A DNA stretch of 35,003 nt from IMG/VR virus record IMGVR_UViG_3300027734_000181, positions 1-35,003 of that record. The stretch is one strand, 5' to 3'. The stretch is from a virus. This document shows positions 1 to 35,003 of the stretch, piece after piece; within the stretch, counting starts at the first letter, position 1; the number at the start of each line of letters is the position of its first letter. The translations under genes and the position numbers were made by a program. The notes below the pieces were generated by a model. The model did no database searches, was not told where the DNA came from, and worked only from the letters and a program-made list of their open reading frames with translations.

Positions 1-154
1 CTGCACCTAAACACATATCGTTATGACGAACCCCACCCCCCTATCCCCCACCGCGCAAAAGCGCCCCCCGAAAAAAAATTCGAATGATTTGGTGGTGAAC
101 AACCCTTTTGTCGAATTCGTCAAGCTCTACAAGAACAACCCTGTCCTGTTTGTC
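1..154. repeat. Left copy of imperfect terminal repeat
   Basis: Bases 29-154 are identical to 34878-35003, and bases 3-20 are identical to 34846-34863. The 8 bases between these blocks (21-28) correspond to 14 bases at 34864-34877, so the copies differ by a 6-base indel plus substitutions right at the terminase start codon. This indicates a circular or terminally redundant molecule. The mismatched part suggests that the two ends come from slightly different strain variants, or that the repeat is genuinely imperfect. Confidence 0.9.
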
Positions 155-1498
155 AAGGAGGTGCTTAACACCGAGCCTGATGCGTGGCAAGTGGAGTTCC
201 TAAACCACATCGCCGCTGGTAATCGCCGCATAAGCGTACGTTCAGGTCACGGCGTGGGTAAGTCCACGGCCAGTGCCTGGGCGATGATTTGGTACTTGTT
301 CCTGCGCTTCCCTGTCAAGGTGGTGGTGACTGCGCCGACATCCAGCCAGTTGTACGATGCATTATTTGCGGAGGTTAAGCGTTGGGTTAAGGTTTTGCCA
401 CCCATGCTGCATGACCAGTTGGAGGTGAAGCAGGATCGCATCGAGGTGAAAGACGCCAACGAAGAGGCGTTCATCTCTGCCAGGACAAGCCGCGCCGAGC
501 AGCCCGAGGCGCTACAAGGCGTCCACAGCGACAACGTGATGCTGGTGGCTGACGAGGCGTCAGGCGTGCCCGAAAAGGTGTTTGAGGCGGCATCAGGTTC
601 GATGTCCGGCCACAACGCCGTGACGCTGTTGCTTGGTAACCCTGTGCGTTCCAGCGGTTTCTTTTACGACACCCATAATCGATTGGCGGGTGACTGGGTG
701 ACCATGCGCGTGTCCTGCGCCGACTCTCCCCGAGTATCTGAGGCGTATATCGAAGAGATGAAAGCAAGGTACGGCGAGGAGTCCAATGCCTACCGCATCC
801 GCGTCTTGGGTGAATTCCCGAGAAGCGATGAAGATACTGTCATCCCAATGGAGTTGCTGGATTTGGCAATGAATCGGGATGTTGAGGCAAGTCCTTATGC
901 GCCATTGGTGTGGGGATTGGACGTTGCGCGGTTTGGCTCGGATCGGTCTGCGCTGTGCAAGAGGCGCGGTAACGCGGTAATTGAGCCGATAAAGACTTGG
1001 AAGAATCTGGACTTGATGCAGTTGACTGGTGCGGTGGTGGCTGAGTTTGAGGCTTTGGCGCCAAGCGACAGGCCAGAGGAGATACTGGTGGACTCCATTG
1101 GCTTGGGTGCTGGCGTGGTGGATCGGTTGAAAGAGCTGAATCTTCCAGCACGCGGCATCAATGTCTCGGAGTCCCCAGCCATGGGCGGTACTTACAGGAA
1201 TTTGAAGGCTGAGCTTTGGTACAAGGCCAAGGCGTGGCTGGAGCAGAGGGATTGCCGTTTGCCCAAAGATGAACTGTTGGTGGCTGAGTTGGCGACTGTC
1301 AGGTATATGTTTACTTCCAACGGCAAGATTCAGATTGAGAGCAAGGACGACATCAAGAAGCGTGGATTGGCGTCACCTGACAAGGCTGATGCGTTTTGCT
1401 TGACGTTTGCATCTGATGCGGTGATTGGCATGATGGGGTCAAAGGCCAGCACGAAGTGGAGTCAGCCGTTGAAAAGAAACCTCTCAAGGGTTGCATAA
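23..1498 (+). CDS. terL: Terminase large subunit (packaging ATPase and nuclease)
   Basis: This is the DNA-packaging motor that docks on the portal, pumps DNA with ATP and cuts concatemers. The 491-residue length is normal for the family. The N-terminal ATPase has Walker A GHGVGKST (residues 75-82), Walker B VMLVADEAS (172-180, D177 and E178) and a coupling motif TLLLGNP (about 201-207). The C-terminal RNase H-like nuclease shows acidic residues in WGLDVARFGSD (D300), LVDSIGLG (D357) and SPDKADAF (D453/D456). The start at 23 lies in the terminal repeat. In the right-hand copy the equivalent ATG is at 34872 and residue 2 changes from Thr to Ser. The small terminase gene lies upstream across the circle junction. 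Confidence 0.96.
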   Translation: MTNPTPLSPTAQKRPPKKNSNDLVVNNPFVEFVKLYKNNPVLFVKEVLNTEPDAWQVEFLNHIAAGNRRISVRSGHGVGKSTASAWAMIWYLFLRFPVKVVVTAPTSSQLYDALFAEVKRWVKVLPPMLHDQLEVKQDRIEVKDANEEAFISARTSRAEQPEALQGVHSDNVMLVADEASGVPEKVFEAASGSMSGHNAVTLLLGNPVRSSGFFYDTHNRLAGDWVTMRVSCADSPRVSEAYIEEMKARYGEESNAYRIRVLGEFPRSDEDTVIPMELLDLAMNRDVEASPYAPLVWGLDVARFGSDRSALCKRRGNAVIEPIKTWKNLDLMQLTGAVVAEFEALAPSDRPEEILVDSIGLGAGVVDRLKELNLPARGINVSESPAMGGTYRNLKAELWYKAKAWLEQRDCRLPKDELLVAELATVRYMFTSNGKIQIESKDDIKKRGLASPDKADAFCLTFASDAVIGMMGSKASTKWSQPLKRNLSRVA

Positions 1499-1527
1499 TT
1501 CGATAATTCTTTAAAGGAGTAATTGCG

Positions 1528-1695
1528 ATGATGAAGAAAACCAAAACCGAGAAAAAGATTTCTAAGGTTTACAACGAGTTCAAAGCTGGCAAGCTGCACT
1601 CAGGCAAAGGTGGTCCAGTAGTAAAAAGCAAGGCGCAAGGCTTGGCTATTGCTTTGAGTTCTGCTGGTGTGAAACCTAAGAAAGCGATGAAATAA
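1528..1695 (+). CDS. Small basic DUF6496-like phage protein
   Basis: A 55-residue Lys-rich protein (MMKKTKTEKKISKV...) containing the pattern KV-x3-FKAGKLHSGKGGPVV followed by a QGLAIALSSAG segment. I recall this pattern from small phage proteins grouped as DUF6496; that family name is from memory. A good ribosome site, AAAGGAG, lies at 1513-1519, 8 bases before the ATG. A second in-frame ATG follows at 1531. The stop codon overlaps the next start as TAATG, suggesting translational coupling. The function is unknown; the high positive charge is compatible with nucleic-acid binding. Confidence 0.8.
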   Translation: MMKKTKTEKKISKVYNEFKAGKLHSGKGGPVVKSKAQGLAIALSSAGVKPKKAMK

Positions 1696-2213
1696 TGGCT
1701 ACTATGCAACGCACCATGGCGCAGGCCATGGATCAAAAGCCTGGCTATCAGGATGGCGGCGCAAGCTGCCCTGCACCTACTCAGGACATCACGCTCAATC
1801 TGAAGAATCGCGCCAAGGCGATTACTTCAGCAGCCTATGGCCCTGAGAATCCCGCATTGCCCAATACTCAATTTTGGTCAAAGAAAGCTGACCAGTGGGA
1901 TGTGACAGTGGATGATGCCAAGCAAAGCCGTTGCGGTAACTGTGCAGCGTTCAATGTATCTGACAAGTTGAAGCAGTGCATTGCTGACGGCATTGGCAAT
2001 GATGCTGATCCATGGGGAACGATCAAGCTGGCCGACTTGGGTTACTGCGAGATATTCGACTTCAAGTGCGCCGCAAGCAGGACTTGCGATGCATGGGTGG
2101 TTGGTGGTCCTAACACTGGTGACGGCGAGAATGGAGGAATGGATGAGGAAACGTCAGATCATGAGCCTGAGTCCTTACTCACAATCAAGATTGGGGGACA
2201 CAATGGCGACTAA
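1695..2213 (+). CDS. Cysteine-rich protein, possible metal or Fe-S binder
   Basis: A 172-residue protein of unknown function. The central part carries six cysteines in an ordered pattern: RCGNCAAF (CxxC), a lone Cys in KQC, one in GYC, then FKCAASRTCDAW. This resembles a small metal- or Fe-S-binding fold such as high-potential iron-sulfur proteins, but the resemblance is by cysteine pattern only. The N-terminus is low complexity (MATMQRTMAQAMDQ) and the C-terminal tail is acidic. The gene is coupled to its upstream neighbour (TAATG) and overlaps the next gene by 11 bases, so it belongs to the late head operon. Confidence 0.75.
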   Translation: MATMQRTMAQAMDQKPGYQDGGASCPAPTQDITLNLKNRAKAITSAAYGPENPALPNTQFWSKKADQWDVTVDDAKQSRCGNCAAFNVSDKLKQCIADGIGNDADPWGTIKLADLGYCEIFDFKCAASRTCDAWVVGGPNTGDGENGGMDEETSDHEPESLLTIKIGGHNGD

Positions 2214-2367
2214 ACCAGGGCTTTATGCCAACATTAATGCAAAACAGGCTCGGATAGCCAAAGGCAGCGGCGAGAAGATGAACAAGGTTGGCTCCAAGGC
2301 CGCGCCGTCTGCTGCTGACTTCAAGTTGGCTGCAAAGACTGCCAAGAAGCCAAAGCCAAAGAAGTGA
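2203..2367 (+). CDS. Small basic phage protein of unknown function
   Basis: A 54-residue protein beginning MATKPGLYANINAKQ and ending in a Lys/Ala/Pro tail (AAKTAKKPKPKK). I chose the ATG at 2203 because GGGGGA stands just upstream and the sequence from there matches a type I recall next to head genes in many phages. The longer reading frame upstream of this ATG only shadows the Cys-rich gene. The gene overlaps its predecessor by 11 bases and its stop overlaps the next gene's GTG. No enzymatic motif is visible; the charge suggests nucleic-acid or virion association. Confidence 0.8.
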   Translation: MATKPGLYANINAKQARIAKGSGEKMNKVGSKAAPSAADFKLAAKTAKKPKPKK

Positions 2368-3062
2368 TCTCACCGATTTGCATCAGCACAGTACACGGCA
2401 AAGGTTTGCGGGTGATGCTCACAAGCATTGCCGAGTATTGTCCCGAAGTGCCTGTCTATTTGCGCGGTCCAGAGTCCATTATTGGCGGCTATGACGCTGA
2501 TCTAAAAGTCTTTGGTGTTTCTGATACGTTTGGTGAGTCCTACAACGATGTCATGGATCGCGCCTTTGCTGATGGATTTGACTCTGTTGTCTGCGCCAAT
2601 GACGACATTGTGCTGACCCCCACCAGCTACAAGTATTTGATGGAGGATGTGGCGCAGCTCAAAGAGGAAACTGGCGAGCCAGTGGGTTGGGTGGCTGCAC
2701 GATGCGATGCCGCAAGGCCAGTGCAGAACATTCGCAGTAATCCCTTTGATCAGAAGCTGCACTACTTCAAATACCCATATGAGGACGCCATTGTGCCGAT
2801 GGAGGTACTTAGTCCCATCTTTGGTTGGATTGGCCGCGATGCGTGGGAGGTGCAGAAGTTCCCACCGCTGAATTGGTACTCAGATGATGTGCATTGCGAA
2901 GACTTGCGTGCGGCGGGTTTCCACCATTATTTGTCGCGGTCCTATGTCCACCACATTGGCAGCCAGACTGTTGGCTTAGATGGCAACAAACTGACTCAGC
3001 AGGCAGTGCCTTGGATACGCAAGAACAGGCCAAAATATGCATCTGATTGGTTTGATTCTTAA
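2364..3062 (+). CDS. GT-A-fold glycosyltransferase-like protein
   Basis: A 232-residue protein with the outline of a GT-A (GT2-like) sugar transferase. The N-terminal strand is PICISTVHGKG, a DxD-like acidic motif lies in VCANDDIVLT (residues 77-86), and there is a C-terminal DDVHCEDLRAAGF segment (about 174-186) followed by HHIGSQT (196-202), a usual position for a metal-binding His. The gene starts with GTG, overlapping the upstream stop codon. It sits in the head gene operon, so the target could be a virion protein or a host surface sugar. The specific reaction cannot be read from the sequence. Confidence 0.75.
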   Translation: MISPICISTVHGKGLRVMLTSIAEYCPEVPVYLRGPESIIGGYDADLKVFGVSDTFGESYNDVMDRAFADGFDSVVCANDDIVLTPTSYKYLMEDVAQLKEETGEPVGWVAARCDAARPVQNIRSNPFDQKLHYFKYPYEDAIVPMEVLSPIFGWIGRDAWEVQKFPPLNWYSDDVHCEDLRAAGFHHYLSRSYVHHIGSQTVGLDGNKLTQQAVPWIRKNRPKYASDWFDS

Positions 3063-3073
3063 GGAATTTAGAT

Positions 3074-3370
3074 ATGAAAACACCCGCATGGCAGCGTAAA
3101 GAGGGAAAGAGTCCAAGTGGCGGCCTAAATGCAAAGGGACGCGCCAGCGCCAAGGCCGAGGGCATGAATTTGAAAGCGCCTGTCAAGAGTGGAGACAATC
3201 CGCGCAGGGCATCATTCCTTGCGAGAATGGGCAATATGGCAGGCCCAGAGATGAAAGACGGCGAGCCAACGCGCTTGCTGCTGAGTTTGAAAGCGTGGGG
3301 CGCGTCCAGCAAAGAGGATGCAAGATCCAAGGCCAAAGCAATATCTGCAAGGAATAAGGCAAAAAAATGA
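3074..3370 (+). CDS. Small basic DUF6321-like phage protein
   Basis: A 98-residue Lys/Arg-rich protein with the N-terminal pattern PAWQRKEGKSPSGGLNAKGRAS, then DNPRRASFLARMG and a C-terminal RLLLSLKAWGASSK segment. I recall this pattern from phage small proteins grouped as DUF6321; the family name is from memory and the function is unknown. AAGGAA lies about 9 bases before the ATG. The stop overlaps the portal start (ATGA), so the gene is probably translated together with the portal. Its basic charge and position suggest a minor head or DNA-associated component. Confidence 0.8.
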   Translation: MKTPAWQRKEGKSPSGGLNAKGRASAKAEGMNLKAPVKSGDNPRRASFLARMGNMAGPEMKDGEPTRLLLSLKAWGASSKEDARSKAKAISARNKAKK

Positions 3371-5568
3371 GCGAATTACCTATCACTACCGACATTGGCG
3401 CAATTGAGCCAATGGATGAAACCGAGTTGCAGGGCATTGTCTCTGGCGAACTGGAGGACGCTGTTAGCTACATCGACTCTGATGTGTCACCCATCCGCGC
3501 CAAGGGTACTGAGTATTACCGAGGCGACCCCTTTGGCAACGAGGAAGATGGCCGCAGTCAGGTGGTGGCGATGGAGGTGCGCGACACTGTCAGCGCCATG
3601 TTGCCCAGCCTGATGAAAGTCTTCTTCAGCTCTGAGAATGTGGTGGAGTATGTACCGCGTGGACCCGAGGATGTGGCTGGCGCACAGCAGGCGACAGATT
3701 ACGCCAACTATGTATTCAGCGCCGACAACAATGGTTTCATGACCACCTATGCCTTGTTCAAGGACTCGCTGGTGCGTAAGTGCGGCATTGCCAAGTATTG
3801 GTGGGAAGAGAACGAAGAGGTCAAGATCGAAGAATATTCTGGCCTTGATGACCAGACTGTGCAAATCCTGATGCAAGAGGATGCCGAGGTCAAGATCGTG
3901 GTCAGCTATCCCGATCCATCGATTCCTATGGATGCGATGTATCAACAAGTTGATCCATCCACTGGCCTGCCCATGCAGATGCCGCAGCCAATGTTGCATG
4001 ACGTTCAGATCAAGCGCAACACCAAAGATGGCCGTATCCGCATCATGGCCGTACCTCCCGAAGAGTTGGTGCTGGATCGCAGGGCGAGATCGTTTGATGA
4101 TGCCGGCATCATTGCCCACCGCCAAATGGCGACAGTCTCTGACCTGATCGGTATGGGCTATGACCAGGATGAAATTGAAGAAAACATCAGCAGCACCGAC
4201 TTAGACAGCAATGACGAGTATTTGGCGCGTCAGCCTTTGAGTACCACCATGGGCGCAGGCGACAGTCTGAATCCCATGCAGCGCAGGGTTTTGTATATCG
4301 AAGCGTATATGCGCGTTGACTTTGATGGTGATGGCATCCCAGAATTGCGGAAAATTTGCTGCATGGGTTCTGGATACACCATGGTGCGTAACTTACCCGC
4401 CAGCTACATCCCATTTGTGGACTTCCCTTGCGACCCCGAGCCACATACTTCACCTTTGGAAGCGATGTCGATTTTTGACATCACGCATGACATCCAAGAG
4501 ATCAAGTCAGAGATCATGCGTAATACGCTTGATTCGCTGGCGCAGTCCATCCACCCACGCACTGCTGTGGTTGAGGGTCAGGTCAATATCGATGACGTTT
4601 TAAATAACGAGACTGGCGCAATTATCCGCATGAGAGCGCCAGGCATGGTGCAGCCATTCAGCTCGCCATTTGTTGGACAGGCCGCATTCCCTATGCTTGA
4701 CTATATGGATCAGATGCGCGAAGACCGAACCGGCATGAGCAAGGCGGCGATGGGCTTAGACCCTGATGCGTTGCAGTCCACCACCAAGGCGGCGGTGGCC
4801 GCCACAGTCAGCGCCAGCAATTCAAGGCTTGAGCTGCAAGCTCGCATCATGGCCGAGGGTATGAAGAAGCTCTTCAAGGGCATTCTGTACCTGATGACCA
4901 CACACCAAGACAAGCCACGCATGGTGCGTTTGCGTAATGAGTGGGTGCAGATCGATCCTCGCGCATGGGACGCTAACATGGATGTCAATGTCAACATTGG
5001 CCTTGGTAATGGCGATATGGGTGAGCGTATGCAAGGTTTGACCATGATCGCTGGTAAGCAAGAGCAGATCATGCAACAGTTTGGTTTGTCCAATCCTGTG
5101 GTGACACCCGCCATGTACATCCGCACCATCCAAAAGATTGTGGAATTGTCAGGATTTAAGGACGCATCAAGCTACTTTCAAGCTCTGCCTGCTGACTTTC
5201 AGATGCCTCAGTCACAGCCTAAACCGACACCCGAAGAAGTGCTGGCACAGGTGCAGGCTCAGTCGATCCAAGCTGACATTCAGAAAAAGGCTGCCGAGCT
5301 GGAATTGAAGCGCGAGCAGATGGTTAGAGATGATGATTATCGAAGAGATCAATTGGCGCAGGACTTAATGCTCAAGAAGTATGAACTTGAGTTAAAGTAC
5401 GGCACACAAATTAGCACTGCTGAGATTGATGCTCGGCAGGCAATGGACAGAGAGGCGATGCAACAGCAGACGGCTCTTGTGCAAAGTGCGGTGCAAGCCG
5501 CCAACCAAGTACAAGCGCCGCCAGTTGAGCAAGTGCCACCCATCAACCTTAGTGGAATGGTTCAATGA
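3367..5568 (+). CDS. Portal protein
   Basis: This is a 733-residue portal, the dodecameric ring through which DNA is packaged and ejected. The long format is typical of SU10/phiEco32- and P22-like podoviruses. Supporting segments are an N-terminal helical part with YYRGDPFGNEEDGRS, a central clip/stem region with MAVPPEELVLDRRARSFDD, a short Asp-rich DFDGDGIPELRK stretch, and a long Gln/Lys/Glu coiled coil (roughly residues 620-710) that could form the barrel or crown. The gene lies between the terminase and scaffold genes, as expected. The start overlaps the upstream stop (ATGA), and the last four bases overlap the next start. Confidence 0.92.
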   Translation: MSELPITTDIGAIEPMDETELQGIVSGELEDAVSYIDSDVSPIRAKGTEYYRGDPFGNEEDGRSQVVAMEVRDTVSAMLPSLMKVFFSSENVVEYVPRGPEDVAGAQQATDYANYVFSADNNGFMTTYALFKDSLVRKCGIAKYWWEENEEVKIEEYSGLDDQTVQILMQEDAEVKIVVSYPDPSIPMDAMYQQVDPSTGLPMQMPQPMLHDVQIKRNTKDGRIRIMAVPPEELVLDRRARSFDDAGIIAHRQMATVSDLIGMGYDQDEIEENISSTDLDSNDEYLARQPLSTTMGAGDSLNPMQRRVLYIEAYMRVDFDGDGIPELRKICCMGSGYTMVRNLPASYIPFVDFPCDPEPHTSPLEAMSIFDITHDIQEIKSEIMRNTLDSLAQSIHPRTAVVEGQVNIDDVLNNETGAIIRMRAPGMVQPFSSPFVGQAAFPMLDYMDQMREDRTGMSKAAMGLDPDALQSTTKAAVAATVSASNSRLELQARIMAEGMKKLFKGILYLMTTHQDKPRMVRLRNEWVQIDPRAWDANMDVNVNIGLGNGDMGERMQGLTMIAGKQEQIMQQFGLSNPVVTPAMYIRTIQKIVELSGFKDASSYFQALPADFQMPQSQPKPTPEEVLAQVQAQSIQADIQKKAAELELKREQMVRDDDYRRDQLAQDLMLKKYELELKYGTQISTAEIDARQAMDREAMQQQTALVQSAVQAANQVQAPPVEQVPPINLSGMVQ

Positions 5569-5825
5569 ACGAAGACGCAGTACGAAAAGGTCAAAAGGCT
5601 CACCAGTTAGCCAATGACGAGGTCTTCTCGGCGGTATTGGAAAAGATGAAAAATGACCAGTATTGGATTTTTGAGTCTACTAAACCCGAAGAAACCGCCA
5701 AGCGCGAGATCGCCTGGTCAATGCTGAAAGCTATTGAAAACTTCCGCATTGAGATCACCAAGATGGTGGACAACGGCAAGGTGGCACAGCGTGCCATTGA
5801 GCGAGCGCAAAAGAATCTTGTTTAA
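5565..5825 (+). CDS. Small helical protein next to portal
   Basis: An 86-residue, mostly helical, charged protein (MNEDAVRKGQKAHQLANDE...). It contains an FxSTKPEETAKREIAWSMLKAIENFR segment (split here as FESTKPEETAKREIAW then SMLKAIENFR) and ends in RAIERAQKNLV. The start overlaps the portal stop (ATGA). Short proteins of this kind are regularly found between portal and scaffold genes in this phage type, and I take it as a minor head-assembly component. No catalytic motif is visible. Confidence 0.75.
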   Translation: MNEDAVRKGQKAHQLANDEVFSAVLEKMKNDQYWIFESTKPEETAKREIAWSMLKAIENFRIEITKMVDNGKVAQRAIERAQKNLV

Positions 5826-5840
5826 ATAGGAAAATAGACC

Positions 5841-6833
5841 ATGCAGACAGTAGCACCAACGCCAGCCGGCAGTGCAGTACAAGGTCCAATGAATGTGGCT
5901 GAAGCAGCCAATGCACTTGCAGGATTACTGCCCGATGAGGGACAACAGGAAGACGGCGAGGCGCAGTTGCCCGAAGAGGGCGCGGCGGTAGAAGAAGAGT
6001 TGTCAGCAGATGCAGACGCGGCTGATGATGAAACCGATGCCGAACAATCCGAGTTAGATGAAGACACCGAGGAGCAAGAACAGCCACAAGTCTTCTCCGT
6101 CAAAGTTGACGGAAAAGAAGTCGAAGTGACGCTGGACGAGCTTCAAAAGGGATATTCAAGGACTCAGGATTACACACGCAAAACGCAGCAAATCGCCGAG
6201 GTGCGAAAGCAAACCGAAGCTGAGTTGAGTGCAGTGCGTGCCGAGCGTGAGCAATACGCTCAGTTATTGAGTGCGTTGGAAGCACAGGTTCAACAAGTGG
6301 CGCAGCCAAACATTGACTGGGATCGTCTTTATCAGGAAGACCCTATTGAATGGGTACGGCAGCGCGAGGTGATGCGCGAAAACCAAGAGAAGTCGGCGGC
6401 TATTCAAAGTGAACAGCAACGACTGGCTCAGTTATCGCAGCAGGAGCAAGCACAGTTCATGCAGCAGAGATTGCAGCAGGAACAAGAGGCTTTATTGGCG
6501 GCCATCCCTGATTGGAAAGACGCTAAGAAAGCTCAAGCTGAAAAGGCTTTGCTTGTTGAGTTCGGTCAAAAGATCGGATTCACACCAGACGAGTTGAAGA
6601 GTGTGGTGGATCACAGGGCGGTCCTGATGTTGCGTAAGGCAGCACTCTACGATCAGATGATGTCCAAGCGGGGCAACATCAAGCCAGTGACCAACAACGG
6701 CCCTCGACCTGCCAAGCCTGGTGCAGCAGGGCGAGTCTCAAATACGACTGAAGCAGTTCGCGCACAACAGCGCGTCGCGAAAACTGGCCGTGTCGATGAT
6801 GCGGCTAATGCAATCTTCCAACTTTTGAAATAA
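5841..6833 (+). CDS. Capsid scaffolding protein
   Basis: A 330-residue protein placed directly before the major capsid gene. It has three zones: a very acidic N-terminal part (about residues 30-90, rich in E and D), a long Gln/Glu coiled coil (about 115-225), and a basic C-terminal part (from about 270; KPVTNNGPRPAKPG, then Arg-rich). Acidic, coiled-coil and basic zones in this order are the usual layout of scaffolding proteins, where the basic end binds the capsid shell during assembly. The sequence KVDGKEVEVTLDELQKGYS (about 92-110) is typical of phage scaffolds. AGGAAAAT before the ATG serves as a weak ribosome site. Confidence 0.88.
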   Translation: MQTVAPTPAGSAVQGPMNVAEAANALAGLLPDEGQQEDGEAQLPEEGAAVEEELSADADAADDETDAEQSELDEDTEEQEQPQVFSVKVDGKEVEVTLDELQKGYSRTQDYTRKTQQIAEVRKQTEAELSAVRAEREQYAQLLSALEAQVQQVAQPNIDWDRLYQEDPIEWVRQREVMRENQEKSAAIQSEQQRLAQLSQQEQAQFMQQRLQQEQEALLAAIPDWKDAKKAQAEKALLVEFGQKIGFTPDELKSVVDHRAVLMLRKAALYDQMMSKRGNIKPVTNNGPRPAKPGAAGRVSNTTEAVRAQQRVAKTGRVDDAANAIFQLLK

Positions 6834-6842
6834 GGAAAAATC

Positions 6843-7805
6843 ATGGCTATCGTAACGAACACGTTCACGACCTACTCTGCAAAGGGTATTCGTGAAGACT
6901 TGAGCAATGTCATCACAAACATCGCTCCCGAAGAAACCCCCTATATGTCCAACATTGGCCGCGAAAGCGTCACCAATACTCTGTTTGAATGGCAGACAGA
7001 TACATTGGACTCTGCTGCTGCTAACGCACAGCTTGAGGGTGATGACGTAACCTTTAACTCAGTCACAGCTACTGTTCGCTTGACCAACTATGCTCAGATT
7101 TCACGCAAGACCATTGTCTTGTCAAACACTGAAGAAGTTGTCAACAAAGCAGGCCGCCGTTCTGAGTTGGCCTATCAGATCGCCAAGCGCGGTTCTGAAT
7201 TGAAGCGTGATCAAGAGTTTGTGATGTTGAACGGCGGTATTGCTGTTGCCGGTAACACCACCACAGCTCGCGTGACTGCTTCTTTGGGTGCTTTCATCAA
7301 GACCAACGTGGACTATGACACCACCAACGGCGCAAATCCTAGCTACACCACCTTGCCTAGCTCAGCTCGCACTGACGGCACAGTTCGTACCTTTACTGAA
7401 ACCATTCTCAAGAATGTGATTCAGAAGACATGGACACAAGGCGGTATGCCAAAGATTTTGATGGTTGGTCCTGTCAACAAGCAGCGCGTGTCAGGTTTCT
7501 CTGGCATTGCATCAGCTCGCTACAACATCAATGGCGGTGATCGTCCTGCAACCATCATTGGTGCAGCCGACATCTATGTCAGCGATTTTGGTCAAGTTCA
7601 AGTTGTCCCCAACCGCTTCCAGCGTGAACGTGACGCTTGGGTGCTTGATCCTGAGTACGCAAAGATGGTTACCCTGCGTCCTTACCAACAAGTCGAGTTG
7701 GCAAAGACTGGTGACGCCGAGAAGCGTATGCTTTTGGTCGAATGGGGCCACAAGGTATTGGCAGAAAATGCACATGGTCTGGCAGCAGACTTGGTAACTT
7801 CTTAA
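6843..7805 (+). CDS. Major capsid protein (SU10-type, HK97 fold)
   Basis: A 320-residue major head protein of the type grouped as DUF5309/SU10 major capsid protein. Typical segments are an N-terminal EDLSNVITNIAPEETPYMS, FEWQTDTL, NYAQISRKTIVLSNT, LKRDQEFVMLNG and a C-terminal LLVEWGHKVLAENAHG. It follows the scaffold gene, has a ribosome site TAAGGAAAAA just upstream, and is followed by a strong terminator at 7821-7846, as expected for the most abundant virion protein. Codon use looks smoother than in its neighbours, consistent with high expression. Confidence 0.94.
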   Translation: MAIVTNTFTTYSAKGIREDLSNVITNIAPEETPYMSNIGRESVTNTLFEWQTDTLDSAAANAQLEGDDVTFNSVTATVRLTNYAQISRKTIVLSNTEEVVNKAGRRSELAYQIAKRGSELKRDQEFVMLNGGIAVAGNTTTARVTASLGAFIKTNVDYDTTNGANPSYTTLPSSARTDGTVRTFTETILKNVIQKTWTQGGMPKILMVGPVNKQRVSGFSGIASARYNINGGDRPATIIGAADIYVSDFGQVQVVPNRFQRERDAWVLDPEYAKMVTLRPYQQVELAKTGDAEKRMLLVEWGHKVLAENAHGLAADLVTS

Positions 7806-7820
7806 ACGAAGCAAAGGAAG

Positions 7821-7846
7821 AGGGGGGAGCAATCCCCCCTTTTTTT
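7821..7846 (+). terminator. Strong intrinsic terminator after capsid gene
   Basis: An 8-base-pair stem, AGGGGGGA / TCCCCCCT (7821-7828 with 7833-7840), closes a GCAA tetraloop of the GNRA class (7829-7832). It is followed by a T run to 7846. It lies 16 bases after the capsid stop codon and should cut most transcripts there, setting a high capsid-to-neck mRNA ratio. Confidence 0.92.
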
Positions 7847-7848
7847 AC

Positions 7849-8163
7849 ATGGAAAAAAGAATATTCAGCGAAGACAAAGACCAAGGCATCACACGCTACT
7901 GGCACTACAACCCTGAGACTGATGAGGCAACGATTCAGACGCAACAGGATGTGACTGACATCATTGAAGAGAACAAGCAAGAGTTCAATATGGTGGACGA
8001 GCGTGCTGGCTGGAAAGGTGAGTTTCACCGCGTTGCAAGCATTCCTATGTCTATTTATTCACAGCTCAAAGCAGATGGCAAGCTCAAAGATCAGGAATAT
8101 ATGAAGCGTTGGCTTAATGATCCAGAGAACAGATTTTTTCGTGTACGACCAGGACAAGTATGA
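7849..8163 (+). CDS. Small conserved-type protein behind capsid gene
   Basis: A 104-residue protein (MEKRIFSEDKDQGITRYWHY...). Its pattern, a short aromatic YWHYNPETDE segment, DERAGWKGEFHRVASIP and a C-terminal RFFRVRPGQV, I recall from unannotated proteins behind capsid genes in podovirus-like phages. It may be a minor head or neck protein. The start codon follows the capsid terminator's T run by two bases, and I see no usual ribosome site, so translation should depend on read-through transcripts and be weak. The stop overlaps the next start. Confidence 0.78.
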   Translation: MEKRIFSEDKDQGITRYWHYNPETDEATIQTQQDVTDIIEENKQEFNMVDERAGWKGEFHRVASIPMSIYSQLKADGKLKDQEYMKRWLNDPENRFFRVRPGQV

Positions 8164-8816
8164 AATACATTGCAGTATGCACACCAGCGCGTGACATGGT
8201 CCACACCATGTTTACCTATGATCTTGTCAACATGGTGGCTAACCACACATTGAACACCAATGATGCCATCAGCTTGAAAATATCGCAGGGGACGCTTATC
8301 GCCAATCAGCGAGCTGAATTGTGCCTAGACGCGATGCGTGAAAAATGCACTCATGTGCTTTTCATTGATTCAGATATGCGGTTTCCACACGACATGATTG
8401 AGCGTTTGCTGCAACATGATTTGGACATTGTGGCGACCAACTGCGCTCGCAGACGTATGCCAACAGGACCAACCGCACAGATTTACAAAGAGAATGGCGA
8501 GCGTGAGCTGGTATATACGATGCCCGAATCAACTGGCCTGCAAGAAGTTGGCTCAGTTGGTATGGGCGTGATGCTGATCAAGGCCAATGTCTTTGCGGCT
8601 TTGTCAGAGCCTTGGTTTGAGACTCCATGGCGGCATGATAAACGTGGCTACATTGGCGAGGATGTTTTCTTCTGTAAGAAAGCCAGAGATGCAGGCTTTA
8701 AGATATGGATTGATCACGATGTGAGCAAGGAAATCGGCCACATTGGGATGTTTGAATTCAAGCATGACCATACTTGGGTGATGCGTGAAGTACAAGAAAC
8801 TGAAAAGGTTACCTGA
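8160..8816 (+). CDS. GT2-like glycosyltransferase
   Basis: A 218-residue GT-A-fold protein. The nucleotide-sugar/metal motif is in VLFIDSDMRF (D70-x-D72). It is preceded by KISQGTLIANQRAEL (40-54) and followed by VGSVGMGVMLIK, GEDVFFCKKARDAGF (acceptor/catalytic region) and HIGMFEF near the end. Phages carry such small transferases either to glycosylate virion proteins or DNA or to alter host surface sugars; which applies here cannot be read. It is the second such gene among head genes. It overlaps both neighbours by a few bases, so it is co-translated with the neck adaptor. Confidence 0.85.
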   Translation: MKYIAVCTPARDMVHTMFTYDLVNMVANHTLNTNDAISLKISQGTLIANQRAELCLDAMREKCTHVLFIDSDMRFPHDMIERLLQHDLDIVATNCARRRMPTGPTAQIYKENGERELVYTMPESTGLQEVGSVGMGVMLIKANVFAALSEPWFETPWRHDKRGYIGEDVFFCKKARDAGFKIWIDHDVSKEIGHIGMFEFKHDHTWVMREVQETEKVT

Positions 8817-9445
8817 TGGCACTCACGACTTATGCGGAGCTGAAGACCTCGGTTGGCGACTGGCTCAACCGCACTGATTTGGCTACTGCTATTTCAGACT
8901 TTGTCAGCCTGGCAGAGTCACAAATTGAGCGCCAGTTGCGTACGCGCCAAATGATTGTGCGTGCCAATGCGACATTTGCGGCGGCTGCTGAGTACGGCAC
9001 AGTGCCTGACGATTTCTTAGAAACCAAGTCCATCAAGCTCAATACAAATCCAATTACTAACCTGTCATTCCAAACCATTGATGCAATGGACTCGCTGTCG
9101 AATACGACTTACTTGTCCAGTGGCAAGCCACTGTATTTCACTATTGTTGGAAGTCAATTCAGACTGCTACCAATTCCTGATGGTGAGTACACCGCCGAGC
9201 TTGTCTACTATGCAAAGTTGGCTAAGTTATCAAATACGAATACCACCAACTGGCTGCTGACTCAAGCACCTGATGTGTATTTGTATGGATCACTCTTACA
9301 GGCTGCGCCATACCTCCAAGACGATGCGAGAATCTCTGTATGGTCATCGCTGTATCAAGCAGGACTGGATCAATTGCAAATTGCAGATGATCGGGGTTCT
9401 ACATCAGGCGGCGCGATCTTGGCAAGAGCAAGGACATTTGGATGA
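8816..9445 (+). CDS. Head-tail adaptor protein (SU10-type)
   Basis: A 209-residue neck protein. Proteins of this class sit beneath the portal and connect it to the tail nozzle. The N-terminal part, TYAELKTSVGDWLNRTDL...FVSLAESQIERQLR, is a helical signature of podovirus adaptors. The middle part, TVPDDFLETKSIKLN, and the C-terminal PDVYLYGSLLQAAPYLQDD helices also fit. The length is typical. The gene start overlaps the preceding stop (GATGG), and its end overlaps the next ATG. Confidence 0.87.
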   Translation: MALTTYAELKTSVGDWLNRTDLATAISDFVSLAESQIERQLRTRQMIVRANATFAAAAEYGTVPDDFLETKSIKLNTNPITNLSFQTIDAMDSLSNTTYLSSGKPLYFTIVGSQFRLLPIPDGEYTAELVYYAKLAKLSNTNTTNWLLTQAPDVYLYGSLLQAAPYLQDDARISVWSSLYQAGLDQLQIADDRGSTSGGAILARARTFG

Positions 9446-9630
9446 TAGTTACCACCACCAAAGGCGATATGGATGACTCATTGCTTGAGAAGCGTGAGGG
9501 GTCTGTTGAGAACGATACCGAGACAACGAGCTGGGTAGAGTATTGGCTTGCTGGTGAGATGGTGCATCGATCTGTCCATATGGCGCTCAAACGCGGTGTT
9601 TTTGCTGATGGCATCAGTCAACAAATTTAA
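9442..9630 (+). CDS. Small protein of unknown function after adaptor
   Basis: A 62-residue protein (MIVTTTKGDMDDSLLEKREG...) with a central WVEYWLAGEMVHRSVHMALKRG helix. It starts in the adaptor stop (ATGA) and is followed by a gene with its own ribosome site. I recall short proteins of this form after adaptor genes in related phages. It may be a structural or assembly factor; no motif supports a more exact call. Confidence 0.72.
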   Translation: MIVTTTKGDMDDSLLEKREGSVENDTETTSWVEYWLAGEMVHRSVHMALKRGVFADGISQQI

Positions 9631-9640
9631 GGGATAAATC

Positions 9641-10096
9641 ATGGCTAATACGCAAGCAATGTGTACCAGTTTCAAGGGCGAGCTGCTTGTCGGCCACCAT
9701 AACTTTGGCACTGGCGTAGTACGCGCTGCCACTACAGCCGACACTTTCAAGGCTGCCTTGTACTTGGCCTCTGCCACTGTCAATGCGTCCACCACAGCCT
9801 ACAGCGCCACAGGTGAGGTGTCAGGCACAGGCTACACCGCAGGAGGCGTCACAGTGACATTTGGTACTGCACCAAGCACCAGTGGAACTACAGCCTTTGT
9901 GACGCCAAGCGCCAGCATCAGCTACAGCTCTGTAACCCTATCTACAGCCTTTGACGCGGTCTTGATCTATAACTCGACTCAATCAAACAAGGCAGTCAGC
10001 GTCCACACATTTGGCAGTCAGACAGTGACTGCTGGGACATTCACGCTGACCATGCCGACCAATGATGCAAGCACTGGCCTGATCAGGCTGGCTTAA
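9641..10096 (+). CDS. Thr/Ser-rich beta-structured virion protein
   Basis: A 151-residue protein poor in charged residues and rich in Thr, Ser, Ala and Gly. It alternates short beta-prone segments (TAYSATGEVSGTGYTAGG, VTVTFGTAPST) and starts MANTQAMCTSFKGELLVGHHNF. This composition is usual for virion decoration or appendage proteins. It sits at the start of the fibre region, with a ribosome site AAGGGATAAATC before the ATG. A small GC hairpin (GCAGC/GCTGC) lies about 10 bases after the stop, but without a T run, so I do not call a terminator. Confidence 0.75.
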   Translation: MANTQAMCTSFKGELLVGHHNFGTGVVRAATTADTFKAALYLASATVNASTTAYSATGEVSGTGYTAGGVTVTFGTAPSTSGTTAFVTPSASISYSSVTLSTAFDAVLIYNSTQSNKAVSVHTFGSQTVTAGTFTLTMPTNDASTGLIRLA

Positions 10097-10147
10097 CCAA
10101 GGGGCAGCGGCATGGCTGCTAATCGTGTAATTATATAAAGGTACAAA

Positions 10148-11059
10148 ATGGCTTTAGTTGTTGCAGATCGGGTACAACAGACAGCTACAGCCAATACGAC
10201 TGTTAGCTTTACTCTGTCCGGCTCTGTTGCTGGATTTCAGTCCTTTACTGTTGTTGGGGATACCAATACAACCTATTACACTGCAACAGATGCGTCTGGA
10301 AATTGGGAAGTTGGGCTAGGTACATATTCAACTACTGGCCCTACATTAACCCGCACAACCATACTTTCATCAAGCAATTCAAATGCGGCAGTTACGTTTT
10401 CTGGAACAGTGAATGTGTTTGTCACTTATCCTGCCAGCAAAGCAGTATTTAGCCCAACTGGTACTTTAGCTCAAAATACTCAAGTATTTACATTTGGGTC
10501 AGCACAGACATATACCGCACCTACAAATACTCAATGGGTAAAAGTTACTGTTGTTGGTGGTGGAGGAAATGGTGCTGGAACAACAAGCCAAAGAGGGTCA
10601 GGCGGAGGTTCTTCTGGCGTAGCTATTAAATGGTTAGCCATGACCGCAGGACAGACTTTAACGTATAGTGTTAGCGCATCATCTGCAACGACTTCTACTG
10701 TTTCATCTGGTACTTTAACAATAACAACTATCACTGCTAATGCTGGTTTTAATGGTTCATCTACGGCTTATGCAGCAAGTGCAACAAGTGGCGGCGCTGG
10801 TGGCTCCGCTTCTGGCGGAGATATAAATATTAACGGCGTTTCTGGCGGAACTTCTTATGGTTCTTCTACAGCAGTAGCAACCCAAGTTTCAGGGGTCGGC
10901 GGTAATTGTCCGGGGTTTGGTAGCGGAGGTACTAACACTGCCGCAGCAATTTCAGGCGGTGGCAATGGTATAGGTTATGGCTCTGGCGGAGGAGGCAGTA
11001 TAGGTAACGTTTCTTATGGAAACGGCGCAGGCGGCATTATTATTTTTGAAGCGTATTAA
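10148..11059 (+). CDS. Gly-rich tail fibre or appendage protein
   Basis: A 303-residue protein. The N-terminal 100 residues (MALVVADRVQQTATANTTVS..., then NTTYYTATDASGNWEVGLG) have the form of a virion-attachment domain that I recall from many phage fibres. The following segment, YTAPTNTQWVKVTVVGGGGNG, leads into a Gly/Ser-rich C-terminal half (about residues 135-300) with many GG, SGG and GSGG runs ending in GAGGIIIFEAY. Such Gly-rich tips can fold as polyglycine helix bundles in receptor-binding proteins. The gene is AT-richer than the head genes. GTACAAA before the ATG is a poor ribosome site, but AAAGG is present. Confidence 0.8.
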   Translation: MALVVADRVQQTATANTTVSFTLSGSVAGFQSFTVVGDTNTTYYTATDASGNWEVGLGTYSTTGPTLTRTTILSSSNSNAAVTFSGTVNVFVTYPASKAVFSPTGTLAQNTQVFTFGSAQTYTAPTNTQWVKVTVVGGGGNGAGTTSQRGSGGGSSGVAIKWLAMTAGQTLTYSVSASSATTSTVSSGTLTITTITANAGFNGSSTAYAASATSGGAGGSASGGDININGVSGGTSYGSSTAVATQVSGVGGNCPGFGSGGTNTAAAISGGGNGIGYGSGGGGSIGNVSYGNGAGGIIIFEAY

Positions 11060-11110
11060 AAACATGAATAAAGAACTACATATACAAAGTACAGGCTTGT
11101 AAGGATTAAT

Positions 11111-11881
11111 GTGTTTGGCTTTTCTTCATTTTCTCAAAATGCATTTGGAGAAATTCCTGCGCAAATAAGTGGACTTGCATATCCTTATGGAACAGGTCAA
11201 TATGGCCTTGGTGCTTATGGAAAAGGCAACCTTACTATCTCAGGCAACCAGGCGACTGGTGCTGTTGGGGATTTATTAGAAAACACATCAATCCAAGAAG
11301 ATGGGACTATTGCCACAGGCAATGTCGGCACTGTTGGCTTAACTGTATCTGTCGCCATATCAGGCAATGCAGCCATTGGCGCTGTTGGATCGGTCTTATC
11401 GACATCAACCAATGCTGTTACAGGCAATGCGTCAATCCTGGCTGTTGGCAGCGTCACTCAGTCTGTTGCAATTGACTTATTTGGTAATTCTGCGACTGGT
11501 TCGATTGGATCGGTTAGCGTCACCAGCACCAAAGCAATTACTGGAAATGCAGCCACTGGTGCTGTTGGAACAGTATTGTTTGAGGTCATATCTTTTCAAA
11601 ACATTACAGGCGTTGAGAGTACAGGATCAGTTGGCAGCGTATCAAATGTCATATCCATAGGGATAATTGGCGTTGAGTCAATTTGCGCTGTTGGGATAAT
11701 GATTGGCTTTGGATGGGGTTCTATTCCCAATACATCCGAGACATGGACACCCGAAGCAGACACATCAGAGAGTTGGACGCCAGTTGCGAATTCAGCTGAG
11801 AGCTGGACACCGACTTCTGATACGTCAGAAAGTTGGTCTGATTTGTCGGACAATTCAATCACTTGGCAAGAGGCCGCGTAA
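11111..11881 (+). CDS. Repeat-built appendage protein
   Basis: A 256-residue protein starting with GTG after AAGGATTAAT. Residues about 40-205 consist of around eight degenerate repeats of 20-24 residues with the core I-x-G-N-A-A-T-G-A-V-G-S-V (for example ISGNAAIGAVGSV, LFGNSATGSIGSV). The C-terminal 50 residues hold four or more 10-residue repeats around SESWTP, ending with ITWQEAA. Repeats of this size suggest a beta-helix or stacked-strand shaft; the Trp repeats could be a carbohydrate-binding or anchoring part. It lies between two fibre genes and is probably a tail appendage. Confidence 0.78.
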   Translation: MFGFSSFSQNAFGEIPAQISGLAYPYGTGQYGLGAYGKGNLTISGNQATGAVGDLLENTSIQEDGTIATGNVGTVGLTVSVAISGNAAIGAVGSVLSTSTNAVTGNASILAVGSVTQSVAIDLFGNSATGSIGSVSVTSTKAITGNAATGAVGTVLFEVISFQNITGVESTGSVGSVSNVISIGIIGVESICAVGIMIGFGWGSIPNTSETWTPEADTSESWTPVANSAESWTPTSDTSESWSDLSDNSITWQEAA

Positions 11882-11894
11882 AGGGGATTAAAGA

Positions 11895-13217
11895 ATGGCA
11901 GATACCACCACCACAAACCTATTGTTGACAAAGCCCGAGGTTGGCGCGTCAACTGACACATGGGGTACGAAGATCAATACCGACTTAGATAGCGTGGACG
12001 CTGTCTTTGCGGCTGCTGGTACTGGTACATCAGTTGGCTTGAACATTGGATCAGGCAAGAAGCTGAAACTGGTTGGAGACATCATCGACACCAACGGCAA
12101 TGAGTTGCTGAAAGTGACTGCCACAGCCTCTGCTGTCAATGAGTTGACTTTGGCTAATGCTGCCACTGGTGGAGTGCCAACATTGACTGCATCAGGTGGT
12201 GACACCAACATTGGCTTTGAGCTAGTCTCAAAAGGCACTGGCGAGATTACGGCCAATGTCAATGGCTCTGATGTATTTAATGCGTCCAGTTCATTTGGTT
12301 TCAAGAATCGCATCATCAATGGTCAAATGCAAATAGCGCAAAGAGCAACGTCTGCAACCATTACTGCGGGTTCAACAATTGCGGCTGGCTATTCAACTGT
12401 AGATCGTTTCTATGTTTACTGTACAGGCGCAAACGTAACTGCGGCACAGGTAGCTGGAGCTAATGCAACTAAAAATAGATTGCGAATTACTGGTGCGGCA
12501 TCTGTTACTGCGGTTGGTATTGGTCAGCGCATTGAACAACTCAACAGTTATGACCTTGCTGGCTCTACTGCCACTTTGTCAGCAGATTTGGCTATATCTG
12601 CAACATTGACTACTGTTACATGGACAGCAAGTTATGCAACGACAACAGCAGACACGTTTGGCACATTGGCAAGTCCAACTGTTACTCAAATTGCAACAGG
12701 CACATTCACAGTCACTTCAACTATTACCAACTTCTCTACAAATATAACCATCCCTGCGGCGGCTACAACAGGCATACAGATTGTGTTTACTGTTGGCGCA
12801 TTGACAGCAGGATTGACATGGACAGTTGGTAATGTACAGCTTGAAAAAGGCTCAACAGCAACTAGCTTTGATTACAGGCCTTATGGGACTGAGTTGGCTT
12901 TGTGTCAGAGGTACTATTCCAGTCTTAACAGAGGATTGGTAGGAGGTGCTGATAGCGCAACAGAGATAGCACTTGGTGGCATATGCGTTGTTCCTATGAG
13001 AGCCTCTCCTACTATAGCCCTTATGCAGACCACTCCTCAATTTCAAAGTGGTGGAACAATTTTTAGTGGAACAGCTTCAGCAATTACAGATTCAAATATA
13101 AACTCTGATTCATACCATCTCCGTTTAAGTGGGTTTACAGGATTAACTACGGGCAGAGCTTGTATTAGTAGAAATGGATCAGGTGGTGGCTTAATAACAC
13201 TTTCTGCGGAGTTATAA
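11895..13217 (+). CDS. Tail fibre, receptor-binding protein
   Basis: A 440-residue fibre. The N-terminal domain (TTNLLLTKPEVGASTDTWG) is a virion-anchoring segment common to many phage fibres. After a Gly/Thr-rich linker comes a beta-sandwich-like domain beginning FKNRIINGQMQIAQRAT, with VDRFYVY, QRIEQLNSYDL and VGNVQLEKGSTATSFDYRP. This is a frequent receptor- or carbohydrate-binding module of phage tails. The C-terminal 100 residues (from CQRYYSS) are probably the most variable, host-recognition part. AGGGGATTAAAG before the ATG is the ribosome site. Confidence 0.88.
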   Translation: MADTTTTNLLLTKPEVGASTDTWGTKINTDLDSVDAVFAAAGTGTSVGLNIGSGKKLKLVGDIIDTNGNELLKVTATASAVNELTLANAATGGVPTLTASGGDTNIGFELVSKGTGEITANVNGSDVFNASSSFGFKNRIINGQMQIAQRATSATITAGSTIAAGYSTVDRFYVYCTGANVTAAQVAGANATKNRLRITGAASVTAVGIGQRIEQLNSYDLAGSTATLSADLAISATLTTVTWTASYATTTADTFGTLASPTVTQIATGTFTVTSTITNFSTNITIPAAATTGIQIVFTVGALTAGLTWTVGNVQLEKGSTATSFDYRPYGTELALCQRYYSSLNRGLVGGADSATEIALGGICVVPMRASPTIALMQTTPQFQSGGTIFSGTASAITDSNINSDSYHLRLSGFTGLTTGRACISRNGSGGGLITLSAEL

Positions 13218-13370
13218 ATGTATAAATTACTTAATGAAAATGCTGTATTGAAAATGGTTGATGGCTCTTGCATCCCTTTCGACCCCGCCAACACAGACTA
13301 CCAAGCCTACCTAAAGTGGCTTGCAGAGGGCAATACACCATTGCCAGCAGATGAGCCTGCAAATGGATAA
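13218..13370 (+). CDS. Small fibre-associated protein (tail-chaperone-like)
   Basis: A 50-residue protein that starts immediately after the fibre stop (TAAATG). It contains [20 protein letters not shown] and [14 protein letters not shown]. This short pattern (IP-x-DP-x2-x-DYQ-x-YL-x-WL-x2-GN-x-P) I recall from proteins directly behind tail fibre genes, some of which assist fibre assembly. The reading frame is complete and tightly placed between two genes, which makes chance unlikely. The ATG of the next gene overlaps its stop. Confidence 0.75.
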
Positions 13371-13584
13371 CCAGCAGCTCTTCAACCTGGTTATTGGTGT
13401 CGCTGGATTCTTGGCGGCATACGTCATTAACTCCATGACACGCACAATACAAAAGCTGGATGACAAGGTCAATGACCTACCTCACAGTTATGTGCAAAAG
13501 GATGACTACCGATCTGACATTGCAGAGATCAAGGCCATCTTGAAGCAGATCTTTGACAAACTAGACAGCAAGCAAGACAAATGA
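13363..13584 (+). CDS. Small membrane protein with coiled coil (lysis cassette)
   Basis: A 73-residue protein starting [12 protein letters not shown]. It has one N-terminal membrane helix (about residues 6-22, [13 protein letters not shown]) and a charged helical tail with [19 protein letters not shown] and [13 protein letters not shown] prefer the ATG at 13363, which overlaps the previous stop, over the in-frame ATG at 13351. One membrane helix plus a coiled-coil tail next to holin and endolysin genes fits a holin accessory or inner-membrane lysis protein, but this is a contextual inference. Confidence 0.75.
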
Positions 13585-13585
13585 T

Positions 13586-14125
13586 GTGGACCCATTCACC
13601 GCCGCCCTAGCTGCTATTAGTGCAATTAAGACAGGCGTTGCGCTTTATAAGGACATAAAGCAAACAGGCGGTGAGTTGGCAAAGATCACAAAAGAGATTT
13701 CGGGTTTCATAGGTCAGTTTTTTGAGGCGCATGAAGAAGTAAAGAAAGAAGCAGAAGAGCAAAAGCGCAACCCTCCAAAAACAAAATCTCTCAAGTCGCA
13801 GGCTCTTGACAATGTCTTCAACCAAATCGAATTGGAGAGACAGTCAGTTGAGCTAAGAGAATTCCTGATCTATCAAGTTGATCCAGCCTTGGGTGCAGTG
13901 TGGTCAAGGTTTGAAGAAGAGTATGCAAGACTCAATGAGGAGCAAGAAAAGGAAAGACTGGAACAGGAAGCAAAGGACAGGGTGGTGGCATGGCAACGAA
14001 GAAAAATGCTAAACCAACTACAAGACAGGGCGTTAGTAATAGCAGCAGTGATGATCGTTTTTATATACCTCCAGCTCCTATTCCTAGCAATCCACCAAAT
14101 GAAAGTAATGAGATGGGATTCATAA
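13586..14125 (+). CDS. Lysis-region protein with C-terminal membrane helix
   Basis: A 179-residue protein with a GTG start just behind the previous stop. The N-terminus (PFTAALAAISAIKTGVALYKDI) is amphipathic. The middle (about residues 50-145) is a highly charged coiled coil (EEVKKEAEEQKR, EEEYARLNEEQEKERLEQE), and near the end is a membrane helix (about 148-168). Topology and position suggest a lysis-related or internal virion membrane protein. Its last 136 bases are shared, in another frame, with the next gene. Confidence 0.7.
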   Translation: MDPFTAALAAISAIKTGVALYKDIKQTGGELAKITKEISGFIGQFFEAHEEVKKEAEEQKRNPPKTKSLKSQALDNVFNQIELERQSVELREFLIYQVDPALGAVWSRFEEEYARLNEEQEKERLEQEAKDRVVAWQRRKMLNQLQDRALVIAAVMIVFIYLQLLFLAIHQMKVMRWDS

Positions 14126-14274
14126 TTGCATTTATCTCAATGGTGGTTGTTTTTGGTCTGCTTTTACCCATCATTGGCGCTATGTACTTGGATATTCTTG
14201 AAACGAAGAGAGAAACAAAGCAGCAACAAGAGCAAGTTAAACGATTGATAAATAAGGTGGAGAAAAAAGAATGA
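13990..14274 (+). CDS. Small membrane protein in overlapping frame
   Basis: A 94-residue protein. It has a polar N-terminal part with RFYIPPAPIPSNPP, one strong membrane helix (about residues 44-66, IIAFISMVVVFGLLLPIIG) and a short charged coiled coil at the end (LETKRETKQQQEQVKRL). Its first 136 bases overlap the upstream gene in a different frame. AGGACAGGG lies upstream of the ATG, and the stop overlaps the holin ATG. An embedded pair of one-helix membrane proteins is reminiscent of spanin pairs. No lipobox is visible, so I only suggest this. Confidence 0.65.
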   Translation: MATKKNAKPTTRQGVSNSSSDDRFYIPPAPIPSNPPNESNEMGFIIAFISMVVVFGLLLPIIGAMYLDILETKRETKQQQEQVKRLINKVEKKE

Positions 14275-14780
14275 TCCCAATTGTTGCATCACTGCTTGGC
14301 ACATTAGCCCAAAACGGCTTGGGTTTACTCTCTAGCGCAATACAGGCCAAGGGTAAAGAGGTGGTGGAGAACACTCTTGGGGTCAAGATTCCAGACGCAC
14401 CTACCCCTGAAGATGTTAGCAAACTTAGACAACTTCAGTTTGACCATGAAGAAAATTTATTGACGCTTGGCATTGAAAAGGCAAAGTTAGAGCTGGCCGA
14501 GCTTGATCTGTTGGCAAAGGCTGCTCAGTCTGACGCTGACAACATCACAGATCGCTGGCAGGCTGATATGGCATCTGACTCTTGGCTCTCCAAAAACATA
14601 CGCCCTATATGCCTTATGGCCATTTTGTTGGCCTATTTTATTTTTACAACCATGTCGGCTTTTGGGTACAACGCAAACGAGGGATACGTAAATCTGCTGG
14701 CCGGATGGGGGCAGCTGGTGATGGGCGCATATTTCGCAGGCAGGACGGCTGAGAAGATCATGGAAATGAGGAAGAAATGA
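14271..14780 (+). CDS. Holin, 3-TM type
   Basis: A 169-residue protein of the kind described as holin of three TM helices (GTA_holin_3TM type). It has an N-terminal hydrophobic segment (about 1-24, IVASLLGTLAQNGLGLLSSA), a charged central coiled region, DSWLSKNIRPICLMAILLAY leading into a membrane helix (about 112-132), and a last helix (about 139-160, GWGQLVMGAYFAGRTAEK). Holins form holes in the inner membrane at lysis time. The start overlaps the upstream stop, and the stop overlaps the endolysin start (ATGA), as in coupled lysis cassettes. Confidence 0.85.
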   Translation: MIPIVASLLGTLAQNGLGLLSSAIQAKGKEVVENTLGVKIPDAPTPEDVSKLRQLQFDHEENLLTLGIEKAKLELAELDLLAKAAQSDADNITDRWQADMASDSWLSKNIRPICLMAILLAYFIFTTMSAFGYNANEGYVNLLAGWGQLVMGAYFAGRTAEKIMEMRKK

Positions 14781-15115
14781 GTTTAAATACCGAACAGGCT
14801 GCATTCTTGCTGGATATGTGCAAGCTGATCCAATACGCCACAGAGCAGGGTTTTATGGTTACTGGCGGTGAATTGGCGCGTACACCCGAACAGCAGGCGA
14901 TCTACTTTAAGAATGGCCGTAGCAAGACCATGAACTCCATCCACTTGAAGCGATGCGCCATTGATCTGAACTTCTTCAAAGATGGAAAGATCATTTGGGA
15001 TAAGTCAACCATTGCACCACTTGGCGCGTTTTGGGAAAGTCTGCATCCAAAGAATCGTTGGGGCGGTAACTTCTCCAATTTGGTGGATTGTCCACACTTT
15101 GAGAGAAACGTCTAA
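14777..15115 (+). CDS. Endolysin, M15-family peptidase
   Basis: A 112-residue zinc peptidase that cleaves peptidoglycan stem peptides (L-Ala-D-Glu or D-Ala-D-Ala type). The zinc and catalytic motifs are intact: S54-x-H56 and D63 in SIHLKRCAIDLNF, and D104-C-P-H107-F-E109 near the C-terminus. GELARTPEQQAIYF matches the usual substrate-groove region. The single-domain length is short but normal for phage M15C enzymes. There is no signal peptide, so export depends on the holin encoded just upstream. GGAAGAA precedes the start; the stop overlaps the next ATG (TAATG). Confidence 0.93.
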   Translation: MSLNTEQAAFLLDMCKLIQYATEQGFMVTGGELARTPEQQAIYFKNGRSKTMNSIHLKRCAIDLNFFKDGKIIWDKSTIAPLGAFWESLHPKNRWGGNFSNLVDCPHFERNV

Positions 15116-15780
15116 TGGCACTCAACCTTGGTCAGCAGATAAGCACACCAGCGCAGCCAAACTTTGGTACGCCTGCGCCTGCCTATGACCAAGGATTCTT
15201 TGGTACGTCATTTGGCGGCTTGAATGCTTACTTCACCAAGTTGACGGCCATCTTTGCGGCGCTGTTTGGTCAGCGTGGCGGTAAGTACATCAATGCCCCA
15301 TATGGTGCGTTTCAAGATGGCACAGATCAAGTGGCGGCGAACACCACCACAGCCTACGCAATCACTTTTGACACCACCGACTTTAGCAATGGCGTGACAT
15401 TGTCAAATTCGTCAAGACTTAATGTGTCTCAGGCTGGTTTATATAACTTGCAATTCAGTATCCAGTTTACAAATACCACCAATGCATCTCAAGATGTGGA
15501 TGTTTGGTTTCGCAAGAACGGCACAAACATTGACAAATCAAATAGCAGATTTGGCTTTGCGCCAAGGAAAGGTGCTGGCGATCCATATCACACCATTGCC
15601 GCACTGAATTTCTTTGTCAGTTTGGCTGCCAATGACTATGTGCAGATCATGTGGCGGCCAACAGATGTCGGTGTCAGTATTGAACACTATGCAGCCAGCA
15701 GCTCACCGACTAGGCCAGTAGTGCCATCAGTCATTGCCACACTTTCTTTCGTGTCCAATCTGTCAACAGAAACAGCATAA
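15115..15780 (+). CDS. Jelly-roll-like appendage protein
   Basis: A 221-residue protein. The first 70 residues are polar with an FFGTSFGGLNAYFTKL segment. From about residue 85 there is an all-beta domain with the spacing of a C1q/TNF-like jelly roll: TTAYAITFDTTDFSNGV, GLYNLQFSIQFTNT, VDVWFRKNG, ALNFFVSLAANDYVQIMW and SVIATLSFV. Phages use such domains in trimeric spikes and decorations. It starts in the endolysin stop and precedes the nozzle gene, so I take it as a tail appendage, although the gene lies just beyond the lysis cassette. Confidence 0.78.
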   Translation: MALNLGQQISTPAQPNFGTPAPAYDQGFFGTSFGGLNAYFTKLTAIFAALFGQRGGKYINAPYGAFQDGTDQVAANTTTAYAITFDTTDFSNGVTLSNSSRLNVSQAGLYNLQFSIQFTNTTNASQDVDVWFRKNGTNIDKSNSRFGFAPRKGAGDPYHTIAALNFFVSLAANDYVQIMWRPTDVGVSIEHYAASSSPTRPVVPSVIATLSFVSNLSTETA

Positions 15781-15787
15781 TTCAGCT

Positions 15788-17269
15788 ATGGCACTCATCC
15801 CCTTAAAGATCCCACCAGGCGTGTACCGCAATGGCACTGAATACCAATCTGCTGGCCGGTGGTTTGACGCCAACTTGGTACGTTGGTTTGAGAACACTCT
15901 CAGACCTATTGGCGGATGGCGCAAGCGTTCCAGCAGTCAGATGACAGGATCATGCAGAGCTTTATTGACTTGGCGCGACAACAGCGGAGACAGATGGATC
16001 GCTGCTGGTACGCATTCCAAGCTCTACGCCATGAACGAGGCTGGCACGCTTAAGGACATCACGCCAACAAGTTTTACAGTAGGCATAGCTGATGCAGCGA
16101 CAAAGACTGGCTTTGGTTATGGTCCTTATGGTTCATACGCCTATGGAATTGCACGTCCTGATAACGGCACAGTGACGCCAGCAACTACTTGGAGCTTAGA
16201 CACTTGGGGAGAGTATCTGCTTGGCTGCTCTGACTCTGATGGCAAACTCTATGAGTGGCAGTTGGGATTCTCAACGCCAACGCTGGCTGCAGCCATCACC
16301 AACGCACCAACAGGATGTCAGGCTGTAATGTCTACCGCCGAGCGTTTTGTCTTTGCCTTGGGCGCATCCAGCAATCCTAGACTGGTGAAATGGTCAGATC
16401 AAGAAAACAATACTGTATGGACGGCGGCGGCCACTAATCAGGCGGGTGACTTTGAATTGCAGACAGTTGGCGCTTTAAAGGCAGGAAAAAAGGTGCGCGG
16501 CATCAATTTGCTGTTTACTGATGTCGATGTCCACACCGCCACGTTTGTGGGTTTGCCCTATGTGTACAGCTTTGAAAAGGCTGGATCAGGCTGTGGATTG
16601 ATTTCATCTCAAGCTGTGGCGGCCATAGACACTGCCGCGATGTGGATGAGCAAATCAGGATTTTGGATGTTTGACGGCTACGTCAAGCCTTTGCCTTGCG
16701 ATGTGTCAGATTATGTGTATCAGAATCTGAATTACAACCAAACCAGCAAAATTTACGCTGTACATAACTCCAAGTATGGCGAGATATGGTGGTTCTACCC
16801 ATCCAGCGCCAGTAACGAAGTTGACTCCTATGTCATCTATAACTACCGAGAAGGCCATTGGAATATTGGCTCACTGTCTCGCACAGCAGGCACTGACAGG
16901 GGCGTGTATTTGAATCCTCTGATGGTGTCTTCTGACGGCTACATCTATGAGCATGAGGTTGGCTATGCCTACGATGGCGGCTCTGTCTATGCCGAGTCAG
17001 GACCTTATGAAATTGGCGTTGGTGAGAACATCATGTCGGTGCGTCAGGTGATACCCGATGAGCAAACTTTGGGCGAGGTACAGATCAGCTTTAAGTCTAG
17101 GATGTACCCGACATCAGCAGAAACGACTCATGGCCCATATCCAGCGTCACAGCCCACCGATGTGCGGTTTGCTGGGCGTCAGGTAAAAGTCAAGTACACA
17201 GGAGCAGTTTTGGAAGATTGGCGCGTTGGCGTGAATCGATTTGATGCTGTTGCAATGGGTAAGCGTTGA
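15788..17269 (+). CDS. Tail nozzle / phage stabilisation-type protein
   Basis: A 493-residue protein starting at ATG 15788 (MALIPLKIPPGVYRNGTEYQ); the longer frame upstream only covers the previous gene. N-terminal segments ARWFDANLVRWF-type (here GRWFDANLVRWFENTLRP) and IGGWRK, then repeated beta blades (GDRWIAAGTHSKLYAM, GEYLLGCSDSDGKLYEW, TAERFVFALGASSNPRLVKW, AMWMSKSGFWMFDG) suggest a propeller-like fold. This is the layout of podovirus nozzle or head-completion proteins such as those of SU10 and P22 gp10. It forms the tail tube end below the adaptor. Confidence 0.85.
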   Translation: MALIPLKIPPGVYRNGTEYQSAGRWFDANLVRWFENTLRPIGGWRKRSSSQMTGSCRALLTWRDNSGDRWIAAGTHSKLYAMNEAGTLKDITPTSFTVGIADAATKTGFGYGPYGSYAYGIARPDNGTVTPATTWSLDTWGEYLLGCSDSDGKLYEWQLGFSTPTLAAAITNAPTGCQAVMSTAERFVFALGASSNPRLVKWSDQENNTVWTAAATNQAGDFELQTVGALKAGKKVRGINLLFTDVDVHTATFVGLPYVYSFEKAGSGCGLISSQAVAAIDTAAMWMSKSGFWMFDGYVKPLPCDVSDYVYQNLNYNQTSKIYAVHNSKYGEIWWFYPSSASNEVDSYVIYNYREGHWNIGSLSRTAGTDRGVYLNPLMVSSDGYIYEHEVGYAYDGGSVYAESGPYEIGVGENIMSVRQVIPDEQTLGEVQISFKSRMYPTSAETTHGPYPASQPTDVRFAGRQVKVKYTGAVLEDWRVGVNRFDAVAMGKR

Positions 17270-17634
17270 CAGACGAAGAGGATTTGGAGAGGCTGCGCCA
17301 TCATGTGGAGGCGGCACTAGAATACTCTGGTGGAACACATGGAATTGAGGACATTGCAGAGGGACTCAAAAAAGGCAGATTTCAATTATGGCCTGCTGAT
17401 GACTCTGTGGTGGTGACTGAGATCATTGTCTACCCGCGACTCAAGAATTTGCACTTCTTTCTTGCTGGCGGCGACCTAGATGAACTCCGATTGATGCGAC
17501 CTTTGATCGAATCGTGGGCTAAGAGCATGGGTTGCACGCGAGTGTCTTTAGCTGGCCGTCAGGGTTGGGCAAAGACATTCTTAAGAGATGAGGGTTACAA
17601 GCCAAAGTGGTTTGTACTTAGCAAGGACTTGTAA
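17266..17634 (+). CDS. GNAT-like protein
   Basis: A 122-residue protein using TTG as start (overlapping the nozzle stop); no ATG or GTG is available nearby. The pattern EIIVYPRLKNLHFFLAGGDLD, then WAKSMGCTRVSLAGRQGW and a C-terminal LRDEGYKPKWFVLSKDL, fits the core of GNAT acyltransferases, which I recall in the same place, between nozzle and ejection genes, in related phages. The acceptor is unknown. The acetyl-CoA pyrophosphate loop is not classical, so the enzyme activity is uncertain. Confidence 0.7.
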   Translation: MTDEEDLERLRHHVEAALEYSGGTHGIEDIAEGLKKGRFQLWPADDSVVVTEIIVYPRLKNLHFFLAGGDLDELRLMRPLIESWAKSMGCTRVSLAGRQGWAKTFLRDEGYKPKWFVLSKDL

Positions 17635-18678
17635 ATGGCATACGAAGATTTTTTGGCGAGTCAGCAATGGACAAATCTGCCGCCACCTCAATTTGGTGGT
17701 GGTCTTCTTGACGCGCCTACAAATCGTTATCAGCAGATCATGTCTCAGATGACGGGAGGCGCTAAAGACGGCTATGTCGTGCCAAAAGCTACTGGTGGAT
17801 ATAACCCTACTATTTACAACATCGCGCCAGAGCAGACTCAAGCAGTTAATAAATTCAACGCTGCATTGAATAAATTTGGCGGAGGTGGTAGCGCCTCTCT
17901 TGCATCACAGCAGAATGCATTTTCCAAGGCTATGGATGGATTGACGGCAGGCGAGCAAGCCGCATTGCAAGCTATGACTATCCCCAATATTGTCAATTTT
18001 CTGATGCCATTACCTTTAAAAGTTTTGATGAATGTTTTGGGTGTTGATGCGTCTGGCACTACTTCAAGCGGTGGCGTCAGCTCCACCAGTGGCAGCCCCA
18101 TGAAAGGTATTGCCAGCAAGGGTACTGTTGGACAAGTTGCAAATGTAAATACAACTATGGGGCAGGCCATTAGTAATGCGATTGGCGCAGGAGTTGGTGG
18201 TCTTGGCACATCTGTAGGTACAACTGGAGGCGTAAGTTCTTCAAGTGGTAGTCCAATGGGCGGCATGGGGAGTGGCGCTCATGGAGTTGCCGTATCGGCA
18301 GGAGTTGGTACAGGCGGTGGTGGTGGTAGCAGTGGAGGCGGTGTTGGTGGTGGCAATGGCAGCGGCGCATCCTCTGCTGGCGGCAGCTCTGCTGGATCTG
18401 CTTATTCCGATATGCGGATGAAAGAAGACATCAAGCCAATTGGAAACGCCATCAGCAAGGTACGCAAACTGGATGGCGTCACATTTGATATGGACGGCAA
18501 GCGCGGCACAGGATTGGTGGCGCAACAAGTTGAAGATGTATTGCCAGAGGTGGTGCATAGAGACGCAAATGGGATGCGTATGGTGGACTACGGCAATATC
18601 GTTGGTTTATTGGTTGAGGCCATCAAAGAGATGGACGGAAAGAAAAGCAAGAAGACCAAAGGTCTTTTGGAATCATAA
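17635..18678 (+). CDS. Gly-rich protein with C-terminal S74 chaperone domain
   Basis: A 347-residue protein. The N-terminal 135 residues are polar and helical, with an IPNIVNFLMPLPLKVLMNVLG hydrophobic stretch. A long Gly/Ser linker (about 140-256) with two related segments (GGVSSTSGSPMKG and GGVSSSSGSPMGG) follows. At the end is a Peptidase_S74 intramolecular chaperone: S258-D-M-R-M-K263-E-D-I, then GLVAQQVEDVLPEVV and MRMVDYGNIVGLLVEAIKEM. In this family a Ser/Lys dyad cuts the chaperone off just before the Ser once the trimer has folded; both residues are present. The ATG directly follows the previous stop. Confidence 0.85.
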   Translation: MAYEDFLASQQWTNLPPPQFGGGLLDAPTNRYQQIMSQMTGGAKDGYVVPKATGGYNPTIYNIAPEQTQAVNKFNAALNKFGGGGSASLASQQNAFSKAMDGLTAGEQAALQAMTIPNIVNFLMPLPLKVLMNVLGVDASGTTSSGGVSSTSGSPMKGIASKGTVGQVANVNTTMGQAISNAIGAGVGGLGTSVGTTGGVSSSSGSPMGGMGSGAHGVAVSAGVGTGGGGGSSGGGVGGGNGSGASSAGGSSAGSAYSDMRMKEDIKPIGNAISKVRKLDGVTFDMDGKRGTGLVAQQVEDVLPEVVHRDANGMRMVDYGNIVGLLVEAIKEMDGKKSKKTKGLLES

Positions 18679-18688
18679 GGAGTAGATC

Positions 18689-19429
18689 ATGTCAAAAGAC
18701 AGCGGCGGTAGCCAAACAGTAACGCAAAAAATTGATCCTCAGATCAAGGCTGCGTATCTTCAAAATCTTGAGCAGGCAAAGAGCGTTGCTGGCGACCTTG
18801 GCGTACAGAAGTTTGCTGGTTTCAATCCTATGTATCAGCAAGGAGAGCAACAGCTTGTCAACCTTGGACTCAAGCCATTCACTGGCGCTGATATTCAGCA
18901 GTTCATGAATCCTTATGAGCAGCAAGTCATCCAAGGCACATTGGGAGACATTGAGCAGTCACGCCAAATGGCTGCAAATCAAACAGCGAATCAGGCAACA
19001 GCGGCCAAAGCGTTTGGCGGTTCACGCTACGGCGTCCAACAGTCGCTGACAGATCAGGCGGCATTGCAGCAGGCCGCCAAGACAGCAGCACAAATGCGTC
19101 AGGCTGGCTATGGTCAAGCAGCAGGCTTGGCAATGAATGCTCGCAACTTAGGGCTACAAGGAGCGCAACTCGTCATGGGTGCTGGCGGTGCTAGACAGCA
19201 ACTTGAGCAGGCAAGGCTTGATGCAGCTCGCAATATTGGTTTGCAAAGACTTGGCGTTGTTCAGAGCGCATTGACTGGTCAGCCTGCAAACCTTGGCGGT
19301 ACTACAAGCCAGCCGACATATCGTAATCAAACCTCTGGCGCTTTAGGTGGTGCGGCTGCTGGTTATCAACTTAGCGGTGGTAATCCATATGCAACGGCTG
19401 TTGGTGGCCTACTTGGATATTTGGGGTAA
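18689..19429 (+). CDS. Probable internal (ejection) protein, Gln/Ala-rich
   Basis: A 246-residue Ala/Gln/Gly-rich helical protein. Segments such as FMNPYEQQVIQGTLGDIE, then AKAFGGSRYGVQQSLTDQ and a C-terminal Gly-rich hydrophobic end (GGNPYATAVGGLLGYLG), are of a type I recall as first in the ejection gene cluster of short-tailed phages. Such proteins leave the virion with the DNA and help build a channel through the cell envelope. AAGGAG is the ribosome site. The exact role is inferred from composition and position. Confidence 0.75.
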   Translation: MSKDSGGSQTVTQKIDPQIKAAYLQNLEQAKSVAGDLGVQKFAGFNPMYQQGEQQLVNLGLKPFTGADIQQFMNPYEQQVIQGTLGDIEQSRQMAANQTANQATAAKAFGGSRYGVQQSLTDQAALQQAAKTAAQMRQAGYGQAAGLAMNARNLGLQGAQLVMGAGGARQQLEQARLDAARNIGLQRLGVVQSALTGQPANLGGTTSQPTYRNQTSGALGGAAAGYQLSGGNPYATAVGGLLGYLG

Positions 19430-19432
19430 AAA

Positions 19433-20890
19433 ATGTCAGCATTCACAGACTTGTATAACTCTATTGGCGGTGCTGACTATGGCTCAAACTTGCAGCCATC
19501 AGCAGGCTCACCAATGGACTTTGGTGGCTTACTCTTTGGCGGCATGGATGGCGGCCTCAATGACTACTTGAGCGAAGCACAGCGCCAAGCAATGCAGCGC
19601 CAAGCGATGCTGTCAGCTGCGGCTGCACTGCTTAAATCAAGCGGTAGAAGCACCACACCAGTTTCTCTTGGTCAAGCACTCGGACAAGGCTTAGAGGCTG
19701 GTGCCGCAGGCTACCAGCAGGCGCAGCAGGGTGTTTTGGCGCAGTTGATGACTAAGCAGAAGCTGGATGAAGCGAAACGCGCACAGCAGGCTCAGTTAGC
19801 CTATCAAAACTATTTGACTGGTCAGCCTACAGTTGGCGCAGAGATAACGCCAGAGCAGGCTATTTCAGTGCCTGGCATGGCACTTGGTCCAACGCAAGAG
19901 CGTGCCGCCATGATTGGCCAGCCTGCGCCTAGTATGGCTCCCAGTGGAATGTCGAATTTGACACGCGAACAGCGCATGATGCTGTCGGCTCTGCCTGCTG
20001 AGAAGGGCATACCTGAGATGCTGAAGTTGACTCAGCCAAGCGAAAAAGCAAAGTTACTGGCTGAATTAAACATGAGGCCAACATTGGAAAACTTGCGCCT
20101 GCTTGAAAAGCCAGAGGCTGATCCTGAGAAGATCAAGATTCTCAAAGCACTTGGCATGGATGTGAATTTAAATAATTTGCGTCAATTAGACAAGCCTGAG
20201 TCTGCTCCCAATGAGGTGCAATTGCTCAATGCTGCTGGCGTGCCAGTGACACTTGAAAACATTATGAATTTGAAGAGATCAGGCGCTACCAATGTGATTC
20301 AAAATGCAGAGAAACAGGGAGTTGCTATTGCCACCACACAGGCAATGAAAAATCTTGATGAATCTCGCATGATGGCTCAATCTGCCAATGCAACACTTTC
20401 AAATATTGATCGAATACTGCCTGCACTTGATACGGCAATTGTTGGACCAGCCGCAGATACAAGAACAACTCTGCTAAGAATTGGTAAGCAATTAAATATT
20501 GCTGGCGCTGATGCTAATCAGGTACTCAGAAACACCGCCACTGTCGTGCAAGGGCTTGCACAGCAAGAACTTGATGCCGCATCTCAGATGCGTGGACAAG
20601 GTGCATTGACTGAGGGCGAAAGAGCAATCTTGCGCCGCGCTGCTGGTGGAGATCAAAGCCTGACATCAGGAGAATTGCAGCAAGGTCTGATGGCGGCACA
20701 ACGCTCTGCAAGGGCGCGACTTTCATCACATCAAGATTTGTTGAATAAGGCGACAACAGCTATTCCAAGTCTTTCCACCATTGCACCAATGTATGAAGTG
20801 CAACCATATGGAACGCCACAGTTAAGTCCATTGCAAAAAGCAATTGAAAATGAAATGATCAAACGCCGCAGTTCAGGAGGAAGACGATGA
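19433..20890 (+). CDS. Probable internal (ejection) protein
   Basis: A 485-residue helical protein. The N-terminal 60 residues are Gly/Ser-rich, followed by Gln-rich helices (LSEAQRQAMQRQAMLSAAAA). The middle (residues about 200-285) has degenerate repeats built on EKIKILKALGMDVNLNNLR / NEVQLLNAAGVPVTLENI, roughly 30 residues each, resembling helical hairpin repeats. The C-terminal half is helical and includes LRRAAGGDQSLTSGELQQ. It overlaps the next start by 4 bases and is part of the same ejection operon. Confidence 0.73.
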   Translation: MSAFTDLYNSIGGADYGSNLQPSAGSPMDFGGLLFGGMDGGLNDYLSEAQRQAMQRQAMLSAAAALLKSSGRSTTPVSLGQALGQGLEAGAAGYQQAQQGVLAQLMTKQKLDEAKRAQQAQLAYQNYLTGQPTVGAEITPEQAISVPGMALGPTQERAAMIGQPAPSMAPSGMSNLTREQRMMLSALPAEKGIPEMLKLTQPSEKAKLLAELNMRPTLENLRLLEKPEADPEKIKILKALGMDVNLNNLRQLDKPESAPNEVQLLNAAGVPVTLENIMNLKRSGATNVIQNAEKQGVAIATTQAMKNLDESRMMAQSANATLSNIDRILPALDTAIVGPAADTRTTLLRIGKQLNIAGADANQVLRNTATVVQGLAQQELDAASQMRGQGALTEGERAILRRAAGGDQSLTSGELQQGLMAAQRSARARLSSHQDLLNKATTAIPSLSTIAPMYEVQPYGTPQLSPLQKAIENEMIKRRSSGGRR

Positions 20891-22947
20891 GCGATGGACT
20901 AGGCCAGTTTAGTTATGACGAGTTGGAGGCCATCCAAAAGGGTGACTTTTCACAATTGTCAATGGAGAAACTTGAGGCATTAAAGCAAGTCGCTGGAGGC
21001 TTGCCTACTCAAGAGCAGGCTCCAATGCCAACAACGCCAATTCCTGTCTCCATACAACCGCCAGCTCCAACTCAGCGTCTGAGATCAATGGCGCAAGGTG
21101 CAACATTGACAGGCGCTGATGAGGCAGAGGCTTATCTGCGCTCATTGACTGGTGAGAATTATGAATCAGCATTAGCTGACATTAGATCAAAGACAAAGGC
21201 TTATCAGCAGCAAGCACCATTAGAGTCACTTGGATATGAGGCTTTGGGAGGTTTGCTTGCTACTGGAGCAGCCACATTAGCTAGTGGTGGTACAGCTGCG
21301 CCAGCAACAATACCTGAAGCAGCAATGTCACTTGCGCCTGTTATCAGGGGATTGGCTGCTACATCTGCTCTTGGTGGCGCATATGGCGGTTTAACAGGGT
21401 TCTTGTCTGGTGAGGGTGATATATATGATCGTGCCTCAAAAGTGCCAGGCGGTGTAGTAACTGGCGCTGTTGTTGCACCAACAGTAAAGGGCTTGATTAC
21501 TGGTGGTGGAATGCTTGTTGATAAGGTTACAGACTTTGCACGCCGTCTTGCTGGTGGTCGTGGTGCAAAGGTAGTTGAAACTGAATTGCAGCGTTTGGCT
21601 GGTGACACTGGACTCACCACAGATGAGATAATTGATCGCATTGCTCGCGGTGAGATCATGGCCGAGAATTCCACATTAGCATCTGCTGTGAGACTTTTAT
21701 ATTCTCAAGGTGGTAAGGCATCAACGACACTGATGTCGTCCCTTACACGCCGTCCAGAGCAGTTGCGTACTGAGGTTTTGACAGATATACAAAAGAAACT
21801 GTATAACGAACTTGATCCTAGCTTTGTTGGCCCAAGGATGAGTAGCGAGAATGTGTTGCGTAGATTCAGATTGTCTGATGAGGCAACAAAGGAAGTTGAA
21901 AAAGAGGCATACAAAAATGCTTTTGGCACTGGCGGTGTAATTGATGCCGATCTGCTCAAAAGTGTGACTGATGCGCTGAAAAGATCGCCACAATCTGTAA
22001 AAAACATCAATGAAGTCTATGTAGCAGAGACTGGCAAAAAGCCGTTCTTTACATTTGACAAGAATGGTGATGTCGTATTTAGCAGAACACCAACCTTAGA
22101 AGATGCTGAGATTATTCGTAGGGGTATCCAAGCGTCTGTAAATGAGGCTTATTCATCTGGACGCGGTGCGGTTGGTGAGGCGCTTAAAGGAGTTGAGGGT
22201 GCATTGCGTGCTTCTCTTGATAAATCATCAGCAGCATTGGCTGATACAAGATTACAAGCGGCAGTGCGCCGTACTGCAAAAGATGCGTTTCAAGAGGGGC
22301 GTACAGTATTCAACAAGACCCCTGATGAGGTTGCTATTCTTACTGAAGAACTGTCGCAAAAGCCTGGTGCATTATCTGCATTCAGAGCAGGCACAATGGA
22401 CGCCATACGCAACCGCATGACAAGTGGAACTCGCACATCAATGATGGGCAAAATGTCAGATGAAAATACCAAAGAGGGTTTGATCTTGCGGACTATTTAT
22501 CCTCAAGATGAATTGCCTGGCATATTGCAACGCATCAATACCGCAGCTCAGTCGCAAGCAGCTAAGAGTTACATCATTGGCGGTTCTCAAACTGCGCCAA
22601 CATTGTTGCAGGCTGCTCGACAGGGGTCAAATATATCTGCTGAAGAAATTGCAAATGTGATGACGGCAAACCCAATAACCATGGCTACATCAGCAGTTAA
22701 TATTCTTAAAAAGGTTGCTTTTGAAAAGAATAAAAATTTAACTGATTCTCAGCGTGACATGGTTGCCAAGGTACTTGTATCGGAAAACCCTGACTTGGTA
22801 CGCCGAGCATTAGTTGATCAAAGTGCCTTTGCTTTATTGCAACAAAAGATCAATGACTTTGCGCGTTTTGCCGGAAAGACTGTGCCTTACAGTTTGACAG
22901 GCATTACGGCAGGCAGGCTGCCAGGCGCATTTCAGCAAGGACAATAA
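20887..22947 (+). CDS. Large ejection protein
   Basis: A 686-residue protein. It begins with an acidic helical part (MSDGLGQFSYDELEAIQKGD). Then comes a block that is glycine/alanine-rich and partly hydrophobic (about 120-220: ALGGLLATGAATLASGG, then GGAYGGLTGFLSGEGD), which could enter membranes. A long helical region with basic segments follows (AGGRGAKVVETELQRLAG and onwards). Large proteins with an embedded Ala/Gly membrane-active block are usual among DNA-ejection proteins of podoviruses. No lysozyme-type motif is visible. It overlaps the previous gene (ATGA) and is followed after 3 bases by the next. Confidence 0.75.
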   Translation: MSDGLGQFSYDELEAIQKGDFSQLSMEKLEALKQVAGGLPTQEQAPMPTTPIPVSIQPPAPTQRLRSMAQGATLTGADEAEAYLRSLTGENYESALADIRSKTKAYQQQAPLESLGYEALGGLLATGAATLASGGTAAPATIPEAAMSLAPVIRGLAATSALGGAYGGLTGFLSGEGDIYDRASKVPGGVVTGAVVAPTVKGLITGGGMLVDKVTDFARRLAGGRGAKVVETELQRLAGDTGLTTDEIIDRIARGEIMAENSTLASAVRLLYSQGGKASTTLMSSLTRRPEQLRTEVLTDIQKKLYNELDPSFVGPRMSSENVLRRFRLSDEATKEVEKEAYKNAFGTGGVIDADLLKSVTDALKRSPQSVKNINEVYVAETGKKPFFTFDKNGDVVFSRTPTLEDAEIIRRGIQASVNEAYSSGRGAVGEALKGVEGALRASLDKSSAALADTRLQAAVRRTAKDAFQEGRTVFNKTPDEVAILTEELSQKPGALSAFRAGTMDAIRNRMTSGTRTSMMGKMSDENTKEGLILRTIYPQDELPGILQRINTAAQSQAAKSYIIGGSQTAPTLLQAARQGSNISAEEIANVMTANPITMATSAVNILKKVAFEKNKNLTDSQRDMVAKVLVSENPDLVRRALVDQSAFALLQQKINDFARFAGKTVPYSLTGITAGRLPGAFQQGQ

Positions 22948-22950
22948 ACC

Positions 22951-24420
22951 ATGGCAGATTATCTTGACTACTTAATGGGCCTTGGAGAGACTGGCGCAAC
23001 ACTTGGTAGCGGTGCAATGGCAGGCTTATTGGGTATGCCTTATGGCGTGTACAAGGGAGCCACCAGCGGCAAGCTAGGTACGCGAGAAGCTAATCGAATC
23101 GCCGAGGAAGAGGCTCGCAAGTTCATGGAGCAGTACACCTACCAACCTCGCGGCAAGGTGGCGCCTGAGATGATGCAAACCCTTGGCGGCCTGCTTGAAT
23201 CAAGCAAGTTGCCACCAGTTATCCCCGAGGCGGCGATGCTGGCGTCAATCCCTAAAGCAGCCTATGCCTCACAAGCTGAACGCACTGGCATGGCTGCTGA
23301 ACGCGCTATTGAGCCAATTGTTGAGCGCACCATGGCAAAGGGTGGACTTGGAGCTAGTCTGCTGAGTGACTTGTCGCAGGGTACTACAAGCAATGTAGTT
23401 AAATTACCAAGCAAAAAAGTTTTGGGATATGACCCTCAAAAATTAGCAGAGAGATATCCAAAAGTTGCGCCTGGTATGCCTGCTGTTGATCCTAAAACTG
23501 GCAAAGAATATATTGCAAAACAATTATCTGCTGAAGCTGAAGCAGTTCAAAAAGCACGCAATGCCGCACAAAAGGACATAGAAAAAGGAAAATACGAACC
23601 ATTTTTTGACGTTTCACAACGTGCCTATGTTGATCCTACAAACTACCCATTACAAGGTAGAACATTGACTGATGTCGTTCCTGCTAAACAGCAAACAATA
23701 GACAAATACCAAGCAATTTACGATACACCACAAGCAAGAGCAAATTTAGCTAGTGCATATGAAAAAGCAGTAAATGATCCGCTTGCCCATAATTGGTATG
23801 CAATGAAACAATACGAGGATGAATTCATTAAGCAATTCGGTCCAGAAAAAGGCCGTCAGTTATTTAAGGAGCGATTTGCAGATGCGATGGCAGCTACTAC
23901 TGGTGGCGCCGATCCAAAAGCAAATTTCTTGATGGGTCAATATGGGAATTTTTTACGTCAAAAAGGTATTGCTCAACCATCTTCAGCAGTAGATTTTCCT
24001 CATCCAATAGGTGGAAGATTTGCAAGTGGGAATATGTCTTTGTACGACAAACTAATAAATCAAGGTCAAGGCTTAACTGTACAAAATCCCAAAAGACATA
24101 ATTTTTCTGCCAACTTTTTAGGATACAGAGACAGACCAACTATTGATGAGCAGATGAGTCAGCTATATCAAGGTGGACTACTTGCGCCATATCCAAATAC
24201 TTATGGTTTGGCTGAGGGTGTACTAAATGATGTGGCAGCATCCAAAGGAATAATGCCTGTTAATTTACAAGATATTGCATGGATTGGAGCAAAGGGTGCT
24301 ACTGGCAAACCAATGATTCAAAACATAAATGAGGCAGTTGAAAGAACCAGCAGAATCACTGGGCTAATGCCAGATGAAGTTATGAAGAAGATGCTTGCTG
24401 GAGAGATTCCAACCTATTGA
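22951..24420 (+). CDS. Probable ejected protein with separate C-terminal domain
   Basis: A 489-residue protein. The N-terminal 145 residues resemble the other ejection proteins (GSGAMAGLLGMPYGVYKGAT, an LGGLLESSKLPP segment). From about residue 150 the composition changes to a polar, Asn/Tyr/Lys-rich domain with NDPLAHNWYAMKQYEDEF, NPKRHNFSANFLGY and LQDIAWIGAKGATGKPMI. I recall similar domains at the ends of large phage proteins thought to be delivered into the host. The DNA is clearly richer in A and T after about 23395 than before it, so the C-terminal part may be a later acquisition. The end overlaps the convergent minus-strand gene. Confidence 0.72.
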   Translation: MADYLDYLMGLGETGATLGSGAMAGLLGMPYGVYKGATSGKLGTREANRIAEEEARKFMEQYTYQPRGKVAPEMMQTLGGLLESSKLPPVIPEAAMLASIPKAAYASQAERTGMAAERAIEPIVERTMAKGGLGASLLSDLSQGTTSNVVKLPSKKVLGYDPQKLAERYPKVAPGMPAVDPKTGKEYIAKQLSAEAEAVQKARNAAQKDIEKGKYEPFFDVSQRAYVDPTNYPLQGRTLTDVVPAKQQTIDKYQAIYDTPQARANLASAYEKAVNDPLAHNWYAMKQYEDEFIKQFGPEKGRQLFKERFADAMAATTGGADPKANFLMGQYGNFLRQKGIAQPSSAVDFPHPIGGRFASGNMSLYDKLINQGQGLTVQNPKRHNFSANFLGYRDRPTIDEQMSQLYQGGLLAPYPNTYGLAEGVLNDVAASKGIMPVNLQDIAWIGAKGATGKPMIQNINEAVERTSRITGLMPDEVMKKMLAGEIPTY

Positions 24421-24541
24421 TGACATCAACAAGTCCGATGATTAGTTGGCACAATTCGAATGACTCATCATTTGATGGGTTTAATTCTATGATTTGCGCT
24501 TTTTCCAAAGCCATGTCTACATAATCTTTATCCATTTGCAT
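24380..24541 (-). CDS. Small protein behind the winged-helix regulator
   Basis: A 53-residue acidic helical protein (MQMDKDYVDMALEKAQIIEL...) whose ATG at 24541 lies inside the end of the regulator gene (stop at 24528-24530), giving translational coupling. It contains SFELCQLIIGLVDVINRLES. The 3' end overlaps the end of the ejection gene on the other strand by 41 bases. It might be a partner of the regulator. Support is mostly the tight coupling, so confidence is moderate. Confidence 0.5.
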   Translation of the reverse strand: MQMDKDYVDMALEKAQIIELNPSNDESFELCQLIIGLVDVINRLESLQQASSS

Positions 24542-24902
24542 CTCCAAACAGCGCAGCCACCAGCGGATCGCGCTTAATCTTCCACTTCTTTGCTCTTTCC
24601 TTTGCCATGCGAAAAGCATGATCGTCTAAGGACTCCTTGGCTCGCCAGCGTTTGAGCCTCTCTTGCGCCGTCAATGGTTTAGGCTTGACGGCATCAGAGC
24701 CTATCCCATGCCGATACACGGCCACCATCACATTGCCTGATCTGCGCCATTCCTGTATGTGGACAACGCCTTGCACGCGCAGCTTATTAATGAGGATCTG
24801 AGCTGACCTTTCGGTGCAAAAAACCTTGTCGGCCACCTCTGGCGCGGTGCAGCCGACACGCTGTAAAAGCGAGACAATGCGGGGTAGGCGAACAGATTTC
24901 AT
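24528..24902 (-). CDS. Winged-helix DNA-binding regulator, leaderless mRNA
   Basis: A 124-residue basic protein. The first 60 residues read as a winged helix: LPRIVSLLQRVGCTAPEVAD, then CTERSAQILINKLRVQG (recognition helix) and a beta wing VHIQEWRRSGNVMVAVYR. The tail is Lys/Arg-rich (LKRWRAKESLDD, KERAKKWKIKRDP). It likely controls early phage genes and possibly itself. No ribosome site precedes the ATG; instead a perfect -10 (TATAAT) lies 6 bases upstream, so the mRNA should begin at or near the start codon, as for lambda cI. The gene is on the opposite strand to the flanking structural genes. Confidence 0.82.
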   Translation of the reverse strand: MKSVRLPRIVSLLQRVGCTAPEVADKVFCTERSAQILINKLRVQGVVHIQEWRRSGNVMVAVYRHGIGSDAVKPKPLTAQERLKRWRAKESLDDHAFRMAKERAKKWKIKRDPLVAALFGDANG

Positions 24903-24938
24903 TCAAATATTATAAATGACTATGTAGTCAAGCGTCAA
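24903..24938 (-). promoter_or_regulatory. Promoter with palindromic operator for regulator gene
   Basis: On the minus strand, -35 TTGACG (24938-24933), an 18-base spacer and -10 TATAAT (24914-24909); expected start about 24902, the A of the ATG. The spacer holds a perfect 6-2-6 palindrome TGACTA-TG-TAGTCA (24917-24930, the two outer hexamers being reverse complements). A dimer bound there would block polymerase, fitting autoregulation or control by the second HTH protein. Bases 24939-24979 show no clear rightward promoter. Confidence 0.8.
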
Positions 24939-24979
24939 TATTCTTCTTTTTGTCATCTTTTTATGTGTTAATCCACTAC

Positions 24980-25351
24980 ATGAAGAATGTGCCAGATATT
25001 GATCAGGCGAAAGAGTTTCACGGCTACCTGATGAAGTGGCAGGAAATATTATCTTTGGGCGATTGGCGCATAGAGAGAGTTAATAAGATCGCCAAGGACG
25101 CAATGGCGTCAGTTGAGTTTGATCCACCAGCAAGGCTTGCGAGCTACAGGCTGGGGTCATTTGGCGGTGAAGAGATAAACAGCGCCAGCCTTGAGATGAC
25201 GGCGCTGCATGAGTGTTTGCACATCCTTTTACATGATCTTGTTGAGACAACGGCAGACAGGAATTCGACAGAAGAACAGCGAGAAATGGCCGAACACAGG
25301 GTTATCAATTTGCTTGAAAAACTTTTATTGAAAGACCATCATGGGCGGTAA
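24980..25351 (+). CDS. Small HExxH metallopeptidase-like protein
   Basis: A 123-residue protein with a zincin motif: L-H77-E78-C-L-H81-I-L-L-H85-D86, giving HExxH with a third His and an Asp in a short spacing. The N-terminal half contains a W-x-I-x2-V segment (GDWRIERVNK). I start it at ATG 24980, not the TTG at 24950, because the extension is AT-rich and lies in the upstream control region. Small phage proteins with this motif are often listed as putative metallopeptidases; the target is unknown, and the motif alone does not prove activity. The stop region overlaps the next gene by 11 bases. Confidence 0.78.
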   Translation: MKNVPDIDQAKEFHGYLMKWQEILSLGDWRIERVNKIAKDAMASVEFDPPARLASYRLGSFGGEEINSASLEMTALHECLHILLHDLVETTADRNSTEEQREMAEHRVINLLEKLLLKDHHGR

Positions 25352-26300
25352 AGCAGTTTATAGCGATCAAGAATTCATCGAGCTTTGGAATACTTACGAG
25401 TCAGGCAAGGCAATGGCAAAAGCCATAGGCATGGACTTGCGTAATATTCTGAGGCGCAAAAGCAATTTAGAAGCTAAGTATGGGCAGCAGCTCAAATCAA
25501 AAAACAATAAAGCTCAGACAATTACAAACAATTCAGCAAGAAAAGAATTGGGGATTGAGAATGGCGTTGTTATTGTTTTTAGTGATGCTCACTTCTGGCC
25601 TGGCATCCACACGACAGCGTACAAGGGACTTCTTTGGGCGATTAAAGAGTTTCAGCCAAAGGCTGTTATTGCCAATGGAGATGTATTTGATGGCGCTTCT
25701 ATCTCTCGCTATCCTCGCATTGGATGGGATTCAACGCCATCAGTAATCCAAGAGCTGAAAGCCTGCGAGATTGCTTTAGGTGAGATTGATGATACTGCCA
25801 AGAAAGCACGACACAATGTCAAGCTGGTGTGGACATTGGGAAACCATGATGCACGTTTTGAAAACCGACTCGCCTGCAATGCGCCGCAATATGAATTTGT
25901 AAAAGGCTTTTCGCTGAAAGACCACTTCCCGACATGGGAGCCATGCTGGAGCTGCTGGCCTACAGAGAATGTAACTGTCAAGCACCGCTGGAAAGGCGGT
26001 GTACACGCTACACACAACAATACTGTTAACGCTGGGGTCACAATCGTCACAGGCCATCTGCACAGCCTTAAGGTGACACCATTTGCTGACTACAACGGCA
26101 ACCGATTTGGCGTTGATACAGGCACTCTGGCAGAGACTGATGGACCTCAATTCATGAACTATCTAGAAGACTCGCCAACCAACTGGCGGTCAGGCTTTGC
26201 GGTACTTACGTTTCATGAGGGCAAGTTGCTATGGCCAGAACTAGTCCACAAGTGGGATGAGGGAAAGATTGAGTTTCGCGGGAAAGTTTACGATGTCTAG
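25341..26300 (+). CDS. Calcineurin-like metallophosphoesterase with N-terminal HTH
   Basis: A 319-residue protein. The first 50 residues contain a helix-turn-helix-like part (EFIELWNTYESGKAMAKAIG). The rest has all metallophosphoesterase signatures: FSDAHFWPG (D82-x-H84), NGDVFDG (113-117), LGNHDARFE (GNHD 167-170), VHATH (H222) and TGHLHS (238-241). The family uses two metal ions to cut phosphoesters in nucleic acids or nucleotides. The gene stands alone with the peptidase-like gene between two minus-strand groups, so it is probably an early gene. The substrate is not clear. Confidence 0.88.
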   Translation: MGGKAVYSDQEFIELWNTYESGKAMAKAIGMDLRNILRRKSNLEAKYGQQLKSKNNKAQTITNNSARKELGIENGVVIVFSDAHFWPGIHTTAYKGLLWAIKEFQPKAVIANGDVFDGASISRYPRIGWDSTPSVIQELKACEIALGEIDDTAKKARHNVKLVWTLGNHDARFENRLACNAPQYEFVKGFSLKDHFPTWEPCWSCWPTENVTVKHRWKGGVHATHNNTVNAGVTIVTGHLHSLKVTPFADYNGNRFGVDTGTLAETDGPQFMNYLEDSPTNWRSGFAVLTFHEGKLLWPELVHKWDEGKIEFRGKVYDV

Positions 26301-26436
26301 CTGGCTAATTGCGCTTGTTGGACTTATATATCTAGGAATTGGCATAGATCAGATAAATAAAGGCCAATTTTGGATGGGCATTACATTCATAGGTTATTCA
26401 TTTAGCAATGTTGGCCTGTACATGATGGCCAAATAA
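26293..26436 (+). CDS. Small two-helix membrane protein
   Basis: A 47-residue protein (MSSWLIALVGLIYLGIGIDQ, then INKGQFWMGITFIGYSFSN and VGLYMMAK). Two hydrophobic helices are separated by a short polar turn with NKGQ. The ATG lies within the last codons of the phosphoesterase gene, 8 bases overlapping, with GGGAAAG upstream. I recall comparable short membrane proteins in phage genomes. A host-membrane target seems likely; no specific function can be given. The stop is next to the terminator stem that serves the opposite strand. Confidence 0.7.
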   Translation: MSSWLIALVGLIYLGIGIDQINKGQFWMGITFIGYSFSNVGLYMMAK

Positions 26437-26459
26437 AAAAGGGGGTGATTAGCCCCCTT
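26435..26459 (-). terminator. Intrinsic terminator for leftward acidic-protein gene
   Basis: A 7-base-pair stem AAGGGGG / CCCCCTT (26439-26445 with 26453-26459) with loop TGATTAG. Read leftward, it is followed by a run of six T (complement of 26435-26440). It lies a few bases past the stop of the acidic gene and also just after the stop of the rightward membrane protein, so it separates the convergent units. It lacks a T run in the rightward direction. Confidence 0.85.
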
Positions 26460-26464
26460 ACCTA

Positions 26465-26752
26465 TCACTCAATGCGTTCCCACACTGTCCCGTCTTCAGC
26501 GTAGTACCAGTCACCGATTTCGTACTCTTCATCTTCTTCAACTTCTTCAATTTCGTAGTCTTCAACTTCTTCATCGCACTGGTTGAATTCGTACTCCTCT
26601 GTTACGTCATAGTCAACGCACCATCCATGGTCTTTTTGGAATTCGATAAATTCTTGGATTATTGCGATCTTGTCAAAGTCATTTGTTTCAATGGTCACTT
26701 TTTCAGTTGATGACCAGTCATACTCGCCAACTTCAATTTCAATTTTGTACAT
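26465..26752 (-). CDS. Extremely acidic small protein (possible DNA mimic)
   Basis: A 95-residue protein beginning MYKIEIEVGEYDWSSTEK. I count 24 Glu and 11 Asp against 4 Lys and 1 Arg, so net charge is near -30. The acid residues are spread along the chain and peak in EEVEDYEIEEVEEDEEYEIG, with many aromatics between them. This charge and size recall DNA mimics such as Ocr, but no homology is claimed. The start at 26752 is set by AAAGGAG 9 bases upstream; the longer frame covers the promoter. The gene has its own promoter and its own terminator. Confidence 0.8.
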   Translation of the reverse strand: MYKIEIEVGEYDWSSTEKVTIETNDFDKIAIIQEFIEFQKDHGWCVDYDVTEEYEFNQCDEEVEDYEIEEVEEDEEYEIGDWYYAEDGTVWERIE

Positions 26753-26760
26753 ATTAAAAG

Positions 26761-26812
26761 CTCCTTTAATGGCACGATTGCCAATTAAAATCCTATCGCC
26801 AAATTGTGACAA
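26761..26812 (-). promoter_or_regulatory. Promoter, operator-like palindrome and RBS of acidic gene
   Basis: On the minus strand, -35 TTGTCA (26812-26807), a 17-base spacer and -10 TTTAAT (26789-26784), each one base from consensus; expected start near 26777. A perfect 5-4-5 palindrome TGGCA-CGAT-TGCCA (26770-26783) lies over the start site and could be an operator or an mRNA 5' hairpin. AAAGGAG (26767-26761) is the ribosome site. Confidence 0.8.
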
Positions 26813-26818
26813 GTGCAA

Positions 26819-27007
26819 TTATGAATTTTGCTTGCTAGGCTTGGCGTGAGAGTAAACAGTTACTTGCTGCTTAGACTCAAGTCCTATCTTGGCCTGCGCT
26901 GCCTGTCCCCATGCTCTACCTTGCGCTATTTGGCGCATTTCCTTATCTCTTGTCCAGATTGATGGTGTGCCGTCACGCCAGTCGAATGCGTTCTTCTTAT
27001 CATTCAT
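26819..27007 (-). CDS. Small early protein of unknown function
   Basis: A 62-residue basic protein (MNDKKNAFDWRDGTPSIWTR...). The ATG overlaps the stop of the upstream gene (ATGA), and AAGGTG is found about 14 bases before it, so translation probably depends on coupling. Segments DWRDGTPSIWTRDKEMRQIA and GRAWGQAAQAKIGLE are amphipathic. It is the last member of the overlapping chain of small leftward genes before the separately promoted acidic gene. No known motif is seen. Confidence 0.68.
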   Translation of the reverse strand: MNDKKNAFDWRDGTPSIWTRDKEMRQIAQGRAWGQAAQAKIGLESKQQVTVYSHAKPSKQNS

Positions 27008-27162
27008 TTGTTATTCACCTTAATCTCTTTCTGAATGCCTGCACTCATTTGCAGGAACATCCGCATCCACTTGATACCGCCAAGCCTTACATACTCAGCG
27101 TATTCTGATTGGGTGAGGCGCAGCGTGATAGCGCGACCCAGCTCTGTCTTCTCTTTCATCAT
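27004..27162 (-). CDS. Small RHH-like early protein
   Basis: A 52-residue protein: MMKEKTELGRAITLRLTQSE, then YAEYVRLGGIKWMRMFLQMS and a short Lys-rich tail. The beta strand AITLRLTQSEYAEYVRLGG followed by two helices resembles a ribbon-helix-helix DNA-binding fold, which would suit a small phage repressor, but the call rests on this pattern only. A ribosome site GAGG precedes the start at 27162; the start overlaps the stop of the membrane micro-protein upstream, and the stop overlaps the next ATG. Confidence 0.65.
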   Translation of the reverse strand: MMKEKTELGRAITLRLTQSEYAEYVRLGGIKWMRMFLQMSAGIQKEIKVNNK

Positions 27163-27266
27163 TCAACCTCAAAATTTAAAAGTACCCACACAAAGCAAAA
27201 CAACGTGATGATCATCACTGCCATGCCAAACAAAGCCATCAAGAAAAAAATTATTGCGGTTTGCAT
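27159..27266 (-). CDS. Single-helix membrane micro-protein
   Basis: A 35-residue protein, MQTAIIFFLMALFGMAVMII continuing TLFCFVWVLLNFEVE, which is almost entirely one membrane helix with a short acidic end. Its start lies within the end of the upstream gene (16-base overlap), and its stop overlaps the next start. Its place in the overlapping chain is the main support. It may act on the host membrane, for example in superinfection exclusion, but that is a guess. Confidence 0.6.
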   Translation of the reverse strand: MQTAIIFFLMALFGMAVMIITLFCFVWVLLNFEVE

Positions 27267-27361
27267 GGCTTGGCCTCACTTGGTGGTGTCCAGCCAAAGC
27301 GCCGCCAAGTGGCCTGCACATCAACAGGCTTGGGGGGTGGTGGTGTAGGTATTGGATTCAT
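27251..27361 (-). CDS. Pro-rich micro-protein
   Basis: A 36-residue protein: MNPIPTPPPPKPVDVQATWR followed by RFGWTPPSEAKPCKPQ. The Pro-rich start and the VQATWRRFGW-TPPSE pattern I recall as a recurrent short phage reading frame of unknown role. The ATG overlaps the stop of the coiled-coil gene upstream (ATGA), and the end overlaps the membrane micro-protein by 16 bases. Confidence 0.62.
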   Translation of the reverse strand: MNPIPTPPPPKPVDVQATWRRFGWTPPSEAKPCKPQ

Positions 27362-27627
27362 TTTTGCACCGCCAGTAGTTCCATCTCCGCGTCTTTAAGG
27401 CGGTCCTTAATGCACTTCATTTCGTAGTCGAGCTGATCGAGCTGGCGCTGCATACGCTCGCGCTGAAATGACTCGCCATGCGTCCAGCCAAGCACAGTGC
27501 CGCTAGTGATGGTCTTGCGGATGAGCTGTTCAACTTCATGTACGGCCATCAAGCGAATGCCTTGCTTGTTCGATGACATGAAGCGTTGCACCTCGGCGTC
27601 TATTTCGTCTTGCATTTTCTTAGACAT
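27358..27627 (-). CDS. Small coiled-coil early protein
   Basis: An 89-residue protein, starting MSKKMQDEIDAEVQRFMSSN at 27627, where AAGGAG stands 6 bases upstream; the longer frame lacks such a site. The C-terminal 45 residues (from about 44, QRERMQRQLDQLDYEMKCIK, continuing to LLAVQK) form a clear coiled coil, so the protein probably oligomerises. MAVHEVEQLIRKTITSGTVLG lies in between. No known family is recognised. Confidence 0.75.
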   Translation of the reverse strand: MSKKMQDEIDAEVQRFMSSNKQGIRLMAVHEVEQLIRKTITSGTVLGWTHGESFQRERMQRQLDQLDYEMKCIKDRLKDAEMELLAVQK

Positions 27628-27886
27628 GAGTATCTCCTTGGGGTTGAGGGTTTGACCAGGCATGAACTAACAGCGTGGCGTTGTAGGGGATCGGTGTGAT
27701 GGTAGACACAAACAGGCCCTTACCGCGCTGCTTGCGTCCCCATGCGTCTGTGGCATTGACATTCTTGATGTCACCGCGCTTGACGGCAGCGTAGACCTTG
27801 ACGCGCTCAAAGCCGCCATCCTCCAGCTCGGCCATGCTGCGCGGTTCTTGGCAGAAGTCTTGAAGGTCGGTCAAGACGACCACCAT
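27620..27886 (-). CDS. Small early protein of unknown function
   Basis: An 88-residue protein (MVVVLTDLQDFCQEPRSMAE...). The central part, SMAELEDGGFERVKVYAAVK followed by RGDIKNVNATDAWGRKQRGK, has the spacing of a small winged-helix domain (helix, helix, then a beta strand pair), but this is tentative. The stop overlaps the start region of the coiled-coil gene by 8 bases and its start overlaps the membrane protein gene upstream by 16 bases. A role in early host takeover is only an inference from position. Confidence 0.7.
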   Translation of the reverse strand: MVVVLTDLQDFCQEPRSMAELEDGGFERVKVYAAVKRGDIKNVNATDAWGRKQRGKGLFVSTITPIPYNATLLVHAWSNPQPQGDTHV

Positions 27887-28008
27887 GCGGCCAGTAACAG
27901 GGCAAAGCCAACGCCAATAGCGATGGCGGTGAGGAAGTCAAGGGCAGAGTCAGCGCGGCGGTCTAAGCGCCTTGCTTGCTCAATGTAGGGGTGCTGGGTG
28001 TGGTTCAT
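27871..28008 (-). CDS. Single-helix membrane micro-protein
   Basis: A 45-residue protein, MNHTQHPYIEQARRLDRRAD followed by a membrane helix (SALDFLTAIAIGVGFALLLA) and AWWSS. The N-terminal part is polar with an RRLDRR motif. AAGGAGACACCTCAA before the ATG is a strong ribosome site. The end overlaps the next gene by 16 bases. Second member of the leftward operon; the role is unknown. Confidence 0.68.
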   Translation of the reverse strand: MNHTQHPYIEQARRLDRRADSALDFLTAIAIGVGFALLLAAWWSS

Positions 28009-28029
28009 TTGAGGTGTCTCCTTAAAGGT

Positions 28030-28045
28030 GGAGGCCGAAGCCTCC
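28030..28045 (-). promoter_or_regulatory. UUCG-loop mRNA hairpin between early genes
   Basis: Read leftward, GGAGGC-TTCG-GCCTCC forms a perfect 6-base-pair stem closed by a C(UUCG)G tetraloop, one of the most stable RNA hairpins. It lies in the 44-base gap between the first and second genes of the leftward operon and is not followed by a T run. It could protect the upstream mRNA, block exonucleases or mark a processing site. Confidence 0.65.
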
Positions 28046-28052
28046 TGGTTAT

Positions 28053-28325
28053 TTACTTGCGCTCTACTGTTCCGACCAATTCGCCATCCATGATCAAAAA
28101 CAAAATGTGTTTTGCAATGTTGAGTGTTTGGCGGCTGCGGTTTTGTGCGCCACCAGCAATCAATTCTTGAGCATCTGACATCAGGCCAGCTACAACCATA
28201 TTTGCGCCTGTAAATTGATATGTGATGGATTCTTTGACCGATTCCACATAAGCATCAATATCAGCGACTCCATACATATTGATGTTGCGTTCTTCTTGGG
28301 CGGTTGTTTGTGTTGCGTTTGTCAT
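28053..28325 (-). CDS. First gene of leftward early operon, unknown function
   Basis: A 90-residue protein (MTNATQTTAQEERNINMYGV...). I start it at 28325, where AAGGAG stands 9 bases upstream. It contains DIDAYVESVKESITYQFTGA, a hydrophobic NMVVAGLMSDAQELIAGGA segment and QTLNIAKHILFLIMDGELVG. It has no recognised motif. Being nearest to the strong leftward promoter and followed by a stable hairpin, it is probably the most expressed early leftward protein. Confidence 0.75.
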   Translation of the reverse strand: MTNATQTTAQEERNINMYGVADIDAYVESVKESITYQFTGANMVVAGLMSDAQELIAGGAQNRSRQTLNIAKHILFLIMDGELVGTVERK

Positions 28326-28355
28326 TTGAAAATCTCCTTGGGGTTGCGTTGTTGA

Positions 28356-28390
28356 TGGAAGAATCATAACAAAATTGACGAACTCATCAA
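28356..28390 (-). promoter_or_regulatory. Leftward early promoter with overlapping operator
   Basis: On the minus strand, -35 TTGATG (28390-28385), a 16-base spacer and -10 TATGAT (28368-28363, five of six consensus bases); start near 28356, about 30 bases before the first gene. An imperfect palindrome TGACGA-AC-TCATCA (28376-28389) overlaps the -35. It has the same 6-2-6 geometry and a similar half-site as the perfect palindrome at 24917-24930, so one repressor may bind both. Confidence 0.75.
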
Positions 28391-28410
28391 CAACTATTTA
28401 TTAGACCTTA

Positions 28411-28504
28411 CAAACTAGTCAACTATTACTGCTGTAAACTCAGCATTGGCGGTTTTACTGCCAGTTGCCTTTGGGGGGTCAGCGTGAGTTGATCCCCTTT
28501 TTTT
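28411..28504 (+). ncRNA. Candidate small RNA or untranslated leader RNA
   Basis: A possible rightward promoter, TTGACG (28375-28380) with an 18-base spacer and TATTAG (28399-28404), would start RNA near 28411. The stretch has no reading frame. It holds an imperfect hairpin around 28427-28466 (including GGCGG-TTTTA-CTGCC) and ends in the terminator at 28473-28504. A transcript of about 95 nt is predicted between the two divergent early units. This is inferred from signals only; no known RNA family is recognised. Confidence 0.4.
28473..28504 (+). terminator. Rightward intrinsic terminator in control region
   Basis: GGGGGTCA (28474-28481) pairs with TGATCCCC (28490-28497), 8 pairs with one G-T wobble and loop GCGTGAGT, followed by seven T (28498-28504). 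It faces right and lies before, not after, the -35 of the HTH gene. It therefore ends either read-through or a separate short RNA. Confidence 0.82.
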
Positions 28505-28513
28505 CTCTTACAC

Positions 28514-28550
28514 TTGACGCTTTCCACAAATTGAGGTTAACATACTTCAC
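28514..28550 (+). promoter_or_regulatory. Promoter of HTH regulator gene (leaderless)
   Basis: -35 TTGACG (28514-28519), an 18-base spacer and -10 TAACAT (28538-28543); the expected start is at about 28550, one base from the ATG at 28551. The block TTGACGCTT is identical to that before the winged-helix gene (24938-24930) and in the region at 33395-33403. There is no ribosome site at a useful distance. Confidence 0.72.
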
Positions 28551-28790
28551 ATGAAAACGATTTCACAAGAAGCACTCCATGCCATACGGCACAAAGTCGA
28601 ATGCGCCGGCTACAAGATGAGCGATGTCTGCCGCGTAGCGGAGATTGATCAGGCGCAGGTATCCCGCTGGATGAGTGGGACCACAGAGCCATTGTATGGA
28701 TCAGTAATGCGCTTGGATCAGGCTGCTGACGCTTTGGTATCAGCTCGCCTCACAGTCCTAAACAAGGCCATGGAGGACGCCGTCAAATGA
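28551..28790 (+). CDS. Cro/CI-like helix-turn-helix regulator
   Basis: A 79-residue DNA-binding protein. The HTH lies at about residues 22-45: KMSDVCRVAEIDQAQVSRWM followed by SGTTEP, with the usual Ser-Arg-Trp in the recognition helix. The length fits a Cro-type repressor. It is first in the rightward early operon and is probably translated from a leaderless or nearly leaderless mRNA. The stop overlaps the resolvase start (ATGA). It may counteract the winged-helix regulator, by analogy with Cro/CI, but direction and targets are not known. Confidence 0.85.
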   Translation: MKTISQEALHAIRHKVECAGYKMSDVCRVAEIDQAQVSRWMSGTTEPLYGSVMRLDQAADALVSARLTVLNKAMEDAVK

Positions 28791-29272
28791 GTACATTCAA
28801 ACCGCGCCGCATCATTGGCATTGACGTTGGCTTGTCAGGCGCAATTGCAATGATGCAGGGTGAGACTCTGACAGGCATTTTCGATATGCCCACAGTCTCG
28901 CTGATACGCAACGGCAAAGCCAAGCGCCAGATCAGCATCCCCGAATTGATCACCATCCTCAATGACTTCAAGCCAGACGAGGCGTACATAGAAAAAGTGG
29001 CAGCCCGAAGTGGGCAGGGCGTCACCAGCGTTTTTAGCTTTGGCCGCAGCCTTGGCGCGATTGAGGGTGTCATTGCAGCGAGATCCATCAAGTCCACTCT
29101 GATCACGCCACAGACATGGCAAAAGGCGATGGGGGTGACAGGTGGTAAGGACGGCGCAAGGGCGCGTGCCATGGAGCTGTTTCCATACAACGTGGACTAC
29201 TTCAAACGAAAGAAAGATGATGGCCGAGCAGATGCGGCGCTCATTGCTTGTTGGGGGTTGCGTCATGGATGA
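28787..29272 (+). CDS. RuvC-like Holliday junction resolvase
   Basis: A 161-residue RNase H-fold endonuclease that resolves branched DNA. It has the expected acidic residues: D13 in IIGIDVGLSG, E69 in AYIEKVAARSGQG, and D145/D149 in KDDGRADAALIA. The TPQTWQKAMG segment is typical of the family. In phages such enzymes debranch DNA before packaging and process recombination intermediates. It overlaps the HTH gene by 4 bases and the next small gene by 8. Confidence 0.92.
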   Translation: MSTFKPRRIIGIDVGLSGAIAMMQGETLTGIFDMPTVSLIRNGKAKRQISIPELITILNDFKPDEAYIEKVAARSGQGVTSVFSFGRSLGAIEGVIAARSIKSTLITPQTWQKAMGVTGGKDGARARAMELFPYNVDYFKRKKDDGRADAALIACWGLRHG

Positions 29273-29465
29273 CAAAGAACGAAACACATTGAGAGAACAC
29301 ATTGTTTGGCTTGGCTCGCAGCTTGAGTACCAGCGCCAAATCAACAAAGCAAATACAGAATTCCTTAAACGCTTGGTGCATCCCGAGGACTTGGGATTCT
29401 CGGTAAGCAATGAAGTTCGACAAATTGCTTACTCATTACTGATTAACAACCAAACAGAAAAATGA
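29265..29465 (+). CDS. Small charged early protein
   Basis: A 66-residue protein (MDDKERNTLREHIVWLGSQL...). I start it at ATG 29265, which overlaps the end of the resolvase gene; a longer frame exists but lies wholly inside that gene. It is mainly helical, with ANTEFLKRLVHPEDLGFSVS in the middle. The stop overlaps the nuclease start (ATGA). The function is unknown; its place suggests a role in replication or recombination. Confidence 0.65.
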   Translation: MDDKERNTLREHIVWLGSQLEYQRQINKANTEFLKRLVHPEDLGFSVSNEVRQIAYSLLINNQTEK

Positions 29466-30568
29466 AAAACCAACCCTTAAAACTCAGGCCGTCATCCGCA
29501 TCACGTTGGATCGCCTGCCCTGCCAGCGCCAGACTGTCAACGCTTGTGCCTTACCAAGAAAGTGGGGAGGCCGCCAAGATTGGTACTGCCATTCACGCGC
29601 TGGCCGAGACTTGCTTTCAGCTCGACACCGACCCCATGAAGTTTGTCGGCCAAGTGGTGGAGGGCATTACCATGACTGAGGAGAATTGCTCCTTTGCCTT
29701 GGAACACTTGCAGGCAATATGGGCGATTCAAGATGAGCTTGGCCATGTCAAGGTGGAGCAGCTCTTTAAGCTCTACCAAACGCCACAGTTCTCGCTACAA
29801 GGCACTGCCGATGTGGTGGGCATATCTCAGGACAAGCTGATTATTGCTGACCTTAAAACAGGCCGTGGCTACGTTGACGCTGACTCAGAGCAGATGAAGA
29901 TATACGCGCTTGGTGCGTTATTGCATCACAGCCAAAAGCCCAAAGAAGTCGAGTTCCAAATCATCCAACCCCATCACGGCGAGAAGCGCATTCACCGCAT
30001 GAGCGTGGATGAGCTGGGCGTGTGGGAGACAGAAGTGCTACTGCCTGCGATCAATGACGCTGTCAGCGATGCACCGCGCTACAACCCATCAGAATCAGCC
30101 TGCCAGTGGTGTCCAGCCAAGCACATTTGCTCTGCACAGAAAGAGCAGTTCGACATTGTGGCGGCGCAACCTGACATTACCATCATGTCCAAAGAGGACA
30201 TCAAAGAGGTGATGCTGGCGCTCACGCCTGCACAGATCAGCGCCATATTGGACCGCGCACCGATGGTAGAGAAGTTCATTGAGGCGGTAAAGGATCACGC
30301 CACAAAGCAGATGGAGGGTGGTGTAGTGCTACTAGGCTGGCAACTCCAACCTAAACGCGCATCGCGCAAATGGATTGATTCAACAGCAGCGCGTCAGGCA
30401 CTAACTGACGCAGGACTTACAGACTCTCAGATATTTGAGACTGAACTAATTTCTCCTACGGCGGCAGAGAAACTGCTGCCAAAGGAACAAAGAGTTATCT
30501 TGGACGCATTGACGGCCAAGGTATCAAGTGGACTCACCCTTGCGAGAGATCGCAGTCTGAGTCAATAA
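29462..30568 (+). CDS. Cas4/RecB-like nuclease with Fe-S cluster (DUF2800 type)
   Basis: A 368-residue nuclease of the PD-(D/E)XK class. Core motifs are GTAIHALAE (H45), GTADVVG (D117) and IIADLKTGRG (D130, K132) with QMKIYALGA as the motif-IV helix. Cysteines C19 near the N-terminus and C214, C217, C223 (CQWCPAKHIC) fit the 4Fe-4S cluster of Cas4 and AddB-type enzymes. I recall phage versions labelled DUF2800. It probably resects DNA ends during replication or recombination. No Cas1/Cas2 or array is near, so no CRISPR role is implied. Its C-terminal part (from about 290) adds an extra domain. Confidence 0.9.
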   Translation: MKNQPLKLRPSSASRWIACPASARLSTLVPYQESGEAAKIGTAIHALAETCFQLDTDPMKFVGQVVEGITMTEENCSFALEHLQAIWAIQDELGHVKVEQLFKLYQTPQFSLQGTADVVGISQDKLIIADLKTGRGYVDADSEQMKIYALGALLHHSQKPKEVEFQIIQPHHGEKRIHRMSVDELGVWETEVLLPAINDAVSDAPRYNPSESACQWCPAKHICSAQKEQFDIVAAQPDITIMSKEDIKEVMLALTPAQISAILDRAPMVEKFIEAVKDHATKQMEGGVVLLGWQLQPKRASRKWIDSTAARQALTDAGLTDSQIFETELISPTAAEKLLPKEQRVILDALTAKVSSGLTLARDRSLSQ

Positions 30569-30604
30569 TGCAACCCCTGTAACTTTTGAAAGCGAAAACG
30601 CAAA

Positions 30605-31210
30605 ATGCTAAATCTATCCTCTGGTGGCGGTAATGGAAACTACATCCGCTTCTCACCCCAAGCCAACGCTTGGACAAACAACCTTGGCGCTGAAATCCAG
30701 CTCAAGAAAATCGTGTTTGACATCGATGCGGTGCAAACAGGCTGGCTCCAACTTGGTGTCGGCATCCGCGACTGGCAACCCGACTCAGAGTTGGGACGCA
30801 AAGGCGCACAGCCTACACCTGACCACAAGCGCGGCTTTATCGTCACGTTCTACAACAAGGAGATCGGCACTTGTGAATGGTCATCAAGTGGCGTTGGTCC
30901 GAACATGGGACTGGAAAAGATGTACACCGAGTGCGCTGCACAGCGTGCCGCCAATGCAGGCAAGTTGCCTGTGCTGGAGTACACAGGATCTAAGTTGGAG
31001 AAGATCGGCAAAGGCACTACACGCATCCCCAACTTCACCATTGTGAGTTGGATTGACAAGCCTGCCGGTATGGGGCAGAGCGATGAGGAGTACATTGCAC
31101 AGGCAGTGGCTCCAATGCCTGCACCAGCTCCCGCGCCGATGCCTGCACCAAAGCCAGTGCCTGCTAAGACGCCTATGGCTGCCGCCATTGAAGATGACGA
31201 AATGTTCTAA
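30605..31210 (+). CDS. Single-stranded DNA-binding protein-like
   Basis: A 201-residue protein. The N-terminal 150 residues contain beta-type segments (AEIQLKKIVFDIDAVQTGWL, HKRGFIVTFYNKEIG, TRIPNFTIVSWIDKPAG). A Pro/Ala linker (APMPAPAPAPMPAPKPVPAK) follows, ending in an acidic tail IEDDEMF. The OB-like body, flexible linker and acidic tail with a final Phe are the layout of phage and bacterial SSBs, whose tails recruit partner proteins. It lies between nuclease and primase-helicase genes. The ATG has only a weak upstream GAAAG. Confidence 0.85.
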   Translation: MLNLSSGGGNGNYIRFSPQANAWTNNLGAEIQLKKIVFDIDAVQTGWLQLGVGIRDWQPDSELGRKGAQPTPDHKRGFIVTFYNKEIGTCEWSSSGVGPNMGLEKMYTECAAQRAANAGKLPVLEYTGSKLEKIGKGTTRIPNFTIVSWIDKPAGMGQSDEEYIAQAVAPMPAPAPAPMPAPKPVPAKTPMAAAIEDDEMF

Positions 31211-31226
31211 GAAGTAGTCAGTATGT

Positions 31227-31256
31227 GCCTGGGCGTAAAACCCCAGGCTTTTTTTT
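31227..31256 (+). terminator. Intrinsic terminator after SSB gene
   Basis: Perfect 7-base-pair stem GCCTGGG / CCCAGGC (31227-31233 with 31242-31248), loop CGTAAAAC, then eight T (31249-31256). It ends the rightward early operon behind the SSB gene. The primase-helicase gene beyond it is then read by partial read-through or from a promoter I cannot place. Confidence 0.92.
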
Positions 31257-31281
31257 CCTCTAAAAAAATGGCAGCATATAA

Positions 31282-33351
31282 ATGCAAGCAGAACAAATAG
31301 CCAAGAGCTTGGGCAACGCGAAAAGAGCCAACGGCCAATGGGTAGCAAGTTGCCCAGTACCTACTCATGGCAAAGGCAACGGCGACAAGAATCCAAGCCT
31401 GTCAGTACACATCGATGACGAGGGCAAGCCTTTGTTCCATTGTCATGGTGGATGCACTCAGGAGTCGGTATTCCAAACCATCAGGGATATGCAGCTCTTA
31501 CCTGAGTTGGAGGAGCGCCCCGATCCACTCGCCAACATCAAGCCATTACCAAAGATCGAGTTCCAGCAGGAATGGCAGTACCAAGACGAGGACCGCGTCA
31601 CAGTGTTTATCAAGCACCGGCTGCGCGTAGGGGAGTCAGGAAAGACATATAGGCTCTACAAAGTAGATACAGACGGCAAGCGATACCCGACATTGGGGGA
31701 CGCAAGGATCGTCCCATACAAGCTGCCCGAGCTGCTGGACGCAAAGACAGCGGGGCGCATCATCTATCTCGCCGAGGGCGAAAAGGCGGTGGACGCGCTG
31801 ATGTCACTCGGCGTGGTGGCGACCACCGCGCACAGTGGCGCAGGACATTGGCCCGAGGCTATTACCGAATACTTTGCTGGCGCCAATGTGGTGATTCTGC
31901 CCGACAACGATCTGTCAGGCTGGAGCTACGCACGCAAGGCAGCAGAGGCCATCCTACCCATCGCCAAGGCACTTAAGGTAGTTGACCTCAGACTGCAGGA
32001 GCTAGGCGATGACGCATACGAGTTCATTGAGGCAGGCGGCGGCAGAGCAGAGCTGGCGGCGTTGGTAAAGGCGGCGCCAAAGATCAACAGCGTGGATGAT
32101 GTAACGATACCCGAAAGACTACAGGCGATTACAGCCTCATGTTTAAAAACAGACGAAATTTATACACATCAGGATTCTCATGTACAAAAACAGGCTTCAA
32201 TTGAACATGAATTTGCTACAGACCCACCAAAGGAAGCGCCAGCACCAAAGCCAACCAAGACCATCAAGATCGAATCTTGGGACACCATACAGGACGAGCC
32301 AGTCGAGTGGCTAATTGAGGGAGTCATTCCAAAAGGATCGTTCACGGCGCTGTACGGGCCACCAGGCTCATTCAAGTCGTTCATTGCCTTGGACATTGCC
32401 GAGGCCATCGCAACAGGCAGGGCGTGGATGGGCAGGCCAGTTAAGCAGACAGGCGCGGTGCTGTACCTCGCTGGCGAGGGCTTTGGCGGTATCGGCGCAA
32501 GGATCAAAGCCTGCAAACTCCACCACCAAACCGAAGATGGAGCGCCAATCTATATTGTCAGACACCAGCTCAACCTCAGATCAAGCGCCGAGGACTTTAA
32601 TGCGCTCATGATGGCCGTGGTCACGCTGGTGGAGCAGACAGGCATGGAGTTCAGCCTAGCCATCGTGGATACGCTCGCCAGAGCCTTTGGCGGCGGTAAT
32701 GAGAATAGCTCAGAAGACATGGGTGCGTTTATCACGGCTATGGGTAAGGTGCAGGAATTCCTCAACTGCGCCTTGATGGTGCTGCACCATAGCGGTAAGG
32801 ACGCCGCCAAAGGACTGCGCGGCCATTCCTCGCTGCTTGGCGCGGTGGATACAGAGCTGGAGCTGCTGCGCTTTGACGAGCAGATGAAAGGCGTACTCAC
32901 CACTACCAAACAGAAAGATGGAGAGCAGGGGATCAGGTTTGGCTTTGAGATGGTGGAGGTAGAGATCAGGCCAGCAGGCTTGGGATTGAGCGAACCAATC
33001 GTCAGCCTGGCAGTGCAGTCATCCGATGACACGCATATTGAGCCATCAAAGGCCAGCAAGGGGAACTCTGGAAAAGGAAAAAATCAGCGACTTGAGATGC
33101 TCTGCCTAGAGAAGATGGTCAAAGAGCATGGAGCGCCAAAGTACATCGATGGTTTACAACGCCATGCGATCAGATTGGAGCAGTGGAGGCAGGAATTGTG
33201 GTCAAAGATGGGGTGTACTGATGAGGATAAAGGCACGTTCAAGACGGCATGGCATCGCGCAAAGCAGCGACTGATTGAGTCAGGCGAGGGTGCGATTAGG
33301 GACGATTTTGTATGGTTACAGTTTAAAAGCAGCGACTTTGAGGCTGGATAA
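31282..33351 (+). CDS. Primase-helicase fusion protein
   Basis: A 689-residue replication protein. Domains in order: a zinc-binding primase head (C24-P-V-P-T-H29 and H-C54-H-G-G-C58), a TOPRIM nucleotidyl-transfer domain (LAEGEKAVDAL with E165; ILPDNDLSGW with D208 and D210), a linker, and a RecA-like RepA/AAA_25-type helicase with Walker A YGPPGSFKS (359-366), Walker B LAIVDTLARA (D463) and VLHHSGKDAAKGLRG (about 500-514). The C-terminal 130 residues hold a basic helical domain. It should unwind and prime DNA for the host polymerase. No usual ribosome site is seen before ATG 31282. Confidence 0.93.
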   Translation: MQAEQIAKSLGNAKRANGQWVASCPVPTHGKGNGDKNPSLSVHIDDEGKPLFHCHGGCTQESVFQTIRDMQLLPELEERPDPLANIKPLPKIEFQQEWQYQDEDRVTVFIKHRLRVGESGKTYRLYKVDTDGKRYPTLGDARIVPYKLPELLDAKTAGRIIYLAEGEKAVDALMSLGVVATTAHSGAGHWPEAITEYFAGANVVILPDNDLSGWSYARKAAEAILPIAKALKVVDLRLQELGDDAYEFIEAGGGRAELAALVKAAPKINSVDDVTIPERLQAITASCLKTDEIYTHQDSHVQKQASIEHEFATDPPKEAPAPKPTKTIKIESWDTIQDEPVEWLIEGVIPKGSFTALYGPPGSFKSFIALDIAEAIATGRAWMGRPVKQTGAVLYLAGEGFGGIGARIKACKLHHQTEDGAPIYIVRHQLNLRSSAEDFNALMMAVVTLVEQTGMEFSLAIVDTLARAFGGGNENSSEDMGAFITAMGKVQEFLNCALMVLHHSGKDAAKGLRGHSSLLGAVDTELELLRFDEQMKGVLTTTKQKDGEQGIRFGFEMVEVEIRPAGLGLSEPIVSLAVQSSDDTHIEPSKASKGNSGKGKNQRLEMLCLEKMVKEHGAPKYIDGLQRHAIRLEQWRQELWSKMGCTDEDKGTFKTAWHRAKQRLIESGEGAIRDDFVWLQFKSSDFEAG

Positions 33352-33358
33352 ACATACA

Positions 33359-33455
33359 GGTTACAAGTTACAAACGATATACAAATGTTACCAATTGACG
33401 CTTGCATGGTTACAGTTACAAATCGAGAGTCTAGAAGACTCGATGATATGTAACC
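33359..33455 (+). promoter_or_regulatory. GTTACA repeats, promoter and hairpin
   Basis: Two matching double repeats, GGTTACAAGTTACAAA (33359-33374) and GGTTACAGTTACAAAT (33408-33423), with a single TGTTACC (33386-33392) between and an inverted TGTAACC (33449-33455). The promoter-like TTGACG (33395-33400) with TACAAA (33417-33422, spacer 16) lies among them and shares TTGACGCTT with the two regulator promoters. A hairpin with stem ATCG-AGTCT / AGACT-CGAT and two bulged bases lies at 33422-33444. These may be operators for the next gene or replication iterons. Confidence 0.6.
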
Positions 33456-33484
33456 CATGCACCATTTGAAACCGAGGGAATGAG

Positions 33485-34168
33485 ATGGCAACAAAGAGAA
33501 CATCAAACAAGCATCCAGTGGTGGAGCAACCAGGTCCAAAGGCAGATCCTTGGACGATTCACGTTCAATCAAAGTTGGTGGAGTTGGAGTCGGTCAAGGC
33601 TGCCAGCGATAGGAAATGGGGAGAAAACCGACTGTGTACTTTGGTAAACAGTGAGTTGAGGGAGAAATTCTGGCTACAGAACAACAGACTGCATCAAGCG
33701 ATGGAGTCCAAAGATCGGGCGAAGTTCGATTCCAGCGTGGCGGGAATGATCAGGGCGTACAACGTGCTGGATCAGTGGGCAACTGAAGAGGGACTGGATC
33801 CAGCGTCAGCCATACCGAGGATTGAGTGGGAGATGCAGAATGGTCAGACCATGGTGATTGTCAGAACAGTCAATGAGGCAGTAGCGATACAGACTCAGCG
33901 TCAGGAGTTGGTAAATCACCACATCTGGTCAATGCAAGAAATGGAGGTGCTGCTAGCTGATCCTCGGATGCAGGAAGTCATCAAGATTAAGGCGCTTGTG
34001 CCAACAGCGCAGCTTACCAACTTCAAGCCAACATCAGAGTTCAAGCCTGGTGGCGCAACAGGCTTTGATGACTTTGAAAACGATCTGACATTCAGCGACA
34101 ATGACACCATGGAATACAAGTTCAATTCCGCACAGGCAGAAAGGTTTAGAGATGGCCGGAAGACCTAA
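33485..34168 (+). CDS. Unknown protein before small terminase
   Basis: A 227-residue protein (MATKRTSNKHPVVEQPGPKA...) with no family I recognise. The N-terminal part is basic and flexible, the middle is helical (ELREKFWLQNNRLHQAMESK, AGMIRAYNVLDQWATEEG), then a beta segment TMVIVRTVNEAVAIQTQRQE and an acidic Gly-containing end (GATGFDDFENDLTFSDND). GAGGGAATGAG stands before the ATG. It shares 17 bases with the small terminase gene, which suggests a role in packaging or late gene control. Confidence 0.78.
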   Translation: MATKRTSNKHPVVEQPGPKADPWTIHVQSKLVELESVKAASDRKWGENRLCTLVNSELREKFWLQNNRLHQAMESKDRAKFDSSVAGMIRAYNVLDQWATEEGLDPASAIPRIEWEMQNGQTMVIVRTVNEAVAIQTQRQELVNHHIWSMQEMEVLLADPRMQEVIKIKALVPTAQLTNFKPTSEFKPGGATGFDDFENDLTFSDNDTMEYKFNSAQAERFRDGRKT

Positions 34169-34580
34169 GTTTCGCAAAGACATGGAGTTGCTGGAAGAGC
34201 TGCCAGACGACATGATCGTGTCGATGTTCGAGGCAGGCAAGTCACACACAATGATTTGCTACGAGCTTGGCATTGGGCGCAGGGCGCTTGAGCAATGGAT
34301 TGAGGACACAGATCCCAATATAATTGCGCGTGCGCGAGCGAAAGCCGCCGATAAGCTCGCGGTGGAGACAATGACCATTGCAGACAGCATGGCTGACAGC
34401 AATCCGCAGCGCGATGTCCAGCGCATCCGCACTCGCCAGTGGCTGGCCGAGCGATGGGATCAGAAGACTTATGGCTTACAAAAGGCGCAGCAGATCAATA
34501 TCAACGTGCAAGACCTACGCATGGCCGCGTTGCGTCATGTCGAGGTGATCGATGACTTATCCACAGAAAAAAGCCAATGA
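34152..34580 (+). CDS. terS: Terminase small subunit
   Basis: A 142-residue DNA-recognition subunit of the packaging motor. The start at 34152 gives the usual opening MAGRPKFRKDMELLEELPDD; the longer frame upstream has no such feature. It contains an HTH (SHTMICYELGIGRRALEQWI, residues about 35-54) and the typical ADKLAVETMTIADSMADSN and QRIRTRQWLAERWDQKTYG segments. It would recognise the packaging site and hand DNA to the large subunit encoded just past the circle junction. The last codons contain a DnaA box (34557-34565). Confidence 0.9.
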   Translation: MAGRPKFRKDMELLEELPDDMIVSMFEAGKSHTMICYELGIGRRALEQWIEDTDPNIIARARAKAADKLAVETMTIADSMADSNPQRDVQRIRTRQWLAERWDQKTYGLQKAQQININVQDLRMAALRHVEVIDDLSTEKSQ

Positions 34581-34750
34581 TGCACACATTGCCCTGTGGA
34601 CAAATGCAAACTGCCTACGGATTAAGCAGAATCGCTGTAGTTATCCACAATAAAGTTAACATAATGAACATCGTATTAAACCGATTATGTAAGGTTCGTG
34701 TAAGAAAGTATATGAATCAATGACTTACAGACGCATCGACCTGTGGATAA
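34557..34750. other. DnaA-box cluster, candidate replication origin
   Basis: Three exact DnaA boxes, TTATCCACA at 34557-34565 and 34641-34649 and the reverse TGTGGATAA at 34742-34750, plus the near match TGTGGACAA at 34595-34603. Between the second and last boxes lies an AT-rich stretch with three TGTAAG elements (34688-34693, 34699-34704 and inverted at 34724-34729), the first two 11 bases apart. There is no gene from 34581 to 34871. Host initiator boxes near an AT-rich segment are what a host-dependent origin would need; this is an inference. Confidence 0.65.
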
Positions 34751-34764
34751 CTTTGCAGCCGTTT

Positions 34765-34845
34765 ACTGGCCGCCAGGCGCTGGCCGTGGCTGGCGCGGCG
34801 GCGGCGAGCCCCCCCTTGCTCGCGGCGGCGGGGGCGGCTGATGCA
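34765..34845. other. GC-rich hairpin block before terminase gene
   Basis: Very GC-rich sequence unlike the rest of the genome. It holds the hairpins GCCAG-GCG-CTGGC (34772-34784) and GCGAGC / GCTCGC (34804-34809 with 34818-34823, loop CCCCCCTT), flanked by GGCGGCGG runs on both sides. There is no T run, so it is not a normal terminator. Directly before the large terminase gene and after the small one, it is a reasonable candidate for the packaging start site or part of the origin. Confidence 0.5.
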
Positions 34846-35003
34846 GCACCTAAACACATATCGCCACACGCATGAGCAACCCCACCCCCCTATCCCCCAC
34901 CGCGCAAAAGCGCCCCCCGAAAAAAAATTCGAATGATTTGGTGGTGAACAACCCTTTTGTCGAATTCGTCAAGCTCTACAAGAACAACCCTGTCCTGTTT
35001 GTC
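34846..35003. repeat. Right copy of imperfect terminal repeat
   Basis: 34846-34863 equals 3-20 and 34878-35003 equals 29-154. The middle (34864-34877) differs from 21-28 by a 6-base indel and substitutions. Joining the copies gives a circle of about 34.85 kb. Confidence 0.9.
34872..35003 (+). CDS. terL: Terminase large subunit, 5' end of second copy (partial)
   Basis: The first 44 codons of the terminase gene, cut by the window end. It reads MSNPTPLSPTAQ instead of MTNPTPLSPTAQ and is then identical to the copy at 23. In the closed genome this is the same gene, so only one full terminase exists. The upstream 11 bases (TCGCCACACGC) differ from the left copy and contain no clear ribosome site in either version. 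Confidence 0.85.
   Translation, partial: MSNPTPLSPTAQKRPPKKNSNDLVVNNPFVEFVKLYKNNPVLFV

Follow-up and report, generated by a model that had tools for sequence, protein, structure and literature searches.

A small, highly acidic protein of an unrecognised family and its conserved promoter-like signature in environmental tailed phages

What is the role of a 95-residue phage protein with 35 aspartate or glutamate residues against five lysine or arginine residues, and how is its gene expressed? The question was raised by a 35,003-base virus record, analysed here at its full length (the window), which also encodes an SU10-type portal and an SU10-type major capsid protein. The original prediction described a self-contained unit of high early output, with a near-consensus promoter, a palindrome over the start site, a strong ribosome site and a dedicated terminator, and proposed that the product has the profile of a DNA mimic such as Ocr, other roles being possible. 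The open reading frame was borne out: it runs on the minus strand from an ATG codon at 26752–26750 to a stop codon at 26467–26465, and its product contains 11 D, 24 E, 4 K and 1 R (residues counted on the identical L002 protein), with a computed pI of 4.05 and a mass of 11.7 kDa. The features of the locus are as follows.

25341–26300, plus strand: metallophosphoesterase (PF00149 domain match), convergent to the acidic gene, without a promoter-like element in the window
26439–26459, minus strand: intrinsic terminator, hairpin and T-run (scan)
26465–26752, minus strand: coding sequence of the acidic protein, 95 amino acids (open reading frame, relatives, dN/dS)
26471–26518, minus strand: C-terminal beta-hairpin unit, residues 79–94, replaced or multiplied in some relatives
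26525–26599, minus strand: acidic, length-variable linker, about residues 52–76, of low confidence in the window model
26526–26573, minus strand: array of 9-nt repeats under the linker codons
26603–26752, minus strand: conserved N-terminal domain, residues 1–50, beta-beta-alpha (alignments and AlphaFold2)
26761–26767, minus strand: Shine-Dalgarno sequence AAAGGAG
26770–26783, minus strand: hairpin TGGCA-ATCG-TGCCA, where transcription is expected to start (sequence and relatives)
26790–26811, minus strand: promoter-like element TGTCA-N11-TAGGAT
26819–27007, minus strand: conserved same-strand open reading frame, ending 8 nt upstream of the promoter box

Three queries of the viral contigs of IMG/VR returned 46, 437 and 189 relatives of the acidic protein in overlapping sets. 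A working set of 178 loci, in which some contigs are present twice, was drawn from the matches listed and comprised 125 distinct proteins, 120 of them complete. The median dN/dS of a 31-codon core was 0.147 (648 pairs with moderate synonymous divergence; 112 distinct sequences). Because relatives occur in hundreds of viral contigs and show this low ratio, the gene lies far beyond chance; judged by its substitution pattern, it is real and under purifying selection. The 120 distinct complete members had a D/E content of 29.7–43.9%, a K/R content of 2.9–7.3% and a net negative charge of 20–55, and the stretch past residue 50 ranged from 26 to 87 residues, with variable content and its acidity kept. 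Seven positions (M1, D25, K28, F35, Q39, W44 and Y48 in L059 numbering) were invariant in 94 sequences, and K3 is conserved in the family along with K28.

Sequence searches of Pfam, PHROGs, PADLOC, NCBIfam and PDB gave nothing convincing for the family. The best PHROG (E=0.0042) and Pfam (E=0.0062) matches among 94 members, and a PADLOC match to JetB (E=0.00014) in two of the 94, were put down to acidic composition bias. In the GTDB species genomes, none of 139 pattern matches was a relative and no prophage copy was found. Among 50,697 records of deposited phages, tblastn with the window protein found none up to E=1, and an 82-residue consensus found none up to E=10; a 49-residue consensus gave only weak matches in 12 records, with a best E of about 1. 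In these tblastn searches, weak matches may be hidden by the low-complexity filter. Measured against the libraries searched, in which it is without a match, the acidic protein is a member of an unrecognised family, and it adds a library-absent protein family to the small set of phage polyanions. The literature searched for the promoter signature, the family or the phosphoesterase pair likewise held nothing naming them, which is not proof of their absence from print.

The AlphaFold2 model of the window protein had a pLDDT of 58.6, with residues 56–76 below 50. Since this first model was too weak, a relative with a short linker, L059, was modelled with 94 sequences. This second model had a pLDDT of 80.0, with strands at residues 2–7, 18–23, 70–72 and 78–80 and helices at residues 26–42 and 52–58, and was weaker beyond residue 42. 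As modelled, the architecture is a conserved beta-beta-alpha head of about 50 residues and an acidic linker of variable length, usually followed by a beta-hairpin. In the window protein, residues 52–78 are 63% D/E, and the 9-nt repeat array beneath the linker codons is the likely source of linker length change. The C-terminal hairpin, of the DWYYAEDGTVWERIE type, is swapped for TVSTYVITKIE in some relatives, and others carry tandem YDEETDAWYWYDEE-like units at their C-terminal part. In L104, L108, L124 and L129 this part carries tandem aromatic-acidic YVYDEETDAWYWYDEE-type units with the look of repeated beta-hairpins.

Structure prediction had been proposed as the check on DNA-mimic likeness, and it lent no support to Ocr-type rigid mimicry: the head is predicted as beta-beta-alpha, and the PDB structure search with the models gave no match at E<=0.001. 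No DNA mimic was listed among the fold matches of the L059 model, which were themselves weak. The Foldseek candidates in PDB, GB1-like folds, a de novo EEH design and unrelated proteins, had E values of 4 or worse and were rejected; VIA Z was at most 3.8 for this model and reflected common small arrangements. Furthermore, when all PDB chains were searched by phmmer (window protein) and by hmmsearch (profile of 94 sequences), no DNA mimic appeared up to E=10, a limit that distant kinship could escape. BFVD returned one uncharacterised phage protein, A0A6J5LQI9 (E 3.8e-3, 37% identity), which is probably a relative.

The near-consensus promoter of the original prediction proved not to be the conserved feature. 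A sigma-70 consensus scan of 25500–27800, under a rule requiring A at position 2 of the -10 element, gave no promoter site at the acidic gene. TTGTCA-N17-TTTAAT can be read by eye upstream of the gene; the relatives keep TGTCA-N11-TAnnnT, not TTTAAT. In its general form, xGTCA-N11-TAnnnT, this element was exact in 93 of 108 distinct 90-nt upstream regions (taken from those of the 178 rows with enough sequence, window included), had one mismatch in seven more and was absent from eight. Judged by reading the sequences, six of these eight precede an acidic gene that lies immediately behind a co-directional phosphoesterase gene. Within GTCA, 22 dissimilar representatives all had the G, the T and the final A, and 95% had the C; hexamer positions 2 and 6 were invariant; further upstream lay scattered conserved A/T positions and no -35-like hexamer at 17-nt spacing. 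The box is not a sigma-70 -35/-10 pair, because its 11-nt spacing is wrong against the 16–18 of such pairs.

A comparable distance is found in the middle promoters of phage T4, in which, according to PMC2988021, the MotA box, (a/t)(a/t)(a/t)TGCTTtA, lies 12 ± 1 bp upstream of the -10 element and replaces the -35 element. As the spacing of 11 resembles this distance, an activator that stands in for -35 contacts is conceivable and, by analogy, possible at xGTCA-N11-TAnnnT. Unlike the T4 promoters described there, the present box is xGTCA at a distance of 11 and is restricted to one or two genes. Upstream of the gene in L144 and L149, a variant, TTGACA-N11-CAAGAT, is seen by eye, followed by a hairpin; it suggests that the box could be a -35-like element in a shifted position.

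A strict scan for box plus hairpin found exactly one site in the window, at the acidic gene. In viral contigs, the long leader pattern of the window's clade had 69 exact matches, every one of them ahead of a family gene. At least one TGTCA box was matched in 19 of 20 whole records; most held one or two that fit the acidic gene or the phosphoesterase by sequence, the rest being chance-like, with hairpins tested in part. The AGTCA form was matched in seven of 10 further records. This regulatory signature is specific enough for non-coding DNA by itself to reveal the gene.

The predicted palindrome over the start site was confirmed: TGGCA-ATCG-TGCCA lies at 26783–26770, the position of the expected start. 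A hairpin of at least four pairs, three or more of them G-C, began 4–7 nt past the hexamer in 99 of the 100 cases with an exact or one-mismatch box, as against 4.7% of 5,000 dinucleotide shuffles. The arms comprised 22 different pairs with loops of 3–7 nt, such that the sequence changes and the position stays constant; pairs were counted directly rather than from an alignment, because MAFFT shifted stems with 4-nt loops out of register with those with 6-nt loops. If TAnnnT is the -10 element, the hairpin sits at +1, and the message would therefore begin with it. Structures at the 5' end of mRNA protect against RppH and RNase E, as PMC3997798 describes, and the present hairpin resembles such stem-loops in lying at the very 5' end. 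What sets it apart from those described there is that its position is kept throughout a phage gene family; its stabilising effect is predicted. Rfam gave no match in the window.

The strong ribosome site was likewise present (AAAGGAG at 26767–26761), and so was the dedicated terminator, a hairpin with a T-run at 26459–26439. Terminator-like hairpins occurred in 103 of 114 distinct downstream stretches of the family, compared with seven of 342 mononucleotide shuffles, and a called terminator was absent from the other 11. The claim that the unit is self-contained held in part. The gene has its own box, hairpin, ribosome site and terminator; however, read-through into it is possible in the window phage, because the open reading frame at 26819–27007 adjoins the box and no terminator was detected between the two. 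Conservation of the box, +1 hairpin and terminator in the relatives supports the claim of high output from a dedicated unit, the output itself being predicted and its early timing conjectural. The expression anatomy of the cassette is well supported by these signals: as far as sequence can tell, box, +1 hairpin, ribosome site, gene and usually terminator are kept together across two phage types.

These two types differ in their genome contexts. A phosphoesterase gene lay downstream and convergent within 1.5 kb in 121 of the 178 loci, and upstream in the same direction in seven. In this larger group, the acidic gene has the phosphoesterase and lysis genes as neighbours and in most cases runs antisense to them. 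In thirty-one loci the acidic gene comes immediately behind a co-directional major capsid gene, and 26 of these also have an HNH endonuclease gene convergent to it; four loci had the HNH gene only, and 15, many on short-ended sequence, had none of these neighbours. The capsid families differ between the two types (SU10_MCP versus Phage_capsid_4), whereas their portals share one PHROG family, so that some of the head genes may go back to a distant common ancestor. In L120 (7953–8791), L129 and other loci of the 61-kb type, the acidic gene directly follows the major capsid gene, and a free-standing HNH endonuclease gene is convergent with it. This endonuclease may be a means by which the cassette spreads. 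The contexts as a whole, including the boxless genes behind the phosphoesterase, are those expected of a mobile unit that carries its own signals. Portal relatives were found on two contigs binned with gammaproteobacterial and Pelagibacter MAGs, bins that do not name the host.

The same promoter-like element also precedes the phosphoesterase in many relatives; the window phosphoesterase is without it. Among 812 distinct 100-nt regions before other open reading frames, 34 contained GTCA-N11-TAnnnT, against a mononucleotide shuffle mean of 4.7, and 33 of the 34 preceded a phosphoesterase. A strict scan of all loci gave 136 distinct sites, of which 83 belonged to the acidic gene (three of these assigned by eye), 43 to the phosphoesterase and 10 lay elsewhere. 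At the phosphoesterase, the hairpin spans the GGAG of the gene and starts 2–3 nt past the hexamer, closer than at the acidic gene. In a separate set of 80 loci anchored on the phosphoesterase, 50 had the acidic gene, 23 were without it nearby (at least 700 nt examined) and seven were too short. The element stood before the phosphoesterase in 23 of 36 loci with a convergent acidic gene, in none of nine co-directional loci, in none of the 23 without the acidic gene and in five of the seven short ones; the upstream sequence was unreadable in five loci. Shared ancestry may explain this association, because the 23 loci lacking both the element and the acidic gene hold more distant enzymes. The phosphoesterases (25341–26300; relatives such as L069, 5551–6507) keep their metal-site motifs and, by eye, have the look of an N-terminal helix-turn-helix.

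Several traits of the cassette are those of phage morons, which, according to PMC7067206, have their own promoter, may lie antisense to lytic genes and vary in presence between phages. The acidic cassette has its own promoter-like box and terminator, occupies varied positions and is absent from some related phages; by its sequence organisation, it behaves like a moron. Morons are usually described there on prophages and as expressed in lysogeny, whereas no prophage copy of the cassette was found in GTDB species genomes. The presence of the gene in different phage types suggests a general benefit of the protein, most likely against a widespread host protein.

Among phage polyanions, the nearest in architecture is Gp44 (E3) of SPO1, a 27-kDa RNA polymerase inhibitor whose residues 56–122 are 57% D/E and whose head binds DNA and resembles Xis, as described in PMC8208478. 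Both proteins place a disordered, extremely acidic segment after a folded N-terminal domain, and the idea of a DNA-like polyanion applies to both; the likeness is one of architecture only, not homology. The acidic protein is smaller, at 11.7 kDa, its acidic beta-beta-alpha head contrasts with the DNA-binding Xis-like head of Gp44, and no sequence kinship to that head appeared among the PDB chains searched. T7 gp5.9, an inhibitor of RecBCD, is likewise a small, highly acidic phage protein and acts by substrate mimicry; unlike the strands and helix of our models, it is a parallel coiled coil (PMC9836394). The architecture of the acidic protein thus resembles SPO1 Gp44 more than the helical Ocr, with no fold match in support of either. 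By every sequence test run, the protein is no member of the Ocr or Gp44 families, and it may be like Gp44 in its working.

We tentatively favour the reading, drawn by analogy and given somewhat less than an even chance, that the acidic protein, encoded in an accessory cassette, joins a folded, specific head to a Gp44-like architecture and serves as a polyanionic decoy for some nucleic-acid-binding protein of the host. The cassette, a self-contained unit of moron type in environmental tailed phages, is very probably transcribed independently, and its 5'-terminal hairpin, if it acts as RNA, probably shields the message from 5'-end-dependent decay; independent transcription and hairpin protection would together yield abundant product. 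The beta-beta-alpha head might then select the target, and the flexible extension, acidic and rich in aromatic residues, might fill the nucleic-acid-binding surface of a host protein, for which RNA polymerase, a nucleoid protein or a defence nuclease are candidates. Against this, conservation of K3 and K28, together with the strong conservation of the core, suggests a specific interface, in which case charge may not be the active principle.

The DNA-mimic idea itself is plausible by analogy. The original proposal of an Ocr-type mimic, a compact fold with carboxylates arranged like the phosphate path of B-DNA for an early block of restriction or similar defence enzymes, stands as far as size and composition go: T7 Ocr (gene 0.3) has 116 residues, 34 acidic and six basic (PMC4872106), and both are small phage proteins, about one third acidic, with few basic residues. 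Rigid mimicry is not favoured by the models. Ocr forms a dimer of invariable shape and is mostly helical, with about 60% helix, whereas L059 is modelled as a beta-hairpin and helix with an acidic extension, whose counterpart in the window protein has low model confidence; neither phmmer/hmmsearch against PDB chains nor the structure search matched the protein to Ocr. Because the part past residue 50 varies so widely in length, a flexible polyanion fits better than a shaped copy of B-DNA, and we consider the Ocr-type mimic improbable. The same low standing is given to a structural or assembly role as an abundant head-decoration, chaperone or packaging protein, whose acidic tail would keep capsid subunits or DNA-binding virion proteins soluble. 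A virion role also fits the 61-kb type, in which the gene belongs to the head cluster and comes behind the capsid gene, and strong late-type output and the dedicated terminator would agree with it; in the larger group, however, the gene lies beside phosphoesterase and lysis genes, its own promoter would be superfluous behind a capsid gene, and in the four deposited genomes opened the acidic gene was not annotated beside the phosphoesterase.

The shared element and its association with the convergent acidic gene could instead mark a co-regulated pair in which the acidic protein is a partner or inhibitor of the metallophosphoesterase and shields the sites at which the enzyme binds phage or host DNA. 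This is improbable, given the 31 capsid-type loci without a phosphoesterase within 1.5 kb, the window phosphoesterase without the element and the possible common descent of the association. The palindrome, for its part, could act as DNA, as an operator bound by a repressor, and not as an RNA hairpin; the unit would then be switched rather than simply stable. Its two-fold symmetry at the start site is in keeping with an operator, and among distinct arm pairs the non-Watson-Crick changes were five G-U and two C-A, a weak preference that does not decide between RNA and DNA. Arms that differ wholly between groups while the box is constant, loops of changing length and the occurrence of the exact palindrome only once in the window argue against an operator, which we regard as unlikely.

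A wider reading is possible though rather doubtful: xGTCA-N11-TAnnnT with its +1 hairpin would be a promoter class absent from the papers searched, read in the manner of MotA by a factor standing in for the contacts of sigma region 4. Each phage would keep it for one or two genes, the new-family polyanion and, in many, the metallophosphoesterase, as a movable co-regulated module of host takeover or counter-defence. Upstream of the acidic gene, the minus strand between 26819 and 28367 carries a run of small open reading frames of 62, 52, 101, 88 and 104 codons' worth of amino acids, several of which are conserved in relatives.

Follow-up and report, generated by a model that had tools for sequence, protein, structure and literature searches.

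A conserved DnaA-box cluster enclosing an XerC/XerD-type site is a candidate plasmid-like replication origin in uncultured tailed phages

Four DnaA boxes were located within 194 bases (34557-34750) between the small and large terminase subunit genes (terS and terL) of the window, i.e. the whole 35,003-base stretch of viral DNA analysed. Box 1 (34557-34565, plus strand, TTATCCACA) was inside the 3' end of terS (34152-34580, plus strand; Sf6_terminase, PF20901), box 2 (34595-34603, minus strand, TTGTCCACA) had one mismatch, many relatives having TTATCCACA at this position, and boxes 3 (34641-34649, plus strand) and 4 (34742-34750, minus strand) were both TTATCCACA, the latter being shifted or flipped in some relatives. 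The three perfect boxes were the only exact TTATCCACA matches in the window, where 0.22 were expected, and three or more were reached in none of 100 shuffles. The recount therefore agreed with the initial annotation, which had described three perfect boxes and one near match, one of them within the terminal part of the small terminase gene, at a density unlikely to arise by chance. The AT-rich stretch that it had placed among the boxes was borne out by ranking duplex stability: the 100-bp window around 34,620 was the third least stable separate region (only 0.09% of 100-bp windows were less stable), the least stable one being elsewhere. In other box-bearing genomes the cluster was among the 0.1-1.8% least stable windows, without being the global minimum.

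Two further elements of the cluster had gone unnoticed. A 28-bp XerC/XerD-type site (34654-34681, minus strand; GTTTAATACGA TGTTCA TTATGTTAACT in dif orientation) was found inside it, with the 11-6-11 layout of dif, cer and psi: XerD arm at 34654-34664, 6-bp centre at 34665-34670 and XerC arm at 34671-34681. An IHF site (34715-34727, plus strand, WATCAANNNNTTR) was predicted from an exact match to the consensus AATCAATGACTTA. The TGTAAG repeats already reported between the boxes were found on the plus strand at 34688-34693 and 34699-34704, 11 bp apart, and an inverted copy (CTTACA, 34724-34729, minus strand) overlapped the IHF site. In the alignment of relatives, the most conserved block (TTAACATAAT...TCGTRTTAA, between boxes 3 and 4) corresponded on its other strand to the Xer site, which was thus the most conserved element of the cluster; box 1 showed a mean column identity of 99% (35 aligned sequences). 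A strongly conserved GC-rich inverted element of C-runs and G-runs followed by TGATG was also observed between the cluster and terL (34795-34835), and could be a pac site or a transcript structure; G-runs (ATGGGGGGGGAG) were also seen near the Xer core of unrelated phages.

The arms of the phage site matched the published dif of the comamonad Rhodoferax ferrireducens (ACTTGATACGATGTATATTATGTTAAGT; PMC2731167), but the 6-bp centre did not. The same arms recurred in dif-type sites of one family, 25 of whose 121 genomes each contained a single copy of the string TACGATGTATATTATGTTAA. Tailed-phage Xer sites kept the arms and had centres that varied between phages (TGTTCA, TGTCCA and many others vs. 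TGTATA in dif); the window site shared only TGT with the dif centre, and some relatives lacked even this. In L088, a relative with 60% TerL identity, the corresponding position was occupied by near-canonical dif arms around another centre (AAGGCGCATAA TCGTGA TTATGTTAAAT). Inoviruses, recognized by Zot-like and replication-initiator genes, bore the same arms with the dif centre TGTATA. Recognition of the 28-bp core by XerC/XerD is strongly implied by this arrangement, and from the match of its arms to comamonad dif the host is probably a member of the Comamonadaceae. The comparison with host oriC found a single box upstream of dnaA in the genomes examined, and oriC was not located.

Sites combining perfect dif arms and a highly variable 6-bp centre were common in a further set of viral contigs (L216-L335): TGTATA occupied about 28 of 120 sites, some 47 other centres were distributed among the rest, and most of these sites had no DnaA boxes. 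In four of the contigs (L225, L257, L260 and L276) several DnaA-type boxes lay near canonical dif-armed sites, and no RepA-type helicase was detected; L276 contained two Xer sites 106 bp apart.

Conservation was analysed in 80 IMG/VR loci retrieved by a TerL search. More than 60 of these, the ones extending far enough upstream, retained boxes between terS and terL, which answers the concern, raised with the initial annotation, that they might not be conserved in relatives. Spacings were 38, 46 and 101 bp in the closer relatives; in some lineages 49 replaced 38, i.e. one helical turn more. Diverged members had TTGTCCACA instead of TTATCCACA or a flipped box, the cluster still being present, and box 3 was lost in some relatives. 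Of 15 box-bearing relatives, complete or partial, 13 had no exact box outside the cluster. When column conservation was tested for the boxes by themselves, the result was modest (P 0.02), since they compete with the Xer core and the IHF site in the same region; geometry across phages is the stronger test.

A DNA-pattern scan revealed the same arrangement in phages whose terminase was about 30% identical or undetectable. Relative to the Xer core, the boxes were at -110/-99, -76, -61, -15/-21 and +82 to +113, and in most dereplicated box-bearing lineages the TGTAAG direct repeat was found at +32, followed by the IHF consensus at +59/+60 or +69/+70; several of the shifts in box and IHF position were of about 11 bp. 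Outside the TerL family, box density was 11.5/kb up to 130 bp from the Xer core, vs. 0.04/kb elsewhere. Comparison of the whole region with named phages or plasmids at the DNA level gave nothing useful, no cultured relative carrying the module was found, and the box cluster was not found in the 32 of 39.7 kb examined of MW202711, a phage of the RepA type.

The genes preceding the cluster formed a replication cassette, all on the plus strand: a RuvC-like Holliday junction resolvase (28787-29272, profile match), a DUF2800/PD-(D/E)XK exonuclease (29462-30568, profile matches), a replication-module protein co-conserved with the module (30605-31210), a primase fused to a RepA-type replicative helicase (31282-33351; AAA_25; RSF1010 RepA, 1g8y) and a protein found next to the module in relatives (33485-34168), for which the fold search returned no solved fold and only unnamed viral relatives. 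The primase-helicase of the initial annotation corresponded to 31282-33351, and the absence of a polymerase was upheld, since Pfam and PHROGs detected no DNA polymerase, integrase or partition gene; the SSB gene it had named was 30605-31210, which had no match in Pfam, PHROGs or PDB. Upstream (24380-28790), short minus-strand genes were observed, together with a small, divergently oriented HTH gene (28551) that had weak CII/repressor-like PHROG matches.

Where the terminases of a phage were unrelated or undetectable, the module still lay about 1.3-1.5 kb from the RepA-type (RSF1010-like) helicase gene, and terS was not beside it. In L112/G413 it followed the helicase-primase and 33485-type genes, and G413 kept the whole replication cassette together with the module and had no match to the portal, capsid or terminase proteins of the window. 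The module thus belongs to the replication cassette and not to the terminase. A RepA-type helicase gene was present at up to 3.5 kb from 21 of the 25 distinct Xer loci with at least two boxes, vs. 4 of the other 45 (70 distinct loci in all; Fisher P 3e-10, a statistic that ignores relatedness). Xer sites also occurred alone: in L088, and in L155/G412 and L125, circular (34.7 kb) or partial phages having no homologues of the window proteins searched. The box-less sites of L088 and L155 indicate that the two functions are separable; the linkage to the helicase gene assigns the boxes to replication.

Overlapping ends closed the window into a circle of about 34,849 bp, with the gene for the large terminase subunit spanning the join. 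Relatives also gave circular maps, with contig overlaps of 127-2837 bp and openings at different places, consistent with headful packaging of permuted DNA. Fixed genome ends at the locus were considered and discarded on account of these differing openings and overlaps. The two copies of the end overlap (1-30 and 34855-34880) differed just before the terL start (TTATGACG vs. CCACACGCATGAGC), which suggests strain variants at the circle join.

On comparative evidence, the cluster is a real, conserved and functional element. The boxes, the IHF consensus, the Xer-type site, their conserved geometry and the linkage to the helicase cassette can be read directly from the sequences, which strongly imply that DnaA binds the cluster. 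A conserved box cluster, an adjoining AT-rich region, a predicted IHF site and linkage to replication genes are features expected of an origin, and we identify the locus as one with moderate confidence. The fuller explanation, held with somewhat more confidence than doubt, is a plasmid-like origin assisted by DnaA and IHF, with an XerCD site for multimer resolution built into it, in a circularly permuted phage of a probable comamonad host. The dependence on host DnaA proposed in the initial annotation thus continues to be the best reading, in view of the conserved boxes and of their linkage to the replication module; recruitment of the host replisome, which it also proposed, would not need to extend to the host helicase, since the phage encodes its own RepA-type helicase-primase. 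Third-codon-position GC and AT skew showed no clear origin-marking switch; the genes run in one direction, which confounds this check, and it counts neither for nor against an origin.

In this explanation, host DnaA would bind the four boxes and host IHF would bend the DNA between boxes 3 and 4; the adjacent AT-rich stretch would then melt and admit the phage RepA-type helicase-primase, host Pol III copying the phage genome. In the same complex, host XerC and XerD would act on the site with the phage-specific 6-bp centre, and recombination between two copies would convert dimeric circles into monomers, as at plasmid cer and psi, with no crossover into host dif. Lying on the XerC side, the TGTAAG direct repeat would probably be bound by an accessory protein, which may be a regulator of the OmpR/ArcA type, as at psi; this is the weakest step. 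A bolder and more tentative version is that DnaA, IHF and a TGTAAG-binding protein, held in fixed helical phase around the Xer core, form one nucleoprotein machine that both initiates replication and controls monomer resolution, as a cassette moving between phages with unrelated packaging genes.

The locus might instead be mainly an Xer recombination complex in which DnaA, IHF and the TGTAAG-binding protein are only architectural accessories, wrapping the DNA and giving directionality to XerCD recombination, replication starting elsewhere. The fixed, helically phased distances of boxes, IHF site and TGTAAG repeats from the core across unrelated phages would fit this, as would the conservation of the core above any other element, and accessory proteins are normal at cer and psi (available text of PMC5357621). 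The same text does not describe DnaA as an Xer accessory factor, and the boxes track the helicase gene whereas box-less Xer sites are common, so that we regard this alternative as unlikely.

It is rather improbable that the Xer site is an attP by which a temperate phage with no integrase of its own integrates at host dif via XerCD. No integrase was found, the arms correspond to those of host dif, the dif centre occurs in inoviruses that share these arms, and the window centre keeps TGT on the XerC side, which suffices for XerC-first exchange in some filamentous phages. However, the centre is otherwise unlike that of dif and varies widely among the tailed phages, in contrast to the inovirus sites; no repressor was confidently identified among the phage genes; and the TerL scan of genomes of 84,980 species revealed no close prophage (the best match, 60%, was an Opitutae MAG contig), although the hosts may be unsampled. 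The attP reading was set aside on the failure of its centre to match host dif.

Titration of DnaA by the boxes, disturbing host replication, had been offered in the initial annotation as the alternative to an origin. In outline, DnaA boxes and an IHF site on phage DNA present in many copies do recall datA, but there are only three or four boxes, and the Xer core, its fixed phase and the linkage to the helicase gene would be left unexplained; this function fits less well and is very unlikely. That the region is a pac site placed by terS is the least credible possibility, its position between terS and terL and the headful packaging suggested by circular permutation being outweighed by the association of the module with the replication cassette rather than terS/terL in unrelated phages, and by the DnaA boxes and Xer arms, which it does not explain.

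The combined origin and resolution site that we favour resembles several known systems. The origin of plasmid pSC101 comprises a DnaA box, an IHF site and an AT-rich stretch, and the plasmid carries psi, an XerCD site with a non-dif centre; in that plasmid the origin lies apart from psi and initiation relies on a RepA iteron initiator, whereas in the phage, where no such initiator was recognized, the Xer core lies between the DnaA boxes. As at cer and psi, the phage centre differs from that of host dif. The 11-bp-spaced TGTAAG repeat beside the XerC arm is a candidate accessory-protein site; at psi of pSC101 the accessory proteins are ArcA and PepA (available text of PMC5357621). P1 is likewise a tailed phage; its plasmid-type origin (oriR) contains DnaA boxes and its genome is resolved to monomers site-specifically, but it uses its own Cre/lox and RepA iterons instead of host XerCD and a RepA-type helicase, the two functions being within about 200 bp here. 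CTXphi, VGJphi and TLCphi (IMEX phages) likewise carry dif-like 28-bp attP sites for host XerCD, but integrate at dif, unlike this 35-kb tailed phage with its non-dif centre. RSF1010 encodes a related hexameric helicase and a primase, but replicates independently of DnaA, through RepC iterons, vs. a DnaA-box cluster here.

The separate parts are therefore already known, DnaA boxes and IHF from plasmid origins and XerCD sites from plasmids and filamentous phages; no report of a tailed-phage module with an Xer core nested among DnaA boxes was found in open-access papers, the literature searched. The module provides a sequence signature for finding such phages, its dif-matching arms being a clue to the host, and the idea that DnaA and Xer act in one complex can be tested on it directly. 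If the proposed explanation is true, abundant uncultured freshwater phages would replicate like host-dependent plasmids, kept monomeric by host XerCD, which would raise the question of a phage-plasmid lifestyle for these phages.
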